Source: Labilibaculum antarcticum
GTDB lineage: Bacteria; Bacteroidota; Bacteroidia; Bacteroidales; Marinifilaceae
Assembly (NCBI RefSeq): GCF_002356295.1
Contig: NZ_AP018042.1
Span: 5,054,361 to 5,118,360 of the forward strand
Length of the DNA stretch: 64,000 nt
Direction of reading: 5' to 3'
Of this stretch, positions 1-64,000 are shown piece by piece (the stretch's first letter is position 1; the number at the start of each line of letters is the position of its first letter). Position numbers and translations under genes: made by a program. The notes beneath the pieces are model-generated. The model did no database searches, was not told the origin of the DNA, and saw only the letters and a list, made by a program, of their open reading frames with translations.

Positions 1-1820
1 TTCAATCTGAGAATTTTAGAAAGCTTTTGCTAAGCTTTGCCGATGATGTTCGTGTAGTGCTTATCATTATGGCTGATCGCTTGTTTAATCTGAGAAATTT
101 GGAGAATAAATCGAAGAAGATTCAACAAGATTTAGCCAAAGAAATAGAATTTCTTTACATTCCATTCGCTCATCGTTTAGGAATGTACAATGTGAAATCT
201 GATATGGAAGATTTGGCATTGCAATATTTAGATCCGGACGTTTACTTCGAGATTGAAAAGAAATTGAAGGATAGTGAGGAAGAACGTGAAAAATATATAA
301 AGGATTTTGTCAATCCGATAAAAGCGGAATTGGATCAATTCGGCATGAAATACAAAATAAAAGCCCGAACTAAGTCTATTGCTTCCATTCTTCATAAAAT
401 GAAGACAAAGCAAGTTGAGTTTGAAGAGGTGTATGATATTTTTGCCATTCGGATAATTTTAAAAGCAATTCCTAAAAAGGAAAAATCGGAATGTTGGAAA
501 GTGTATTCTACAGTAAGTGATTTATATCAACCGAATCCAAACCGATTAAGAGATTGGATTACCATACCAAAATCAAATGGTTATGAATCTTTGCATACTA
601 CAGTTATGGGACCCGATAATCGTTGGGTTGAGGTTCAGATTCGAAGTAAACGAATGAATCAAATTGCTGAGCAGGGCTTTGCGGCACACTGGAAATACAA
701 AGGCGGAAAAGGTGAAGGCGGATTGGATACATGGTTGCAGGATATTCGTGAGGTGATCGAAAGCCATGGAAGCGATTCTATCGACATGATGGATAGTTTT
801 AAAGCTGATTTATACCATAAAGAGATATATGTTTTTACTCCAAAAGGTGATTTAAAACAATTGTCTGCAGGAGCAACCTTACTTGATTTTGCTTATTCAA
901 TTCACTCTGATGTAGGAGATAAATGTATTGGAGGAACAGTTAATCAGAAAAATGTATCCATTAAGCAGGTCTTAAATAATGGAGATCAGGTTTCTATAAC
1001 CACTTCCAATTCTCAAAAACCGAAATCGGATTGGCTTAGCTTTGTCGTATCTACCAAAGCAAAAAATAAGATTCGTCAATCGATAAAAGAGGAGTTGCTT
1101 AAAGAAGCAGATCTTGGCAAGGAGACTTTGAAGCGGAGAATGAAGAATTGGAAGATTGAATTCTGCGATGAAAACATCAGGAAGTTAATGACTTATTACA
1201 AGTACAAATTAGCTGTCGATTTGTATCAAGGAATTGCATCGGAAAAGCATGAGCTATCAGAAATAAAGGATATTCTTACAGATAAAAAAGAAGTTGAGAA
1301 AATTGTTCCTGAACACAAAACGGATTATTCAACGAAGAAAGTCACCAAAGGAGGTGAGGATGTATTAATTGTAGATGAGAACATTTCTAATGTTGAGTAT
1401 TCATTGGCAAATTGCTGTAACCCAATTTTTGGGGATGAAATTTTTGGATTTATTTCAATAGGTAAGGGAATTCGAATTCATAGGTTAGGCTGTCCAAATG
1501 CCCGCGAAATGCAAACACGTTATCCGTATCGGGTTGTAAAGGCAAATTGGACTGATAAAGGTTCTGCTTCTTATCAAGCCGTTTTGCATATAACGGGTGA
1601 TGATGACCTGGGAATTGTAAGTAATATCTCAGATGTTATTTCTAAAGATCTGAGGGTTCAAATGAGATCTATTTCGGTGGATACAAATGCAGGTTCCTTT
1701 GCAGGTAATGTTGCAGTTGTTATTGCGAGTACTGATCATCTGGATACCTTAATTGTTAAGTTAAAACGAGTTAAAGGTGTTCGTCGGGTTACAAGATATG
1801 ATCCTATAGGCGAACAATAA
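1..1820 (+). CDS. RelA/SpoT-family (p)ppGpp synthetase/hydrolase, 5' truncated by window edge
   Basis: Makes and probably degrades the stringent-response alarmone (p)ppGpp. The reading frame is open from base 3, so the true start lies outside the window; about 605 residues are visible and roughly 130 N-terminal ones are missing. The visible part begins inside the HD hydrolase domain, with a conserved ADRLFNLRNL segment near fragment residue 24, which favours a hydrolase-competent long RSH enzyme over an E. coli RelA-type enzyme. The synthetase core follows (YDIFAIRI near 145; PKSNGYESLHTTV near 190), then a TGS domain (IYVFTPKGDL near 275), a Cys-containing segment (NCCNPIFGDE near 470) and a C-terminal ACT domain. 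A hairpin terminator follows. Whether it is bifunctional needs the missing HD residues. Family assignment is certain. Confidence 0.95.
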   Translation, partial: QSENFRKLLLSFADDVRVVLIIMADRLFNLRNLENKSKKIQQDLAKEIEFLYIPFAHRLGMYNVKSDMEDLALQYLDPDVYFEIEKKLKDSEEEREKYIKDFVNPIKAELDQFGMKYKIKARTKSIASILHKMKTKQVEFEEVYDIFAIRIILKAIPKKEKSECWKVYSTVSDLYQPNPNRLRDWITIPKSNGYESLHTTVMGPDNRWVEVQIRSKRMNQIAEQGFAAHWKYKGGKGEGGLDTWLQDIREVIESHGSDSIDMMDSFKADLYHKEIYVFTPKGDLKQLSAGATLLDFAYSIHSDVGDKCIGGTVNQKNVSIKQVLNNGDQVSITTSNSQKPKSDWLSFVVSTKAKNKIRQSIKEELLKEADLGKETLKRRMKNWKIEFCDENIRKLMTYYKYKLAVDLYQGIASEKHELSEIKDILTDKKEVEKIVPEHKTDYSTKKVTKGGEDVLIVDENISNVEYSLANCCNPIFGDEIFGFISIGKGIRIHRLGCPNAREMQTRYPYRVVKANWTDKGSASYQAVLHITGDDDLGIVSNISDVISKDLRVQMRSISVDTNAGSFAGNVAVVIASTDHLDTLIVKLKRVKGVRRVTRYDPIGEQ

Positions 1821-1830
1821 AAATAACATG

Positions 1831-1866
1831 AAAAAGGATGGAGGTATAAAGTTTCATCCTTTTTTT
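1831..1866 (+). terminator. Intrinsic terminator after relA/spoT
   Basis: A 10-bp inverted repeat (AAAAAGGATG and CATCCTTTTT) separated by about 14 nt is followed by a T run, 10 nt after the stop codon. Confidence 0.75.
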
Positions 1867-1900
1867 GTGGATAATTATCTTTAATCGGTGATTTTATTTA

Positions 1901-1955
1901 AGGGACTTGTAGTAAGAAACTTAACTGTTTTTATTGAAATTCTTACAAGTCCTTT
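1901..1955. repeat. Imperfect inverted repeat between relA/spoT and dnaX
   Basis: GGGACTTGTAGTAAGAA and TTCTTACAAGTCC pair over about 13 bp around a 25-nt loop. It sits after the relA/spoT terminator and before the dnaX promoter box. It could be a second terminator or a protein site; function unknown. Confidence 0.4.
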
Positions 1956-1987
1956 GGTGTTTTATTTATATTGAATCAGTATATTTG
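1953..1987 (+). promoter_or_regulatory. Candidate dnaX promoter
   Basis: TTTG at 1953-1956 and TATATTTG at 1980-1987 match the Bacteroidota minus-33 (TTTG) and minus-7 (TAnnTTTG) elements, with a somewhat long 23-bp spacer. Confidence 0.5.
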
Positions 1988-2034
1988 AATTTCGAAAAAA
2001 ATAGAAACCAAATCAGGTTTTTTTGTTTGAGTTT

Positions 2035-3813
2035 ATGGAGAATTATATTGTTTCAGCACGTAAATATCGCCCTTCGATTTTTTCATCGGTAGTAGGCCAG
2101 CAATCCATTACGGTTACCCTTAAAAATGCTATTAAGAACAATCATCTGGCTCATGCCTATTTGTTTTGTGGCCCTCGTGGCGTTGGCAAGACCTCATGTG
2201 CCCGGATATTTGCAAAAACAATTAATTGTTCAAATATAAGTTCCGATTTTGAAGCATGTGATGAATGTGAATCATGTGTTGCCTTTAATGAGAGTCGCTC
2301 ATACAACATTCACGAGCTAGATGCAGCTTCCAATAATTCAGTTGAAGATATTCGTACTCTGATTGATCAAGTTCGTATACCCCCACAAATTGGAAGTTAT
2401 AGTGTTTATATTATTGACGAGGTTCACATGCTTTCGGCATCGGCATTTAATGCTTTTCTGAAAACTTTAGAAGAACCTCCGGCTCATGCCATATTCGTTT
2501 TAGCAACTACCGAAAAACATAAAATACTTCCTACAATTCTATCTCGTTGTCAGATATTTGATTTTAATCGGATTAAGGTTGAGGATGCCGTTAAGCATTT
2601 AAAAGAAATAGCGATAAAAGAATCTGTTATAATCGAGGAGGAAGGTTTAAATGTAATCGCTCAAAAGGCGGATGGAGCCATGCGCGATGCTCTTTCTATT
2701 TTTGATCAGATTGTAAGTTTTTCTGGAAAAGAAATATCTTTTGAAAATGTAATTCAGAATTTGAATGTTTTGGATTACGACTACTATTTTAAAATGGTAG
2801 ATGCTTTCCTGGATGGGAAAGTAACAGATGTGCTTCTGATGCTTAATGAAATTATTGAGAAAGGATTTGACGGTCATCATTTTGTTGCTGGCTTAAGTGC
2901 TCACATTCGGGATGTATTGGTTGGGAAAGACCCGGTAACCATTCAGTTGCTCGAGGTTAGTGATTCGGTAAAACAAAAATACGTAGATCAGTCGAAAAAG
3001 TGCCCGCTTGATTTTTTGTATGAAGCACTCAAAATTTTGAATCAATGTGATATCAGCTTTAAAGGCAGTCAAAACCAAAGACTTCTTATCGAATTAAGCT
3101 TAATTCAATTATCTCAGATAATTGAATTAAAAAAAAAAGGACTTAAATTAAATCTGAATTCAAAAAAACTTCAGAAGATAATTGTTGAAGGGGAGGCTAT
3201 TAGCGCTGTTGTTAAGCAACCCGAACCTCAGGGAAATAATGGTAAGGCAACACAAACAGTAAGTGATACTGGTCAAACATATAATTCAAAAAAGGAAAAG
3301 AGCAAGGGTGTAACTGTTTCACCAAAATCCAATTTTGCATCCTCAGTGTCTATTAAGCAAGCAATGAATAGTGGTAATACACGTTCAACTAATGCAGCTA
3401 AGCCAATAGATAAAAAAGCCATTAGCTTTGCCGAAGTTGTGGTTGTTGGTAATGAACCAATCACGCAAGAAAAAGTTGAAGCAAAGCTAAAAGAATATAT
3501 AATTGCCAAAGGGAAAAGTGACCGTATCCGATTAGCAATCACAGTTAATAAGCCAAAGATATTAGATTCTAACCGTGTCGTTTTAATGGTTAGTAATCCT
3601 TTACAGGAAGATGATGTTATTGCTGTAAAAAATGAGGTTCGGAATTATTTGAAAAAGGAATTAAATAATTCTGAGATTCAAATTGAAACAGAAATCATTC
3701 AAATAATAACAGAAAAAAGAATGTATACAGATTCTGACCGATTTAACTATTTGTGTGAGAAAAATCCGGCTTTAGGACTACTTAAACACAAATTCGCCTT
3801 GGATTTTGAATAA
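2035..3813 (+). CDS. dnaX: DNA polymerase III gamma/tau subunit
   Basis: Clamp-loader ATPase subunit of the replicative polymerase. The ATG at 2035 (MENYIVSARKYRP) is chosen over the in-frame TTG at 2023 because family members start with this sequence; it gives 592 residues. An AAA+ Walker A (GPRGVGKTS) lies near residue 45. Four cysteines of the zinc module fall at about 65-85. Walker B (VYIIDEVHML) and an LEEPP segment follow. The region after residue 370 is low-complexity and Lys/Ser-rich, as in tau tails, and leads to a short conserved C-terminal domain. It is a single-gene transcription unit between its own promoter box and a strong terminator. No slippery gamma/tau frameshift site was identified. 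Confidence 0.95.
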   Translation: MENYIVSARKYRPSIFSSVVGQQSITVTLKNAIKNNHLAHAYLFCGPRGVGKTSCARIFAKTINCSNISSDFEACDECESCVAFNESRSYNIHELDAASNNSVEDIRTLIDQVRIPPQIGSYSVYIIDEVHMLSASAFNAFLKTLEEPPAHAIFVLATTEKHKILPTILSRCQIFDFNRIKVEDAVKHLKEIAIKESVIIEEEGLNVIAQKADGAMRDALSIFDQIVSFSGKEISFENVIQNLNVLDYDYYFKMVDAFLDGKVTDVLLMLNEIIEKGFDGHHFVAGLSAHIRDVLVGKDPVTIQLLEVSDSVKQKYVDQSKKCPLDFLYEALKILNQCDISFKGSQNQRLLIELSLIQLSQIIELKKKGLKLNLNSKKLQKIIVEGEAISAVVKQPEPQGNNGKATQTVSDTGQTYNSKKEKSKGVTVSPKSNFASSVSIKQAMNSGNTRSTNAAKPIDKKAISFAEVVVVGNEPITQEKVEAKLKEYIIAKGKSDRIRLAITVNKPKILDSNRVVLMVSNPLQEDDVIAVKNEVRNYLKKELNNSEIQIETEIIQIITEKRMYTDSDRFNYLCEKNPALGLLKHKFALDFE

Positions 3814-3852
3814 AAGATTGCATAATAGGATATGCAGCATATATATTGATCT

Positions 3853-3890
3853 AAATTAGGCTTCTGTTTTTGCACAGAAGCCTAATTTTT
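3853..3890 (+). terminator. Intrinsic terminator after dnaX
   Basis: A perfect 12-bp stem (ATTAGGCTTCTG and CAGAAGCCTAAT) around an 8-nt loop is followed by TTTTT. Confidence 0.85.
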
Positions 3891-3939
3891 AGCCAATTGT
3901 GATTAAAGAAAAAAAACATTATAAATTAGATTCATTTAA

Positions 3940-3969
3940 TTTGTAAAATAAAAAAAATACATATGTTTA
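3940..3969 (+). promoter_or_regulatory. Candidate icd promoter
   Basis: TTTG at 3940-3943 and TATGTTTA at 3962-3969 (one mismatch to TAnnTTTG) are separated by 18 bp. This predicts a leader of about 85 nt. Confidence 0.35.
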
Positions 3970-3981
3970 CTCCGAATTTGA

Positions 3982-6285
<2,304 letters not shown>

Positions 6286-6311
6286 ATCAGATATTATCGA
6301 TTAAATATATT

Positions 6312-6346
6312 GAAGGCCTTCCATTTTGGGAGGCCTTTTATTTTTG
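6312..6346 (+). terminator. Intrinsic terminator after icd
   Basis: AAGGCCTTCC pairs with GGGAGGCCTT (one mismatch) and is followed by a T-rich tract. It lies between the convergent icd and antiporter genes. Confidence 0.75.
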
Positions 6347-6393
6347 TATCAGGTTTATTAACCGAAATATATTCAACCTCTCTAATTTGAATG

Positions 6394-7992
6394 TTATGAA
6401 GCTGTACAACCAATGTCAATCTGATGACAAACATGATTAGCGAAACCATAACCAGCCTCTGAGTAGATGTCGTAAACAGCATCTACATTCATTTTTTCAA
6501 GTTGCTTGCGTTCATCATCGAATCGAGCAATGGCTGCAATATTTCCTTTAAAACTAGTCGCTTTCAATCGCTCAACGGCAAAAATGTTCGATTTGTGGTC
6601 ATTCATACAAAGCATAACCAACCTTACCTTGTGACTATCAGGTTTTTCAAAAATATTCTCCCAAAATTCACTATCTGTAGCATCATCCTGTTGAATATTT
6701 TTTCCATCTTTTTTTAGTTGTTGAACTACATCGTAGTTGTAGTCTAACCCAAGAACCTTGCGGCCATAGGTTTTGTTTAGTTGATCGTAAACAGATAGAC
6801 CAAGTTTACCCATACCAAACACAAGAATTTCAGCATTTCCAATATCAAAAGCTTTATCGTAAATCAAACGTTTTTGTGTTTCGAATTTGCGCAAATGATC
6901 TTTAAGTGAATAGTATATCTTATGTGCTTTCGCGTTAAGAGGTGATGAGATGATAAAAGTAGTAGCGACTGCAATTGCAATCGATACTAGCCAATCGGAA
7001 GGAATTAAACCTTTAGCAACAGCAATGGAGGCAACAATTAATCCAAACTCGCTGAAATTAGCAAGAGTTAAAGAGGTAAACAAAGATGTTCTGGCACGAA
7101 CCCGAAATCTGGTCAATACCCAAAAATAAAGGATGACTTTAAAGTTAATTGCCAAAGCTAGCACAATTGCTAATGTTAACATTTGAAGGCTTGGTAAGCC
7201 TATTAGTCCAATGGATAGAAAAAACCCGATCAAAAAGATGTCTTTAAAGTTCATAAGAGAGTCTGCCAGCTCTTTTGCTTTCTTATGATTGGATATAAGA
7301 ATACCAACAACCAAAGCTCCTAAGTCGGCCTTTAAACCAACAACTGTAAACAGCTCAGCACCTACAACAAATGCCAGAAAAAACCCATAAAGTACAAGTA
7401 TCTCACCATGTCCGATTTTATCTAAAATTAGAAGTAATACCGGACGAATGATAACAAAAAGTACAGGTAAGCCTATTGCCCAAATAGTAGGGAGTTTTCC
7501 TGCAACCAATACAATGTAGAAAACCGCGAATATGTCTTGTATGATCAGAATTCCAATGGATAGAACACCGTAAGCCGATTTCAGTTCACTTTTTTCTTCC
7601 AATATTTTTACGGCATAAATGGTACTTGAGAAACTTAATGCAAATCCAATGATCAATGCCTGTTGCCATGTGAAATCAGTGAAGATATGTAGAGAAGTAT
7701 AACTTAAACCAAATAAAATCAATGCCATGAGCAGGGTCACTAACAACATATGAATTGATGCTCCTCCCCAAACCTCCTTGTGTAAAAGGTCTTTAATCCT
7801 TAGTTTTAGTCCAATGGTAAAGAGAAGTAGGGTGATTCCCATATCCGATATGGTTCGGATTAAATCATCGGACTCCGCACCAAAATATTTAAGTGTAAAG
7901 CCAGCAATCAGATAGCCAACCAATGGAGGTAATCCAATCAGTTTAACAAGAAGTCCTAATGCAAATGCAATTGCTAGCCATACTGGATCCAT
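6394..7992 (-). CDS. CPA2-family cation/proton antiporter with C-terminal RCK/TrkA-N domain
   Basis: Predicted inner-membrane K+ or Na+/H+ exchanger of the KefB/KefC/YbaL type. Residues 1-370 are a chain of about 12 hydrophobic segments, starting with VWLAIAFALGLLVKLIGLPP; GITLLLFTIGLKL is typical of the Na+/H+ exchanger fold. From about residue 390 a nucleotide-binding RCK-N domain begins (VFGMGKLGLSVYDQL), followed by an acidic DDATDSEFW loop. The RCK-C domain is absent, so the protein is shorter than KefC. Ion and ligand specificity cannot be read from the sequence. It is a single gene, read toward icd. Confidence 0.88.
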   Translation of the reverse strand: MDPVWLAIAFALGLLVKLIGLPPLVGYLIAGFTLKYFGAESDDLIRTISDMGITLLLFTIGLKLRIKDLLHKEVWGGASIHMLLVTLLMALILFGLSYTSLHIFTDFTWQQALIIGFALSFSSTIYAVKILEEKSELKSAYGVLSIGILIIQDIFAVFYIVLVAGKLPTIWAIGLPVLFVIIRPVLLLILDKIGHGEILVLYGFFLAFVVGAELFTVVGLKADLGALVVGILISNHKKAKELADSLMNFKDIFLIGFFLSIGLIGLPSLQMLTLAIVLALAINFKVILYFWVLTRFRVRARTSLFTSLTLANFSEFGLIVASIAVAKGLIPSDWLVSIAIAVATTFIISSPLNAKAHKIYYSLKDHLRKFETQKRLIYDKAFDIGNAEILVFGMGKLGLSVYDQLNKTYGRKVLGLDYNYDVVQQLKKDGKNIQQDDATDSEFWENIFEKPDSHKVRLVMLCMNDHKSNIFAVERLKATSFKGNIAAIARFDDERKQLEKMNVDAVYDIYSEAGYGFANHVCHQIDIGCTAS

Positions 7993-8202
7993 AGAAATAT
8001 GTTTTTAATAGTTACCACATTTTTTTTGTGGAATATTAAAAATAGAGATAAAAAATAACAGATCATCCTAGAATCCAGCCAATTTTTCAGGGAAATTTTA
8101 AATATGTTGCTATTTATACAAAAGAGTTGACAAATATTTTGATCAAATATAAAATAGAATCAATCTACATTGGCAATCGTAGGGCTTTCGTGTAATTCTT
8201 GC

Positions 8203-8210
8203 TATTTTTG
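8203..8210 (+). promoter_or_regulatory. Candidate ferritin minus-7 box
   Basis: TATTTTTG matches TAnnTTTG 36 bp upstream of the ferritin ATG. No good TTTG element lies at the expected distance, and no iron-responsive operator was recognised. Confidence 0.45.
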
Positions 8211-8246
8211 AGGAGGATTTAGAAAACACATAAAATATTATACGTT

Positions 8247-8759
8247 ATGGCTATTAGTAAGAAAGTAGAGGAAATTTTGAACAAGCAAATCAATGCTGAA
8301 TTTTGGTCTGCTTATTTCTATTTATCAATGTCTAACTATTGCAATGCGAATGGAATGCCTGGCGTTGCAAACTGGATGAAAGTACAGTTCCAGGAAGAAA
8401 CTTCTCATGCAATGAAAATTTTGGATTACGTAAATGAACGAGGCGGAAGAGTCGTTTTGAATCCAATTACTGAAGTTCCTGCAGACTGGAATGGTATTTT
8501 GCATATTTTCGAAGAAACATTGAAGCACGAAGAAATCGTGACTGGCTTAATTAATGGCTGTGTTAATGTTGCTATTGAAGAAAAAGATCATGCTTCTGTA
8601 AATTTTTTACAATGGTTTGTTGATGAGCAAGTAGAAGAAGAAGCTACAGTTAACGAAATTCTTGATCAATTGAGAATGTTTGAAGGAAAAGGCCATGGTT
8701 TGTATATGATGGACAAAGAATTTAAGGCTAGAGTTTTTGTTGATTCAACTCAAGCATAG
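8247..8759 (+). CDS. ftnA: Non-heme ferritin
   Basis: Iron-storage ferroxidase, expected to form a 24-subunit shell. The 170 residues match the bacterial ferritin length. Ferroxidase ligands are in place: Glu18, Tyr25, Glu51 with His54 (EETSH), Glu95, Gln128 and Glu131/132, each one residue later than in E. coli FtnA. No heme-binding Met typical of bacterioferritin is evident. The gene has its own minus-7 box and a strong terminator, so it is probably monocistronic. The downstream small exported protein has a separate promoter box. Confidence 0.96.
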   Translation: MAISKKVEEILNKQINAEFWSAYFYLSMSNYCNANGMPGVANWMKVQFQEETSHAMKILDYVNERGGRVVLNPITEVPADWNGILHIFEETLKHEEIVTGLINGCVNVAIEEKDHASVNFLQWFVDEQVEEEATVNEILDQLRMFEGKGHGLYMMDKEFKARVFVDSTQA

Positions 8760-8778
8760 TTGAAAAATAAATTATTTT

Positions 8779-8810
8779 AAAAAAGCCTCACATTAGTGAG
8801 GCTTTTTTTA
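8779..8810 (+). terminator. Intrinsic terminator after ftnA
   Basis: AAAAAGCCTCAC pairs with GTGAGGCTTTTT around a 4-nt loop and is followed by further Ts. Confidence 0.9.
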
Positions 8811-8842
8811 TGATGTAGAACTGTTAAGTCAATAAAAATATT

Positions 8843-8850
8843 TACTTTTG
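8843..8850 (+). promoter_or_regulatory. Candidate promoter of the small exported protein and secA
   Basis: TACTTTTG is an exact TAnnTTTG match just after the ferritin terminator. Transcription would begin within a few bases of the ATGs at 8857 and 8863, giving an almost leaderless mRNA. No comparable box was found between 9247 and 9349, so this may also be the secA promoter. Confidence 0.5.
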
Positions 8851-8856
8851 GATTCT

Positions 8857-9246
8857 ATGGATATGAACAGGTATTTAATAGTAGTATTTTGTGTGCTCAC
8901 AGGTTGTGCAGCGGCAGTTCCTATGGCCAATGGCCAGGAAATGTCTGTTGATCATCATCTGTTTGCCGAATGGTACGCCGATCATATTCAAAATTTGGAT
9001 GAATCCTATTCATCGACAATACTTGCTCATGTAGAACAGGATCAATTGGTTGGGAAATACATTCCAAGTATTGAAAACTTTTCATTACTTGAGAATTTAC
9101 CTAAATTCCCTGTAGCAGATCAAGTTATTCCTTTGGAAAGCATTCCAATATCACAAACATTGCAATGTTTTTCAATCTTACCAGAAGTTATTCTTAGTAC
9201 AATACCTGAGGGGGATTTTCATATAAGAGCCCCGGTTTTAGCCTAA
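8857..9246 (+). CDS. Small exported protein upstream of secA; candidate SecM-like arrest peptide
   Basis: No homologue is recognised. The 129 residues begin with a short charged start (MDMNR), a hydrophobic core (YLIVVFCV) and a lipobox-like LTGC placing Cys17 as a possible lipidation site; signal peptidase I cleavage a little later is the alternative. The rest has no obvious domain. The last residues are GDFHIRAPVLA, with IRAP encoded at 9223-9234, twelve bases before the stop. In E. coli, SecM has the same layout: signal peptide, about 170 residues, C-terminal GIRAGP stall, directly upstream of secA. RAPP/RAPG arrest peptides of other phyla share Arg-Ala-Pro. The gap to secA is 103 bp and contains hairpins. 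The ATG at 8863 is an alternative start; the TTG at 8848 overlaps the promoter box and is rejected. That it is exported is fairly clear; the arrest function is inference. Confidence 0.75.
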   Translation: MDMNRYLIVVFCVLTGCAAAVPMANGQEMSVDHHLFAEWYADHIQNLDESYSSTILAHVEQDQLVGKYIPSIENFSLLENLPKFPVADQVIPLESIPISQTLQCFSILPEVILSTIPEGDFHIRAPVLA

Positions 9247-9252
9247 CTTTCC

Positions 9253-9320
9253 TTTCCTGTTTTCCATAGGAAATTTCACTCGTTATATTATTATTCGTTT
9301 TCAACTTTATAGTTGAAAAC
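9253..9320 (+). promoter_or_regulatory. Hairpins between the small exported protein and secA
   Basis: TTTCCT (9253-9258) can pair with AGGAAA (9268-9273) just after the upstream stop codon. GTTTTCAACT (9297-9306) and AGTTGAAAAC (9311-9320) form a perfect 10-bp stem with a TTAT loop, ending 29 bases before the secA ATG. The second hairpin is followed by ATTTTAC rather than a T run, so it is a poor terminator and could instead control secA translation. Confidence 0.6.
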
Positions 9321-9349
9321 ATTTTACACATCGAATTCAACAAATCAAA

Positions 9350-12300
9350 ATGGGTTTTATAGATACTACATTAGGTAAATTATTTGGTAATAAGTCAGAT
9401 AGAGACCTTAAAGATTTGACCCCTTATTTAGGGCAGATTAAAGCAGAATATGAAAGAATCACAGTTTTAAGTACTGATGATCTTCGTGGAGAATCAGATA
9501 AATTAAAGCAACATATTCAGGATTTCATTAAAACGGAACAAGACGAAATATTAAGTCTTAAAGAAAAGGTTGAAAATGGCGATGTCTCAATCAATGAGAG
9601 AGAATTAATCTACGATCAGATTGACGAAATCGAAAATAAAATTGACGCTAAAATAGAAGAAGTACTGGACGAAATTCTTCCAACTGCTTTTGCTATTGTA
9701 AAAGATACAGCACGCAGATTTACCGAAAACGAAGAGCTGGAAGTAACAGCATCTAAATTTGATAGAGATTTAGCTCCCTATTACGATAACATACAAATAG
9801 ATGGTGATACTGCGGTCTATTTTAATTCATGGACTGCAGGTGGAACTGAGATAACCTGGGACATGATTCATTACGATGTTCAGTTGATTGGTGGTACTGT
9901 TCTTCATCAAGGAAAAATTGCAGAGATGGCAACAGGTGAAGGTAAAACTCTTGTGGCTACCTTACCTGTATTTTTAAATGCATTAACTGGTAGAGGTGTT
10001 CACTTGATTACTGTGAATGATTACCTTGCAAAACGTGACTCGGAATGGATGGGACCAATCTACCAATTCCACGGACTATCTGTTGACTGTATCGATAAAC
10101 ACTCTCCAAATTCAGATGAACGAAGAAAAGCTTATGCATCTGATATTACTTTTGGAACAAATAATGAGTTCGGTTTTGATTACCTGCGTGATAATATGGC
10201 AACAAATCCTAAGGATTTGGTTCAACGCCGTCACAATTATTCGATTGTCGATGAAGTTGACTCGGTTTTGGTTGATGATGCACGTACTCCATTGATTATT
10301 TCCGGTCCAATTCCAAGAGGTGAGCATCAACAGTTTGATAATTTGAAACCTAAGGTTCAAAATTTGGTGAGAGCTCAAAATGAATTGGTAATGAAGATTT
10401 TTACCGATACTAAAAAATTACTGAACAGCGAAGATAAAAAGGAGCTTGAGGAGGGTGCAAAATTATTGCTTAGAACCTTTAAAGGTTTGCCAAAAATGAA
10501 GCCACTTATTAAATTCTTAAGTGAGCAGGGAAATAAGGCCATTCTTTTGAAAACCGAAAATTTCTATATGCAGGAAAATAGTAAAAATATGCACATCGTT
10601 ACTGATGAGCTATATTTTATTATTGATGAACAGCATAATTCTATTGAACTTACTGATAAAGGAATCGACCTGCTTAGTGCTGATGCTGAAGATTCAGGTT
10701 TCTTTGTGTTACCTGATATTGGATCAGAAGTTGCCGTTATTGAAAAATCAGATCTTTCGGATGAAGAAAAATTAGCTAAGAAAGATGAAATGATTCAGGC
10801 TTACTCTGTAAGATCAGAAAGGGTTCATACAATTAACCAACTATTAAAGGCATATACTCTTTTCGAAAATGATGTAGAGTATGTTATGATGGATGGTAAG
10901 GTGAAAATTGTAGATGAGCAAACAGGGCGTATTATGGAAGGCCGTCGTTACTCAGATGGTTTACACCAGGCAATTGAAGCTAAAGAAAATGTAAAAGTAG
11001 AGGCTGCGACTCAAACATTTGCCACCATTACTCTTCAAAATTACTTTAGAATGTATCAGAAGCTTTCTGGTATGACTGGTACTGCGGAAACAGAAGCAGG
11101 TGAGCTTTGGGATATCTATAAATTAGAAGTTGTTGTAATCCCAACCAACCGTCCAATTATTCGTGACGACCGTGAGGATTTAGTCTATAAAACAAAACGA
11201 GAAAAATATTCAGCGGTAATTGATGAAATTGTTGATCTGGTAAAAGCTGGTCGTCCGGTTTTGGTAGGAACAACATCAGTTGAAATTTCTGAATTATTAG
11301 GTCGTATGCTTAAGATTAAAGGAATTAAGCACAACGTACTGAATGCAAAATTACATCAGCGCGAAGCAGATATTGTAGCGGAAGCAGGTCAATCAGGAAC
11401 TGTAACCATTGCTACAAATATGGCTGGTCGTGGTACTGATATTAAGCTAACCAAAGCAGTAAAAGCTGCTGGTGGTTTGGCAATTGTTGGTACCGAGCGT
11501 CATGATTCCCGTCGTGTTGACCGTCAGTTACGTGGTCGTGCCGGTCGTCAGGGAGATGTTGGATCTTCTCAATTCTTTGTGTCTTTGGAAGATGATTTGA
11601 TGCGTTTATTTAGCTCAGATCGTATTGTGAAGTTGATGGACAAAATGGGACTGAAAGAGGGTGAGGTAATTCAGCACAGCATGATTAGCAAATCGATAGA
11701 GCGTGCCCAGAAAAAAGTGGAAGAGAATAACTTCGGTATTCGTAAACGATTATTGGAGTACGATGATGTAATGAACTCTCAGCGTGAGGTTATTTATAAA
11801 CGTCGCCGTCATGCCTTATTTGGTGAGCGTATTCAGGTTGATATTGCCAATATGATGTTTGATTTGTCTGAATTGATTGCAAATGAATATCATGGTGGTG
11901 ATTTTGAGGAGTTTAAACTAGATTTAATTCGTACTTTATCAACCGATTCTCCAATCAGTGAAGAGGAATTAATGAAGGAGAAACCAGAAGTAGTTACTGA
12001 GAAGATTTACCAAGTGGTTTTAGATAACTACAAGCGAAAAGTGGAATCAATTAGCAAACAAGCTTATCCGGTAATCAAAAATGTATACGAATCCAAAGCG
12101 GAAATATATGAGAATATTGTGGTTCCATTCTCCGATGGTTCTAAAATGTTTCAGGTAGTAACCAACTTAAAGAAAGCATACGAGAGTAAGGCTGAAAACT
12201 TGGTTCGTTCTTTCGAGAAGGTATCTATTCTTGCAACCATTGATGATGCTTGGAAAGAGCATTTGCGTGAGATGGATGACTTGAAACAATCTGTTCAGAA

Positions 12301-12646
12301 TGCTTCTTACGAACAAAAGGATCCATTGTTGATCTACAAATTTGAATCGTTCAATTTGTTTAAAACGATGATTGAAACTACAAATAAGAGTGTTGTTAGC
12401 AGCTTAATGAAAGGTCATATTCCATTATCGGATCCTGAAGATATTCGTAAGGCCGAAGAGCGTAAAAGAACCGATTTAAGCAATTTAAAAACTACCAAAG
12501 AAGAAATTGGCGGAGGTCGGGGCAAATCGGAGCCAAAAAAGATGGAGCCAGTTCGTGTCGCTCAAAAAGTGGGTAGAAATGAACCTTGTCCTTGTGGTAG
12601 TGGTAAAAAATACAAACAATGTCATGGAAAAGGAGTTCCTGCTTAA
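9350..12646 (+). CDS. secA: Preprotein translocase ATPase SecA
   Basis: Motor ATPase that drives unfolded preproteins through SecYEG. At 1,098 residues it is the long Bacteroidota form, with an insertion after the first ATPase motifs (about 350-440). Walker A is MATGEGKT near residue 193 and Walker B is [15 protein letters not shown] near 301. The second motor half carries GRGTDI and [11 protein letters not shown]. The C-terminus has a zinc-binding SecB/ribosome contact ([14 protein letters not shown], about 1081). The small exported protein lies 103 bp upstream and lgt follows after a terminator. No own promoter box is visible, so co-transcription with the upstream gene is likely. Confidence 0.98.
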
Positions 12647-12679
12647 TTTCCATAATTAAAAAAATCATACTAAATTGAC

Positions 12680-12717
12680 ATGGATTGTTTCGCAAGTCGA
12701 AACAATCCATTTAGTTT
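12680..12717 (+). terminator. Intrinsic terminator after secA
   Basis: A perfect 13-bp stem (ATGGATTGTTTCG and CGAAACAATCCAT) encloses a 5-nt loop and is followed by a T-rich stretch. Confidence 0.85.
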
Positions 12718-12743
12718 TACTTACCAAAATTTAAAAAACGCAT

Positions 12744-13547
12744 ATGTTGCTTTCAATCCTTTGGGATATCGACCCGGAAATATTTAGAATCGGCCCTGTA
12801 GCTGTCCGTTGGTACGGATTACTTTTCGCTTTAGGCTTTTTGTTGGGATATTATTTGGTAGAAAAGATGTTTAAAAAAGATGGTATTGAACTGGAATGGC
12901 TTGATAAGTTGTTTCTGTATACCATGATTGCAACAGTTGTAGGAGCTCGTTTGGGACATGTATTCTTTTATGGTTGGGAATTCTATTCTCAGCATCCAGC
13001 GGAAATTATAAAAATTTGGCGTGGAGGATTAGCTTCTCATGGCGCTACAATTGGAATTCTTATCGCATTGTGGTTTTATTCAAAGAAAGTCAGCAAGAAG
13101 TCAATGCTTTGGATATTGGATTACGTCGTAATTCCAGTTGCCTTGGCGGGATGTTTTATTCGTTTTGGAAATTTGATGAACTCTGAAATTATCGGAACTC
13201 AAACTCATTCGGAATGGGGGATTCAATTCATCAGAGCATCTATTTATGAGCCATTGGCTCCTCGACATCCAGCTCAGTTATACGAGTCAATATGTTATTT
13301 AATTTCCTTTGCTGTATTGTCGTTCATGTATTGGAAAACAAATGCAAAACAATACAGTGGAAGACTGTTTGGAGCCTTTTTCGTGATGATTTTTACTGCA
13401 CGTTTCTTTATCGAATTCATAAAAGAAAATCAGGAAGCTTTTGAACAGGGAATGGCATTGAATATGGGACAATTATTAAGTATACCTTTTGTTTTAATTG
13501 GGTTGTTCTTTTTTATACGATCCTTTAAAATAAAACCAGTGGCTTAG
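12744..13547 (+). CDS. lgt: Prolipoprotein diacylglyceryl transferase
   Basis: Transfers diacylglycerol from phosphatidylglycerol to the lipobox cysteine, the first step of lipoprotein maturation. The 267 residues form about seven membrane segments. Diagnostic motifs are VRWYGLLFALGF near the N-terminus, RGGLASHGATIG, the Lgt signature region GCFIRFGNLMNSEIIG near 135, RHPAQLYE and RFFIEFIKENQ. It lies after secA, forming an export-and-lipidation neighbourhood. Several window proteins carry lipoboxes, including possibly the small protein upstream of secA. Confidence 0.97.
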   Translation: MLLSILWDIDPEIFRIGPVAVRWYGLLFALGFLLGYYLVEKMFKKDGIELEWLDKLFLYTMIATVVGARLGHVFFYGWEFYSQHPAEIIKIWRGGLASHGATIGILIALWFYSKKVSKKSMLWILDYVVIPVALAGCFIRFGNLMNSEIIGTQTHSEWGIQFIRASIYEPLAPRHPAQLYESICYLISFAVLSFMYWKTNAKQYSGRLFGAFFVMIFTARFFIEFIKENQEAFEQGMALNMGQLLSIPFVLIGLFFFIRSFKIKPVA

Positions 13548-13561
13548 TACAAAAACAGCAT

Positions 13562-13598
13562 AAAAAAAGCCGAATCATTTCTGATTCGGCTTTTTTGT
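13562..13598 (+). terminator. Intrinsic terminator after lgt
   Basis: AAAAAAGCCGAATCA and TGATTCGGCTTTTTT form a perfect 15-bp stem with a 4-nt loop. Confidence 0.92.
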
Positions 13599-13620
13599 TG
13601 TTTGAATCTCTTTTTAAAAT

Positions 13621-13981
13621 CAAGTTTGCCAATCCATATCATCCAAAAAAGCCTTCCTAATGATGGGAAAGCACTTCAAACCGTCCAAAGCCTGTTCCCA
13701 AAAGTGGGAGAGCACTCAAAACCATCATAAGCCTCTTTCCCGAATATGGGAGAGCAGTTTGAACTACCCAAAGCAAGTTGCCTAATTATGGGAGAGCAGC
13801 TTGAATCATCCAAAGCTTGCTCCTAATTGTGGGAAATCACTTCTAACCGATACAATCCTGTTTCCCAATTGAGGGAGTGCACTTCGAAGCATTCAAGGCA
13901 AATTCCCCAATATGGGAAGGCATTTAAAATCACCCAAACAGGATTACCAGATCATGGAAAAGTATTTAGCTTTATGCTTCC
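13621..13981. repeat. Degenerate 41-42 bp tandem repeat array, about 8 units
   Basis: Units start at 13656, 13697, 13739, 13781, 13822, 13864, 13906 and 13947 (spacing 41, 42, 42, 41, 42, 42, 41), with a partial unit before the first. Each opens with a small inverted repeat of the form CCCAATtATGGGA, followed by GAGCACTTCAAACC and CCAAAGCCTGTT. Units differ at many positions, so the array is old or tolerates drift. The last unit runs into the 3' end of the mutS-like gene. No ORF spans it, because the 41-bp units shift frame. It accounts for the 424-bp gap between lgt and the mutS-like gene. Confidence 0.85.
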
Positions 13982-15780
13982 TTCAATATTTCCAGATCAA
14001 TTCCCATTTTCCGCATTAAAATTGGAGCATTAAAGGTTTTGCAAAATCCTTTCTGCACTTTGTAGTCGAAATAAAGCTGATCACCATCAATTTTAATGTC
14101 AAAGAATCGATTTTCAACTTGTCCTGGTAACTCCTCTTCTAATATGGATAACTCCAAATCGTGAGTCGCAACCATGGCAACAGCATCGTGTTTCACCAAT
14201 TGCTTAATCAATGCCCGCGATCCGGTGTGTTTATCTTTCGAATTAGTCCCTCTTAAAATTTCATCCAACAGCAGTAATGTCTTCTCTTTTTTGTTCACCT
14301 TTTCAATAACCTGCTGAATTCTCTTTAGCTCTGCATAAAATGATGATTCATTGTCTTCTATTGAATCTTTAATTCTCATAGAGGTGTTGACTTCAACATT
14401 AGAAACTTTCATTTCTTTGGCACAAACCGGTGCACCAGAAAGAGCTAAAACAATATTGACACCAACTGTTCGCAAAAATGTGCTTTTTCCTGCCATGTTC
14501 GATCCTGTAACGATATGCACAGTTCCTGGTCCATTCAGCTGATAGTCATTATTCACTCTAGCTTTCTGATCAATCAACGGATGTCCTGCTTCTTTTAATT
14601 CCAATTCAAAGTGTTTCTCAGAGATTTTCGGGAAAGCCCAATCTTCATGATTAAAACTTAAATTAGCGAGGCTGGATATCGCTTCAATTTCACTGATCGC
14701 ATCAAACCATTTTTCAATGTCATGGCCGTATTTTTCCTTCCAACGGTCAATCCGAAACAATATGTGCAATTCATAAAAAAACAAAAGGTTGAAAAGGAAT
14801 TGAACAACAAGATTCAAGCGCTGATCAAGTAATTCTATTAAACGGGTCAATTGGTTTATTTTTTTTGCCGTTGGCTGATCATCAGTTGCTAATGTAGTTT
14901 TAAGCTCATTCAGTTTTTCAGATTCCCAATTCCCTCTTTCGAACTGCTCAATAATATAGGAGTAGGTTTTGAGCATTTCCCCTCTTTTCGAAGTTTGTTC
15001 ATGCTCCTTACTAACCTTTTTGCGATTGAAGTAATGGATTCCAATATTAGCCAATATCATAATTGTAATAGGAGCTTGCGAGCCGATAAAAGCATAAATT
15101 AAGGCTGCTAAGGAAAGAAACGGCATAACAGTTACAACGATCTTCAATAGTTTTTGACCATGAAAAAGAGAGGGCTTTTTACCCCATTCAATAACAAAAT
15201 TGGGATCATCATTTTTTAGTTTGCCTGTAAAACCATATTGAATAATATTTTGTCTCCAATCAATTTTTTTTGCCAATTCCTTAACGGCATCTTGTCTTTT
15301 GCGAATCTCTTTATTAGACGATGGCTTTGAAAGCCAATTAGCAAGAGTGTTATTTCCAGTTTTTGTAACACTTCGGTTAATTAATTGAAAAAGAGAATAC
15401 TTGCCAAATACATCTAAGTCTGATGCATAAGAATGATTTGGCTTTAAATATTCTTCACCATTGTAAAAAAGCCTGCTATGGCGTGTTTGCAAGCAAGAGA
15501 TTTCATTTTCGTTGATTTCAATTAAAGCCTTTAGCCTTTTACTATTTTTACTATTACGATTGTATCTTCTTACAAAATAAATCAATGAGAGTACTAGTGT
15601 GATAGCAACTGTGCTTGCAATTAATAGAGAATAGGAAAGAATTACATAAAATAACACGAATGCTCCAATCGCACTTATCAAACGTAAGAAAGAGAGGTTT
15701 CTATTTTGCTTTTGCAGATCAGAGCTTTGCTTATTAAAGTCATTTATTCTGTCAGTATAAAAGGATAGTTTTTGCTTCAT
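13972..15780 (-). CDS. Membrane-anchored MutS-family ATPase
   Basis: Contains the MutS core and ATPase domains but not the mismatch-recognition domain of MutS. Residues about 35-70 hold two adjacent hydrophobic segments (ISAIGAFVLFYVILSYSLLI, then ASTVAITLVLSLIYFV), and a third hydrophobic pair lies near 215-240. The lever/core region follows. The ATPase has Walker A GSNMAGKSTFLRTVG near 427, Walker B LLLLDEILRGTNSKDKHTG near 500 and an ATHD switch. The 602 residues match a Bacteroidota subfamily usually labelled only as DNA mismatch repair protein. The membrane segments argue against classical mismatch repair; the actual role is unknown. Its 3' end overlaps the tandem repeat array. Confidence 0.85.
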   Translation of the reverse strand: MKQKLSFYTDRINDFNKQSSDLQKQNRNLSFLRLISAIGAFVLFYVILSYSLLIASTVAITLVLSLIYFVRRYNRNSKNSKRLKALIEINENEISCLQTRHSRLFYNGEEYLKPNHSYASDLDVFGKYSLFQLINRSVTKTGNNTLANWLSKPSSNKEIRKRQDAVKELAKKIDWRQNIIQYGFTGKLKNDDPNFVIEWGKKPSLFHGQKLLKIVVTVMPFLSLAALIYAFIGSQAPITIMILANIGIHYFNRKKVSKEHEQTSKRGEMLKTYSYIIEQFERGNWESEKLNELKTTLATDDQPTAKKINQLTRLIELLDQRLNLVVQFLFNLLFFYELHILFRIDRWKEKYGHDIEKWFDAISEIEAISSLANLSFNHEDWAFPKISEKHFELELKEAGHPLIDQKARVNNDYQLNGPGTVHIVTGSNMAGKSTFLRTVGVNIVLALSGAPVCAKEMKVSNVEVNTSMRIKDSIEDNESSFYAELKRIQQVIEKVNKKEKTLLLLDEILRGTNSKDKHTGSRALIKQLVKHDAVAMVATHDLELSILEEELPGQVENRFFDIKIDGDQLYFDYKVQKGFCKTFNAPILMRKMGIDLEILKEA

Positions 15781-16313
15781 GTCAATTTGTTGTTGAAATT
15801 AAAGATGCAAAAATAATCAAAAGATTGAGTTTTATATTCAGTACTAGATTAAGATAAGGATTAATTTTAGATGAATCTTCCAATAATTACAATGCTGGCC
15901 ATTGCTATGTCTTAAGCAAGCGGTGGCTTTTCGGAAGCTCCTATTTTAGTCAAATCTGATTGGTTTTGTGGCGAATGGAAAGCGATTTTTGTTTTGGAAG
16001 CCGTTCGTATGGTGCTGAATCCGGTGTTTTTTGATGTTTATGGGTGTCGTTTTGTAATATTTTAAGAATGTAGTATTATCCGTATATCACCTTTAGTGTA
16101 ATATGTTGATGTATTCATCAATGAAAAAAGGAATCTAATGGTGATTATTGTGATCATGAATAGATCAGTTCAAGTATTGACAATGCCTCTTTTTAATGAT
16201 TTTGTTATTCTAAAGTAATAAATCCTTTTTTTTGGAAAAAAGGAAATAAAAAATCCGGTAGAATATAAATATTCACCGGATTAGATTTGAAAAACTTACG
16301 TTTTATTTTCTAC
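15781..16313. other. Gene-free stretch with a possible decayed coding remnant
   Basis: No gene with a plausible start is seen. On the plus strand 15916-16065 is open for 49 codons after a stop, is about 43% GC and runs FSEAPILVKSDWFCGEWKA, but it has no start and no recognised homologue. The 3' end holds the proA terminator. Confidence 0.5.
16240..16282 (-). terminator. Intrinsic terminator after proA
   Basis: On the minus strand AATCCGGT pairs with ACCGGATT across a 15-nt loop and is followed by a T run. Confidence 0.7.
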
Positions 16314-17561
16314 TTATTCTCTAATTTGTCCATTTCCGGTAATCAACCATTTGTAGGAGCATAATTCTTCCAAACCCATAGGTCCCCGAGCATGTAATTT
16401 TTGTGTGCTTATCCCAATTTCAGCTCCTAATCCAAATTGTGCCCCATCGGTAAATGCCGTTGAAGTATTAGAATAAATTGCTGCAGCATCAACCACTGAG
16501 TAAAAGTCACTTACGGTTTTTGAATTCTCGCTAATAATGGCTTCACTATGCTTCGAACTGTACTTATAGATATGATCTGTAGCTTCTTGAAAATTACAAA
16601 CAGTTTTAATCGACATTTTATGACTCAAGAACTCATTTCCAAAATAAGACTCATCTGCTTTTTTAAGTAGAGACTCAGGGTAGGTATCTTTAATAGCATC
16701 GTAAGCTTCTTGATCTGCAAATATTTCAACTTTTTTATCCTGTAGCTTATTTACTAGCGTTGATAAATCAGCAAGTCGGTCTTTATGCATAATTAGACAG
16801 TCCAATGCATTGCAAACACTTACTCTGCGAGTTTTGGCATTATATACAATCTGTTTTCCTTTTTGCAAATCTCCGTCTTTATCAAAATAGGTATGTACAA
16901 TACCGGCTCCAGTTTCAATTACCGGAATTTTAGAATTTTGCCGAACTGAATTAATCAAATTCTGAGAGCCCCTTGGTATTAGAACATCTACAAAACCTAT
17001 TGCATTCATTAACTCCGTAGCCGCTTCTCTGGCCGAAGGTAGTAATTGAATAATATCAGGATTAATCTCATTTTTGATCAGTGTCTTCTTTATTAACTCA
17101 ACCAAAACTTTATTCGAATTTTCGGCATCATTACCACCTTTTAAAACGCAGGCATTGCCAGATTTAAAGCAAAGTGCAAAAACATCAAGCGTAACATTAG
17201 GCCGTGCCTCATAAATGACACCTACAGTTCCTAATGGAACACTTACTTTTTTAATTAGCAAACCATTTTCAAGCGTTTTTTCAGAGAGTATTTTTCCCAA
17301 TGGAGAAGTCAGTTTTAGGATATTTTCAATATCCTCAGCTATTCCATTAATTCTTTCTTCGCTTAGTAGTAAACGATCATATTTTGGATCGTATGCAGAC
17401 ATTAAGTCTAAATCTACTTTATTGGCTTCTAAAATTTGTGCAGTTGTCTCTCTTAGAGACTTTGCAAGATCTTTTAACACATTATTTATCTTTTCAGAAC
17501 TTAGTAAACACATGGTTCTGGAAGCTTCTTTGACTTTATATAGTTGTTCCGTGCAATTCAT
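16314..17561 (-). CDS. proA: Gamma-glutamyl phosphate reductase
   Basis: Second step of proline biosynthesis: NADPH-dependent reduction of gamma-glutamyl phosphate to glutamate semialdehyde. The 415 residues match the family. An aldehyde-dehydrogenase fold is seen with the N-terminal [18 protein letters not shown] segment and [10 protein letters not shown]. The catalytic cysteine lies in [11 protein letters not shown] near residue 246, and the C-terminal [17 protein letters not shown] signature is intact. It follows proB by 92 bp on the same strand, so proB-proA is a probable operon closed by a terminator. Confidence 0.97.
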
Positions 17562-17653
17562 ATTTTGAATGATTATGGGTTTAAATCAAGTATTGTAAGT
17601 AAGTTAATTCTTATTTTTTAAATCGATACAATAGAATTTGTCGACCGTTTTCT

Positions 17654-18724
17654 TTAGTAAAGAAAAAGGTAATCGTAATGAACCAGGGGTTTTGCGCCAG
17701 TTGTTCCAATATAACTTTCTGCTTTACTTTTATTATATTGTGTTTTCCCAAGTCCTATTACTTTTCCTGTTGAGCCAATTATTTTAATAATGTCACCTTT
17801 TTCAAAATCTCCAATCATATTCATGATACCAATAGGCAATAAACTTGTTGCTTCTTTTGAGAGCAAAGCCTCCTCTGCACCTTTATTAATAACCAATTCG
17901 GCCTTTTCAAAACCATCAGATCCCGCCAGCCATTGTTTCACTGTTGATGCCTTCTTGCTTGCCGTAAAACTTGTGTGATTTACCTTGTCAGGTGAATTAA
18001 TAAGTTCCAATACGATATTGTCAATTGCACCATTAGCAATGTGCACTGGTATTCCCGATTTGGCAACTCTTCCGGCAATAGTGCATTTGGTTAGCATTCC
18101 ACCTCTTCCAAAATTAGATTTTTGCGTCGTGATGTATTGTTTTAATCGGTTAATATCACCATTTACAGTTTGTATTACGGTGGAATTAGAATCATTAGGG
18201 TTTCCTGTATAAATTCCATTGATATTACTCAGCAAATAAAGTGCTTCAACATCCATCATCGATGCAATCAAGCCAGATAACTCATCATTATCGGTGAACA
18301 TTAAAGCCGTAACCGATACAGCGTCATTTTCATTAATAATTGGTAGAATTCCATTATTAAGAAGAGAATTTAAACAGTTCTTCATGTTTAAATAGTGCTC
18401 TCTTGTTCGAAAATCTTGTTTTGTAACAAGAACTTGCGCACATCCTATATCAAACTCGCTAAGAAAAGAGGAATAGGTATTCAGTAGCTCTACCTGACCA
18501 ACAGCTGACCATACCTGTCTTGCTGATACAGTATCAATTTTTGCGGGCAGTTTTACTTTACTTTTACCTGCAGCAACCGCTCCCGATGATACAAGAATAC
18601 ATTGTATTCCTTGATTTCGTAGTGAGGATATTTGATGGACAATATTTTTAATTCGGGATGTATTTAATTCTCCGTTCTCATTTGTAAGAACGTTGGAGCC
18701 GATTTTAATGCAAATTCGTTTCAT
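17654..18724 (-). CDS. proB: Glutamate 5-kinase
   Basis: First, feedback-controlled step of proline synthesis: ATP-dependent phosphorylation of glutamate. The ATG at 18724 (MKRICIKIGSNVLTNENGE) is chosen because family members start here; an upstream in-frame extension to 18802 has no family counterpart. This gives 356 residues. The amino-acid kinase domain spans 1-250 (VSSGAVAAGKSKV; MFTDNDELSG; FGRGGMLTKC). A C-terminal PUA domain begins near 270 and ends in GKTQYNKSKAES. proA lies downstream. An unusually long gene-free stretch lies upstream. Confidence 0.96.
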   Translation of the reverse strand: MKRICIKIGSNVLTNENGELNTSRIKNIVHQISSLRNQGIQCILVSSGAVAAGKSKVKLPAKIDTVSARQVWSAVGQVELLNTYSSFLSEFDIGCAQVLVTKQDFRTREHYLNMKNCLNSLLNNGILPIINENDAVSVTALMFTDNDELSGLIASMMDVEALYLLSNINGIYTGNPNDSNSTVIQTVNGDINRLKQYITTQKSNFGRGGMLTKCTIAGRVAKSGIPVHIANGAIDNIVLELINSPDKVNHTSFTASKKASTVKQWLAGSDGFEKAELVINKGAEEALLSKEATSLLPIGIMNMIGDFEKGDIIKIIGSTGKVIGLGKTQYNKSKAESYIGTTGAKPLVHYDYLFLY

Positions 18725-19021
18725 ATATATTAGGTATGACAATTTAAAGTACGAGAATTTAATTCCAGTCTTAAAATTGGAATGTATTGAGTATCCATTC
18801 ATTGGCTAATGAATGGCAAAAAGAAATATTAATTCAAGATGCTAATTGAGAAATACCCAACGGGATGAGTGGGTAAGTGGTATGTGAGCGTAGGACGTAA
18901 CAATTCAGAAGCAAAAAGTGGAATTATTGCTTCTGTGTGTAAACTTTTTTGGATAAGAAAATTCATGCCTTTCATTTCGATAACGCTTGATAATTACAAA
19001 TCCCCCTTGTTTTTATTGAAT

Positions 19022-19029
19022 CAAATATA
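19022..19029 (-). promoter_or_regulatory. Candidate proBA minus-7 box
   Basis: Read on the minus strand this is TATATTTG, an exact TAnnTTTG match. If used, the proB leader would be about 290 nt long and include two hairpins. No TTTG element at the ideal distance was seen. Confidence 0.35.
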
Positions 19030-19233
19030 GGGATTTTTTCATGAAATGATTCCTTACGTATTGATATATTGCTTATTATAGATCGAATGGAAAGGTTTGC
19101 GTAAAAAAATATTATCAAAACACAGATAGGTTTACGCATATACTAAGTCGCATATTATCAGGTGGTAATAATGGTTGTTTGGAGGTGTAGAAGTGCTATC
19201 CGGAAATTTTCTGGATAATTAGATTTTTTCTGG

Positions 19234-19263
19234 ATTGATTGGCTTTTCAATTTTATATCTTTG
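19234..19263 (+). promoter_or_regulatory. Candidate promoter of the M3 peptidase gene
   Basis: TATCTTTG at 19256-19263 matches TAnnTTTG. ATTG at 19234-19237 could act as the upstream element, 18 bp away. The start codon is 22 bp downstream. Confidence 0.5.
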
Positions 19264-19285
19264 TTTTTGATATAAAAAAATAACT

Positions 19286-21322
19286 ATGACTGTACAGACA
19301 AATCCATTACTAAACGAATTTACTACTCCATACGAATCAGCTCCTTTTGAAAAAATTGAGATAAACCATTATTTGCCTGCTTTTACCGAGAGTGTTGAAA
19401 TCGCGAGAATGGAAATAGATCAAATTGCTGATAATACAGATCAAGCAAGTTTTGCAAATACGATTGAAGCTTTAGAGTATATCGGACATAAATTAGATCG
19501 GGTGGCTTCTATTTTCTTCAATTTGAATCATGCCAATACAAATGATGAGATGCAGGCATTGGCCAGAGAAATTTCGCCAATGTTAACAGAGTTTTCAAAT
19601 GATATCATCATGAATGAGAAACTATTCTCCCGCGTAAAGGAAGTTTATCATCAAAAAGGTGAATTGAAACTGACTGTTGAACAAGAAAAATTGTTGACAG
19701 ATCGTTATAAATCCTTTGTGAGATCGGGTGCCAATTTGGAAAAAGAGAAAAAAGATCAGATTAGAGAAATATCAAAAGAGCTTTCTAAGTTAAGCCTGCT
19801 GTTTGGTGAGAATGTATTGGCTGCAACAAATGATTTTGCGCTATATATTACCGATAAAAAAGACTTATCCGGTCTACCGGATGGTATTATTGAAGCAGCA
19901 AGAACCGTTGCAAAGGAGAATAATAAGGAAGGATGGGGATTTACTCTTCAATTTCCCAGTTATGTTCCTTTTATGCAATACTCTGATAATCGAGAATTAC
20001 GTGAGAAAATGTTTAAAGCATATACTTCTCGCTGTTTTAACGACAAATACGATAACCAGGAGACTCTCAAACGCATTGTTGAACTGCGTTTGAAGAAAGT
20101 TCAGCTATTCGGATACAATTCTTACGCAGATTTTGTTCTAGAAGAAAGAATGGCAGAAAAATCAAGTAAGGTTTTTGATTTTCTTACTGAATTATTAGAT
20201 GCTTCGATGCCAAAGGCAAAAGAAGAATTTAAGGAGTTGCAAGACTACGCCAAAAGCTTAGGCGCTGATTTTAAATTAGAACGATGGGATTGGTCTTATT
20301 ATGCTGAAAAATTAAAAACAGAAAAATTTGATGTTAATGATGAAATTACCCGACCTTACTTTGAGTTAGAAAGAGTTAAAAAGGGCGTTTTCTCGTTAGC
20401 AACACGTCTATACGGAATCAAATTTAATATCAACCCTAATCTTTCGAAATACCATGAAGAAGTTGATGTGTATGAGGTGACTAATGAAAAAGGAGAGTTT
20501 TTGTCCTTACTATATACTGATTTTCATCCTCGTAATTCGAAACAAGGAGGAGCGTGGATGACATCCTTCGTTGATCAATACCGAAAGAATGGTTTAGATC
20601 ATCGTCCGCATATTTCTATTGTATGCAACTTCACGAAACCTGGTGAGACAAAGCCATCTTTGCTTACTTTTAATGAAGTAACAACATTCTTACATGAGTT
20701 TGGTCACGCTTTGCACGGAATGTTGTCTAAATGCACATATAGTAGTCTTTCCGGGACAAGTGTATACCGTGACTTTGTTGAATTGCCATCTCAATTTATG
20801 GAGAACTTTGCCACACAAAAGGAATGGCTTGATGATGTAGCTGAACACTACGAAACAGGAGAAAAAATTCCATCAGAAATTGTGCAGAAGATTATTGATA
20901 GTGAGAATTTCCTAAGTGGTTATTCTTTTGTGCGTCAAATTAGCTTTGGATTAAATGATATGGCATGGCATAGCGTTACAAAGCCGGTGACCGATGAAGT
21001 TGCTGTCTTTGAGGATAAGGCTATGGCATCAACGGAATTGTTCGATAGGGTTGAGACAAGCTGTATGAGCACTTCGTTTTCGCATATTTTTGCCGGAGGT
21101 TATGGTGCGGGATACTATGGATATAAATGGGCAGAGGTTTTAGACGCAGACGCTTTTGATGCTTTTAAAACTGCAGGTATATTCAATAAAGAAATCGCAA
21201 ATTCATTTCGGGAAAATATTCTTGAAAAAGGGGGAAGTGATCATCCTATGAATCTATATTTGGAATTTAGAGGTAAAGAACCTTCTATCGAACCTCTTTT
21301 AAAGAGAAGTGGATTGAAATAA
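19286..21322 (+). CDS. M3-family zinc metallopeptidase (Dcp/oligopeptidase A-like)
   Basis: Degrades short peptides. The 678 residues carry the thermolysin-type zinc site HEFGHALHG near residue 470, with the third ligand Glu expected about 25 residues later (RDFVELPSQFMENFAT). No signal peptide is seen, so the enzyme is probably cytoplasmic. Overall length and N-terminus (NPLLNEFTTPYESAPFEKI) fit the Dcp/PrlC branch; the two cannot be separated by eye, so no symbol is given. It is a single gene with its own promoter box and terminator. Confidence 0.93.
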   Translation: MTVQTNPLLNEFTTPYESAPFEKIEINHYLPAFTESVEIARMEIDQIADNTDQASFANTIEALEYIGHKLDRVASIFFNLNHANTNDEMQALAREISPMLTEFSNDIIMNEKLFSRVKEVYHQKGELKLTVEQEKLLTDRYKSFVRSGANLEKEKKDQIREISKELSKLSLLFGENVLAATNDFALYITDKKDLSGLPDGIIEAARTVAKENNKEGWGFTLQFPSYVPFMQYSDNRELREKMFKAYTSRCFNDKYDNQETLKRIVELRLKKVQLFGYNSYADFVLEERMAEKSSKVFDFLTELLDASMPKAKEEFKELQDYAKSLGADFKLERWDWSYYAEKLKTEKFDVNDEITRPYFELERVKKGVFSLATRLYGIKFNINPNLSKYHEEVDVYEVTNEKGEFLSLLYTDFHPRNSKQGGAWMTSFVDQYRKNGLDHRPHISIVCNFTKPGETKPSLLTFNEVTTFLHEFGHALHGMLSKCTYSSLSGTSVYRDFVELPSQFMENFATQKEWLDDVAEHYETGEKIPSEIVQKIIDSENFLSGYSFVRQISFGLNDMAWHSVTKPVTDEVAVFEDKAMASTELFDRVETSCMSTSFSHIFAGGYGAGYYGYKWAEVLDADAFDAFKTAGIFNKEIANSFRENILEKGGSDHPMNLYLEFRGKEPSIEPLLKRSGLK

Positions 21323-21342
21323 GTATTTAAAAATATCATATC

Positions 21343-21376
21343 AGAGCTACTCATTTAATGAGTGGCTCTTTTTTTT
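21343..21376 (+). terminator. Intrinsic terminator after the M3 peptidase gene
   Basis: AGAGCTACTCATT pairs with AATGAGTGGCTCT with one mismatch, followed by a run of Ts. Confidence 0.8.
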
Positions 21377-21599
21377 GTACAAAACAAGGTTAGTAATCAT
21401 AAGCGTTACTCTTCGGTTAGATAAAGAAATGTATTAGTTAGGTCTAGATCAGATGAAATGAGGATAAGTACTTTTTCATAAGTGAAATATTGACGTTTAT
21501 TTTTCACGATTTAGATAAACATGTTTAAAAAAACATGCTGAAAATATGTTAGCTCCTGATTTTCAAGCAACTGTTTAGCTGATAAAATTGATGATTTTT

Positions 21600-21630
21600 C
21601 TTGTATTTAGAGGAAGCGAATCTATTTTTG
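21600..21630 (+). promoter_or_regulatory. Candidate YitT gene promoter
   Basis: CTTG at 21600-21603 and TATTTTTG at 21623-21630 are separated by 19 bp, 37 bp before the start codon. Confidence 0.5.
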
Positions 21631-21667
21631 TCGGCGAATTTCACACACTTAAACTAACAATTAAAAA

Positions 21668-22570
21668 ATGGCTTTTATTACTAAAGAAAAGTTCTTATCA
21701 AATGAATGGATTAGCGCTTATTTATACCTCATTATTGGGAGTATTATTTTTGCAGTCTCCGACATTTTATTTGTCGTTCCTTACAAGTTGGCTCCAGGTG
21801 GGGTTTACGGTATTGCAACTGTCTTAAACACAATGTTTAGCTGGAAGATTAGTTACTGTACTTTTGCAATGGAGATTCCATTGGTAATTTTAGGTACAAT
21901 TATTCTTGGTCCCAGATTCGGGATTAAAACAATTGTGAGTATTTCTATCATTCTGTTCACTGTTTGGATCATGGAGACATATATCTCCCCAGGTTATGCC
22001 AAGGTGATTGCAGATCCAATGCTGAATACAATTGTTGCAGGTGTTTTTTACGGTATCTCAATTGGATTCATTTTTAAATCACGTGCGACTTCAGGGGGGT
22101 CTGATATTATTGCAATGATTTTGGCCAAATATACCAAGTTGTCATTGGGTAAATTAGTAATGATTGTTGATGGTATTATTGTGCTGTTCACACTCGTTCA
22201 GCCAAGTGAAACTGGCGCTATTGGATGGGAATTTGCAATTTACTCATTAATCATTATCTATATTGAAGGAAAGATAATCGATATGGTTGTGAGTGGAGCA
22301 AATTATCATAAGACCGTAATGATTGTCTCTGATCAGTACGAGTCAATTTCCTCGAAAATTAAAAATGACTTGATGCGCGGTGCTACAATTTTCACAGGAA
22401 CAGGGGCTTATTCAGGGGAAGAGAAAAAAATGGTTTACTCTGTAATGAGTCGAAGAGAATTAGAAATTCTTAAATTGCACATTAGAGAAGTTGATCCTAA
22501 TGCTTTTGTTAATGTTACTGAAGCAAATGAAATTCTTGGTGAAGGATTTAAATCTCTTAAAGAAGAATAA
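21668..22570 (+). CDS. YitT-family membrane protein
   Basis: Integral membrane protein of unknown function. The 300 residues start with about five membrane segments (1-180), including the family-typical LAPGGVYGIATVLN and RATSGGSDIIAMIL. They end in a cytoplasmic DUF2179 domain (about 215-295), which contains GATIFTGTGAYSGEEKKMVY. Transport of an unknown substrate is often suggested for the family but is not shown here. It is monocistronic between a promoter box and a terminator. Confidence 0.9.
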   Translation: MAFITKEKFLSNEWISAYLYLIIGSIIFAVSDILFVVPYKLAPGGVYGIATVLNTMFSWKISYCTFAMEIPLVILGTIILGPRFGIKTIVSISIILFTVWIMETYISPGYAKVIADPMLNTIVAGVFYGISIGFIFKSRATSGGSDIIAMILAKYTKLSLGKLVMIVDGIIVLFTLVQPSETGAIGWEFAIYSLIIIYIEGKIIDMVVSGANYHKTVMIVSDQYESISSKIKNDLMRGATIFTGTGAYSGEEKKMVYSVMSRRELEILKLHIREVDPNAFVNVTEANEILGEGFKSLKEE

Positions 22571-22591
22571 GATTTTTTATAATTTTTATTT

Positions 22592-22625
22592 AAAATCCCT
22601 CTAAAATATAGAGGGATTTTTTTAT
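22592..22625 (+). terminator. Intrinsic terminator after the YitT gene
   Basis: AAAATCCCTCTA and TAGAGGGATTTT form a perfect 12-bp stem with a 5-nt loop, followed by Ts. Confidence 0.9.
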
Positions 22626-22785
22626 TTTTGTAGCTAAGTGTGATATTCATTTCTTTATTTATTGAAAAAAAAGAATTTATTGTTTGTAAGAACAAACTCT
22701 TTACTATTTAGACATGCATTGTGTTTGTTGTGCATGGAGCAAATGAATCCACATTAAAATTTATCTGTAAAAAGTTGTGAAATAA

Positions 22786-22818
22786 TTTGATTTTCAAGAA
22801 AATTATCACGTATTTTGC
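22786..22818 (+). promoter_or_regulatory. Candidate ribosomal-protein operon promoter
   Basis: TTTG at 22786-22789 and TATTTTGC at 22811-22818 (close to TAnnTTTG) are separated by 21 bp, 42 bp before rpmB. Confidence 0.5.
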
Positions 22819-22860
22819 GACCTGTTTGAAAAGCGTTTAAGGAAAAAAATAATCTGGACT

Positions 22861-23103
22861 ATGTCAAGAGTTTGTCAAATTACTGGAAAGAGCGTAATGG
22901 TTGGGAACAATGTTTCTCACTCAAAAAGAAGAACTAAGAGAAGATTCTATCCAAATCTTTTCGATAAGAAGTTCTATCTTCCTGAAGAGGATCGCTGGAT
23001 TGAGCTAAGGATTTCTGCTGCAGGAGTACGACTAATTAACAAATTAGGAGTAAAAGGTGCACTTACGAAAGCTCAAGAAAAAGGATTTATTAAAAAATAC
23101 TAA
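22861..23103 (+). CDS. rpmB: 50S ribosomal protein L28
   Basis: Large-subunit ribosomal protein. The 80 residues begin [21 protein letters not shown] and carry the basic [11 protein letters not shown] segment typical of L28. It is the first gene of the three-gene cluster rpmB-rpmG-DUF4295, with gaps of 13 and 7 bp. This order is characteristic of Bacteroidota. Confidence 0.98.
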
Positions 23104-23116
23104 AAAGGCATAGAAA

Positions 23117-23299
23117 ATGGCTAAAAAAGGCAATAGAGTGCAAGTAATTCTTGAGTGTACCGAGCACAAAGTAAGCGGTATGCCAGGGACTTCAAGATAC
23201 ATTACTACTAAGAATAAGAAAAACACTCCAGATCGTATGGAGATGAAAAAGTATAATGCAATTTTGAAGAAGGTAACTGTTCACAGAGAAATTAAATAA
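23117..23299 (+). CDS. rpmG: 50S ribosomal protein L33
   Basis: Large-subunit ribosomal protein of 60 residues ([18 protein letters not shown]). Only one cysteine is present, so the zinc-binding CxxC pairs of the C+ form are missing. This is the zinc-independent paralogue type. Confidence 0.97.
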
Positions 23300-23306
23300 T
23301 TGAGAT

Positions 23307-23459
23307 ATGGCTAAGAAAGTAGTAGCATCCCTACAAAAAGGTGAAGGCCGTGGTTTCGCTAAGGTAATCAAAATGGTAAAATCACCTAAGACTGGTTCAT
23401 ATTCTTTTAAAGAAGAAATTGTACCAAACGACAAGGTAAAGGACTTCTTTGCTAAATAG
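23307..23459 (+). CDS. DUF4295 small basic protein
   Basis: A 50-residue ORF (MAKKVVASLQKGEGRGFAK ... KDFFAK) starts 7 bp after rpmG and ends before a terminator. It matches the DUF4295 family found next to rpmG in Bacteroidota. The size, basic charge and position suggest a ribosome-associated role, which is inference. It is easily missed because of its length. Confidence 0.92.
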   Translation: MAKKVVASLQKGEGRGFAKVIKMVKSPKTGSYSFKEEIVPNDKVKDFFAK

Positions 23460-23480
23460 TAAAGAACTTCAGATAATACT

Positions 23481-23515
23481 AAAAGCTTCCTAATTTTATT
23501 GGGAAGCTTTTTTTA
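23481..23515 (+). terminator. Intrinsic terminator of the rpmB-rpmG-DUF4295 cluster
   Basis: AAAAGCTTCC pairs with GGAAGCTTTT around an 11-nt loop and continues into a T run. Confidence 0.88.
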
Positions 23516-23564
23516 TACCTTCTAATATTACTTTCTTCTATAGCTTTAATTCATTTATTGTTAA

Positions 23565-23595
23565 TTGCTTGTAAGTTCATTTTTTTGTACTTTAG
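23565..23595 (+). promoter_or_regulatory. Candidate ftsY promoter
   Basis: CTTG at 23568-23571 and TACTTTAG at 23588-23595 (one mismatch to TAnnTTTG) lie 16 bp apart; TTG at 23565 is an alternative upstream element. Confidence 0.35.
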
Positions 23596-23616
23596 CAGAC
23601 TAAAATTTAATTGGAA

Positions 23617-24567
23617 ATGGGATTATTTGGGAGTTTTTCAAGATCAAAAAAAGAAAATCTTAATAAAGGACTTGCTAAGACAAAAGACAGTGTTTTTAAG
23701 AAGTTGACTCGTGTTGTTGTCGGTAAAACCACAGTTGATGATGATGTACTTGATGAATTGGAGGAGGTTTTGATTTCTTCTGATGTTGGGGTTGATACCA
23801 CCTTGAAAATTATTGGACGAATTGAAAAGCGTGTAGCAGAGGATAAGTTCTTGGGAGCTTCTGAATTGAATCGTATTCTTAAAGAGGAGATTTCTGGTCT
23901 ATTAGAGGAGAATAATAAAGGTGATTACGAAGCCTTTGACTTGCCAAAATCTGATAATCCTTATGTAATAATGGTTGTTGGTGTTAATGGTGTTGGAAAA
24001 ACAACTACCATTGGAAAATTAGCTTATCAATTCAAGAAGGCTGGAAAAAAGGTAACACTTGGAGCTGCGGATACATTTCGTGCGGCGGCTGTTGAGCAAT
24101 TAAGAATATGGTCCAAAAGAGTAGGTGTTCCGGTTGTAGATCAAGGAATGGGTGCGGATCCCGCTTCTGTCGCTTTTGAAACTCTTACTCAAGCTAAAGC
24201 AAATGGTTCAGATGTGGTTATTATTGATACTGCAGGACGTTTGCATAATAAAATCAACTTAATGAATGAGTTGAGTAAGATCAAGCGCGTGATGGATAAA
24301 GTTATTCCCGAAGCTCCGCATGAAATTTTATTGGTGTTAGACGGATCAACCGGGCAGAATGCATTTGAGCAAGCGAAACAATTTACCCTGGCAACCGAAG
24401 TAAATGCATTGGCCATTACTAAGCTTGATGGTACTGCAAAAGGGGGAGTTGTTATTGGTGTATCTGACCAATTTAAAGTACCTGTAAAATACATAGGAAT
24501 TGGAGAAAGCATGGAAGATTTGCAAGTATTCAATAGAAACGAATTTGTAGATTCTTTATTTAGTTAA
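23617..24567 (+). CDS. ftsY: Signal recognition particle receptor FtsY
   Basis: GTPase that docks ribosome-SRP complexes at the membrane for co-translational insertion. The ATG at 23617 (MGLFGSFSRSKKENL) is preferred to the in-frame TTG two codons earlier; it gives 316 residues. The NG domain is complete: an N-domain helical bundle to about 110, then G motifs GVNGVGKTTT (about 122), DTFRAAAVEQL, DTAGRLHNK, TKLDGTAKGG and GIGESMEDL. The acidic A domain is nearly absent, as is usual for short FtsY forms. It has its own terminator. Confidence 0.97.
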   Translation: MGLFGSFSRSKKENLNKGLAKTKDSVFKKLTRVVVGKTTVDDDVLDELEEVLISSDVGVDTTLKIIGRIEKRVAEDKFLGASELNRILKEEISGLLEENNKGDYEAFDLPKSDNPYVIMVVGVNGVGKTTTIGKLAYQFKKAGKKVTLGAADTFRAAAVEQLRIWSKRVGVPVVDQGMGADPASVAFETLTQAKANGSDVVIIDTAGRLHNKINLMNELSKIKRVMDKVIPEAPHEILLVLDGSTGQNAFEQAKQFTLATEVNALAITKLDGTAKGGVVIGVSDQFKVPVKYIGIGESMEDLQVFNRNEFVDSLFS

Positions 24568-24590
24568 ACGAATCTCCTGATGATATTTGA

Positions 24591-24625
24591 AAAGGCTGTC
24601 TCTCATGGACAGCCTTTCTTTTTCT
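24591..24625 (+). terminator. Intrinsic terminator after ftsY
   Basis: AAAGGCTGTC and GACAGCCTTT form a perfect 10-bp stem with a 7-nt loop and a T-rich tail. Confidence 0.88.
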
Positions 24626-24674
24626 AAAACCTGTTAATATTTCAAATTCAAATGGGAAAAAGAGTTTTTTCTCT

Positions 24675-24682
24675 TATTTTTG
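24675..24682 (+). promoter_or_regulatory. Candidate rimO minus-7 box
   Basis: TATTTTTG matches TAnnTTTG exactly. It overlaps an in-frame TTG at 24680, which argues against that codon as the rimO start. Confidence 0.5.
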
Positions 24683-24715
24683 CCAAAAATTAAGTCGATA
24701 AAAGTAAATTTATAT

Positions 24716-26014
24716 ATGAATCAGACGAAAATAAATATTGTTAGTTTGGGTTGTTCAAAGAATTTGGTTGATACTGAATTGTTAATGAAACAGCTTGATG
24801 CCAATCAATTTCAAGTTGGCTGTGATGAAGAGAATAGTGATGCAAGAACTATCATTATTAATACTTGTGGATTTATTGGTGATGCGAAAGAGGAGTCGAT
24901 AGATATGATTCTTCAATATGTAGAAGAAAAAAAAGCAGGTAGAATAGACACATTATTTGTAATGGGTTGTTTATCCGAACGTTATCGTGATGATTTAGTG
25001 AAAGAGATTCCAGAGGTAGATCATTTCTTTGGGAAATTTGAATGGCAATTGATTATAAAAGAATTAAATAAGGATTACAAACCTGATTTTAAGAATTTTA
25101 GAATGATTACTACGCCTAAACATTTTGCTTATTTAAAAATCTCCGAGGGGTGTAATCGATCTTGTTCGTATTGTGCCATTCCTATCATTACAGGAAAGCA
25201 TGTTTCCAGACCGATGGAAGATATATTGGAAGAGGCAAGGGGACTAGTAAAAGATGGGGTGAAGGAGCTATTGGTGATTGCTCAGGATTTATCCTACTAT
25301 GGACATGATTTATATAACGAATCGAAACTTGCTGAATTGATTCAGTTGCTTTCTGAAATAGATGGTTTAGAGTGGATTAAGTTACATTATGCATATCCTA
25401 CTCAATTTCCATATGGAATTCTCAAGTTGATGCGGGAGAATCCAAAAGTTTGTCGTTACCTTGATATAGCACTTCAACATTCCAGTGATAATGTATTAAA
25501 TTTAATGCGAAGAGGTATTAATCGTGAGAAAACTATTGAGCTAATTACCAAAATTAGGGAGGAGGTTCCAGGAATTACTCTTAGAACTACAATGTTAGTT
25601 GGTCATCCTGGAGAAACCGAAGCAGATATGGAGGATCTCATGGCGTTTGTATCGGAGATGAAGTTTGAACGCTTGGGAGTTTTTCCATATTCAAATGAAG
25701 ATGATACTTATGCGGCCATTAATTACGATGATAATATTCCTTTAGAGATAAAAGAAAGCAGGAAGGATGATATCATGGCTTTGCAACAGGGGATTTCACG
25801 AGCAGTAAACGAAAAAAGAGTAGGGGCAGAATTGAAAGTTGTGATTGATAGAAAGGATGCCGAATTCTATTACGGACGAACAGAATTTGATTCGTATGAA
25901 GTTGACCCGGAGGTTTTAATCCCAATTAAAGGAGCTGACCTTAAAATTGGTGAGTTTTATACCGTTAAAATTAACGATTTTGAAGATTACGACTTATTTG
26001 GAGAAGTAATATAA
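24716..26014 (+). CDS. rimO: Ribosomal protein uS12 methylthiotransferase RimO
   Basis: Radical-SAM enzyme that methylthiolates an aspartate of ribosomal protein S12. The ATG at 24716 (MNQTKINIVSLGCSKNLVD) gives 432 residues. The N-terminal UPF0004 domain carries cysteines for the auxiliary cluster (LGCSKN, NTCGF, MGCLSER). The radical-SAM motif CNRSCSYC lies near residue 146. A C-terminal TRAM domain follows from about 370. Family neighbours MiaB and MtaB differ in the SLGCSKNLVDTE start, which is RimO-like. The terminator is shared with the convergent exonuclease gene. Confidence 0.96.
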   Translation: MNQTKINIVSLGCSKNLVDTELLMKQLDANQFQVGCDEENSDARTIIINTCGFIGDAKEESIDMILQYVEEKKAGRIDTLFVMGCLSERYRDDLVKEIPEVDHFFGKFEWQLIIKELNKDYKPDFKNFRMITTPKHFAYLKISEGCNRSCSYCAIPIITGKHVSRPMEDILEEARGLVKDGVKELLVIAQDLSYYGHDLYNESKLAELIQLLSEIDGLEWIKLHYAYPTQFPYGILKLMRENPKVCRYLDIALQHSSDNVLNLMRRGINREKTIELITKIREEVPGITLRTTMLVGHPGETEADMEDLMAFVSEMKFERLGVFPYSNEDDTYAAINYDDNIPLEIKESRKDDIMALQQGISRAVNEKRVGAELKVVIDRKDAEFYYGRTEFDSYEVDPEVLIPIKGADLKIGEFYTVKINDFEDYDLFGEVI

Positions 26015-26016
26015 AG

Positions 26017-26049
26017 AAAAAGGCAGATCGTTTGATCTGCCTTTATTTT
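26017..26049. terminator. Bidirectional terminator between rimO and the exonuclease gene
   Basis: AAAGGCAGATC and GATCTGCCTTT form a perfect 11-bp stem with a 4-nt loop and have A/T runs on both sides. Confidence 0.88.
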
Positions 26050-26640
26050 TTAAAATAAACTTCCTTGTACTTGATACATCCCGGTTTTTTTTAACTCAAA
26101 AAAACAATCGGCACATGCTTTAACATCTGCTAGTGCATCATGAGCACCTTCAAAGTCTTTTTGAAACAAAAATTGGTGAAGCTCAGTCAAATTAGGCCAT
26201 TTGTAACCACTTCGCCCAGGTATTTTACAAACATTAGTTGTGGTTTTCATGGTACAAATTTTAGGGATGTCAATCAATCTGCTTTTGATATCTTTCCTTA
26301 GAAATTCGGCTCCAATAATTACTTCATCGAAGCTAATATTGTGAGCAATAAGAAAATCAGCCTCGTTTAATGCTTTCGAGAATTCGTTTAATGCCTCAGT
26401 CAAATCAATTCCTTCATCAATAGCTTTTTGTGTTGAAATGCCGTGAATATTAGAAGCTTCAGGAGGAATAATATATCCTTCAGGAATAATGATTCTATTT
26501 GCTCTTTTTATTTCATTATCGCGACTATCATAAAGAAGCCATGCTAATTGAACGAGTCTTGGCCAGTTATCTAAATCTGTAACTGGAGCATTCCAACGTT
26601 TAGGTAGACCAGTTGTTTCTGTATCGAAAAATAAGTACAT
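26050..26640 (-). CDS. DnaQ-like 3'-5' exonuclease (DEDDh)
   Basis: Predicted exonuclease of the RNase T/DNA polymerase III epsilon superfamily. In 196 residues the DEDDh set is visible: FFDTETTG at the N-terminus (Asp6, Glu8), AHNISFDEVI near 100, and HDALADVKACADCF near 170. No other domain is present, so this is a stand-alone exonuclease rather than the polymerase proofreading subunit itself. The substrate is unknown. It lies downstream of tpx on the same strand, with a weak terminator between. Confidence 0.9.
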   Translation of the reverse strand: MYLFFDTETTGLPKRWNAPVTDLDNWPRLVQLAWLLYDSRDNEIKRANRIIIPEGYIIPPEASNIHGISTQKAIDEGIDLTEALNEFSKALNEADFLIAHNISFDEVIIGAEFLRKDIKSRLIDIPKICTMKTTTNVCKIPGRSGYKWPNLTELHQFLFQKDFEGAHDALADVKACADCFFELKKTGMYQVQGSLF

Positions 26641-26651
26641 ATATTTTCTTT

Positions 26652-26684
26652 TAAAAAAACTCCATTAAGGAGCTTTAATAATTA
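26652..26684 (-). terminator. Weak intrinsic terminator after tpx
   Basis: On the minus strand AAGCTCC pairs with GGAGTTT (one G-T pair) around a 5-nt loop and leads into a T run. The stem is short, so some readthrough into the exonuclease gene is likely. Confidence 0.5.
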
Positions 26685-26695
26685 ATTATAGAATC

Positions 26696-27211
26696 TTAAA
26701 CTAATGCTTTAGCAACTTTCAATGCTGCTTCGTAATTAGGTTCTTCTGTCATTTCAGCTACATATTCTACATATTTTACCTTGTTGTCTTTATCTATAAC
26801 GACAATACCACGGGCAAGAAGACGTAATTCCTCAACAACAAAACCATATTTTAATCCAAAATCAAGTTCTTTATGATCGGAAAGGGTAATTAAATTTGTT
26901 ATCCCTTCAGCGCCACAGAAACGCCCCAATGCAAATGGCAAATCATTAGATAATGTAATGATTTGTATGTTTTTATCTAAAGAAGCAGCTTCTTTGTTGA
27001 ATCTATGGGTTTGCGCCGAACAAACACCTGTATCAATAGATGGAAAGATAGATAAAATCTTTACTTTCCCATCAAAATCAGATAGTTGTACTGGAGATAA
27101 ACCTTGATCAAGAGCTGTAAAATTATTTGCAATTGTTTCAGTTTTCACTTCATTTCCAAGAAGAGTCATTGGATTGCCTGCAAAGGCAACTTTTTTATTA
27201 TTTTTATTCAT
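26696..27211 (-). CDS. tpx: Thiol peroxidase
   Basis: Peroxiredoxin of the atypical 2-Cys Tpx class, reducing hydroperoxides with thioredoxin. The 171 residues contain the peroxidatic cysteine in PSIDTGVCSAQTHRFN near 64 and the resolving cysteine in GRFCGAEG about 35 residues later. The N-terminal KVAFAGNPMTLLG is typical. No signal peptide, so cytoplasmic. Confidence 0.96.
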   Translation of the reverse strand: MNKNNKKVAFAGNPMTLLGNEVKTETIANNFTALDQGLSPVQLSDFDGKVKILSIFPSIDTGVCSAQTHRFNKEAASLDKNIQIITLSNDLPFALGRFCGAEGITNLITLSDHKELDFGLKYGFVVEELRLLARGIVVIDKDNKVKYVEYVAEMTEEPNYEAALKVAKALV

Positions 27212-27233
27212 AATGATATTTTATCGTTTAAAC

Positions 27234-27241
27234 CAAAGGTA
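27234..27241 (-). promoter_or_regulatory. Candidate tpx minus-7 box
   Basis: Read on the minus strand this is TACCTTTG, an exact TAnnTTTG match, 22 bp upstream of the tpx ATG. Confidence 0.5.
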
Positions 27242-27280
27242 ATAATTGTTTTGAATTACTCTAAATAAAAATAGAATTGA

Positions 27281-27325
27281 AATAAAAAAAACACCCCAAA
27301 TATTGTGTTTAACATTTAGGGTGTT
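27281..27325 (-). terminator. Intrinsic terminator after clpC
   Basis: On the minus strand AACACCCTAAAT pairs with ATTTGGGGTGTT (one mismatch), followed by eight Ts. Confidence 0.85.
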
Positions 27326-27348
27326 GTTCGCTGTATGCCGATAATTTT

Positions 27349-29850
27349 CTATTCTAATTCTTTCTGTAGTTTCAGAACTTTAGTAGTTATTTTCTGTTTG
27401 GCTTTATCAAAACCTACAGAGATGGTGTCGCCTTCTGAAATACTTGCTTTTATAATGACTTCTGCCATTTCATCTTCCAAATATTTTTGAATGGCACGTT
27501 TTAATGGACGAGCACCGAATTGAACATCATAACCTTTTTCAGCAATAAAATCTTTGGCTGCCGAAGACATCTTAATATGGTACCCCAGTTCATTAACTCT
27601 CTTGTATAAGCCATCAAGTTCTATATCGATGATCTTATGAATGTCTTTTTGAGTTAGAGAATTAAACATGACCAAGTCATCAATTCTGTTAAGAAATTCG
27701 GGAGCAAATGCTTTTTTTAGTGCTTTATGAATAATATTGTTGGTGTAGTCATTAGATTCAGATCCTCCTGATTGGAATCCAATTCCTTTCCCAAAATCTT
27801 TTAATTCTCTACTGCCAATATTGGAAGTCATGATGATAATGCTATTTTTAAAATCAACCTTACGTCCCAAGCTATCAGTTAATTGACCGTCATCTAGAAC
27901 TTGCAGTAAAATATTAAAAACATCTGGATGTGCTTTTTCAATTTCATCCAAGAGTACAACAGAATAAGGCTTGCGTCTTACTTTTTCTGTCAATTGGCCA
28001 CCTTCTTCATAACCAACATAACCCGGAGGTGCTCCAACTAATCTAGATACAGCAAATTTCTCCATGTATTCGCTCATGTCAATTCGTATAAGCGAGTCAT
28101 TGCTGTCGAACAAATAGTTTGATAAAACCTTAGCTAGTTGAGTTTTACCAACGCCAGTTGGCCCTAGAAATATGAATGTGCCAATTGGTTTGTTCGGATC
28201 TTTTAAACCAGCTCTATTCCTTTGAATGGCTTTTACAATTTTACTAATGGCATCTTCTTGTCCAATAACTTTTCCTTGAAGTTCAGTAGCCATTTTTAAA
28301 AGTCTGGAGCCTTCTGCCTGAGCAATTCTTTTTACGGGGACTCCAGTCATCATTGCAACCACTTCGGCAATATCGTCTGCAGAAACTTTTTCCTTTTTAA
28401 GGCTAAGTTCTTGTTCCCATTTGTCTTTTTCCCGATCTAAATCTTCCGAAAAAGTTTTTTCTTTATCTCTAAAACTTGCTGCTAACTCAAACTTCTGCGC
28501 TTTAACAGCTTTAATTTTATTTTGACGGGTTTCTTCTATTTTTTTCTCTAATTCTTCGATGATTACAGGAACGTGAATATTTGAAATATGAACACGTGAT
28601 CCTGATTCGTCAAGAGCATCAATTGCTTTGTCTGGCAAGTGTCTGTCGCTTATGTATCTGGACGTTAGTTTGACACAAGCTTCAATGGCTTCTTTTGTGT
28701 AGAAAACATTATGATGGTCTTCGTATCGTTCCTTAATATTATTTAGAATCTCTATTGTTTCTTCAGGAGAGGTTGGTTCAACCATCACTTTCTGAAAACG
28801 TCTTTCTAAGGCTCCATCTTTTTCAATATTTTGACGATACTCATCAAGCGTTGTTGCTCCAATGCATTGAATTTCACCTCTTGCCAAGGCTGGTTTAAGC
28901 ATGTTTGCTGCATCTAGTGATCCTGTAGCTCCACCAGCTCCTACAATAGTGTGAATTTCATCAATAAAAAGAATAATGTCAGTTGTTTTTGAAAGCTCGT
29001 TTAAAATGGCTTTCATTCTTTCTTCAAACTGACCTCGATACTTTGTTCCAGCAACAATTGAGGCTAAATCCAAAGAAACAACTCTCTTTCCAAACAGAAC
29101 TCTTGACACCTTTTTTTGAATGATCCGTAAAGCAAGTCCTTCAGCAATAGCTGATTTACCAACGCCAGGCTCACCAATTAAAATTGGATTGTTCTTTTTT
29201 CTACGACTTAAAATTTGTGCCAATCGTTCAATTTCCCTTTCTCTTCCAACAATGGGGTCCAGAGTACCTTCTTCTGCTGATTTGGTTATATCAATACCAA
29301 AATTATCTAATACTGGAGTTTCAGATTTTCCCCTTGATGTAGTTCTTTTAGATTCACCACCAGACAATCCGCCTTTTTCTTCATGATCTTCTGGATTATA
29401 GTCTGCCTGTGCTTTAGGGAAGAGTGTTTTTAAATTATCTTTCACTTTATTGTAGTCTATGGTATTGTCCTCTAGAACTTGAGTTACCAAACTCTTTTCA
29501 TCTTTTAAGATGGCCAAAAGGAGATGACTTGTGTCAATAGTGTTATTTTTTAGGGCTTTAGCTTCAAGATATATTAATTTAAGAACACGTTCCGCTGATC
29601 TTTGCAGGGGAATATTGTTTTGATCTAAGTCAGATATTGCATCTGATTTCAGATTTTTCTCAATGTTTTTTCGAATATCGTAAAGGTTGGCTCCTAATGA
29701 AATTAGAATATCAACAGCAATACCTTCACCCTCACGAAGAATTCCTAAAAACAAATGTTCCGTTCCAATAGCATTATTACCAAGCCTTTCAGCTTCCTCT
29801 TTGCTATAAGAAAGTACATCTTTTATACGAGGTGAAAATTTTGAATCCAT
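27349..29850 (-). CDS. clpC: ATP-dependent Clp protease ATPase subunit ClpC
   Basis: AAA+ unfoldase that feeds proteins to ClpP. The ATG at 29850 (MDSKFSPRIKDVLSYSKEEA) is chosen from family alignment and gives 833 residues; an in-frame start nine codons earlier is less likely. An N-terminal Clp repeat domain spans about 1-145. D1 has Walker A GEPGVGKSAIAEG near 228, followed by a middle UVR-like segment (KAQKFELAASFRDKE). D2 has Walker A GPTGVGKTQLAK near 563. The UVR element and short middle domain indicate ClpC rather than ClpB. It is divergent from gyrA. Confidence 0.96.
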   Translation of the reverse strand: MDSKFSPRIKDVLSYSKEEAERLGNNAIGTEHLFLGILREGEGIAVDILISLGANLYDIRKNIEKNLKSDAISDLDQNNIPLQRSAERVLKLIYLEAKALKNNTIDTSHLLLAILKDEKSLVTQVLEDNTIDYNKVKDNLKTLFPKAQADYNPEDHEEKGGLSGGESKRTTSRGKSETPVLDNFGIDITKSAEEGTLDPIVGREREIERLAQILSRRKKNNPILIGEPGVGKSAIAEGLALRIIQKKVSRVLFGKRVVSLDLASIVAGTKYRGQFEERMKAILNELSKTTDIILFIDEIHTIVGAGGATGSLDAANMLKPALARGEIQCIGATTLDEYRQNIEKDGALERRFQKVMVEPTSPEETIEILNNIKERYEDHHNVFYTKEAIEACVKLTSRYISDRHLPDKAIDALDESGSRVHISNIHVPVIIEELEKKIEETRQNKIKAVKAQKFELAASFRDKEKTFSEDLDREKDKWEQELSLKKEKVSADDIAEVVAMMTGVPVKRIAQAEGSRLLKMATELQGKVIGQEDAISKIVKAIQRNRAGLKDPNKPIGTFIFLGPTGVGKTQLAKVLSNYLFDSNDSLIRIDMSEYMEKFAVSRLVGAPPGYVGYEEGGQLTEKVRRKPYSVVLLDEIEKAHPDVFNILLQVLDDGQLTDSLGRKVDFKNSIIIMTSNIGSRELKDFGKGIGFQSGGSESNDYTNNIIHKALKKAFAPEFLNRIDDLVMFNSLTQKDIHKIIDIELDGLYKRVNELGYHIKMSSAAKDFIAEKGYDVQFGARPLKRAIQKYLEDEMAEVIIKASISEGDTISVGFDKAKQKITTKVLKLQKELE

Positions 29851-30150
29851 ATAGTCGGTCTTTAATAATTTTAACAAATCAATATAAATTAATCGGTAAA
29901 TTCATCCCGATTTTGTAATTGTAGCATTAAAATAACAAAAAATAATTAGATACAAGCCTAAATTGGCTATCAAATTTTCATCTCTTATCTATCTAAATTA
30001 GCAATTAAACTAATAATCAACCAATAATGCGAAACGGGGTGATATTTATCTTAATCCATTCATAAATATCACTTCCTTTGTTACGCAAAATCTACATATT
30101 TTGTTACTTTTGTAATTCCGAGAAATGATTAGAATTTTAAAATAAATATA
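29851..30150. other. Divergent clpC-gyrA intergenic region
   Basis: 300 bp, AT-rich. The gyrA promoter candidate lies at 30077-30112. No convincing box for clpC was found, and no CIRCE or CtsR operator was recognised. Confidence 0.6.
30077..30112 (+). promoter_or_regulatory. Candidate gyrA promoter
   Basis: TACTTTTG at 30105-30112 matches TAnnTTTG. TTTG at 30077-30080 lies 24 bp upstream, longer than ideal. The ATG is 38 bp downstream. Confidence 0.5.
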
Positions 30151-32679
30151 ATGACTACTGGAGAGAGAATTATACGTATTAATATAGAAGAGGAAATGAA
30201 ATCAGCCTACATTGATTACTCAATGTCGGTGATTGTTTCCAGAGCTTTGCCAGATGTTAGGGATGGATTAAAACCTGTTCATCGCAGAGTATTGTTTGGA
30301 ATGGGAGAGTTGGGAATGACATCAACTAAACCTTACAAGAAATCAGCTAGAATTGTTGGAGAAGTATTAGGTAAGTATCATCCACATGGTGATAGTTCTG
30401 TATACATGACAATGGTTCGTATGGCTCAACATTGGTCTTTGCGTTATCCTCTCATTGATGGTCAGGGAAATTTTGGTTCTGTTGATGGTGATAGCCCGGC
30501 AGCTATGCGTTATACTGAGGCCAGAATGAAAAAAATTGCTGAAGAGATATTAGCCGATCTTGACAAGGATACAGTTGATATGACTTCCAATTTTGATGAG
30601 TCCTTACTGGAACCAACGGTTCTTCCTACTCGAATTCCAAATCTTTTAGTTAATGGAGCTTCGGGAATTGCTGTTGGCATGGCAACAAATATGGCGCCAC
30701 ATAATTTATCTGATGTTATTGATGCAATAGTCACTTATATTGATGACAATGATGTCTCAATGGAGGATTTGATTCGTATTGTGAAAGCGCCTGATTTCCC
30801 TACAGGAGGAACAATTTACGGTTATCAAGGTGTTAAAGATGCATTTGAGACAGGTAGAGGTCGTGTTGTTGTGCGTTCGAAAACGAATATTGAAACAACG
30901 GACAATGGACGTGAAAAAATAATCGTAAGTGAAATTCCTTATATGGTTAATAAGGCTGAGTTGATTATCAAAGCAGCAGACTTAATCAATGATAAAAAGA
31001 TAGAAGGAATTTCAAATGTAAATGATGAGTCTGACCGTAACGGTATGCGTATCGTTTTCGATCTAAAAAGAGATGCGATTGCCAACGTTGTTTTAAACAA
31101 GTTGTTTAAATATACTCAAATGCAAACGTCTTTCAGCGTTAATAATATTGCGTTGGTTAAAGGACGTCCCAAAATGTTAAATCTTAGGGATTTAATAGTG
31201 CATTTTGTTGAACATAGACATGAGGTTGTTATTCGAAGAACTCAATTTGAATTAAGACAAGCAGAAGCTAAGGCTCATATTTTAAAAGGCTTGATTATTG
31301 CTTTGGATCATATCGATGAAGTAATTGCATTAATTAGAGCATCTAAAACTCCGGAAGAAGCTAGAATAGGCTTAATGTCTAACTTTTCGTTAGATGAGCT
31401 ACAAGCTAAGGCAATTTTGGATATGCGTTTGCAGAAATTAACCGGTCTTGAGAGAGATAAACTGCATGCGGAATATGAAGAATTGATGAAATTGATTGAT
31501 TATTTGAATTCAATTCTTAATAATGAACCAATTCGAATGGATATCATTAAAAATGAACTTCTTGATGTGAAAGCTAAATATGGCGATGAAAGAAGAACTG
31601 ATATCGTTTATGCTTCAGAAGAGTTTAATCCGGAAGATTTTTATGCTGATGAAGAAATGGTAATTACCATTTCAAGAATGGGCTATATTAAACGAACACC
31701 ACTCGGCGAATTCAAAACTCAAAATAGAGGTGGAGTAGGTTCTAAAGGAAGTATTACTAGAGAAGAAGATTTCTTAGAGCATATGATTATGGCAACAATG
31801 CATAATACTATGTTGTTCTTCACAGAAAAAGGGAAATGCTTTTGGTTGAAAGTTTACGAAATTCCTGAAGGAACCAAACAATCTAAAGGTAGAGCGATTC
31901 AAAATCTATTGAATATTGAACAGGATGATAAGGTGAAAGCTTACATTAATGTTCTTAATTTAAAAGAAGAAGAATATATCAATAATAATAACATTGTTCT
32001 TTGTACTAAGAAAGGTGTTATTAAGAAAACTTCACTGGAAGCTTATTCTCGTCCGAGAGTTAACGGTGTAAATGCGATTACTATTCGTGAAGGAGATCAA
32101 TTGCTTGAAGCTAAACTTACAAATGGGAACAATGAGATTTTAATTGCCGGACGTTCAGGAAAAGCGATTAGATTTGCTGAAAGTCAGGTGCGACCAATGG
32201 GAAGAACAGCCTCTGGAGTACGTGGAATTACGCTAAAAGATGAAAGCGACGAGGTAGTTGGCATGATATGTGTTAAGAATGGAGAAGAGGATATTCTTGT
32301 TGTTTCTGAAAATGGTTTTGGAAAACGTTCTAAAATTGATGATTACAGAATTACCAATAGAGGTGGTAAAGGTGTTAAAACCATTAGTATCACTGAGAAA
32401 ACAGGTGATTTAATTGCTATTAAAAATGTAACCGATACTGAAGATCTAATGATCATCAATAAATCTGGAATTACAATTAGAATGGCTGTTTCTAATTTAA
32501 GAGTTATGGGACGTGCTACCCAGGGAGTTCGTTTAATTAACCTGAGTAAGAAAAATGATTCGATCGCAGCTGTTGCTAAAGTAAATTCTTCACCTGAAGA
32601 AGCTGAATTAACGGAAGAGAAACCAGCAGAAGGAGAAGAGTCAACTGAGTCAACAGGACCAGTAGAAGGAGATGAGTAA
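30151..32679 (+). CDS. gyrA: DNA gyrase subunit A
   Basis: Cuts and rejoins DNA during ATP-driven negative supercoiling with GyrB. The 842 residues include the catalytic tyrosine Tyr121 ([12 protein letters not shown]) and a winged-helix QRDR segment [17 protein letters not shown] at about 78-93. The position equivalent to E. coli Asp87 is Met86 here (codon 30406-30408). C-terminal beta-pinwheel repeats follow from about 500, with a gyrase-box-like [10 protein letters not shown] near 528. The tail beyond 820 is very acidic (Glu-rich). The C-terminal domain favours GyrA over ParC. Confidence 0.97.
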
Positions 32680-32711
32680 AGAATAAATACTTAGACTAAA
32701 TATAAAGAAAC

Positions 32712-32760
32712 CAATCTTGTGCTTTAATATGGAATAAAAATATATTTTTGTGCAAGATTG
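32712..32760. promoter_or_regulatory. TPR gene promoter box inside an inverted repeat
   Basis: TATTTTTG at 32743-32750 is an exact TAnnTTTG match. CAATCTTG (32712-32719) and CAAGATTG (32753-32760) are perfect 8-bp inverted arms on either side of the promoter, a layout compatible with an operator. Confidence 0.45.
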
Positions 32761-32782
32761 TTATAATAACTAAACATTAATT

Positions 32783-33952
32783 ATGAGAAAAGTATCATTC
32801 ATTCTAGTTATGCTTATGTGTGTTGCAAGTGTAAGCGCACAAAAAAGTAAAGTTACTGGAGCCCAGAATTATCTTACTTCCGGTAAGTTAGATCAGGCAA
32901 AAGAAACTATTGATTTAGGAATTCAGGACGAAAAATGTGTGGAATATGCTAAGGCATATCTTGTGAAAGGAAAAGTATATCAGGCTATCTTTGAGAGTCC
33001 TCTTCCTGCGTACAAGAAATTGTCGGAAAATCCACTTGATGTTGCATTTGATGCTTACATGAAAGCTCTTGAGTTAGATGAGAAGGGGAGAATGGAAAAG
33101 CCTATTACAGCTCAGATGACAAATATGATTCCTGATTACACAAATGAAGCAGTAAACCTTTACAATAAAGGAGATTTTCCTGGTGCTTTAGCTGCTTTTG
33201 AAAGAGTCTTGGAAATTGAAGCAATGGATATGTTTAAGGAAAATGCTACAATTGACACAGCTGTAATTTTTAATGCAGGTATGACTGCTCAAAAGTCTGA
33301 TCAATTAGAGAAAGCTGCTAAATATTACAAGCAATCTATTGAGTACAATTATGGGGGCGCAAAAACTTATGCTAATTTGGCTAAAGTTTTAAATGATTCT
33401 GGAAATAAAGAAGAAGGAGTTAAATACCTGCATAAAGGATTTGAGCTATTTCCAAATGATTCATGGATGTTAGTTGAATTGATAAATCATTACATGTTAG
33501 GTGGAGAGCCTGAAAAAGCTGCTGACTATCTGGATAAAGCAATTGAGTTAGATCCAACAAACAGTTCTTTTTATCGCGCTAAAGGTACATTATATGAAAA
33601 AACCGAGGAATTTGCTAAGGCTGAAGAGATGTACAATAAAGCATTGAGTATGGATCCTGAGGATTTTACTTCTCAGTATAATCTGGGATTGCTAAAACTA
33701 AATTCAGCCATACAAAATCATAAAGCAGCCAATGAAATAATGGATGCTAAAAAGTATAACGAAGCAATTAAAGGTGTTTATACCGAATATGAAGCTGTTG
33801 TTCCATATTTTGAAAAGGTTCTTGAAATGCAACCTGATGAGAAAAATTCTATGATTACTTTGAAAGAGCTATATTTCAAATTAAGAAATGAAAAAGAAGT
33901 TTACCTTGAAAAATATAATCAAATCAAGGCCAAGTTGGATGGAATGGAATAA
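32783..33952 (+). CDS. Exported tetratricopeptide-repeat protein
   Basis: The 389-residue protein starts with a clear signal peptide (MRKVSFILVMLMCVASVSAQ) cleaved after about residue 20. Several TPR units follow, for example AAKYYKQSIEYNYGGAKTYA, ADYLDKAIELDPTNSSFYRA and AEEMYNKALSMDPEDFTSQY between about 170 and 310. It probably acts as a periplasmic scaffold; no partner can be named. It follows gyrA by 103 bp but has its own promoter box. Confidence 0.85.
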   Translation: MRKVSFILVMLMCVASVSAQKSKVTGAQNYLTSGKLDQAKETIDLGIQDEKCVEYAKAYLVKGKVYQAIFESPLPAYKKLSENPLDVAFDAYMKALELDEKGRMEKPITAQMTNMIPDYTNEAVNLYNKGDFPGALAAFERVLEIEAMDMFKENATIDTAVIFNAGMTAQKSDQLEKAAKYYKQSIEYNYGGAKTYANLAKVLNDSGNKEEGVKYLHKGFELFPNDSWMLVELINHYMLGGEPEKAADYLDKAIELDPTNSSFYRAKGTLYEKTEEFAKAEEMYNKALSMDPEDFTSQYNLGLLKLNSAIQNHKAANEIMDAKKYNEAIKGVYTEYEAVVPYFEKVLEMQPDEKNSMITLKELYFKLRNEKEVYLEKYNQIKAKLDGME

Positions 33953-33967
33953 TTCATAAATTATAAA

Positions 33968-33996
33968 ATAAAAGGAAGTTACGGCTTCCTTTTATT
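33968..33996. terminator. Bidirectional terminator between the TPR and histidine kinase genes
   Basis: AAAAGGAAG and CTTCCTTTT form a 9-bp stem with a 5-nt loop and are flanked by A and T runs on both sides. Confidence 0.75.
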
Positions 33997-34096
33997 TCAA
34001 TATACTCTATTTAACGTAATGTTGATTATAGGACAAATGTACGTTTTTTAATAAACTCATAATGAAGGCTAGATATTAAGAAATATCAAGATTGAG

Positions 34097-35809
34097 TTAC
34101 AAAAACCTCTGTAAGACTTCAATTAATTTCTGTGGATCAATAGGCTTTGTAATAAATTCATCAGCCCCAGCATTGAAACATTCTTCCTTTTCGTTGTTAA
34201 ACGTAAAGGCTGTTTGTACAATAACAGGAATACCACTATTAAATGATTTAATTTGTTTAATCGCATCTAAGCCACCAATTTCAGGCATTCTCAAATCCAT
34301 TAATACTAAATCAATTTGAGGATTATTGGTTTGACATATTTCTATTGCGTCCTTTCCATTCCGAGCCCAAATTACATTAGCATCTGTTAATTCAATTATT
34401 GCATTTAGGTAGTTGAAATTAGACTTAACATCTTCAGCTATTAAAATATTGCAATTTGAATAATTAATGGACTTAATTCCTGATTTTTCAATTCTATTTT
34501 CATATTTATCAGAAGAATCTCTTAACAACTTAAGATTTGATTGTCCGGAATCATGCACTTTGAAATAAAAATTTGACCCGATCTCAGCTTCAGAATCAAA
34601 CCAAATTTCGCCATCTAAAAGTTGCACCATTTTTTTACAAAGTGTTAAACCTATTCCTGAACCTTCAAATTTTCGAGTAGAACTGCTTTCACCTTGCCTA
34701 AATAGATCAAAAATAACATCTTGTTTTTCCGAAGAAATACCCACACCTGTATCTTTTATGTAAAACACGGGGTGTTTTTCATTTTCTATAAAATAACCTA
34801 TCTCAATTAATCCTTTTGGGGTGAATTTTATAGCATTATCTATAAGATTATCAAATACTTGAATGATTTTATTCTTGTCGGAATAAATTGAGAACTGGTC
34901 ACTATTATCAGGTAATACAAGCTTTAGCTTAAGTTTGCAATGACTTAACAGATATGTTTTATGGATCTTAAATAGATCTGTTATAATTGGATTTAAAACA
35001 AATTTTTCTTTTTGAATAGCTAATTGGTTCGTTTCCATTTTGGAAACATCAATCAAATTATTTATTAGTTTTAATAGTTTTTTACTATTATTTGAAATGT
35101 GACTTATGAAATTGGTGCGTTGTTCTATATTTATCTCCGTGTCTGACAATAAGTTTGAGAATCCAACTATGGCATTAATTGGAGTCCTAATTTCATGACT
35201 TATATTTGAAAGAAAGGCTGATTTTAATTGCTCTGATTCCTCCGCCTCCTTCTTGGCTTTTTCAAGTTCCTTTTTTGTTTCTGTAATTGTCAGTAAATCC
35301 TGAATAGATATTTCATGTGAGATGCATGCCTGTATGGAAACTGAAAATTTATCTACAACATTTTTTAATTTAGTTTGATCGATATCACTCCAAATTCGTT
35401 TTTCTGACGATGAATAGAGAGCCAAAAATCCAATGTCTTTTAATTGAAAAAAAGTTATTGCTCCCCCCTCTTTCACTTTAAATCCTATTTCATTACTAAT
35501 CTCTTGTGTAAGAACACACGAAAAAGAATTTTGAGATTCAAAACAGTTATCAATAAAATTAGGAATGCATATAGAATCAGTTTTAAGCTTAACAATAGGA
35601 TGCGAATAAATAGCTTTTAATCCAAATTCATTATTCGAAAATGGAATGTGCTTGTTTTTAATCCAAACACCGCCAAATTCGATATTTTTAAATGACATTA
35701 GTGCATGTGAAAATTGCTTACAATTTTCCTTCATATCTAATGATTGTCCAATAGATAGAGATAATTCGTAAAGAAATGAAATGTCTTTTATTATATCGTT
35801 TGTTAGCAT
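34097..35809 (-). CDS. Soluble hybrid sensor histidine kinase with C-terminal receiver
   Basis: Two-component kinase of 570 residues. Residues 1-155 look like a GAF-type sensor and contain no membrane segment. A short coiled coil (about 165-200) leads to the HisKA H-box SNISHEIRTPINAIVGFS near 205. The HATPase domain carries N-box FDNLIDNAIKFTPKG, DTGVGIS and GSGIGLTLCKKMV. A C-terminal receiver follows, with AEDVKSN, the phospho-acceptor in DLVLMDLRMP near 500, and KPIDP. It starts one base after the FIST gene stop, so the two are almost certainly translated together and may act as one cytoplasmic sensing unit. No output domain or cognate response regulator is nearby. Confidence 0.93.
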   Translation of the reverse strand: MLTNDIIKDISFLYELSLSIGQSLDMKENCKQFSHALMSFKNIEFGGVWIKNKHIPFSNNEFGLKAIYSHPIVKLKTDSICIPNFIDNCFESQNSFSCVLTQEISNEIGFKVKEGGAITFFQLKDIGFLALYSSSEKRIWSDIDQTKLKNVVDKFSVSIQACISHEISIQDLLTITETKKELEKAKKEAEESEQLKSAFLSNISHEIRTPINAIVGFSNLLSDTEINIEQRTNFISHISNNSKKLLKLINNLIDVSKMETNQLAIQKEKFVLNPIITDLFKIHKTYLLSHCKLKLKLVLPDNSDQFSIYSDKNKIIQVFDNLIDNAIKFTPKGLIEIGYFIENEKHPVFYIKDTGVGISSEKQDVIFDLFRQGESSSTRKFEGSGIGLTLCKKMVQLLDGEIWFDSEAEIGSNFYFKVHDSGQSNLKLLRDSSDKYENRIEKSGIKSINYSNCNILIAEDVKSNFNYLNAIIELTDANVIWARNGKDAIEICQTNNPQIDLVLMDLRMPEIGGLDAIKQIKSFNSGIPVIVQTAFTFNNEKEECFNAGADEFITKPIDPQKLIEVLQRFL

Positions 35810-35810
35810 T

Positions 35811-36914
35811 CTAATCTGTATATGATAAACCTATAACGATAGATTTATTTAATATTTCAGGATACCCTTCACCACTTGAGTATATTTCACCAATGGAAAG
35901 TGCTCCTTCTAAATTCATCTGACTTTGGTTGTTTTTAATTTCTTCAGCTAAATTAGATAATTCCATATAGAAATCATTATTTAAATGATTAGCTCTTGAT
36001 ATGCAATTGAAAATCAACACATCAGATATTTTTGATTTTTCATTGATATTTTGGGTAATAAGATTTTTAGGAATTGATTTAAAATCTTCCTTTCCCATTG
36101 ACATTAAATCGATAAGTGAATTCTCTGGAATACTACCTGCACATTGCAGGTAACCCTCTTCAGAAACTTTCATTGGGTCTCTTATAATATATTCTTTATT
36201 CTCTTTATAGATTCCAAATGGATAATGGATAGAATTTTCCTCAAAATTTAATCTGTCAAGATCGATGTCTAATACTTCTTTTAAAAATCGCTGGTATACA
36301 ACAAATGCATTCTCCCAATTAAGTTCCTTTATAAAGTTTTTTTCAGTTTTTGTAGCAATAAAAGGGCCAAAAAGTTTTGTCCAACCATGTAAAGCACCTG
36401 TTGTTGCCTTGCTTTTAGTTAGTATGACTATAGATCCTGATCTAAATACTCCATCATTACTAATTAAAATGCCTTCGTTGTTCTCTTTGATTCGTCCGAC
36501 ACCACCTCCTATAAATTTAACATCATTTCCTAAATAGGTATATAATGATCTTAAGTGTTCGGAACTATTGGAGCACAAACCGGATACTAGAACATAAGCT
36601 GTTGAAAATATTGCACTATCCAATTTTGAAATTTGACGGCTAAATATTTCGGGGGAATCAAAATAGATAGAAATAGAATCATCACATATCCATTTGATAA
36701 CAACGCCTTGATTTGATGTTTTTTCGTTGTAGATTATTTGAGGGAATACTCCGCCAGCAAATCGAATATTTTTCTGATTTAATGATTCAACAAGCTCATT
36801 TAAGGAAATTTTAGAATCTTCACCAATAAGTATAAAAGCAAATGAATTATCAGTAGAAGTATGATTTTCTAATGAATTAAGTATTTTTTTTAGGCTTGGA
36901 TTTTCCAGATACAT
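35811..36914 (-). CDS. FIST-domain sensory protein
   Basis: The 367 residues match the FIST N and C domains: EDSKISLNELVESLN, RFAGGVFPQI, FIGGGVGRIKENNEGIL and, in the C-terminal half, GALSIGEIYSSGEGYPEILN, a typical FIST-C ending. FIST domains are thought to bind small ligands such as amino acids; the ligand here is unknown. A good Shine-Dalgarno sequence (AGAGGAG) lies just upstream of the ATG, which is uncommon in this phylum. The gene is the first of a two-gene unit with the hybrid kinase. Confidence 0.9.
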   Translation of the reverse strand: MYLENPSLKKILNSLENHTSTDNSFAFILIGEDSKISLNELVESLNQKNIRFAGGVFPQIIYNEKTSNQGVVIKWICDDSISIYFDSPEIFSRQISKLDSAIFSTAYVLVSGLCSNSSEHLRSLYTYLGNDVKFIGGGVGRIKENNEGILISNDGVFRSGSIVILTKSKATTGALHGWTKLFGPFIATKTEKNFIKELNWENAFVVYQRFLKEVLDIDLDRLNFEENSIHYPFGIYKENKEYIIRDPMKVSEEGYLQCAGSIPENSLIDLMSMGKEDFKSIPKNLITQNINEKSKISDVLIFNCISRANHLNNDFYMELSNLAEEIKNNQSQMNLEGALSIGEIYSSGEGYPEILNKSIVIGLSYTD

Positions 36915-37040
36915 TGCTTCTCCTCTTGAATTATATTAATTACAATTTTAGCGAATTTATGACTACTAACCGATTACATTTGATTAAAGAGCAATATTAC
37001 TATGTCAAGGCTTTCAATTGCTTTGTAAGAGGAGAAAATA

Positions 37041-37077
37041 AAAAAAAACTGGCATTTTTGTGAAAAGCCAGTTTTTT
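37041..37077 (-). terminator. Intrinsic terminator after the double adk gene
   Basis: On the minus strand AAAAAACTGGC pairs with GCCAGTTTTTT around a 13-nt loop. Confidence 0.85.
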
Positions 37078-37083
37078 ATCAAA

Positions 37084-38250
37084 TTATCTAATTTTCTTGA
37101 ATGAATTATTGACAACATCCGTGAGTCGTTTAAAGACCTCGTCTTCAGTTCCTATTCCATCTACCATTTCAAATTTGTTCTGTTTGGAATAATAGGGGGA
37201 TACTTTAATGCTTCTCTTTTCAAATTGTTCTAATCGATGAATAATGATATCAGTATCATCATAAAGCCTTTTTCCAATGGTTTTTCTTCTCGAAGTTAGA
37301 CGTTTAATGGATTCAAGAGTAGAAACGTTAAGATTGATTGATGTAGTGACCGTAGAGTCGAGTTTTCGTAAAAGACCATCAAGTATGTAAGCCTGAACAA
37401 TAGTTCGGGGAAATCCTTTAAAAATAAAGCCATTGGCATCTGGATGCTTGCGGATTTGTCTTTCAATTAATCGAATCGCAATTTCATCTGGAACAATATC
37501 TCCTTTTTCAATATAGGTTTTCGCGCTTTGACCCATTTCTGTGTCTTTTTTTATTTCTTGACGCATTAAATGACCCGTTGAAATATATACTAAATTGAAT
37601 TGCTCGGCTAATTTTCTTCCTTGAGTACCTTTTCCTGATCCTGGAGGACCTAATAAAACCAAATTAATCCATGATTTTTGAAGTGTTTGATCTACAATAG
37701 CAGTCAATCGCTCAAAAATTTGATCGATACCACCCATACCTTCAATACCGTGGTATATTTCTTTTTCTTTATAGAAATTGGCAACAGGAGCTGTTTTGGT
37801 GTCATACTCTTTTAAACGAACACTTATAACTTCCTCTGTATCATCTTCTCTATCCTCCTTCTTTGCACGATCTAACAAACGACTTCGCAATTGGTCTGAA
37901 GGTACTTGCAAACTTAGCATACAGTCCAGTTTTGTATTCATCTTTAAAAGTAAACCTTCAAGAATATAGGCTTGTACTATTGTTCTAGGGAATCCATCAA
38001 AAAGAAAACCATTTACGTCAGTATTGGTTAGTATACGTTCTTCAATAATTTGAACAATAATTTCGTCGGGAACAAGTCCACCCCTTTTTATGATGTCTGT
38101 TGCCTGTAAACCAAGCTCGGTTCCTTCTGCAATCTCACTTCTTAGAATATCTCCCGTTGATATATAAGCTAGATTATATTTTTCGACAAGCATCTTTGAT
38201 TGAGTTCCTTTACCTGCGCCAGGAGGGCCAAAAAGTGCAATATTTAACAT
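37084..38250 (-). CDS. adk: Tandem double adenylate kinase
   Basis: Converts AMP and ATP to 2 ADP. The 388 residues are two adenylate kinase domains in series, where a usual Adk has about 190-215. The first has P-loop GPPGAGKGTQSKM, STGDILRSE, DGFPRTIVQAY and a DREDDTEEVISVR lid segment. The second begins near residue 193 with GPPGSGKGTQGRK, then STGHLMRQE, KGFPRTIVQAY and a weaker lid (LYDDTDIIIHR). The Asp of DGFPR, a magnesium-network residue, is Lys in the second copy, so that half may be catalytically impaired or regulatory. The two halves clearly derive from an internal duplication. No separate adk is seen in the window. Confidence 0.9.
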   Translation of the reverse strand: MLNIALFGPPGAGKGTQSKMLVEKYNLAYISTGDILRSEIAEGTELGLQATDIIKRGGLVPDEIIVQIIEERILTNTDVNGFLFDGFPRTIVQAYILEGLLLKMNTKLDCMLSLQVPSDQLRSRLLDRAKKEDREDDTEEVISVRLKEYDTKTAPVANFYKEKEIYHGIEGMGGIDQIFERLTAIVDQTLQKSWINLVLLGPPGSGKGTQGRKLAEQFNLVYISTGHLMRQEIKKDTEMGQSAKTYIEKGDIVPDEIAIRLIERQIRKHPDANGFIFKGFPRTIVQAYILDGLLRKLDSTVTTSINLNVSTLESIKRLTSRRKTIGKRLYDDTDIIIHRLEQFEKRSIKVSPYYSKQNKFEMVDGIGTEDEVFKRLTDVVNNSFKKIR

Positions 38251-38287
38251 GAACTAAGATTTATATTTGTTATGATTGTTATTGATT

Positions 38288-38295
38288 CAAAAATA
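38288..38295 (-). promoter_or_regulatory. Candidate adk minus-7 box
   Basis: On the minus strand this reads TATTTTTG, 37 bp upstream of the adk ATG. Confidence 0.45.
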
Positions 38296-38346
38296 ATAAA
38301 AATTTCATTCGTTAATAGAATTTTAATAGAATGTTCCTAAGCAGAA

Positions 38347-38721
38347 TTATTTAAGGAAAATCAGCAATGAAATTTTATAACTTTTAAAATTCGTAAAAGT
38401 GCTTAAACCCCAGCATAATAGATGTAATAAACCTAAAAATAAGAACGTAGGAAATACAGGTCCATTCCAAAAAGAATAATTGGCAATTGCGAAGAAAATA
38501 TAGCCCCAAATTAGAAGAAGACTGCCAATAAATTCAAACTTCCATACGACTATTAATCCGATAAGCATTATGACATTTGCCGAGAATAATTTAATTTCTT
38601 GTTCAGACATCATAGTTAAATCAGGAGAACCAATTTGGATAGCAAACCAAATAAAAAATAGGAATAAGAAGATCCCTAAAAAGCGCGCAATCCAGCGAAG
38701 TATGGTTATAATTAGTTTCAA
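38347..38721 (-). CDS. Small membrane protein of unknown function
   Basis: Not recognised as a named family. The 124 residues contain about four membrane segments (11-30, 47-62, 65-82, 90-110) with short loops and a basic C-terminus. The start MKLIITILRWIARFLG is a typical inner-membrane anchor. It lies alone between adk and a convergent-side gene pair; no function can be inferred. Confidence 0.65.
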   Translation of the reverse strand: MKLIITILRWIARFLGIFLFLFFIWFAIQIGSPDLTMMSEQEIKLFSANVIMLIGLIVVWKFEFIGSLLLIWGYIFFAIANYSFWNGPVFPTFLFLGLLHLLCWGLSTFTNFKSYKISLLIFLK

Positions 38722-38945
38722 TTCAAATTCTTTTTAACGATTTGGCAGGCTTTAAAGTGTGCCTTTCATCAAATATAGCCGAATTAATATTTAATTGAAA
38801 ATTACAACACGAGATATAATAAAAAAAAGACCAAAAAGTATTTAATAATTTATTTATACCTCTGGTAATAAGATGATTTAAATTGACATTCTTCTTGTAA
38901 TGTCTTATATTTTAATAAGGAAGTTATCCATTTAAATTTATCGTT

Positions 38946-39347
38946 ATGAAGGCAAACTATTTATGTCCAATTTGTAGAACCTATCTCAATGTTGGAGATC
39001 AAATTGTTATCTCGGCTAAAAATGAGAAAGGAGTTAAGGGGCTTCTATTATTTAGTATTCATTTGGGAGATTACGAAATTAATAAGCATCCTAATTTTGA
39101 TATTGAAAAGAATGAAAACCTTAGTATGTATTGTCCTTGCTGCCATAAGAGTTTAAGGTATCCAAAGGCACATAAAAATATTTTTAAAATTTTAATGCAA
39201 GACGATGAAGATCAGGAGTATGAGATTCTTTTCTCAGGAATTTATGGAGAAAGGTGCACCTATCAAATTCATGAGAAAAAAGTAAATACTTTTGGGCAAG
39301 ATGCCAGTAAATATATTAATTTCAACAACTTAATTGATATGTCTTAA
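38946..39347 (+). CDS. Putative double zinc-ribbon protein
   Basis: Not recognised. The 133 residues contain two CPxC knuckles, CPIC at residues 7-10 and CPCC near 63-66, which together could form one zinc-binding ribbon. There is no signal peptide or membrane segment, so a cytoplasmic protein is likely. The C-terminal half is charged and unassigned. The stop lies only 2 bp from the stop of the convergent TRIC-type gene. Confidence 0.65.
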   Translation: MKANYLCPICRTYLNVGDQIVISAKNEKGVKGLLLFSIHLGDYEINKHPNFDIEKNENLSMYCPCCHKSLRYPKAHKNIFKILMQDDEDQEYEILFSGIYGERCTYQIHEKKVNTFGQDASKYINFNNLIDMS

Positions 39348-39349
39348 GT

Positions 39350-39955
39350 CTAGTATTTTAAAACTGGCAGCGAAACTTTAAAGCGGATACAGATTATTCG
39401 AATAATGATTATACATGCAATGGTTATGAATTGGTTAAGAGAAGGTTCTACACCAAGGAAGTTGAGGGTGATAAAAAGAACTCCGCCAACCAAACAGGCG
39501 GTTGCGTAAATCTCTTTTCTGAAAATTAATGGAATATCATTACAAAGGGTATCTCTAATAACACCTCCCATTACAGCGGAAAATAATCCCATTATTATGG
39601 ATAAAAAGGGATGTATCCCCATGCTTAATGATTTTTCGATTCCTATTATTGTAAAGACACCAATTCCTATCGTATCAAACAAAAATAGAGTTCGTTTTAA
39701 AGTCATGATATACCTTTTAAAGAGAAATGTGAGCGCAACACCAGTCGATATAACGATTAGGTAGTTAATGTCGCTGATCCAACCAACAGGAAAATTACCA
39801 AGGATCACGTCGCGAAGAGTTCCACCACCTATCGCAGTAATAAACCCTGTAAAATAGGCCCCAAAAAGATCGAGTTTTTTATTTGCTGCAGATAATGTTC
39901 CACTGATTGTAAATACAAGAGTACCTAATAAATCTAACTCATATAAGATCGTCAT
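39350..39955 (-). CDS. TRIC/UPF0126-family membrane protein
   Basis: Predicted trimeric cation channel-like protein (E. coli YicG family). The 201 residues hold about seven membrane segments. Two internally repeated UPF0126 units are seen, with GGGTLRDVILGNFPVGW near 43 and GGVIRDTLCNDIPLIF near 130, the paired glycine-kink motif of this family. Ion selectivity is unknown. It follows maeB on the same strand after a terminator. Confidence 0.9.
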   Translation of the reverse strand: MTILYELDLLGTLVFTISGTLSAANKKLDLFGAYFTGFITAIGGGTLRDVILGNFPVGWISDINYLIVISTGVALTFLFKRYIMTLKRTLFLFDTIGIGVFTIIGIEKSLSMGIHPFLSIIMGLFSAVMGGVIRDTLCNDIPLIFRKEIYATACLVGGVLFITLNFLGVEPSLNQFITIACIIIIRIICIRFKVSLPVLKY

Positions 39956-40000
39956 AATTTAATTTTTCGCACAAAAATATGTAGTATAATTGAATAGATA

Positions 40001-40041
40001 AAAAAAAAAGGATGAGATTTTATTGAATCCCATCCTTTTTT
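40001..40041 (-). terminator. Intrinsic terminator after maeB
   Basis: On the minus strand AAAAAGGATGGGATTC pairs with GAATCTCATCCTTTTT-like sequence (the inner GGATG/CATCC and ATT arms both pair), followed by nine Ts. Confidence 0.82.
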
Positions 40042-40058
40042 ATTTGTTTTGGTGATAT

Positions 40059-42320
40059 TTATGATTGTGCGTCAACGACAGCAAATGCTGTCATATTTAT
40101 GATTTCACGAACAGAACATCCCATGGGTATAATATGAAATGGCTTTGCTGTTCCTAATAAAATCGGACCAATATTTTCATAGCCATTTAAATCCTGCATT
40201 AATTTATAGGCAATATTTCCAGAACTAAGATTTGGGAAAATAATAGTATTAACATTTTTCCCTTTAATTTTTGTAAAACCAAAAGTTTCATCTCTTAATT
40301 TTTTATCGAGAGCAAAATTTAACTGCATTTCACCATCTACAAGTAATTCAGGATGATTATTGTGTAATTTAGTGATGGCTTGATTTACTTTCACCGGACT
40401 ACCCTTTCTCACTGATCCAAAATTAGAGTACGACACCATAGCCATTACGGGCTCAATGTTAAAGGTTTTTAAGGCACGCGCAGTACTTAATGTTGTATCA
40501 ACTAATGAATCTGCTGTTGGCTCGGCATTAACTGTAGTATCAGCAAAGAAAAGGGGCCCTTTTTTGGTCATAATGATATTCATGCCAACTAAAGTTTTCA
40601 TTCCTTCCTCAATACCAATTACTTTGCTCGCAATTTTTAAGGCTTCAAAATAGCGTGTTGCATATCCTGATATAAAGGCATCTGCATCACCATTTTCAAC
40701 CATCATTGCTCCAAAATAATTACGATCGAACATTTTTTCAACAGCCTCTTTATGAGTTAATCCTTTACGACCTCTTTTTTCACACAAAACATTGGCATAA
40801 TGATTTCTTTTTCCGTCTTCCGATTGAGAACGAATATCTATAATTTCAGCACCATTGAGATCCAATTCGTTTTCTGAAACTATTCTTTTAATATTTTCAG
40901 GATTACCTAATATAATTGGTTTTGCAATTCCCTCATGAAGAACAATTTGAGCTGCTTTTAATACATTTAAGTTATTTCCTTCAGCAAAAACGACACGTTT
41001 TGGATTACTTTTAGCTTTGTCGAAAATAGTTCTAATTAATTGATTTTCTGATCCTAATCGCTGTCTTAATTCTTCAGCGTAAGCATCCCAATCGGTTATG
41101 ATTTTTCGTGCCACACCCGAATCAATAGCAGCTTTAGCAACAGCCACCGCTACGCTTGAGAGCAAACGTGGATCCAGAGCTTTAGGAATAATATAATTGC
41201 GGCCAAATACGATATTAGATTCATTATAAGCTGAGTGCACAGATTCCGGAACATATTCTTTTGCTAATTTTGCGATGGCATGAACCGAAGCAATTTTCAT
41301 CTCTTCGTTAATTGCGCTTGCTCGAACATCTAAAGCCCCTCTAAAAATGTATGGAAATCCTAAGACATTGTTAATCTGGTTGGGATAATCAGAGCGACCA
41401 GTAGCCATAATAACACCTTCTTTTGCTGATATAGCATCGTCGTAGCCAATTTCAGGATTAGGATTTGCTAATGCGAATACAATCGGATTCTCAGCCATGG
41501 TTTTAACCATTTCGGTACTTAGAATACCTGCTACTGATAATCCTAAGAACACATCTGCATCAACAATAGCTTGTTCCAAAGTATCAATATCACGATTTGT
41601 GATGAATTGCTTTTTCTGTTTATTTAAATTTGTTCTTTTACTATTGATTACACCCCGACTATCACACATCACCACATTTTCGGGTTTAACCCCTAATGCA
41701 ATATAAAGTTTGGTGCAGGATACTGCGGCAGCTCCAGCTCCATTTACAACAACCGAAACATCTTCGATTTTTTTATTGCTGATTTCCAGTGCATTGAGCA
41801 AGCCTGCGGATGTAATGATCGCTGTTCCATGCTGATCATCATGCATAACCGGAATATCCAACTCTTCTTTTAAGCGTTGTTCTATTTCGAAGCATTCAGG
41901 AGCCTTGATATCTTCCAAGTTTATTCCTCCAAAAGTTGGAGCAATTGCTTTAACTGTCTCAACAAATTTATCTATATCAGTCGCATCTACTTCGATATCG
42001 AATACGTCGATGTCGGCAAATATTTTGAAAAGTAACCCTTTTCCTTCCATCACTGGTTTACCTGCAAGAGCACCAATATTTCCTAAGCCTAAAACTGCTG
42101 TTCCATTTGAAATAACTGCAACCAGATTTCCTTTAGCAGTGTATTTGTAAGCTTTTTCAGGATCTTTCTCAATTTCCAAGCATGGCTCTGCGACTCCCGG
42201 ACTGTAAGCCAAGCCTAAATCACGTTGAGTTCTGTAAGGTTTTGTTGGTACTACTTCTATTTTACCTGGACGGCCTTCTGAGTGGTACTTTAATGCATCG
42301 GTCATACTTTTTTTGGACAT
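40059..42320 (-). CDS. maeB: NADP-dependent malic enzyme with phosphotransacetylase-like domain
   Basis: Oxidative decarboxylation of malate to pyruvate. The 753 residues combine a malic enzyme part (about 1-425) and a phosphate acetyltransferase-like part (about 430-753), the MaeB layout. Malic motifs include LAYSPGVAEPCLEI, GNIGALAGKPVMEGK, LEDIKAPECFEIE and HDDQHGTAI. The second part has RVVFAEGNN, and FADTTVNAEPTADSL. The fused domain usually confers acetyl-CoA regulation rather than activity. Monocistronic. Confidence 0.96.
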   Translation of the reverse strand: MSKKSMTDALKYHSEGRPGKIEVVPTKPYRTQRDLGLAYSPGVAEPCLEIEKDPEKAYKYTAKGNLVAVISNGTAVLGLGNIGALAGKPVMEGKGLLFKIFADIDVFDIEVDATDIDKFVETVKAIAPTFGGINLEDIKAPECFEIEQRLKEELDIPVMHDDQHGTAIITSAGLLNALEISNKKIEDVSVVVNGAGAAAVSCTKLYIALGVKPENVVMCDSRGVINSKRTNLNKQKKQFITNRDIDTLEQAIVDADVFLGLSVAGILSTEMVKTMAENPIVFALANPNPEIGYDDAISAKEGVIMATGRSDYPNQINNVLGFPYIFRGALDVRASAINEEMKIASVHAIAKLAKEYVPESVHSAYNESNIVFGRNYIIPKALDPRLLSSVAVAVAKAAIDSGVARKIITDWDAYAEELRQRLGSENQLIRTIFDKAKSNPKRVVFAEGNNLNVLKAAQIVLHEGIAKPIILGNPENIKRIVSENELDLNGAEIIDIRSQSEDGKRNHYANVLCEKRGRKGLTHKEAVEKMFDRNYFGAMMVENGDADAFISGYATRYFEALKIASKVIGIEEGMKTLVGMNIIMTKKGPLFFADTTVNAEPTADSLVDTTLSTARALKTFNIEPVMAMVSYSNFGSVRKGSPVKVNQAITKLHNNHPELLVDGEMQLNFALDKKLRDETFGFTKIKGKNVNTIIFPNLSSGNIAYKLMQDLNGYENIGPILLGTAKPFHIIPMGCSVREIINMTAFAVVDAQS

Positions 42321-42943
42321 TATTCTTAGTGTTTTGTTTAATTATTGAATCAATAGTTAACTATTTGTTGTTTCTTGATACAAAGATGGGGATTATTGTT
42401 ACATATTGATGTGCTAAACACCTCAAATCCAATAAGAAATTAGTATTTGACTGAAACTCTTTTAATTAGGAATAATTAAGAATAGAGGAATATTTCTAGA
42501 TTTATTGAGGAGGATCCAAGATGTGGATAAAAAGCTTTAATTTTTTGATATCAGAGCAAATTTTACTTAAACGGGATAAGCTTTCCCAAAATTAGAAAAA
42601 GATTCAAGATCACAGAAATATTCACTGATGCTCTACTGAATTTATCTTAAATATCTTTTATTTGTGAAGAATATGAAAATTTATTTTGAATCAGAAGCTT
42701 GTTGTCGTGTATTCTTAAATTCCTTCAGAATTGACAATTTTGATCGTGTTAATTTTCCACTCACCTATTTCAGATTTCTTTTTAAAAAGAATATGTTCTA
42801 ACAAAAAACCAGCTTTAGATTTTTTCTTATTTACACATGTAGTCTCAATAGTTTGAGTAACCGCTGGAGATATAAATATGAAGGCAAATAAAAAGGGATA
42901 CCTACGGCATCCCTTTTTAATTTATATTTCGTATAAGGAATTA
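42321..42943. other. Gene-poor stretch between maeB and a TPR gene
   Basis: 623 bp. On the minus strand 42715-42930 is an open frame without a start codon. It contains a hydrophobic run ending FLFAFIFISPAVTQ, which looks like the end of a signal peptide, then a Lys-rich segment ending KIVNSEGI and a stop. It may be a broken or trimmed small exported protein. The remainder up to maeB shows nothing recognisable. Confidence 0.4.
42889..42920 (-). terminator. Intrinsic terminator after the 243-residue TPR gene
   Basis: AAAAGGGAT and ATCCCTTTT form a 9-bp stem with a 9-nt loop, 25 bp past the stop codon. Confidence 0.82.
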
Positions 42944-43675
42944 CTATAATAATCCTTTTATTGATGCAATAGTAGAAGCAACATCTTTTCTAGTTGGAGC
43001 AATTACTTTAGCTTTGTTTAGTTCAACAATTGCTTTTTGAAAAAAAGACTTGGCTTTCGCCGATTCTGATTTGTAATTTTCAGGCTCAGTATTTGCAGTT
43101 GGAGTTGCAGCCTGCATAATTTTAGCTCCTTTGTTATAGTACAAAGTACCTAAACTAAATAATGCGTCAACTTGTAATTTTGATTTAACGTTGCCAGCTT
43201 TTTTGTACAAATCTTCAGCAACTTCAAAATTATTTGCTTTTTGAGCTTTTTGCCCTTCAAGTAAGTAATGCTTTGCAAGTGTAGAGATTAATTTTGAGTT
43301 TTTTGTTGGACAAGCAGCAATTCCAGCATTTAAAGTAGCCACCATATCATCAAATTTCTTTTGATTTTTTTGAGCAATAGCTTTGTATTTGTAAGCAGTA
43401 GAAGCTTTGTAATTTTTCTCAGCTGCCATGCCAAAATATTTTTCAGCTTTGGCATAGTCTTTTACCTTTATTGCACAATATGCGGAATTGAAAATTAATG
43501 CTGGATCTTCAACAGTATCTTCTGCCCCTAAAAATTTCTCATAACTTGCAAGAGCTGCTTTATAATTTTTTGATTTCAAAGCATCATTTCCTTCATTTTT
43601 AAATTGTGCTGCCGATTGAGCAAACACGCCAACAGCACTTAAACAAACTGCAAGAATCAGAATAATTTTTTTCAT
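42944..43675 (-). CDS. Exported TPR protein
   Basis: The 243 residues begin with a signal peptide (MKKIILILAVCLSAVGVFAQ) and contain TPR-like helices (ALKSKNYKAALASYEKFL near 33-50; KDYAKAEKYFGMAAEKN near 73-89; KANNFEVAEDLYKKAG near 147-162). It is distantly similar in design to the longer TPR protein after gyrA. Probably periplasmic; no partner is evident. Confidence 0.83.
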   Translation of the reverse strand: MKKIILILAVCLSAVGVFAQSAAQFKNEGNDALKSKNYKAALASYEKFLGAEDTVEDPALIFNSAYCAIKVKDYAKAEKYFGMAAEKNYKASTAYKYKAIAQKNQKKFDDMVATLNAGIAACPTKNSKLISTLAKHYLLEGQKAQKANNFEVAEDLYKKAGNVKSKLQVDALFSLGTLYYNKGAKIMQAATPTANTEPENYKSESAKAKSFFQKAIVELNKAKVIAPTRKDVASTIASIKGLL

Positions 43676-43826
43676 ACTAAGTAACTTTTATGATTAATTG
43701 AATAATTAATTTTATTTTTAAACAGGCCTAAAAGTAACGATTTAGAATAAAAATCAAATAGAAATAACGAAAAATTAACATTCATTATTTATTTGACCCA
43801 AAATAAATCTTTTCAGTAAATTGAAT

Positions 43827-44648
43827 TTATTCTTCCACAAAATATTCATTTTTAATTACGTAAGAATCATATTTTGTTAAGTCATTAGTTTCAATTAGTT
43901 GCTTCAGCTTATCTGTATATATTTCACCTAACTCAGAATACCTGTTCAAAAAAGGAATGAGTTCAAGAGGTTTCTCTATTGTCAATCGTTCTTGCCTAAA
44001 TTCCTTATACGCATTCACTCTAGCAATGGTTTGAAAGTAATCATTAACCGATTCTTCTATAGAAGAATAACTTCGAACATAGATATTCGTGGAATCTCGT
44101 CCAACAAAAGCCTGTATTCTATCTTCTCCTGCATTATAAGACCATATGCCAAAAACATTATTTCCTTCTTTGAAAAATCGCGATGATCCCCAACCGGACT
44201 CCAATGCTGCTTGCCCTAAAACAATGCTGGCTGCATGTGGCTTCAATCTTATTTTCAATTCAGGAATCTGATCACAATTATAGGTTTCAAACAAAGGTAA
44301 AAGAAAAATACTATCAGTTTTTCTCATAAACGGATGTTTGACTAAGCGTTTTTCAATATATTCGACCCTTTTTATTGTCTGATGTAAATCATGTTGTGAA
44401 ACTAAAATGGAAGGCAATAACATTTCTACAAATTTATCTTTCTTCTCTTCGACAGCTAATTCTCTAAGTGATATAACCTTAGTGTAAATATAAGGTATTA
44501 CTGTAGAGTCTGTTATTGCATGTATATCCTCCTTTTTCTCAATTACAGCATATTTAGGAATAACTGATACATGTTTGAACGTGACAGGTTGTGAGCAACT
44601 GGAAAGAAGAAAAATCAGACAAATAATTAAAGGGGTTATTGAGCGCAT
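43827..44648 (-). CDS. Bax-like glucosaminidase lipoprotein
   Basis: Predicted peptidoglycan hydrolase of the GH73/Bax type. The 273 residues start with a lipoprotein signal (ICLIFLLSSC, Cys near 18). The glucosaminidase domain spans about 135-245, with the catalytic-glutamate region AALESGWGSSRF, then EGNNVFGIWSYN and the Bax-like VRSYSSIEESVNDYFQTI. It should act on the cell wall from the outer membrane's inner face. No adjacent partner; transcribed toward the TPR gene. Confidence 0.9.
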   Translation of the reverse strand: MRSITPLIICLIFLLSSCSQPVTFKHVSVIPKYAVIEKKEDIHAITDSTVIPYIYTKVISLRELAVEEKKDKFVEMLLPSILVSQHDLHQTIKRVEYIEKRLVKHPFMRKTDSIFLLPLFETYNCDQIPELKIRLKPHAASIVLGQAALESGWGSSRFFKEGNNVFGIWSYNAGEDRIQAFVGRDSTNIYVRSYSSIEESVNDYFQTIARVNAYKEFRQERLTIEKPLELIPFLNRYSELGEIYTDKLKQLIETNDLTKYDSYVIKNEYFVEE

Positions 44649-44745
44649 CGCATATTATTGATAATTTAAGTGTGCTAAAATAGCAATTTCTTTCATCTAA
44701 CTGGTCTTTATTCATTTAAAATTGACCGATTATTAATGAATAAAT

Positions 44746-44780
44746 TCAAAAAAAATCAGGAACTGGCCAGTTCCTGATTA
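44746..44780 (-). terminator. Intrinsic terminator closing the cobT-cobS-cobC operon
   Basis: A perfect 26-bp palindrome centred on TGGCCA (AATCAGGAACTGG and CCAGTTCCTGATT) is followed on the minus strand by eight Ts. Confidence 0.88.
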
Positions 44781-44805
44781 GGTTATATCCGTGACTATCT
44801 GACGT

Positions 44806-45342
44806 TTACTTTGGCGTTGATAGAATGGTAATCTCCCCAAAATCAGTAGTCGGTTCATTGAAAGAGTCTTCCAGTTTAACGTTTTGCTCAATTGCCTTAA
44901 TCGTACGAATTACACCTCCATGTGTGAAAATTGCAATCTTCTTACAATCTTTTGATTTTATTTCGTTCCAAAATTCTAAAACCCGATCGCGAAGCATAAC
45001 AAATGATTCTCCATTGGAACATTTTTTATTTACAAAATCTTCCATCCAGGCCTGGAATAACGGATCTTTAATTTCGTCCCAAACTTTACCTTCCCAATCA
45101 CCAAAGTTTAATTCCATTAATCGCTTGTCCTCCAATACCTGATCGCCAAAAATATCATTTGCCAACTTTTTAGCTCTGGTTAAGGGACTTGAAATGATCA
45201 AGTCAAAATCAATATCTTTTAATTTTTCTTTTACTGCTTCCAATTCTTCAGAATAAGTTAAAGCTAAATCAACATCTTTTTGGCCATAGCAAATACCTGG
45301 TTCAATATTTACTTTTGTGTGTCTGATTAAATATATTTCCAT
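44806..45342 (-). CDS. cobC: Alpha-ribazole phosphatase
   Basis: Histidine phosphatase expected to dephosphorylate alpha-ribazole phosphate in the cobalamin nucleotide loop. The 178 residues show the RHT phosphohistidine motif (YLIRHTKVN), GQKDVDLALT, SSPLTRAKKLA and the second histidine in IFTHGGVIRTI. The superfamily is broad, but position one base after cobS in a cob operon makes the CobC assignment strong. It is the last gene before the terminator. Confidence 0.93.
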   Translation of the reverse strand: MEIYLIRHTKVNIEPGICYGQKDVDLALTYSEELEAVKEKLKDIDFDLIISSPLTRAKKLANDIFGDQVLEDKRLMELNFGDWEGKVWDEIKDPLFQAWMEDFVNKKCSNGESFVMLRDRVLEFWNEIKSKDCKKIAIFTHGGVIRTIKAIEQNVKLEDSFNEPTTDFGEITILSTPK

Positions 45343-45343
45343 C

Positions 45344-46105
45344 TTATAAAATTTGATTGATAATTACCATATAGGACAAATAAAATACGATTTCGCAAAC
45401 TTGCTGAGTTGCACCAATGCAATCGCCAGTAAAACCGCCTATCCATTTATTAAAATATCTTCCTAATAAAATTTTACTCAAATAAACAGGAATAAGAATC
45501 AGGAAAAACTTTATATTTCCTAATAATGCTAAAGGCAAAACTCCTGTAATAATTGTGAAAATTAGATTTTTTGTTGATAGTTTTTGTGAGTAATCTTTTG
45601 CTTTTGAATTTTCGGTTCGGGCATATTGGTGCGTATTTACCAAAGTAGCTGCAAACATTCTTGAAACTGAGTGTGCCGCGATTAAAATCAAAGGCAAATG
45701 AGTTGCCGAAATTGAATATTGGCAAAAGAACTTCGTCATCACCAAAAAAACAATTCCTGTTACTCCAAAAGCTCCAATTAAGGAATCCTTCATTATTTCC
45801 AGGATTCGGTCGCGTGTCCAACCTCCACCAAAGCCATCACAAAAATCCATGAATCCATCTTCGTGCAATGCACCGGTAAACAAAACAGTGAATCCCATGC
45901 TTAGCATTACTGCCAGATTGAATGGAAAAAACATATTGGCAAGATAAAACACCAAACCTGTTAATCCTCCAATAATTGCTCCCGAAATGGGAAAATATTT
46001 TATGGCCTCGTACTGATATTCCTCTTTAAATCGTGTCCATTTTGGAAATGGAACTCTTGTAAAAAAGGACAGTCCTGTAAAAAATATCTCGATTTCTTTT
46101 CTCAT
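45344..46105 (-). CDS. cobS: Adenosylcobinamide-GDP ribazoletransferase
   Basis: Joins adenosylcobinamide-GDP and alpha-ribazole to make cobalamin, in the inner membrane. The 253 residues hold about six membrane segments. Signature segments are FFTRVPFP near the N-terminus, the acidic ALHEDGFMDFCDGFGGGWTR near 80 and the C-terminal GGFTGDCIGATQQ. The start codon abuts the cobT stop with no gap. Confidence 0.96.
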   Translation of the reverse strand: MRKEIEIFFTGLSFFTRVPFPKWTRFKEEYQYEAIKYFPISGAIIGGLTGLVFYLANMFFPFNLAVMLSMGFTVLFTGALHEDGFMDFCDGFGGGWTRDRILEIMKDSLIGAFGVTGIVFLVMTKFFCQYSISATHLPLILIAAHSVSRMFAATLVNTHQYARTENSKAKDYSQKLSTKNLIFTIITGVLPLALLGNIKFFLILIPVYLSKILLGRYFNKWIGGFTGDCIGATQQVCEIVFYLSYMVIINQIL

Positions 46106-47155
46106 TTAGGCTTCTGTAATTTGATCGCTATTGCTAACACCAGCATCCTCGAAGCTGGCCATTTGATTCAAGAAATTTACCGCAGATTCAATAATTGGAT
46201 ATGCCACTGCAGCTCCCGTACCCTCACCAAGTCGCATTCCTAAATCGAGAATTGGTTCGGCATTTAAATGCTTAAGCATATGTTTGTGACCAGTTTCATT
46301 CGATTTGTGTGTAAATATACAATACTCCAGAACGTTAGCATTCATTTTTGATGCGGCTAAAAGTGCTGAGCTAATGATAAACCCATCAACCATAATTACC
46401 ATTTTTAATTCAGCAGCTTTCATCATTGCTCCAACAATCATTACAATTTCGAATCCTCCAAAATGTGTTAGAATGTTCTCAACAGTATTATGTCCTTTGT
46501 AATTATCAACGGCCTTTTTCAGTATTTCATATTTCTTTTTCAAACCTTCATCATCCCATCCGGTGCCACGGCCAACGCATTCTTTTAAATCGACTCCAGC
46601 TAAAACATGCAATAAAATAGCTCCCGACGAAGTATTTCCAATTCCCATTTCTCCAAAACCAATAATATTCGATCCTTCCCGATGCATTTTATCGCAAAGA
46701 TCTGCACCACGCTTAATCGCTGTTTCAAATTGTTTGGCTGTCATTGCAGATTCATTCAAATAGCTTTTTGTTCCGTAATCAACTTTAGCGTTAATTACTC
46801 CGGAGCTTTTGTCAAAATCAAAATTAACACCGGCATCAATTATCCGAATGTCTATTCCGTTCTGACGACCAAATACGTTAATTGCAGCACCTCCATTAAT
46901 AAAATTGGCAACCATTTGCCAGGTAACTTCTTGCGGATAAGGACTTACGCCATCAAGAGCTATTCCATGATCTGCCGCAAAGACCATAATGGTTGGTTGT
47001 TTTAACTCAGGTGTTAAAGTGTTTTGAATACATCCTATTTTCACAGCTAATTGTTCCAAAATACCTAAAGATCCAATCGGTTTGGTTTTGAAATCAATTT
47101 TATGTTGAAGTTGTTCTGTTAGCTCGTTATTGGGTTTATTTATATTGAAATTCAT
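46106..47155 (-). CDS. cobT: Nicotinate-nucleotide:base phosphoribosyltransferase, copy 1
   Basis: Activates the lower-ligand base (classically dimethylbenzimidazole) as alpha-ribotide. The 349 residues contain the family motifs KPIGSLGILEQLA, FAADHGIA, NGGAAINVF, GEMGIGNTSSGA and the C-terminal RLGEGTGAAVAYPI, which carries the catalytic glutamate. It directly abuts cobS. A second complete copy lies just upstream, clearly more than half identical by eye, so base specificity of each copy is open. Confidence 0.95.
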   Translation of the reverse strand: MNFNINKPNNELTEQLQHKIDFKTKPIGSLGILEQLAVKIGCIQNTLTPELKQPTIMVFAADHGIALDGVSPYPQEVTWQMVANFINGGAAINVFGRQNGIDIRIIDAGVNFDFDKSSGVINAKVDYGTKSYLNESAMTAKQFETAIKRGADLCDKMHREGSNIIGFGEMGIGNTSSGAILLHVLAGVDLKECVGRGTGWDDEGLKKKYEILKKAVDNYKGHNTVENILTHFGGFEIVMIVGAMMKAAELKMVIMVDGFIISSALLAASKMNANVLEYCIFTHKSNETGHKHMLKHLNAEPILDLGMRLGEGTGAAVAYPIIESAVNFLNQMASFEDAGVSNSDQITEA

Positions 47156-47193
47156 TGATATGATTTTTTAATAGAAAATTAAATATAAAACAA

Positions 47194-48249
47194 TTAGCTG
47201 ATTGTTTCTACTTCTTCTGATTCGCTTACACCAGCTTCCTTAAATGAAGCCATTTCATTTATAAACTGTACGGCACTTTTCACAATTGGATAACAAACCA
47301 CCGCACCTGTTCCTTCGCCCAATCGCATACCGATATCCAATATTGGTTCTGCATTTAGGTGGTTTAGCATTTTTATGTGTGCTTTTTCATTTGATTTATG
47401 TGCAAACAAACAATATTCCAACACTTTAGAATTTATTTTTGATGCAGCGAGCAATGCTGAAGTAATAATAAAGCCATCAATCAACATTGTCATTCTTAAT
47501 TCTGCAGCTTTCAGCATTGCACCGGCAATCATAACCACTTCAAAACCACCAAACTGAGTCAGTACGTCAATTGGATCTTTACTTCCATCGTATTTGGATA
47601 AGGCTTCATTTAGCAAGTTAAATTTAGATTTTACTCCCTTGCTGTCGAGTCCTGTGCCTCTTCCCACACATTCGTCTAAAGTAATATCAGCTAAAAGACT
47701 TAAAATTAAAGCTGCCGAAGATGTGTTTCCGATTCCTTTTTCTCCAAAAGCAATAAAGTTACATCCTTCTTTATGAATTTCTTCAATTACATCAGCGCCA
47801 CGCTTAAATCCTTCCAGACATTGATCTTTTGACATTGCCGGTTCAAATCTGTAATTCTTTGTGCCGTAAGCTATTTTTTTATTAATGATATTTAATGATG
47901 GATCAAAATCATGATCGATACCTGCATCAACAACTTTAAAATCAATCCCGTGCTGGCGTGAAAAAACATTTATTGCGGCACCTCCCTGCATATAATTGTA
48001 TAGCATTTGGTAACTCACAGATTTAGGATAAAAACTAACGCCATCGTCAGCAATCCCATGATCTCCTGCAAATACCACGACAGTGGGGTTTACAATTTCT
48101 GGAGATAAACTGTTCTGTATTTTCCCTATTTGAAATGCAATTTTCTCGAGTACTCCCAATGAACCAATAGGTTTTGTTTTTCCATTAATTTTGTTCAATA
48201 TCCTATCATCTAGTTCTGTAGATAAGCTTTCTATATCAAATTTTTGCAT
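47194..48249 (-). CDS. cobT: Nicotinate-nucleotide:base phosphoribosyltransferase, copy 2
   Basis: Second complete CobT-family enzyme, 351 residues, 38 bp upstream of copy 1. Motifs are intact: KPIGSLGVLEKIA, FAGDHGIA, QGGAAINVF, GEKGIGNTSSAA and RLGEGTGAVVCYPI. Differences from copy 1 cluster around the base-binding segment (YPKSVSYQMLYNY against YPQEVTWQMVANF). Neither copy is truncated, which argues for distinct roles or a heteromer rather than decay. It is the first gene of the cobT-cobT-cobS-cobC block. Confidence 0.94.
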   Translation of the reverse strand: MQKFDIESLSTELDDRILNKINGKTKPIGSLGVLEKIAFQIGKIQNSLSPEIVNPTVVVFAGDHGIADDGVSFYPKSVSYQMLYNYMQGGAAINVFSRQHGIDFKVVDAGIDHDFDPSLNIINKKIAYGTKNYRFEPAMSKDQCLEGFKRGADVIEEIHKEGCNFIAFGEKGIGNTSSAALILSLLADITLDECVGRGTGLDSKGVKSKFNLLNEALSKYDGSKDPIDVLTQFGGFEVVMIAGAMLKAAELRMTMLIDGFIITSALLAASKINSKVLEYCLFAHKSNEKAHIKMLNHLNAEPILDIGMRLGEGTGAVVCYPIVKSAVQFINEMASFKEAGVSESEEVETIS

Positions 48250-48463
48250 AGGTTTAATGTGTTTTTTAAGAACGGCAATTTACACAAAAAGACCAGTAAC
48301 ACTTAAGGAATATTGATGCTAGAGAATATATTTCTTATTTACGGAGGCTCTCAATAAAACCTTCAATCTTATGCTGTTTCCAAATTTATAAACAGATCTA
48401 TATATTCTAGTCATACCCTGACATATAAAGCTTGCTTATAGTCAGAACATAACAGTATAGAAA

Positions 48464-48501
48464 ATGCAAAAAGCGGTCATTTCCATAGTGATGACCGCCT
48501 T
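48464..48501 (-). terminator. Intrinsic terminator after the BPL-N lipoprotein gene
   Basis: On the minus strand GGCGGTCAT pairs with ATGACCGCt around a 10-nt loop and leads into a T run. It separates the upstream cobD-cbiB-cobU unit from the cobT block. Confidence 0.8.
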
Positions 48502-48525
48502 ATATATATTACAGTGTGTTATTCG

Positions 48526-49671
48526 CTAGCTATTTGAGCCCAAAATACCTCTTAGTGCTTTCAAGTTTTTTTCCAATTCAATTTTGATATTGTTATCCGT
48601 CTCAGTCATAGCAGCTGCTTCCAAATCAGGAATGGCGTCTGTTCGCTCCAGTTGAATCAATGCCCAAGAAGCTTTCACTCTCACCATAGCATCCTTATCG
48701 CGAAGCATACCAGGAATCCATTTTTTCGAAGACCAACAAGCCAATTCAATCACTTTATCAATTGCTATTAATTTGTCATCCTTTGATCCGGATAGCATTT
48801 GGTAATATTTTTCTTGAAGATCTTTAACTTCTTTTGTATAGATTATCTCTTCAGTAAAGAAATTTGGTCGAACAACACTTTCTGAATATTTGATCATTTC
48901 ATTATTTGTCGCCCAACGAACAATTCGAGCTAACATCCATCTCATACCAGGAGTACATTCCGGATGCCCAACAAAAGAAGCGACTTTCCCTTTACCTACT
49001 TGAGCTACAACTATAAATGGTTTGTTGTTGGTCATGTTTGCAGGACTTCCTTCAACTGTATGAACATCAGAAAGCATACTTGCCAATTCAATTCCCACAC
49101 TATTTTTAGTGGAAACCAAAACAGGGCCTTCGTAATATTGGCACAATGAAATTTTTTGATCTTTTAGTTCAGGGAAAATTTCCAATCCTTTCTCAGTTAA
49201 TGAAAATTTCACCAAACCATGACCTCGATTATCATGCTCAATATCAATCGCCTCAAAACCAGTAAGGTTAAGACTTGGATAGTTTGGAGTTTCGGTCATA
49301 ATGTATGCTCCTGCACAAATTCCAATAACAGAAATTCCTTTTTCTTTTACCAGTTGAACAACCTTTTCCATCCCCGTTTCACCTAAACTTTGAGTTTCAC
49401 CTCTGCCACTTCCACCTGGAAATATAATAGCATCAAATTGATCTAGTTCACCAGACATAATTTGACTTGCACGTATCACTTCACAATCAATGGCCGGGTC
49501 AATTTTTAGTGCCTCAATAGCATCGGTAATACACCAGGGACTGTCGCCGTTTTTATCGAAAACACCAACTTTAATTTTATTTGAGATGGTCTTTTTTTCT
49601 ACCCTTTTACAAGATGAAATAGTAATGAGAATAATAAGTGCTGAAAAAATGAAGGTGAGCGATTTAGTCAT
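48526..49671 (-). CDS. BPL-N/glutamine-amidotransferase-like lipoprotein
   Basis: The 381 residues start with a lipoprotein signal (ALIILITISSC, Cys21). A class-I amidotransferase-like BPL-N domain covers about 33-245, with the nucleophile region IGICAGAYIMTE near 119 and FPGGSGRGETQ near 91. The C-terminal 90 residues look like HEAT helices (VRVKASWALIQLERTDAIPDLEAAA). Its start codon shares one base with the cobU stop, so it is translationally coupled to a cobalamin gene, although a secreted amidotransferase has no known role there. Substrate unknown. Confidence 0.83.
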   Translation of the reverse strand: MTKSLTFIFSALIILITISSCKRVEKKTISNKIKVGVFDKNGDSPWCITDAIEALKIDPAIDCEVIRASQIMSGELDQFDAIIFPGGSGRGETQSLGETGMEKVVQLVKEKGISVIGICAGAYIMTETPNYPSLNLTGFEAIDIEHDNRGHGLVKFSLTEKGLEIFPELKDQKISLCQYYEGPVLVSTKNSVGIELASMLSDVHTVEGSPANMTNNKPFIVVAQVGKGKVASFVGHPECTPGMRWMLARIVRWATNNEMIKYSESVVRPNFFTEEIIYTKEVKDLQEKYYQMLSGSKDDKLIAIDKVIELACWSSKKWIPGMLRDKDAMVRVKASWALIQLERTDAIPDLEAAAMTETDNNIKIELEKNLKALRGILGSNS

Positions 49672-50186
49672 TATGCTTGTGTGTTTTTTATTTCAAGTGG
49701 TAAACCAGATATAATTAAGGTTACACGGTCCGCTTTTTTTGCAATATATTGATTGATTCTACCCTGTAAATCGTTGAATCTCATCGCCACTTCATTGCCC
49801 GGATGGCCACCTAAGCCCACTTCATTGCTGACAATAATCCAATCACAATCCTGAGAGAGGCTCTTATCCAGTTCAGCTTTAGCTTCTTCCAGACTCTTCT
49901 CATCCTGCTCACCATTGTCAAAGAAAATATTTGTCAGCCAGAGGGTTATGCAATCAAGTAAAACCAATCGTCCCTCGAAATCGAGAGAACTCAGCTCTTT
50001 TTCCTCTTCAATGCTTTCCCATTGTTCACCACGACGGGCCTTATGAGCCTCAATACGGGCACGATGTCCATCGTCCCAAATACGAGAAGTTGCCAGATAA
50101 ACAGGATTTGTTGATTGTTCAAGGGCCAATTGTTCTGCGTATTCGCTTTTTCCACAACGTTGACCGCCTGTAATAAGATGAATCAT
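49671..50186 (-). CDS. cobU: Adenosylcobinamide kinase / adenosylcobinamide-phosphate guanylyltransferase
   Basis: Phosphorylates adenosylcobinamide and then transfers GMP, giving the CobS substrate. The 171 residues contain the P-loop GGQRCGKSEYAEQLA near residue 6, the YLATS...DDGHRARIEAHKARR segment (with the guanylylation-site histidine) and WIIVSNEVGLGGHPGNEVA. The stop overlaps the start of the BPL-N gene by one base. GC content is higher than that of the cobT block. Confidence 0.96.
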   Translation of the reverse strand: MIHLITGGQRCGKSEYAEQLALEQSTNPVYLATSRIWDDGHRARIEAHKARRGEQWESIEEEKELSSLDFEGRLVLLDCITLWLTNIFFDNGEQDEKSLEEAKAELDKSLSQDCDWIIVSNEVGLGGHPGNEVAMRFNDLQGRINQYIAKKADRVTLIISGLPLEIKNTQA

Positions 50187-50222
50187 GATGATAATTTAAA
50201 TATTTCTAACTGAAGAATGCAA

Positions 50223-50471
50223 TTATATGCCATCTATGATGGTGTATATCAAGGCAAAATGCAGAAGTAGAATAAAGAAAAAGGATAACTTTTGATGTCG
50301 CGTTTTAAATCCGATATACATTTTTGTAAGGAATAGTAATACAGGGAAAAAATAAAACACATATTCATTTATATAATCATGTAATACTAAAAAGAAAGAG
50401 CCATAATAAGCTACAATCATAAATCTATCAATGAGATTAAATACTGTTCTTTTATTAAAGAGAGTTGCCAT
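50223..50471 (-). CDS. Small membrane protein of unknown function
   Basis: Not recognised. From the ATG at 50471 (MATLFNKRTVFNLIDRF) it has 82 residues with three hydrophobic segments (about 18-34, 37-52, 62-80). An in-frame TTG two codons earlier is less likely. It sits between cbiB and cobU on the same strand, with gaps of 91 and 36 bp, and is the only gene in this stretch without a known cobalamin role. Its composition is more AT-rich than its neighbours. Confidence 0.55.
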   Translation of the reverse strand: MATLFNKRTVFNLIDRFMIVAYYGSFFLVLHDYINEYVFYFFPVLLFLTKMYIGFKTRHQKLSFFFILLLHFALIYTIIDGI

Positions 50472-50562
50472 GAGCAATATCAGTTATAGTGTTCAAATAA
50501 CAAATGTTGAATGCAAAAAATGAAAACATATAGTGCTTTTTGTATTCTTAAAGCGAGTAAAT

Positions 50563-51513
50563 CTATTTGACTAGCAGATTGATGCCCAGATAAAAAGCTA
50601 AAATCAGTACAATCGTCGCCAAACAAACCGCATGATTGATGTAGGCAAGGCGCTTGATCTCCGAATTTTCAATCTTTCGATCCAACTCACCAATATAAGG
50701 TTTCTCAACCATCTTGCCGCCATAATCGTGTGCACCACCAAATCGGCAATTCAATATACCAGCCAAGGCCGATTCAGGATAACCCGAATTGGGGCTGATA
50801 TGCGAACGTCCATAGCGGAATATGAATATAAAACCCCTGTAACTCAGGCTCACAAGCACCATCAGGAAGGCGGTGATACGAGCAGGAATAAAGTTAACCG
50901 CATCATCAATTCGTGCCGCAACCCGACCAAAGTACAGGTATTTCTCGTTTTTATAACCAATCATGGAGTCCAACGTGTTGATCATTTTATAGGCCATCAT
51001 GGCTGGTAAGCCACCCACGGCATAAAAAAAGAGAGGTGCCACCACACCATCCGAAAGGTTTTCAGACAGGGTTTCGAATACAGCCAGGCGAATCTCTTGT
51101 TCGCTAAGACCCTTGGTGTCACGACCAACAATCCACGACAAGCGTTTACGTCCTGCCTCCAGACCTTTCTCTTCCAGCTCTTTAAAAACCTCGTAGCCTT
51201 CCTGCAAAAGACTACGATTAGCCAAGCCATAAAACACAAAAACAGAGGTGAATAAGATGAAAGCCCATTTCTCCCAGCCTAATAGCAACAAGGAAAGAAA
51301 GTAAAAAGATGAATAGATCAGTAGAATTAAACTCAGGCTCATAAAAGCACCCTTTAGTAAGCGATGCTTCCCATGATTGAGCTTTTCAGTTCCCAAACTG
51401 ATCATATTGCCAAAACCCACGATGGGATGTGGAAAATTACGGGGATCTCCTAATATGAGATCCAAAATGTACCCTATAATTAGGGGTAGTATTATGAGTT
51501 CGATTTGCTCCAT
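50563..51513 (-). CDS. cbiB: Adenosylcobinamide-phosphate synthase
   Basis: Attaches aminopropanol (phosphate) to adenosylcobyric acid, in the membrane. The 316 residues hold about five membrane segments. Motifs include GYILDLILGDPRNFPHPIVG at the N-terminus, IVGRDTKGLSEQEI, ETLSENLSDGVVAPLFFYAV and NTLDSMIGYKNEKY. The start overlaps the 3' end of cobD by 22 bp. GC is about 50%, well above the flanking genes. Confidence 0.96.
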   Translation of the reverse strand: MEQIELIILPLIIGYILDLILGDPRNFPHPIVGFGNMISLGTEKLNHGKHRLLKGAFMSLSLILLIYSSFYFLSLLLLGWEKWAFILFTSVFVFYGLANRSLLQEGYEVFKELEEKGLEAGRKRLSWIVGRDTKGLSEQEIRLAVFETLSENLSDGVVAPLFFYAVGGLPAMMAYKMINTLDSMIGYKNEKYLYFGRVAARIDDAVNFIPARITAFLMVLVSLSYRGFIFIFRYGRSHISPNSGYPESALAGILNCRFGGAHDYGGKMVEKPYIGELDRKIENSEIKRLAYINHAVCLATIVLILAFYLGINLLVK

Positions 51514-52520
51514 TGGGTCAGTGCGTCTATTAAAAGTTGGTTTTTGTCTTCGGATAAGGTGGCGACACGAATAAATTGGTTGCTGAGTCCTCGAAAGTTA
51601 CTTGCATCACGAATGAGCAAGCCAAATTCTGAAATTAGCAGCTTTTTAAGTTCTGAAGCATTTGATTTCTCTAGTTCGATCAAAAAATAGGAAGTTTTTG
51701 AAGACCATATTTTAAGACCTGGAATTTGAGCCAGTTTTTCAGAAAATTCCTTTTGGTCTGATTTGTACTGTTTTACGGGAGGCAGAAAGCTCTCCTTCCT
51801 TTGCAAAATGTACTTTCCAGCCTCAATTGCTATGGAATTAACCGTCCAGGGAGGCTTGAAAAATCGGATATTCTGTACCATAGCCCTGTTTGCGATCAAA
51901 TAGCCCAATCTCAGGCCGGGTATGGAGAAGTTTTTAGTCAATGACTTCACCAAAATCAAATTTGGGTGCTTATCAATCAAATCGATTGCAGATGAAATCG
52001 CATCAGTAAAGTCGATATAGGCTTCATCCACCACAAAAGTGCTCTTAATGTTATTTTTAAGAAGAGATTTTAGGAAAGCCTTCTCAACAACACGACCATC
52101 AGGGTTATTGGGGTTGCAAAGCCAAACCAGACCTTCTGAAAAGAGGGTGGTTCCTTTTAAATCAGCCCAATTGTGGAATTTAAGCTGATGTCTGTTCACA
52201 TTGCAGGCATCCTCATACTCAGCAAAAGTCGGGATCATAATAGTCGAAGTCTTTGAATGAAAGGCCTGTGCAATTAAGTAGAAGGCCTCAGTGGCCCCGT
52301 TGCAGGCCAGAACCTGATCCGTACCAATATCCAGATCCTGAGCAATTAAGTCGCAAAGACTCTCGGCTGCAGGCTCAGGGTAAGCATGTATCTTATCCCA
52401 GCTTGCTTGAATAAAGGTCTTTAGCGCCTCAGATCTGCCGCCATACCAGATGTTCGTCGAGAAATTGGCTTTTATAGGCTGTGTATAGAGATAGGCGTCG
52501 TCGCCGTGACCGTGTAACAT
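51492..52520 (-). CDS. cobD: Threonine-phosphate decarboxylase
   Basis: PLP enzyme that makes aminopropanol phosphate from threonine phosphate, for CbiB. The 342 residues begin MLHGHGDDAYLY, the HGD start typical of CobD. Class-I/II aminotransferase fold motifs follow: NGATEAFYLI near 80, WLCNPNNPDGRV near 130 and the PLP lysine in VKSLTKNFSIPGLRLGYL near 195-200. It could in principle be a histidinol-phosphate aminotransferase, but the N-terminus and overlap with cbiB favour CobD. Confidence 0.92.
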   Translation of the reverse strand: MLHGHGDDAYLYTQPIKANFSTNIWYGGRSEALKTFIQASWDKIHAYPEPAAESLCDLIAQDLDIGTDQVLACNGATEAFYLIAQAFHSKTSTIMIPTFAEYEDACNVNRHQLKFHNWADLKGTTLFSEGLVWLCNPNNPDGRVVEKAFLKSLLKNNIKSTFVVDEAYIDFTDAISSAIDLIDKHPNLILVKSLTKNFSIPGLRLGYLIANRAMVQNIRFFKPPWTVNSIAIEAGKYILQRKESFLPPVKQYKSDQKEFSEKLAQIPGLKIWSSKTSYFLIELEKSNASELKKLLISEFGLLIRDASNFRGLSNQFIRVATLSEDKNQLLIDALTQWSKSNS

Positions 52521-52601
52521 ATTGAATATGAGTCGAGTTTGTAATCAGTATTCTAATTTCTTAGAAGACCCAAATTAAGCGAATAAAGCAAACAAAAACA
52601 A

Positions 52602-52635
52602 TAGGTTTACAGTTGTAATCACATCTGTAAACCTA
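52602..52635 (-). terminator. Probable pyrD terminator hairpin
   Basis: TAGGTTTACAG and CTGTAAACCTA form a perfect 11-bp stem with a 12-nt loop. On the minus strand it is followed by TTGTTTTTGTTT. The arms contain the same TTACA/TGTAA word that crowds the region upstream of the XRE gene. Confidence 0.6.
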
Positions 52636-52645
52636 CCAACCACAC

Positions 52646-52699
52646 ATTAAAGAATTATTTCTTTAATCAGTCCTCGTATTAGAGAAATAATTCTTTAAT
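52646..52699. repeat. 17-bp perfect inverted repeat downstream of pyrD
   Basis: ATTAAAGAATTATTTCT (52646-52662) and AGAAATAATTCTTTAAT (52683-52699) pair perfectly around a 20-nt loop. It lies immediately after the pyrD stop, before a second hairpin. It could be a weak terminator, an mRNA 3'-end stabiliser or a protein site. Confidence 0.6.
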
Positions 52700-52712
52700 A
52701 AGTTATCTTATT

Positions 52713-53627
52713 CTATTTCAGATTAATAGCACCAATTAAATCATTAATATCACTCACTTGATGACGAATCATGTAGTCTTTTATACCTTCTACAATCTTC
52801 ACACTCACCTGAGGGTCGATAAAGTTAGCTGTACCAATCTGAATGGCTGTGGCACCTGCCAGAATGAACTCAATAGCATCTTTTGCATTCATGATACCTC
52901 CTAAGCCAACTACAGGGATATTCACCGCCTGAGCAACCTGCCAAACCATTCGCAAAGCTACAGGCTTTACACATGGACCAGATAAACCTCCTGTAATTGT
53001 AGATAAAAGGGGCCTTCTTGTTTCTGAATCTATAGCCATTCCTAACAATGTGTTGATAAGTGATACCGAATCAGCACCTTCAGCTTCAACAGCCTTAGCT
53101 ATTTCTGCTATATCAGTAACATTAGGTGAAAGCTTTACCATTAAATGCTTTTTATACACCTTGCGAACTGCTCGAACCACAGATGCAGCGGATGCACAAC
53201 TAGTTCCGAAGGCCATTCCGCCTTCTTTAACGTTCGGACAGGAGATATTAAGCTCAATTGCCGGTATTTTGTCCAATTCATTGATCATTGCAGCTGTTTC
53301 CACGTAGTCTTCTATTACAGAGCCGGAAACGTTGACCAAAATATTGGTATCGTAGTGATTTATTCTAGGATATATGTTATTGCAGAAATATTCGACGCCT
53401 TTATTCTGCAAACCTACAGCATTTAGCATTCCTGAAGGTGTTTCAGCCATTCTAGGGTAAGGATTTCCTTCCCGATGGTGTCTGGTGGTACCTTTAACCA
53501 AGATACCGCCTAACTGGCTGATATCGATGAAATCTTCGAATTCTTCACCGTAACCAAATGTTCCGGAAGCAGTCATTACCGGATTCTTAAGAATCATATC
53601 CTTAAGTTTAACTTCCAAATTTACCAT
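52713..53627 (-). CDS. pyrD: Dihydroorotate dehydrogenase B, catalytic subunit
   Basis: FMN enzyme oxidising dihydroorotate to orotate in pyrimidine synthesis. The 304 residues start [21 protein letters not shown] and include [18 protein letters not shown] (active-site cysteine expected in ISCPN), [20 protein letters not shown] and VVGLGGI. It overlaps pyrK by 7 bp, which identifies the NAD-linked class 1B heteromeric enzyme. Confidence 0.96.
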
Positions 53628-54382
53628 TTTAACTCGTTTATATTGAACACCGGACCTTCAGTGCATGTACATATATTACCTCTTTTTGTATCAGTTACAC
53701 AGCATAAGCATGCTCCAAATCCACAAGCCATCGTGTTTTCTAGTGAAACCTCACACGGAATGTCTTTGCTTTTAGCATAAGCAGCTACTGCCTTCATCAT
53801 GAGTTCTGGTCCACAAGTAAACGTGTAATCAAACTTCTCATTAAGCACAGAATGTTGCGTAGGATAGCCTTTTTCGCCTATTGAGCCATCTTCGGTAGTT
53901 ACGAATATACGCCCGTATTCTTTGTAAGAATCTAATTCAACAGCATCGTAGGCAGAGCGTACACCCAATATGGTTGTAACCTCGTTTCCGGCCTCCTTAA
54001 GATGTTTTGCCAAGTATAATAAAGGAGCGACACCACAGCCACCGCCAATTAGAAGAGTTTTAGAGTTTTTAGGAATAGAATACTGATTTCCTAATGGAAA
54101 AACGATATTTAGCCTGTCTCCAAGCTTTAAATCGCCCAATTTAGTGGTGCCTTCTCCAAGCTTTTTAATGTATAATTTGATGATATTCTTTTCGTAATCA
54201 ACAAAATGGATGGATAAAGGTCTTCTAAGGAAGGTGTTGGTTGCATTTTCTACAAGAACGTTAACAAATTGCCCTGGTTTAATGTCAGGTAAAGGCTTAG
54301 ATGCCTTTATATCAATAACAAAAGTCCCTTTATTAAGCTCTTCCTTGTGCAGTACCTCAAAGTCCTGTACTAATTTTTTCAT
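53621..54382 (-). CDS. pyrK: Dihydroorotate dehydrogenase B electron transfer subunit
   Basis: FAD and [2Fe-2S] subunit passing electrons from PyrD to NAD+. The 253 residues have a ferredoxin-reductase fold: FAD site [12 protein letters not shown] near 55, [16 protein letters not shown] near 115. The C-terminal cluster ligands lie in [11 protein letters not shown] followed by CTC (near 222-240). First gene of pyrK-pyrD with a clear minus-7 box upstream. Confidence 0.96.
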
Positions 54383-54423
54383 GCTGCCTGATTGTATTTT
54401 AAACTGTTAAGTATAAACGCAGG

Positions 54424-54431
54424 CAAAGATA
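54424..54431 (-). promoter_or_regulatory. Candidate pyrK-pyrD minus-7 box
   Basis: On the minus strand this reads TATCTTTG, an exact TAnnTTTG match, 42 bp upstream of the pyrK ATG and just after the XRE gene. Confidence 0.55.
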
Positions 54432-54444
54432 AGTTAAAAAATGC

Positions 54445-54873
54445 TTAGGAAGGATTGTATTCTTTAAAAGTTTTATCACTATAAAATACCACAACTTTTT
54501 CTATTTGCTTGCCAGACACAAACGCACTCATTTCCAATACAGGCTCTTGGTTTGGGCGTGGAGTACTGATTGGTTCTTTATTTAATTTAGGGGGCTGATT
54601 AACTTGATTTTCAACAGGGGATTGATCCGTTTCATGTTCCTGAAACAAGGAAGGTGAACCTTGTGATTTGTACATATTACCACTACCTGAAATAAGCCAA
54701 TTAGGGTCGATTTTAGGAAATGATGTTAATATTTTCTGAACAAAGTCAAGACTAGGGTTATTACGACCCGATAAAATATGAGAAATACTAGATCGCTGCA
54801 CGCCTATAGTATCTGCAAACTTAGAAGAGGTTAGTCCTTCACTATTAATCAGCTGAACGATTCTATTTTTCAT
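54445..54873 (-). CDS. XRE-family transcriptional regulator
   Basis: The 142 residues begin with a helix-turn-helix of the XRE/Cro type (about 5-62: SSKFADTIGVQRSSISHILS with recognition helix near 27-35). A Pro/Gln/Asn-rich linker (70-115) follows. The C-terminus has a short conserved segment (IEKVVVFYSDKTFKEY) seen in many Bacteroidota XRE proteins. There is no peptidase domain as in phage repressors. Directly upstream lies a 1-kb gene-free region full of TTACA/TGTAA words, some inside its own promoter, so autoregulation is plausible. Confidence 0.87.
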   Translation of the reverse strand: MKNRIVQLINSEGLTSSKFADTIGVQRSSISHILSGRNNPSLDFVQKILTSFPKIDPNWLISGSGNMYKSQGSPSLFQEHETDQSPVENQVNQPPKLNKEPISTPRPNQEPVLEMSAFVSGKQIEKVVVFYSDKTFKEYNPS

Positions 54874-54922
54874 CTTTAGAGTTGTTTATATGTGAATTTT
54901 ACAGATGTTAATTTTAATGACA

Positions 54923-55748
54923 TTACAAATCTATAATAAAAATTACATAAGTCAAAATTCAGGAGAGAGAATTATTTACAAAAGTGATTCACAAAAGTAA
55001 TCAAGAAGAAAGAGGATGTTAATCTTGTAATTAGCATCTAAGTTTAATTTTGTAAACATTAAATGCATCTAGATTACAGAGTATTTAGGCTCAATACAAG
55101 CTTGTAAAGAATAATATCCTAATGAATCAATAATATTCAATTGCGTAAACAATATCGTTTAAATAATAAAATAGCTTCTAATAGTCTATACTGTAAGCTG
55201 TTTAATAGGTTTACAATACGATACTCACGTTATTCACAGATGTATTTAGCAAAGTGTAATTTATGAAGGATAAGCCTTGTTTAATTACTCTAGGTAAAAG
55301 CTTTATTGAATTGATTAATAGTCTATTATTAAATTACAACATGGTTAGTTTACACCAATTAAGGTCATTCTTATACATATGTAAACAATTACTTAAAGTA
55401 CAGCTTTAATATGAAATCTTAATGAACTGGTATTCAGAATACAGTACGTATTAATAGTCTTTATTTAATAAGCCGAATAGAACTCGCCTTACTTGTAAAT
55501 GCAATTAACATCCAGAGCATAGTGTTTGTTATAACATTACCATTGTAAATTACAATGTGAAACTAGTTACAAGATGCATTTCTTTAAGTGTTTACATTTA
55601 GTATATATCTGTAATTACTAAAGGTTACAATGTTAAACTCTATTAAATTGCTAATTGTAAATGGAAAATGGAATTTTAAAACTGTTGATTACAGAATTCC
55701 TCGGAATTCAAATGATATTTGTAAACAATACCCAATTAGTTTACAAAT
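54923..55748. repeat. Array of TGTAA/TTACA words in a gene-free AT-rich region
   Basis: This fills most of the 1,071-bp gap 54874-55944, in which I see no gene or known RNA. I count 24 occurrences of TGTAA or TTACA (first 54923, last 55741), where base composition alone would give about 4-5 by a rough estimate. Many extend to TGTAAAC or GTTTACA. Two are paired perfectly: CATTGTAAATTACAATG at 55541-55557, and ATTTGTAAAC/GTTTACAAAT at 55717-55748. Spacing is irregular (6-114 bp). The words suggest repeated protein sites; the XRE protein next door is the obvious candidate binder. Confidence 0.6.
54926..54956 (-). promoter_or_regulatory. Candidate XRE gene promoter
   Basis: On the minus strand TTTG (54953-54956) and TAGATTTG (54926-54933) are separated by exactly 19 bp, the ideal Bacteroidota spacing. 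TTACA words at 54923-54927 and 54943-54947, 20 bp apart, overlap it. Confidence 0.6.
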
Positions 55749-55944
55749 ATTAAATTCTCAGAAGGTTAAAAGGGATGGGATTTTACCGTAAGTGTCACAC
55801 ACTTAAACAAATGTATTGATTTCAGTTGCAACAAGTAGTGTTACTTTCTGGATGAAAAGGGAGTTTTTTCTTTATTTATTCGAATTGTTAAGAACAAATA
55901 CAATGTGCTGAGTCTTGAATCTCGTTTTAAGTTTAAGGGAATTA

Positions 55945-56316
55945 CTAATTGTTATTTTCCGGAGGTTTTCTTAGTTTAAGGAAGCCCATAAATAAAATGT
56001 AGGTTGCAAATGCAACAATTAACATACGGAGTATTAAATTCGGGTAAGCCACTTCTTTGTTTGAAAGGATATCTCTTGATAAAGCTGGAATCATAAAGAT
56101 CAGCAATCCAAATATTAAAACGAGCACGGTATATAGAAATACAATTTTAAGTTTTTCTTTTTTTGTGGAGAAAGACGAAGATGTTTCTTTGTAATTTTTT
56201 TTACCTCTCTTTGTATGTTTCAGGGGCTCAGGTTTGCTTAATTTTTGTTTTAGTTTATGCCCTATTATAAATGTTAAAACACATATTCCAACAAGAATGT
56301 AGATTTCATTATTCAT
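55945..56316 (-). CDS. Small membrane protein of unknown function
   Basis: Not recognised. The 123 residues have one N-terminal hydrophobic segment (5-20), a basic Ser/Lys-rich stretch (25-55) and two further segments (about 57-78 and 92-112). It starts one base after the stop of the YgjP-type protease gene, so they are probably co-translated. Confidence 0.65.
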   Translation of the reverse strand: MNNEIYILVGICVLTFIIGHKLKQKLSKPEPLKHTKRGKKNYKETSSSFSTKKEKLKIVFLYTVLVLIFGLLIFMIPALSRDILSNKEVAYPNLILRMLIVAFATYILFMGFLKLRKPPENNN

Positions 56317-56317
56317 A

Positions 56318-57040
56318 CTAATATATGGTTGTTGAGTAATTTTTAATTTCTTTTCTTTTTCTGGTTAATTCAGAACAATGTAGTGCCAACAATTCGTAAA
56401 AATCATTCGAGTGATTTTTAACTTTGGTGTGGCATAATTCATGAAGAATAACCATATCGCAAAGTTCATGAGACAATCTCATTAAATGAAGGTTTAGATT
56501 TATCTTATTATCATGAGTGCAGGATCCCCAACGACTTTTTGTGTTTTTAATTTGTACTGATTTATATGAAAACCCGCAATATGTGGCTAATTCCTTAATT
56601 CTAATTGGTAGGTAGTGATTTGCTTCTCTGCGTAAAGTCTCTGTAATGGAATTTTGTATGAAAGTTTGTAGATCTCCATTTTGAATAGAAGTAGTAAGCG
56701 GATAGATTACCTCCAGAACTCCATTTAAGAGCTTTGCCGAATAATTATTCACTTCCGAAGGACTAAGCTTTAATTGATGAAAGTGCGTTCTAAATGTAAT
56801 CTCTGGAGTGAAAAGAGTTTGTTTGTTTTCTTTTCGTGCTGTTTTAACTTTATTCGTAATTATCCACGCTTTATTTTGCTTGGCAAAACTGATAGCATCC
56901 TTATAGGTTATTCCATAAGGAACATTAACCCAAACTCCTTTTTTAGGTGCAATTCGGACAGATAAACGTTTGAATCGTCTATTCTTCTTAAAGAGGACTT
57001 CTCCAACATCCTCTATTAGTACAATTTTTTCTTCGGGCAT
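56318..57040 (-). CDS. YgjP-like (SprT-type) metalloprotease domain protein
   Basis: The 240 residues match the YgjP/DUF45 family: basic N-terminal half (RRFKRLSVRIAPKKGVWVNV) and a zinc site HELCHTKVKNHSNDFYELL near 205, where HELCH provides the HExxH motif. SRWGSCTHDNKINLN just before it is also typical. Cytoplasmic; often linked to restriction or DNA-protein processing in other genomes, but nothing here shows that. The T run of an upstream terminator runs directly into its start codon. Confidence 0.88.
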   Translation of the reverse strand: MPEEKIVLIEDVGEVLFKKNRRFKRLSVRIAPKKGVWVNVPYGITYKDAISFAKQNKAWIITNKVKTARKENKQTLFTPEITFRTHFHQLKLSPSEVNNYSAKLLNGVLEVIYPLTTSIQNGDLQTFIQNSITETLRREANHYLPIRIKELATYCGFSYKSVQIKNTKSRWGSCTHDNKINLNLHLMRLSHELCDMVILHELCHTKVKNHSNDFYELLALHCSELTRKRKEIKNYSTTIY

Positions 57041-57067
57041 AAAAAAAGCTTTGCAGTACGCAAAGCT
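57041..57067 (-). terminator. Terminator abutting the YgjP start codon
   Basis: On the minus strand AGCTTTGC pairs with GCAAAGCT around a 5-nt loop, followed by seven Ts and at once by the ATG of the YgjP gene. It would end the 95-residue gene and limit readthrough into YgjP, or act as an attenuator. Confidence 0.7.
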
Positions 57068-57091
57068 ATCAGAAATATCTTTTGAAAGAAA

Positions 57092-57379
57092 TTATTTCGT
57101 CTTAATTAGATCACTTAATTTTGTAAATGATTCGTCAACATTTTTGAACAAATCAGTATAAACAGCCTTGTAGTAAGCTTTTACAATTTTAGTATTGTCT
57201 TTGCCATCAGGATGATTTACACGAGCAATTAAATTATTGCGGGAAACAATGGTATCCTTTACAATCTCCATTACTTGATCCTTATTTTCAGGATGTAAAT
57301 AATTATAATTGTAGCAATCTGAAATTACCTCAAAACTAAGGTAATCGATATCCTTTTTTAAGCGTTTTCTACTTGCCAT
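57092..57379 (-). CDS. Conserved-looking hypothetical protein, 95 residues
   Basis: Not recognised. The protein is charged and helical (MASRKRLKKDIDYLSFEVIS ... KLSDLIKTK), with no signal peptide, membrane segment or cysteine pair beyond a single Cys. It is followed by a clear terminator. The ordinary composition and regular ATG start support it as a real gene; function unknown. Confidence 0.7.
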   Translation of the reverse strand: MASRKRLKKDIDYLSFEVISDCYNYNYLHPENKDQVMEIVKDTIVSRNNLIARVNHPDGKDNTKIVKAYYKAVYTDLFKNVDESFTKLSDLIKTK

Positions 57380-57534
57380 ATCTATATTTTTGAATAAGTT
57401 GTATAACAGAAAGATACTGTTATTCGTTCACAAAGATAATAAACACTTACTAATAAACAGCGTTCTCATTTAAGGAATTTTTTCTCAATTATAACTGAAG
57501 CTTTAAATTTCATTTGAATTAATCTTTTTACAAA

Positions 57535-58032
57535 TTAGTTTGCAAATTCTTTAAGACTCTCCATTAGAATCCTTCTCCCTTGAAAAATACGACTTTTGAT
57601 TGTGCCTATAGGCAAATTCAAATCATCAGCGATTTCTCGATATTTATAGCCTTCCAAATACATCTTAAATGGTTCTCTTATAAAAGACTCTAACTTATTA
57701 AATTCTTGTACGATATCATTATAATTCTGTGTAGACATGGGGTTATCATTGCTTACATTTAAAATACCTCTATTGCTATTTGTTTCATTCAACAACCATT
57801 CCCGTTGCTTAACTTTGCGTCGGTATGCATTGATAAAGGTATTCTTCATGATGGTAAAAATCCATGCCTTTAAATTACTATGTGTAAATTTAGCTCTGTA
57901 AGTGATGGCTTTTAGTAAAGTGTCCTGGCATAAATCCAATGCATCATCCTGATTTGAGGTTAGCATGAATGCATAGTTCTTTAATTGCTGATCAAGGCTA
58001 AGGATATGTGTTTTAAATTCGATTGTTGTCAT
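57535..58032 (-). CDS. ECF-type RNA polymerase sigma factor
   Basis: The 165 residues carry sigma region 2 (NQDDALDLCQDTLLKAI; LKAWIFTIMKNTFINAYRR, near 25-75) and region 4 (YREIADDLNLPIGTIKSRIFQGR, near 130-155). No anti-sigma gene is adjacent. The neighbour on the same strand upstream is a MerR/B12-binding regulator. In some Bacteroidota such a pair controls light- or stress-induced genes including carotenoid genes, but none are in this window. Confidence 0.92.
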   Translation of the reverse strand: MTTIEFKTHILSLDQQLKNYAFMLTSNQDDALDLCQDTLLKAITYRAKFTHSNLKAWIFTIMKNTFINAYRRKVKQREWLLNETNSNRGILNVSNDNPMSTQNYNDIVQEFNKLESFIREPFKMYLEGYKYREIADDLNLPIGTIKSRIFQGRRILMESLKEFAN

Positions 58033-58127
58033 GATTCTTTGTTTTTAGTTTGTTTAACTAATTTACAAAAAGAATGAACAAAAGTCAAAATTTATTTTGT
58101 AGCTGAAATAATTTTGGTTGGATATTC

Positions 58128-58178
58128 TAAATAAGAAAACCTCAGAATCCTTTTGTTAAAAGGCTTATCTGAGGTTTT
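58128..58178 (-). terminator. Intrinsic terminator after the MerR gene
   Basis: AAAACCTCAGA and TCTGAGGTTTT form a perfect 11-bp stem with a 21-nt loop that itself can pair (CCTTTT/AAAAGG). Confidence 0.8.
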
Positions 58179-58213
58179 TAAAACTTTATTAAAATAAGAG
58201 CTGGAGGTATTTA

Positions 58214-59098
58214 TTATTTGGTGTGCTTTAAGTATGTTTTAAAATCGGATATAGATGATACTATTTTAATGTGCGAAGGAACTGTAAGATCCTCTTGCTT
58301 AAGTTGTAATCCTGTTGTAAGTACATCAATTTTGCTGAAGTTCCCTGCTAAAGATGTTAGGTAATTATTCAATTCTAGAAGAGTGATCGGAGAAATAAAA
58401 GAGGTAAATAATCCATCTGGATTATAATCATTTACCACTTTTTGCAAATCCCCAAAGGGAAGATCTTGCCCCAAATACAATGTTTTCACCCCATTTTTTT
58501 TAGCGATATAATTGTAAAATAAAATACTTATTTCATGAAGCTCGTCTTCTTTTAGAAAAAATATTATTTTTTTTGCATTTTCTTGTCTTGCACTGGAGAT
58601 TGAATCGATTGCTGCAAAGAGTTTCTGTCGTACCAAATTAGAAATAAAATGTTCTTGCGCAGGACTTATGGTTCCAACTTGCCATAAAATTCCAATTCGC
58701 TGAAAAAAAGGAAAAAGGATCTGTGTTGTTGCTTCTTCCATGCCTTTTTCAAACAAGCATCTATTTAATATTGATTCAAAAAGATTCTCATCAAAATTAA
58801 TTGTTGCCAATATAAGCTTATCAATGCTGGTGTCCTCGACACTACTGTTTCTTGCTAATTCTAAAACACTGGTTTCCAGATCAATATTTTCCAGTTTCGC
58901 TATTCGTGAAATTTTTATTCCCGAAGTGTTTAGCATAGAGATATTTAGAAGCCTTTTTAAATCTTCATCAGAATAAAAGCGAATATTTGTCTCAGTTCGT
59001 TGCGGCTGAATAATTCCATACCTTCTCTCCCACACCCGTATGGTATGTGCTTTGACACCTGTTATTTGCTCAAGATCTTTTATGGAATATCGACTCAT
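58214..59098 (-). CDS. MerR-family regulator with CarH-like B12-binding domain
   Basis: The 294 residues combine a MerR DNA-binding domain (1-70: IKDLEQITGVKAHTIRVWER) with a helical cap (about 80-165) and a Rossmann-type B12-binding domain (about 176-290). Two CarH/LitR features are intact: Wx9EH (Trp139, Glu149, His150) and a histidine in EDELHEIS (His188), at the position of the cobalt lower ligand. In CarH this binds adenosylcobalamin and releases DNA in light. The residue after Trp139 is Gln140, not the His that caps cobalt in T. thermophilus CarH, so photochemistry may differ. It is transcribed toward the ECF sigma gene. Confidence 0.9.
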   Translation of the reverse strand: MSRYSIKDLEQITGVKAHTIRVWERRYGIIQPQRTETNIRFYSDEDLKRLLNISMLNTSGIKISRIAKLENIDLETSVLELARNSSVEDTSIDKLILATINFDENLFESILNRCLFEKGMEEATTQILFPFFQRIGILWQVGTISPAQEHFISNLVRQKLFAAIDSISSARQENAKKIIFFLKEDELHEISILFYNYIAKKNGVKTLYLGQDLPFGDLQKVVNDYNPDGLFTSFISPITLLELNNYLTSLAGNFSKIDVLTTGLQLKQEDLTVPSHIKIVSSISDFKTYLKHTK

Positions 59099-59155
59099 TT
59101 AATTGATGTTATAGTTATCAAGACAGATTAACCTCTTAGCAGTAAAACTAAATAA

Positions 59156-59190
59156 AAATACATAAAACCTGCAGGAATCCTACAGGTTTT
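59156..59190 (-). terminator. Intrinsic terminator after the FAS1 lipoprotein gene
   Basis: AAAACCTG pairs with CAGGTTTT, and the inner AGGA/TCCT arms also pair; T-rich flank on the minus strand. Confidence 0.75.
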
Positions 59191-59198
59191 ATTGGTTT

Positions 59199-60986
59199 TT
59201 ACTCTGGCAACAGAACTTTATCAATTGCATGTATCACCCCATTTATTCCTTGAACGTTTGTTGCAATCACATTAGTGTTTCCATTAATTACAACACCCGA
59301 ACTGGTATCAATATCAAGTTGACTGGTCTCATTTAAGGTTGGTACCATTCCTGTCGTTACATCTTCTGCACGAACATTTCCCGATACAACATGATAAAGT
59401 AAAATTGGAGTTAATGTTTCTGAACTCAAATCATCTATTCCTGATACTCCCAAGTCTGCGAACAGAGCTTCGAAAGCAGCATCAGTTGGTGCAAATATTG
59501 TAAAAGGGCCCTCTCCGCTCAAGGTTTCAGCTAAACCGGCTTTCACGACTGCTGCTACTAAATAATCAAATGTAGGATCTGCAATAGCAATTTCAACTAC
59601 ATTTGGAGGAAGAAGCACCTTGTCGATAATATGAATCACTCCGTTAAATGCTTCAATGTCGGCAGTTGTTACAGTAGCATCTTTGTTGATCTTTACATTA
59701 GCATCAACATCTATTCTTACAACAACAGGATCTGCATCCGGACTATCAGTACTTAATGTTTCAACATAGCCATTACTTAAATCTGTTGACATTGCTTTGC
59801 TGCCTATAACATGATAGAGTAAAATTTGAGTAAGTGCATCAGCTGAAAGATCTTCTATTCCTGCAACTCCAAGAGTATTGAATAAATCCTGAAATGCTGC
59901 ATTTGTTGGAGCAAAAACCGTAAATGTGCCTTCTGAATCTAGAGTTTGTACTAATCCTGCCTTGTCAAGTGCAGCAACTAAACTTGTAAAGTCAGCGTTC
60001 GACGATGCGATATCGGCTATTGATTGTGGCTCTTCTTTTGCGCCTGGAACTATCACTTTATCAATAACGTGAACAACTCCATTTTTTCCTTGTACATCAG
60101 TTGCAAGGATATTAGAATTTCCATTCAGAACTACTCCTGATCCTTCTGTATTAATATCTAAATCGAAATCTTGATTTAATGTTGGCACTGTTCCTGTACT
60201 CACATCTGCAGCTCTAACATTTCCTGAGACTACGTGAGCAAGAAGTATTGGTGTTAAAGCTTCAGCGCTTAAATCAGCAATGCCAGAAACTCCTAAATCT
60301 GTAAAAAGGGCTTCAAATGCTGCATCTGTTGGAGCAAAAACGGTAAAAGGTCCCTCGCCTTTTAGTGCATTAACCAAATCGGCTTTTACCACAGCAGCAA
60401 CCAGATGTGTAAATGAAGCATTCGCAATTGCAACATCAACAACAGTTGGAGGCAATAAAACCTTATCAATTATATGAATCACACCATTTGAAGCCATAAC
60501 ATCAGCGGTGCTAACATTGGTTGTTCCATTCAATTTAACTCCTGAGCTCAAATCAACTAAAATTTTAATTGCATAATCTCCGGGGGTGTAGGAACTCAAT
60601 GATTCAAAATATCCATTGCTTAAATTACTTGATTTGGCTTCGGTTCCAAGTACATGATATAGAAGGATTGGAGTTAGGGTTTCAGCACTAAGATCGGAAA
60701 TGCCAGAAACGCCAAGAGTGGTAAAAAGTTCTTCGAAGGCAGCATTGGTTGGTGCGAAGACTGTGAAAGGCCCAGCACCTTTTAATGTATTTACAAGATT
60801 CGCCTTACTCAATGCTTCAACTAAAATAGAAAAGTCTGCGCTACTAACAGCTACATCCACTATGGTTTCTTCCATAGCTACGGGCTGTGTGTTGTCGTCA
60901 TCATCATCAGTACAAGCTACTGTGAATACTAAAAAACTAAATAGGAAGAATACTCCCAAACTAAATTTGTTGTTTCTCGATTTCAT
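59199..60986 (-). CDS. Four-domain FAS1 (fasciclin) lipoprotein
   Basis: Surface or periplasmic adhesion-type protein of 595 residues. The signal ends in a lipobox-like FTVAC (Cys25) followed by six acidic residues. Four FAS1 domains follow, at about 43-180, 182-315, 322-460 and 463-595. Each has a GPFTVFAPT-type H1 motif (GTFTVFAPT in the third) and an ending like NGVIHIIDKVLLP. Domains 1 and 3 are more alike, as are 2 and 4 (SGNVRAaDVsTG is found only in 2 and 4), showing duplication of a two-domain block. Ligand unknown. Confidence 0.93.
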   Translation of the reverse strand: MKSRNNKFSLGVFFLFSFLVFTVACTDDDDDNTQPVAMEETIVDVAVSSADFSILVEALSKANLVNTLKGAGPFTVFAPTNAAFEELFTTLGVSGISDLSAETLTPILLYHVLGTEAKSSNLSNGYFESLSSYTPGDYAIKILVDLSSGVKLNGTTNVSTADVMASNGVIHIIDKVLLPPTVVDVAIANASFTHLVAAVVKADLVNALKGEGPFTVFAPTDAAFEALFTDLGVSGIADLSAEALTPILLAHVVSGNVRAADVSTGTVPTLNQDFDLDINTEGSGVVLNGNSNILATDVQGKNGVVHVIDKVIVPGAKEEPQSIADIASSNADFTSLVAALDKAGLVQTLDSEGTFTVFAPTNAAFQDLFNTLGVAGIEDLSADALTQILLYHVIGSKAMSTDLSNGYVETLSTDSPDADPVVVRIDVDANVKINKDATVTTADIEAFNGVIHIIDKVLLPPNVVEIAIADPTFDYLVAAVVKAGLAETLSGEGPFTIFAPTDAAFEALFADLGVSGIDDLSSETLTPILLYHVVSGNVRAEDVTTGMVPTLNETSQLDIDTSSGVVINGNTNVIATNVQGINGVIHAIDKVLLPE

Positions 60987-61084
60987 ATCATTATTTTTAA
61001 TGGTTCAATCTAGAAACAAATAAAGTTTATTTTTGTTCATTCTTTTCGAGAAAAAAATAAACAAAAATTCAATTTTCTATTAAT

Positions 61085-62395
61085 TTATTTTTCAGACATG
61101 ATTTTTTCGACTTGAACTACTGGGGTGAGATTTAATTTATTTTCTGATTTTGCTACAATTGTAGCTACAGTTGCATCTCCTGTTACATTAACGACTGTTC
61201 GCAACATATCCAAAGGTCGGTCAATACCTAAAATTAAAGCCAACCCCTCAATAGGGATGCCAACAGATGTTAGCACAATTATTAACATTACGATACTTCC
61301 ACCTGGCACTCCTGGTGTTCCAATTGAAGCTAATGTAGCTGTTACGACAATTATCAATTGGTCATAAATATCTAAATCTATACCAAAAACCTGGGCTATA
61401 AACACAGCAGCAATTGCTTGATAACAGCTGGTTCCATCCATATTTATTGTAACTCCAACCGGCAGTACAAAACTTGCAACCTCATTGGCCACTCCTAAAT
61501 CATTTTCTACACACTCCATAGTTAGTGGAAGTGTTGCTGCGCTTGAACTAGTTGAAAAAGCTAATAATTGAGCTGGTGAAATAGCCTTGTAAAAATCGGT
61601 GTACTTAATTGAAGTAAATATTTTTAGAAATAATGGATAGATTACAAATATCATTACCAAGAGTCCTAAAATAACCGTGATTGCATACAACCCTAAGGCA
61701 GAAAATAAATCAAGATCACCAGAAAAGTCTACTATTAATCCTGCAATGAGAGCAAAAACACCGTAGGGTGCAAAAAGCATGATGATGTCTATTATTTTAA
61801 GAATAATGGCATCTATCCCATCAAAAAACTCTCTTACAATCTTAACTTTCTTATCTTCTAAAATTACCATTGCAACACCAAATAGAATTGCAAAGAAAAT
61901 GATCTGCAGCATTTTAGAATTATCTGTGGCGGCCTTAAAAAAGTTGGAGGGAACTACATCGACAAGAAATTTAAGAGGAGATTCATTCTTCAATTCAGAA
62001 GCCTGGTCCTTTTTCAAGTCAATTGTTGCATTGTATTTTTCCTGCAACTCTATCTTTTTATGGTCGGGAAAAGTATTTCCTGGTTCTATGCTATTCACCA
62101 ATAACAGACCAAAGCTGACAGCAATAATTGTGGATAACAAATAAAGCGAAATTGTTTTTATACCTATCCTGGAAAGCTTTGTGATATTGGAAAGGCTTGA
62201 TATTCCTTTTATTAACGAAACGAAAATTAGAGGAACCGCTATTAATTTTAAAAGATTTAGGAAAATGCTACCCCATGGTTTGATCCAATCATTGGTGAAA
62301 TCAGACAAGTCAAAATATACAGCGAACATACCTGCTATAATTCCAAGTCCCATTCCTATTAATATCTTCACGTAAAGAGGCATTTTTTTCCGCAT
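61085..62395 (-). CDS. Dicarboxylate/amino acid:cation symporter (DAACS family)
   Basis: Sodium- or proton-coupled uptake of glutamate, aspartate or C4-dicarboxylates across the inner membrane. The 436 residues include eight or more membrane segments, the serine-rich hairpin STSSSAATLPLTME near 285 and the NMDGTSCYQAIAA cation motif near 320. The N-terminal segment MPLYVKILIGMGLGIIAG is typical of GltP-type carriers. Substrate cannot be fixed by sequence alone. Confidence 0.94.
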   Translation of the reverse strand: MRKKMPLYVKILIGMGLGIIAGMFAVYFDLSDFTNDWIKPWGSIFLNLLKLIAVPLIFVSLIKGISSLSNITKLSRIGIKTISLYLLSTIIAVSFGLLLVNSIEPGNTFPDHKKIELQEKYNATIDLKKDQASELKNESPLKFLVDVVPSNFFKAATDNSKMLQIIFFAILFGVAMVILEDKKVKIVREFFDGIDAIILKIIDIIMLFAPYGVFALIAGLIVDFSGDLDLFSALGLYAITVILGLLVMIFVIYPLFLKIFTSIKYTDFYKAISPAQLLAFSTSSSAATLPLTMECVENDLGVANEVASFVLPVGVTINMDGTSCYQAIAAVFIAQVFGIDLDIYDQLIIVVTATLASIGTPGVPGGSIVMLIIVLTSVGIPIEGLALILGIDRPLDMLRTVVNVTGDATVATIVAKSENKLNLTPVVQVEKIMSEK

Positions 62396-62443
62396 GATTA
62401 AACTATATTTTCAGATGAGTAGTAAAGATAATTTATAAGACTA

Positions 62444-62479
62444 GAAAAACAAAGCCCGAAAACCAAAGGCTTTCGGGCT
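62444..62479 (-). terminator. Intrinsic terminator after the SlyD-like gene
   Basis: On the minus strand AGCCCGAAA pairs with TTTCGGGCT around a 10-nt loop and is followed by T-rich sequence. Confidence 0.85.
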
Positions 62480-62501
62480 GAAATATCTTTTTAGAAAAGA
62501 A

Positions 62502-63044
62502 TTAGCATCCACATCCGCTACCGCATCCGCCATCATCGCAACTTCCGCTATCACATCCTCCTTGTGGAGCATATGCTTCTTTCATTTCTTCTTCTGAAGC
62601 ATCTCTAACCTCAATAACTTCACCTTTGAAGAAAAGAGCATCACCAGCAAGTGGGTGATTGAAATCCATTTTGATAATTGCATCTGTAACTTCAAGAACG
62701 ATTCCATTCATTCTACGTCCAGAATTATCTTGCATAGGTACAACATTTCCTTCAGCAATAACTTCTGAATCAAATTCTCCGTTTACTTCAAAAATATTTT
62801 TAGGAAGATCAATAACAGCTTCTTCTGATGCCTCACCATAAGCCTCCTCTGTGTCCAATTTGAAATCAAAAGAATCGCCTACTTTTAAGCCCATCAATTT
62901 TTCTTCAAATTTTTCTAACATCTGTCCTGCACCACATAAATATGTAAGTGGAGTTTCTGTTACTGCTTTTTCAATAATCTCTCCTGAAAGATCAGTTTTT
63001 AATTCATAAATAACTGAAACAACCTTATCTTTTGAAATTGTCAT
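62502..63044 (-). CDS. SlyD-like FKBP-type peptidyl-prolyl isomerase
   Basis: Proline isomerase and chaperone. The 180 residues show the FKBP fold with an inserted flap: VVSVIYELKTD, PLTYLCGAGQMLEKFEEKL, LKVGDSFDFKLDTEEAYGE and NHPLAGDALFFKGEV. The tail (about 162-180) is Gly/Cys/Asp-rich with six cysteines (GGCDSGSCDDGGCGSGCGC), probably a nickel or zinc binding tail as in SlyD. Own promoter box and terminator. Confidence 0.93.
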   Translation of the reverse strand: MTISKDKVVSVIYELKTDLSGEIIEKAVTETPLTYLCGAGQMLEKFEEKLMGLKVGDSFDFKLDTEEAYGEASEEAVIDLPKNIFEVNGEFDSEVIAEGNVVPMQDNSGRRMNGIVLEVTDAIIKMDFNHPLAGDALFFKGEVIEVRDASEEEMKEAYAPQGGCDSGSCDDGGCGSGCGC

Positions 63045-63106
63045 AAAATCTTCTTTTTTTATTAATTATATCCTTAAATCAATTCCTAAAACCGCGGAAT
63101 TTTATA

Positions 63107-63137
63107 CAAAGAAAGTACAATTATTTCTTTATTCAAA
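63107..63137 (-). promoter_or_regulatory. Candidate promoter of the SlyD-like gene
   Basis: On the minus strand TTTG (63134-63137) and TTTCTTTG (63107-63114, one mismatch to TAnnTTTG) are separated by 19 bp. Confidence 0.4.
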
Positions 63138-63176
63138 TAAAAGAGGACTTGATAGTCTAAATTTACCCCTTTTAAT

Positions 63177-63662
63177 TTAATTATAATGTTCCGGATTTAA
63201 AGCATCAGGTCTCCAGTTATATAAGAACGATTTAACTTTTTCAAAATTATACGCATTTTCTTGTTCTAAATTTCCCGTGTTTTGTGTGTGAAGACGTTCA
63301 CCATCACCATTTAATACAATCATAACAGGAAAACCAAATCTTTGAGGATAACCAAGTTCCGCTAAAGCATCCAAATTTTTATTTTCTTTACTGTAATTCA
63401 CTTCAAGAAAGATATAATTGTCATCTAAAAGCTTGGTTATTTCAGTTTCGGTATGTAGATAAGTGTGCATTTTTATACACCAAGGACACCAATTTCCTCC
63501 AATTTGAAGTAAAACATGTTTCCCTTGTACTTTTGCTATACTTAGTGCTTTAGCTATTTCTTGTTTCGCATTAAGTGAAGGATCATAGGGCTTTTGTCCT
63601 ATTGATGTTAGACTAAAGGTTAAAAGTAAACCTACTAGAATGGCAATTTTTCGTATTTTCAT
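63177..63662 (-). CDS. Exported thioredoxin-fold protein
   Basis: The 161 residues start with a signal peptide (IAILVGLLLTFSLTSIGQ, cleaved near 23). A thioredoxin-like domain carries the redox motif WCPWC near residue 58, followed by FLEVNYSKENKN and the cis-Pro region GFPVMIVLN. It resembles the Thioredoxin_7/DUF255-related group. It probably acts in periplasmic disulfide exchange; substrate unknown. Confidence 0.87.
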   Translation of the reverse strand: MKIRKIAILVGLLLTFSLTSIGQKPYDPSLNAKQEIAKALSIAKVQGKHVLLQIGGNWCPWCIKMHTYLHTETEITKLLDDNYIFLEVNYSKENKNLDALAELGYPQRFGFPVMIVLNGDGERLHTQNTGNLEQENAYNFEKVKSFLYNWRPDALNPEHYN

Positions 63663-63858
63663 GTTTGTGTTTAGATTTCAAATTTGGAGCAATTTAAAGT
63701 AAATTGAAGAAAAATCAAGGAAATTTATTTTTTTAACGAACCAATAACATTTAAGGGGTGTGTATTCTCAAAATACATGTTGTAAAAAACAGTAGATATG
63801 GCTAAGTTTAAAGGGATAAACCCTAGTTTTACGAAGAATTAACAAGAAAAATACTTCT

Positions 63859-64000
63859 ATGTCTGAACAGATTACGTCATCCGATCTTCTTTTTGATAAA
63901 GAGCACATTTGGCATCCATATACTTCAATGCACAACCCATTACCAGTTTACCCTGTGGTTTCGGCCAATGGCGTGCGGCTCACATTGGATTCTGGTCAAG
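63859..64000 (+). CDS. bioA: Adenosylmethionine-8-amino-7-oxononanoate aminotransferase, 3' truncated by window edge
   Basis: Transfers the SAM amino group in biotin synthesis. Only 47 codons are visible. The start MSEQITSSDLLFDKEHIWHP is followed by YTSMHNPLPVYPVVSANGVR, the conserved BioA N-terminus. The catalytic lysine lies outside the window. The ATG at 63859 follows an A-rich leader. Codons here are GC-richer than in neighbouring genes. Confidence 0.9.
   Translation, partial: MSEQITSSDLLFDKEHIWHPYTSMHNPLPVYPVVSANGVRLTLDSGQ

Follow-up and report, generated by a model that had tools for sequence, protein, structure and literature searches.

Described Sec monitors and the reading frame upstream of secA

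The closest described relatives of the locus considered here are the RQH arrest peptides defined by Fujiwara et al. 2024 (PMC10987492), where uA_RQH_Bacteroidales_1 and uA_RQH_Bacteroidales_2 were tested. The second of these arrests B. subtilis ribosomes in vitro and the substitutions R102A and P104A abolish the arrest; no toeprint at RAPG was seen on E. coli ribosomes (PMC10987492). The link between arrest and induction was demonstrated for uDF_RQH_Enterobacterales (PMC10987492). A uA_RQH peptide is a small protein of unknown function encoded immediately ahead of secA, secDF or yidC; it has an N-terminal secretion signal or transmembrane segment, a conserved C-terminal RAPP-like motif and an arrest site that is more than 30 residues away from the signal.

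The window analysed here is a stretch of 64,000 nt from the 5.72 Mb, single-contig genome of Labilibaculum antarcticum. It contains an upstream open reading frame (uORF) directly before secA, whose product starts MDMNRYLIVVFCVLTGC and ends GDFHIRAPVLA, and its stop codon is separated from the secA ATG (9350) by a gap of 103 nt. The original prediction had described this locus as a 129-residue ORF with an LTGC signal and an HIRAPVLA end, 103 bp before secA, and its coordinates and anatomy are correct (Table 1). The product matches no Pfam and no NCBIfam family, and Rfam gave sub-threshold matches only, mostly over the upstream terminator. Judged from its sequence, MDMNRYLIVVFCVLTGC is a secretion signal with a conserved hydrophobic core and a lipobox-like motif, at which the product may be lipidated. 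The C-terminus (VILSTIPEGDFHIRAPVLA) carries a RAPP-like motif that is conserved across 45 homologues; in the Labilibaculum product only two residues follow RAPV. About 100-110 residues lie between signal and arrest site, which is within the range of Sec monitors (PMC10987492).

Table 1. Coordinates of the uORF-secA locus, in positions of the window
Feature	Position	Strand	Details
Terminator of the upstream ferritin-like gene (intrinsic)	8779..8808	+	13-bp stem, 4-nt loop, U-rich; -18.4 kcal/mol, z = -5.8
Bacteroidota -7 element TAnnTTTG	8843..8850	+	TACTTTTG; 6 nt between its end and the uORF start codon
uORF, candidate Sec-monitoring arrest peptide	8857..9246	+	129 aa; stop codon TAA
Conserved N-terminal export signal	8857..8922	+	codons 1-22, MDMNRYLIVVFCVLTGCAAAVP
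Lipobox-like motif of the uORF signal	8896-8907	+	L14-T-G-C17
IRAPV codons	9223..9237	+	Ile123-Val127; Pro126 = 9232-9234, Val127 = 9235-9237
Spacer hairpin 1	9253..9273	+	8 bp, 9253-9260/9266-9273; 93.5% of cells paired, 1 double-sided pair
Spacer hairpin 2	9297..9320	+	perfect 10 bp, 4-nt loop, 9297-9306/9311-9320; 95.6% of cells paired, 4 double-sided pairs
secA	9350..12646	+	1098 aa; SecA search also run in related genomes

The two tested Bacteroidales peptides share with the uORF the position directly before secA, the occurrence in GTDB Bacteroidales, the N-terminal export signal and the C-terminal RAP. The Labilibaculum peptide differs from them in its RAPV motif, its length of 129 aa and the position of its arginine (R124). 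The Butyricimonas-like members of the family (108 aa) carry R102-A-P104-G105, i.e. R102 and P104 are exactly the residues mutated in uA_RQH_Bacteroidales_2. On these sequence features, the uORF family appears to be uA_RQH_Bacteroidales; it was thus apparently already described in 2024 and is not a new class. RAPV is among the query motifs of that paper, so the Labilibaculum members may be in its lists. The Labilibaculum uORF would be a new or unlisted arrest peptide, set apart by the invariant, leaderless-type position of its promoter and by a RAPV that is fixed in the genus. In the main text of PMC10987492, lipoproteins are not mentioned.

The comparison can be extended to better-known arrest systems. 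E. coli SecM is, like the uORF product, a signal-peptide protein cotranscribed ahead of secA, with a C-terminal ...IRA- and a presumed role in Sec monitoring. However, the uORF lacks both FxxxxWIxxxxGIRAGP and the F/W/I spacing, and it has RAP-V in the place of RAG-P; moreover, no overall sequence similarity and no hairpin hiding a Shine-Dalgarno sequence are seen, and a leaderless start is predicted. ApcA of Rhodococcus (RAPG, yidC2) and ApdA/ApdP (RAPP, secDF) resemble the uORF in a P-site RAP, a variable A-site residue and conserved ends (PMC7897499), but their target genes are different, there is no overall similarity, and RAPV is native to the uORF while G105V impairs ApcA. The stop-codon-stalling Bacteroidota uORFs before secA or secDF also have C-terminal Pro motifs, whereas in the present family RAP is followed by 1-16 further residues. 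Finally, the mycobacterial leaderless poly-cysteine attenuator sORFs (Canestrari 2020, as cited in PMC13236596) are reportedly also leaderless regulatory short ORFs upstream of an operon, but they sense cysteine supply through codons and not export via nascent-chain arrest.

We consider it probable that the uORF product monitors Sec as a RAPP-like (RQH) arrest peptide, and the uORF-secA transcript that encodes it would be leaderless, with 0-2 nt ahead of codon 1. The lipobox-type signal would target the nascent chain to the Sec machinery, and elongation would pause once Ile-Arg-Ala-Pro is at the peptidyl-transferase centre, where the P site holds Pro126 and the A site Val127. Once SecA/SecYEG engage and pull the signal, the pause would be released and the protein exported; when export is limiting, the pause would persist and secA expression from the shared mRNA would rise. 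In this scheme we infer the leaderless start, the stalling, the release by force and the induction of secA. The uORF-secA pair is a clear, testable candidate for a Sec-feedback switch in cultured marine Bacteroidota.

Conservation of the peptide and the RAPV motif

A uORF homologue lies directly before secA in 45 of the 53 family genomes in which the secA upstream region was inspected. The named homologous loci (Labilibaculum, Marinifilum, Ancylomarina, Butyricimonas, Odoribacter) belong to what we take to be the GTDB family Marinifilaceae of GTDB Bacteroidales. No uORF precedes secA in the other 8 genomes (L035, L037, L042, L051, L052, L058, L059 and L060), which suggests loss or gene movement. 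A profile search of 295 Bacteroidales genomes gave convincing matches in the family itself only, and in about 70 secA upstream regions of other families no RAP-ending signal ORF was found with a crude signal filter. An ORF with an IRSPNAA ending before secA in other families was discarded: it is no uORF but the C-terminal part of a phosphatase-like protein that is longer than 450 aa. In the L. antarcticum genome itself (L173, L174), secDF and yidC have a 142-aa ORF and a pyrG-like gene ahead of them, and no similar signal-bearing uORF lies upstream of either.

Two side observations concern the same upstream regions. In other Bacteroidales families (L106, L110, L111, L112, L120, L123) a large phosphatase-like protein precedes secA, and its C-terminus has a strikingly conserved LRIR[SP]PNA about 100 nt upstream of secA. 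Within the family, genus g16 contains one genome with the uORF (L057) and two that lack it (L051 and L058).

The homologues are conserved at both ends, M[DE]MN[RK]YLI...C and IRAP, and drift in the middle, with lengths varying from 106 to 131 aa. By mean majority-residue fraction, residues 1-22 score 0.90, residues 23-60 0.61 and residues 61-120 0.48. IRAP, with 0.97, is more conserved than any other tetrad beyond the N-terminus. The test on which the original prediction had staked itself, i.e. an IRAP end that is kept among relatives while the rest drifts, was thus passed (0.97 vs 0.48 for residues 61-120). The same course is seen in the pN/pS values of the Labilibaculum sequences: 0.04 for codons 1-22, 0.33 for 23-60, 0.48 for 61-118 and 0.06 for IRAPV, the last in codons that vary synonymously (pS 0.58). 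Since the RAP codons vary synonymously (AGA/CGA; GCC/GCT/GCA/GCG; CCG/CCT/CCA), selection acts on the peptide.

Cys17 of the signal is kept in 26 of 27 aligned homologues, the exception being L082, which has Tyr and no lipobox. LTGC in Labilibaculum and Marinifilum and LTAC in Ancylomarina fit the lipobox pattern [LVI][ASTVI][GAS]C, and the Butyricimonas/Odoribacter-like sequences have [VMF]AGC, some with an atypical first residue. One could read the uORF product as a small secreted lipoprotein with an envelope function of its own that is incidentally co-transcribed with secA, its conserved C-terminus being a binding and not an arrest motif. The near-invariant Cys in a lipobox-like [ST][GA]C or AGC, the strong purifying selection that codons 1-22 are under and a leader-free promoter belonging to the uORF itself are all in keeping with this reading. 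But pN/pS reaches 0.48 in the mature middle, which drifts and changes in length while IRAP stays fixed near the C-terminus, the homologues always adjoin secA and have no known domain, and a same-numbered relative (uA_RQH_Bacteroidales_2) arrests ribosomes in vitro; we regard such a function as very unlikely.

We return to the arrest peptide. Judging from these patterns, members of the uORF family very probably halt the ribosome while export is slow. The motif itself is RAPG in 28, RAPV in 11, RAPE in 5 and RGPS in 1 of the 45 homologues, so that RAP is found in 44 and RGP in one, and the RAPV carriers are all 11 Labilibaculum-like genomes. Several Odoribacter/Butyricimonas-like loci (L036-L057) end in RAPE or carry extra residues past RAPG. 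Points that count against the Sec-monitor reading are the Val at the fourth position, the missing RAPG toeprint of uA_RQH_Bacteroidales_2 on E. coli ribosomes, the modelled secA start that stays the same under a stall, the 8 of 53 genomes without the uORF, and the presence of some RAPE and RGPS.

By analogy with ApcA, ApdA and ApdP (PMC7897499, PMC10951233), the predicted stall places Pro126 in the P site, with Val127 as the A-site residue. An A-site Pro is essential for ApdA/ApdP. ApcA accepts Gly, Ser, Ala and further residues at this position, but its arrest in B. subtilis is impaired by G105V; for ApdP, Val is the sixth best A-site residue (PMC7897499). Since the valine that impairs ApcA is sixth best in ApdP, arrest at RAPV is plausible, and by the same analogy it could be weaker or shifted. 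It is conceivable that the Labilibaculum stall has moved off RAP/V altogether, with Leu128, Ala129 and the stop codon as possible sites, or has lost much of its strength, given that the RAPV combination works poorly in ApcA and just two residues lie past it. However, the Val is fixed in 11 genomes, and the nine whose codons were compared use GTT, GTA and GTC for it, so that RAPV does not look like a decaying motif; together with the pN/pS of 0.06 over IRAPV this is what would be expected under selection for RAPV. The last two residues, in contrast, vary (LA, FA, VA, LS), and we find a shifted or much weakened stall rather doubtful. The original prediction of a Sec monitor stalling at Arg-Ala-Pro finds strong comparative support in the fixed synteny with secA, the conserved signal and IRAP, the drifting middle and the shared transcript, with RAPV as the putative stall motif. 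The locus makes it testable which A-site residue is allowed in RAP-type arrest, as Val is fixed in the genus here, yet impairs ApcA.

Promoter position and the predicted transcript start

Since the ferritin-like gene upstream ends in a strong terminator, a new transcription unit starts with the uORF. A terminator consensus scan misses this site, probably because its Ts pair inside the stem. The -7 element TACTTTTG between terminator and uORF was overlooked in the original prediction. Each of the 45 homologous loci has a TAnnTTTG box whose end lies 4-6 nt ahead of codon 1 (35 at 6, 8 at 5 and 2 at 4 nt, a count that includes L017, at 6 nt, whose contig begins just upstream), and the spacing is held even in the seven loci that have GTG as codon 1. 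In Flavobacterium johnsoniae, 4-5 nt separate the -7 element from the transcription start (PMC6847099). Taken together, the two distances predict a leader of 0-2 nt and a start of the uORF-secA mRNA at about 8855-8857, which makes this mRNA, judging from the promoter position, apparently leaderless.

Such a position is exceptional in the window. Only 13 of its 47 genes have a -7 box within 120 nt; the uORF is the only gene with a box as close as 6 nt, the nearest box being 16-47 nt away in the other 12. Leaderless mRNAs are a minority in Bacteroidota, with 5.5% in F. psychrophilum (PMC9723704), and 5' UTRs under 10 nt make up about 3.7% in B. thetaiotaomicron (PMC7366714). The absence of a TAnnTTTG box between uORF and secA, on which the original prediction had relied, is confirmed: none occurs in the window from the uORF start to secA. 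A separate secA promoter in the spacer was rejected, the box being missing there in 44 of the 45 loci and found in one. In the literature searched, we found nothing that joins "leaderless" with a Sec monitor, and no description of either the apparently leaderless messenger or the native RAPV motif of this locus.

Spacer hairpins and the route from stall to secA

To our knowledge, the mRNAs of Bacteroidota do without Shine-Dalgarno sequences. The second question raised by this locus is how an arrest peptide might raise a downstream gene in such a phylum, on an mRNA that apparently begins at its own start codon. The spacer contains the perfect 10-bp hairpin and the weaker one past the stop codon that had been predicted originally, and both fold as described. 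Hairpin 1 sits just past the point to which the front of a stalled ribosome is predicted to reach, and hairpin 2 is about 29 nt upstream of the secA start. In nine Labilibaculum sequences 94.7% of the cells are paired, as opposed to 40-55% in slid controls; five pairs have double-sided changes, and none of 500 shuffles scored as high. Hairpins are predicted in Marinifilum too, and in some relatives the uORF-secA spacer is only 24-55 nt long.

The original prediction had the stall open a hairpin and expose secA, as in SecM. In a full version of this mechanism, a hairpin or a pairing with the RAP codons would hide the secA start and the stalled ribosome would free it. The covarying hairpins speak for it, and so does the RNAalifold structure of Labilibaculum, in which AGAGCCC (RAP codons) pairs with GGGUUUU (secA codons 2-3). 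But this pairing is weak, mostly absent outside Labilibaculum and drawn from columns that coding keeps fixed. Both hairpins lie past the footprint, and the spacer of some relatives is no longer than given above. Moreover, RNAfold partition functions were modelled in silico for 28 homologues with the stall footprint, with a queue, with a terminating ribosome and at control positions. They gave no consistent change, and the stall footprint left the accessibility of the secA start unaffected, the change staying within -0.08 to +0.07. Because accessibility is unchanged by the footprint and the RAP-start pairing is weak and unshared, we do not endorse the hairpin step; a SecM-like freeing of a hidden secA start was set aside as a candidate, and we hold the full mechanism to be unlikely. 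In terms of the modelling, a stall-to-secA link of the SecM type, with the opening of a start-hiding hairpin, is not supported.

The stall may act on secA through termination, through protection of the mRNA or through kinetic folding. The stalled ribosome might alter premature termination or protect the leaderless mRNA from decay, and in this way provide more secA message. The position of the promoter right at the uORF, the covariation of hairpins that lack terminator tails and the lack of start-site occlusion would agree with such an effect, but a terminator scan of the spacer gave no terminator-like site or attenuator, and we regard it as possible, if somewhat unlikely. As for the arrest peptide as a whole, we tentatively propose, as a possibility that we would not call probable, a leaderless Sec monitor with a lipoprotein signal and a native RAPV that controls secA without hiding a Shine-Dalgarno sequence, the ribosome initiating right at the 5' end of the mRNA and its pause acting via termination, decay or another route suited to Bacteroidota.

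A last observation concerns the nucleotide sequence of the signal. The codon of Leu14 (8896-8898) is CTC in all 9 compared Labilibaculum sequences and in most of those from Marinifilum, and none of the 95 Leu codons of secA is CTC. The stretch TGTGTGCTCACA around Leu14 may be constrained at the nucleotide level.
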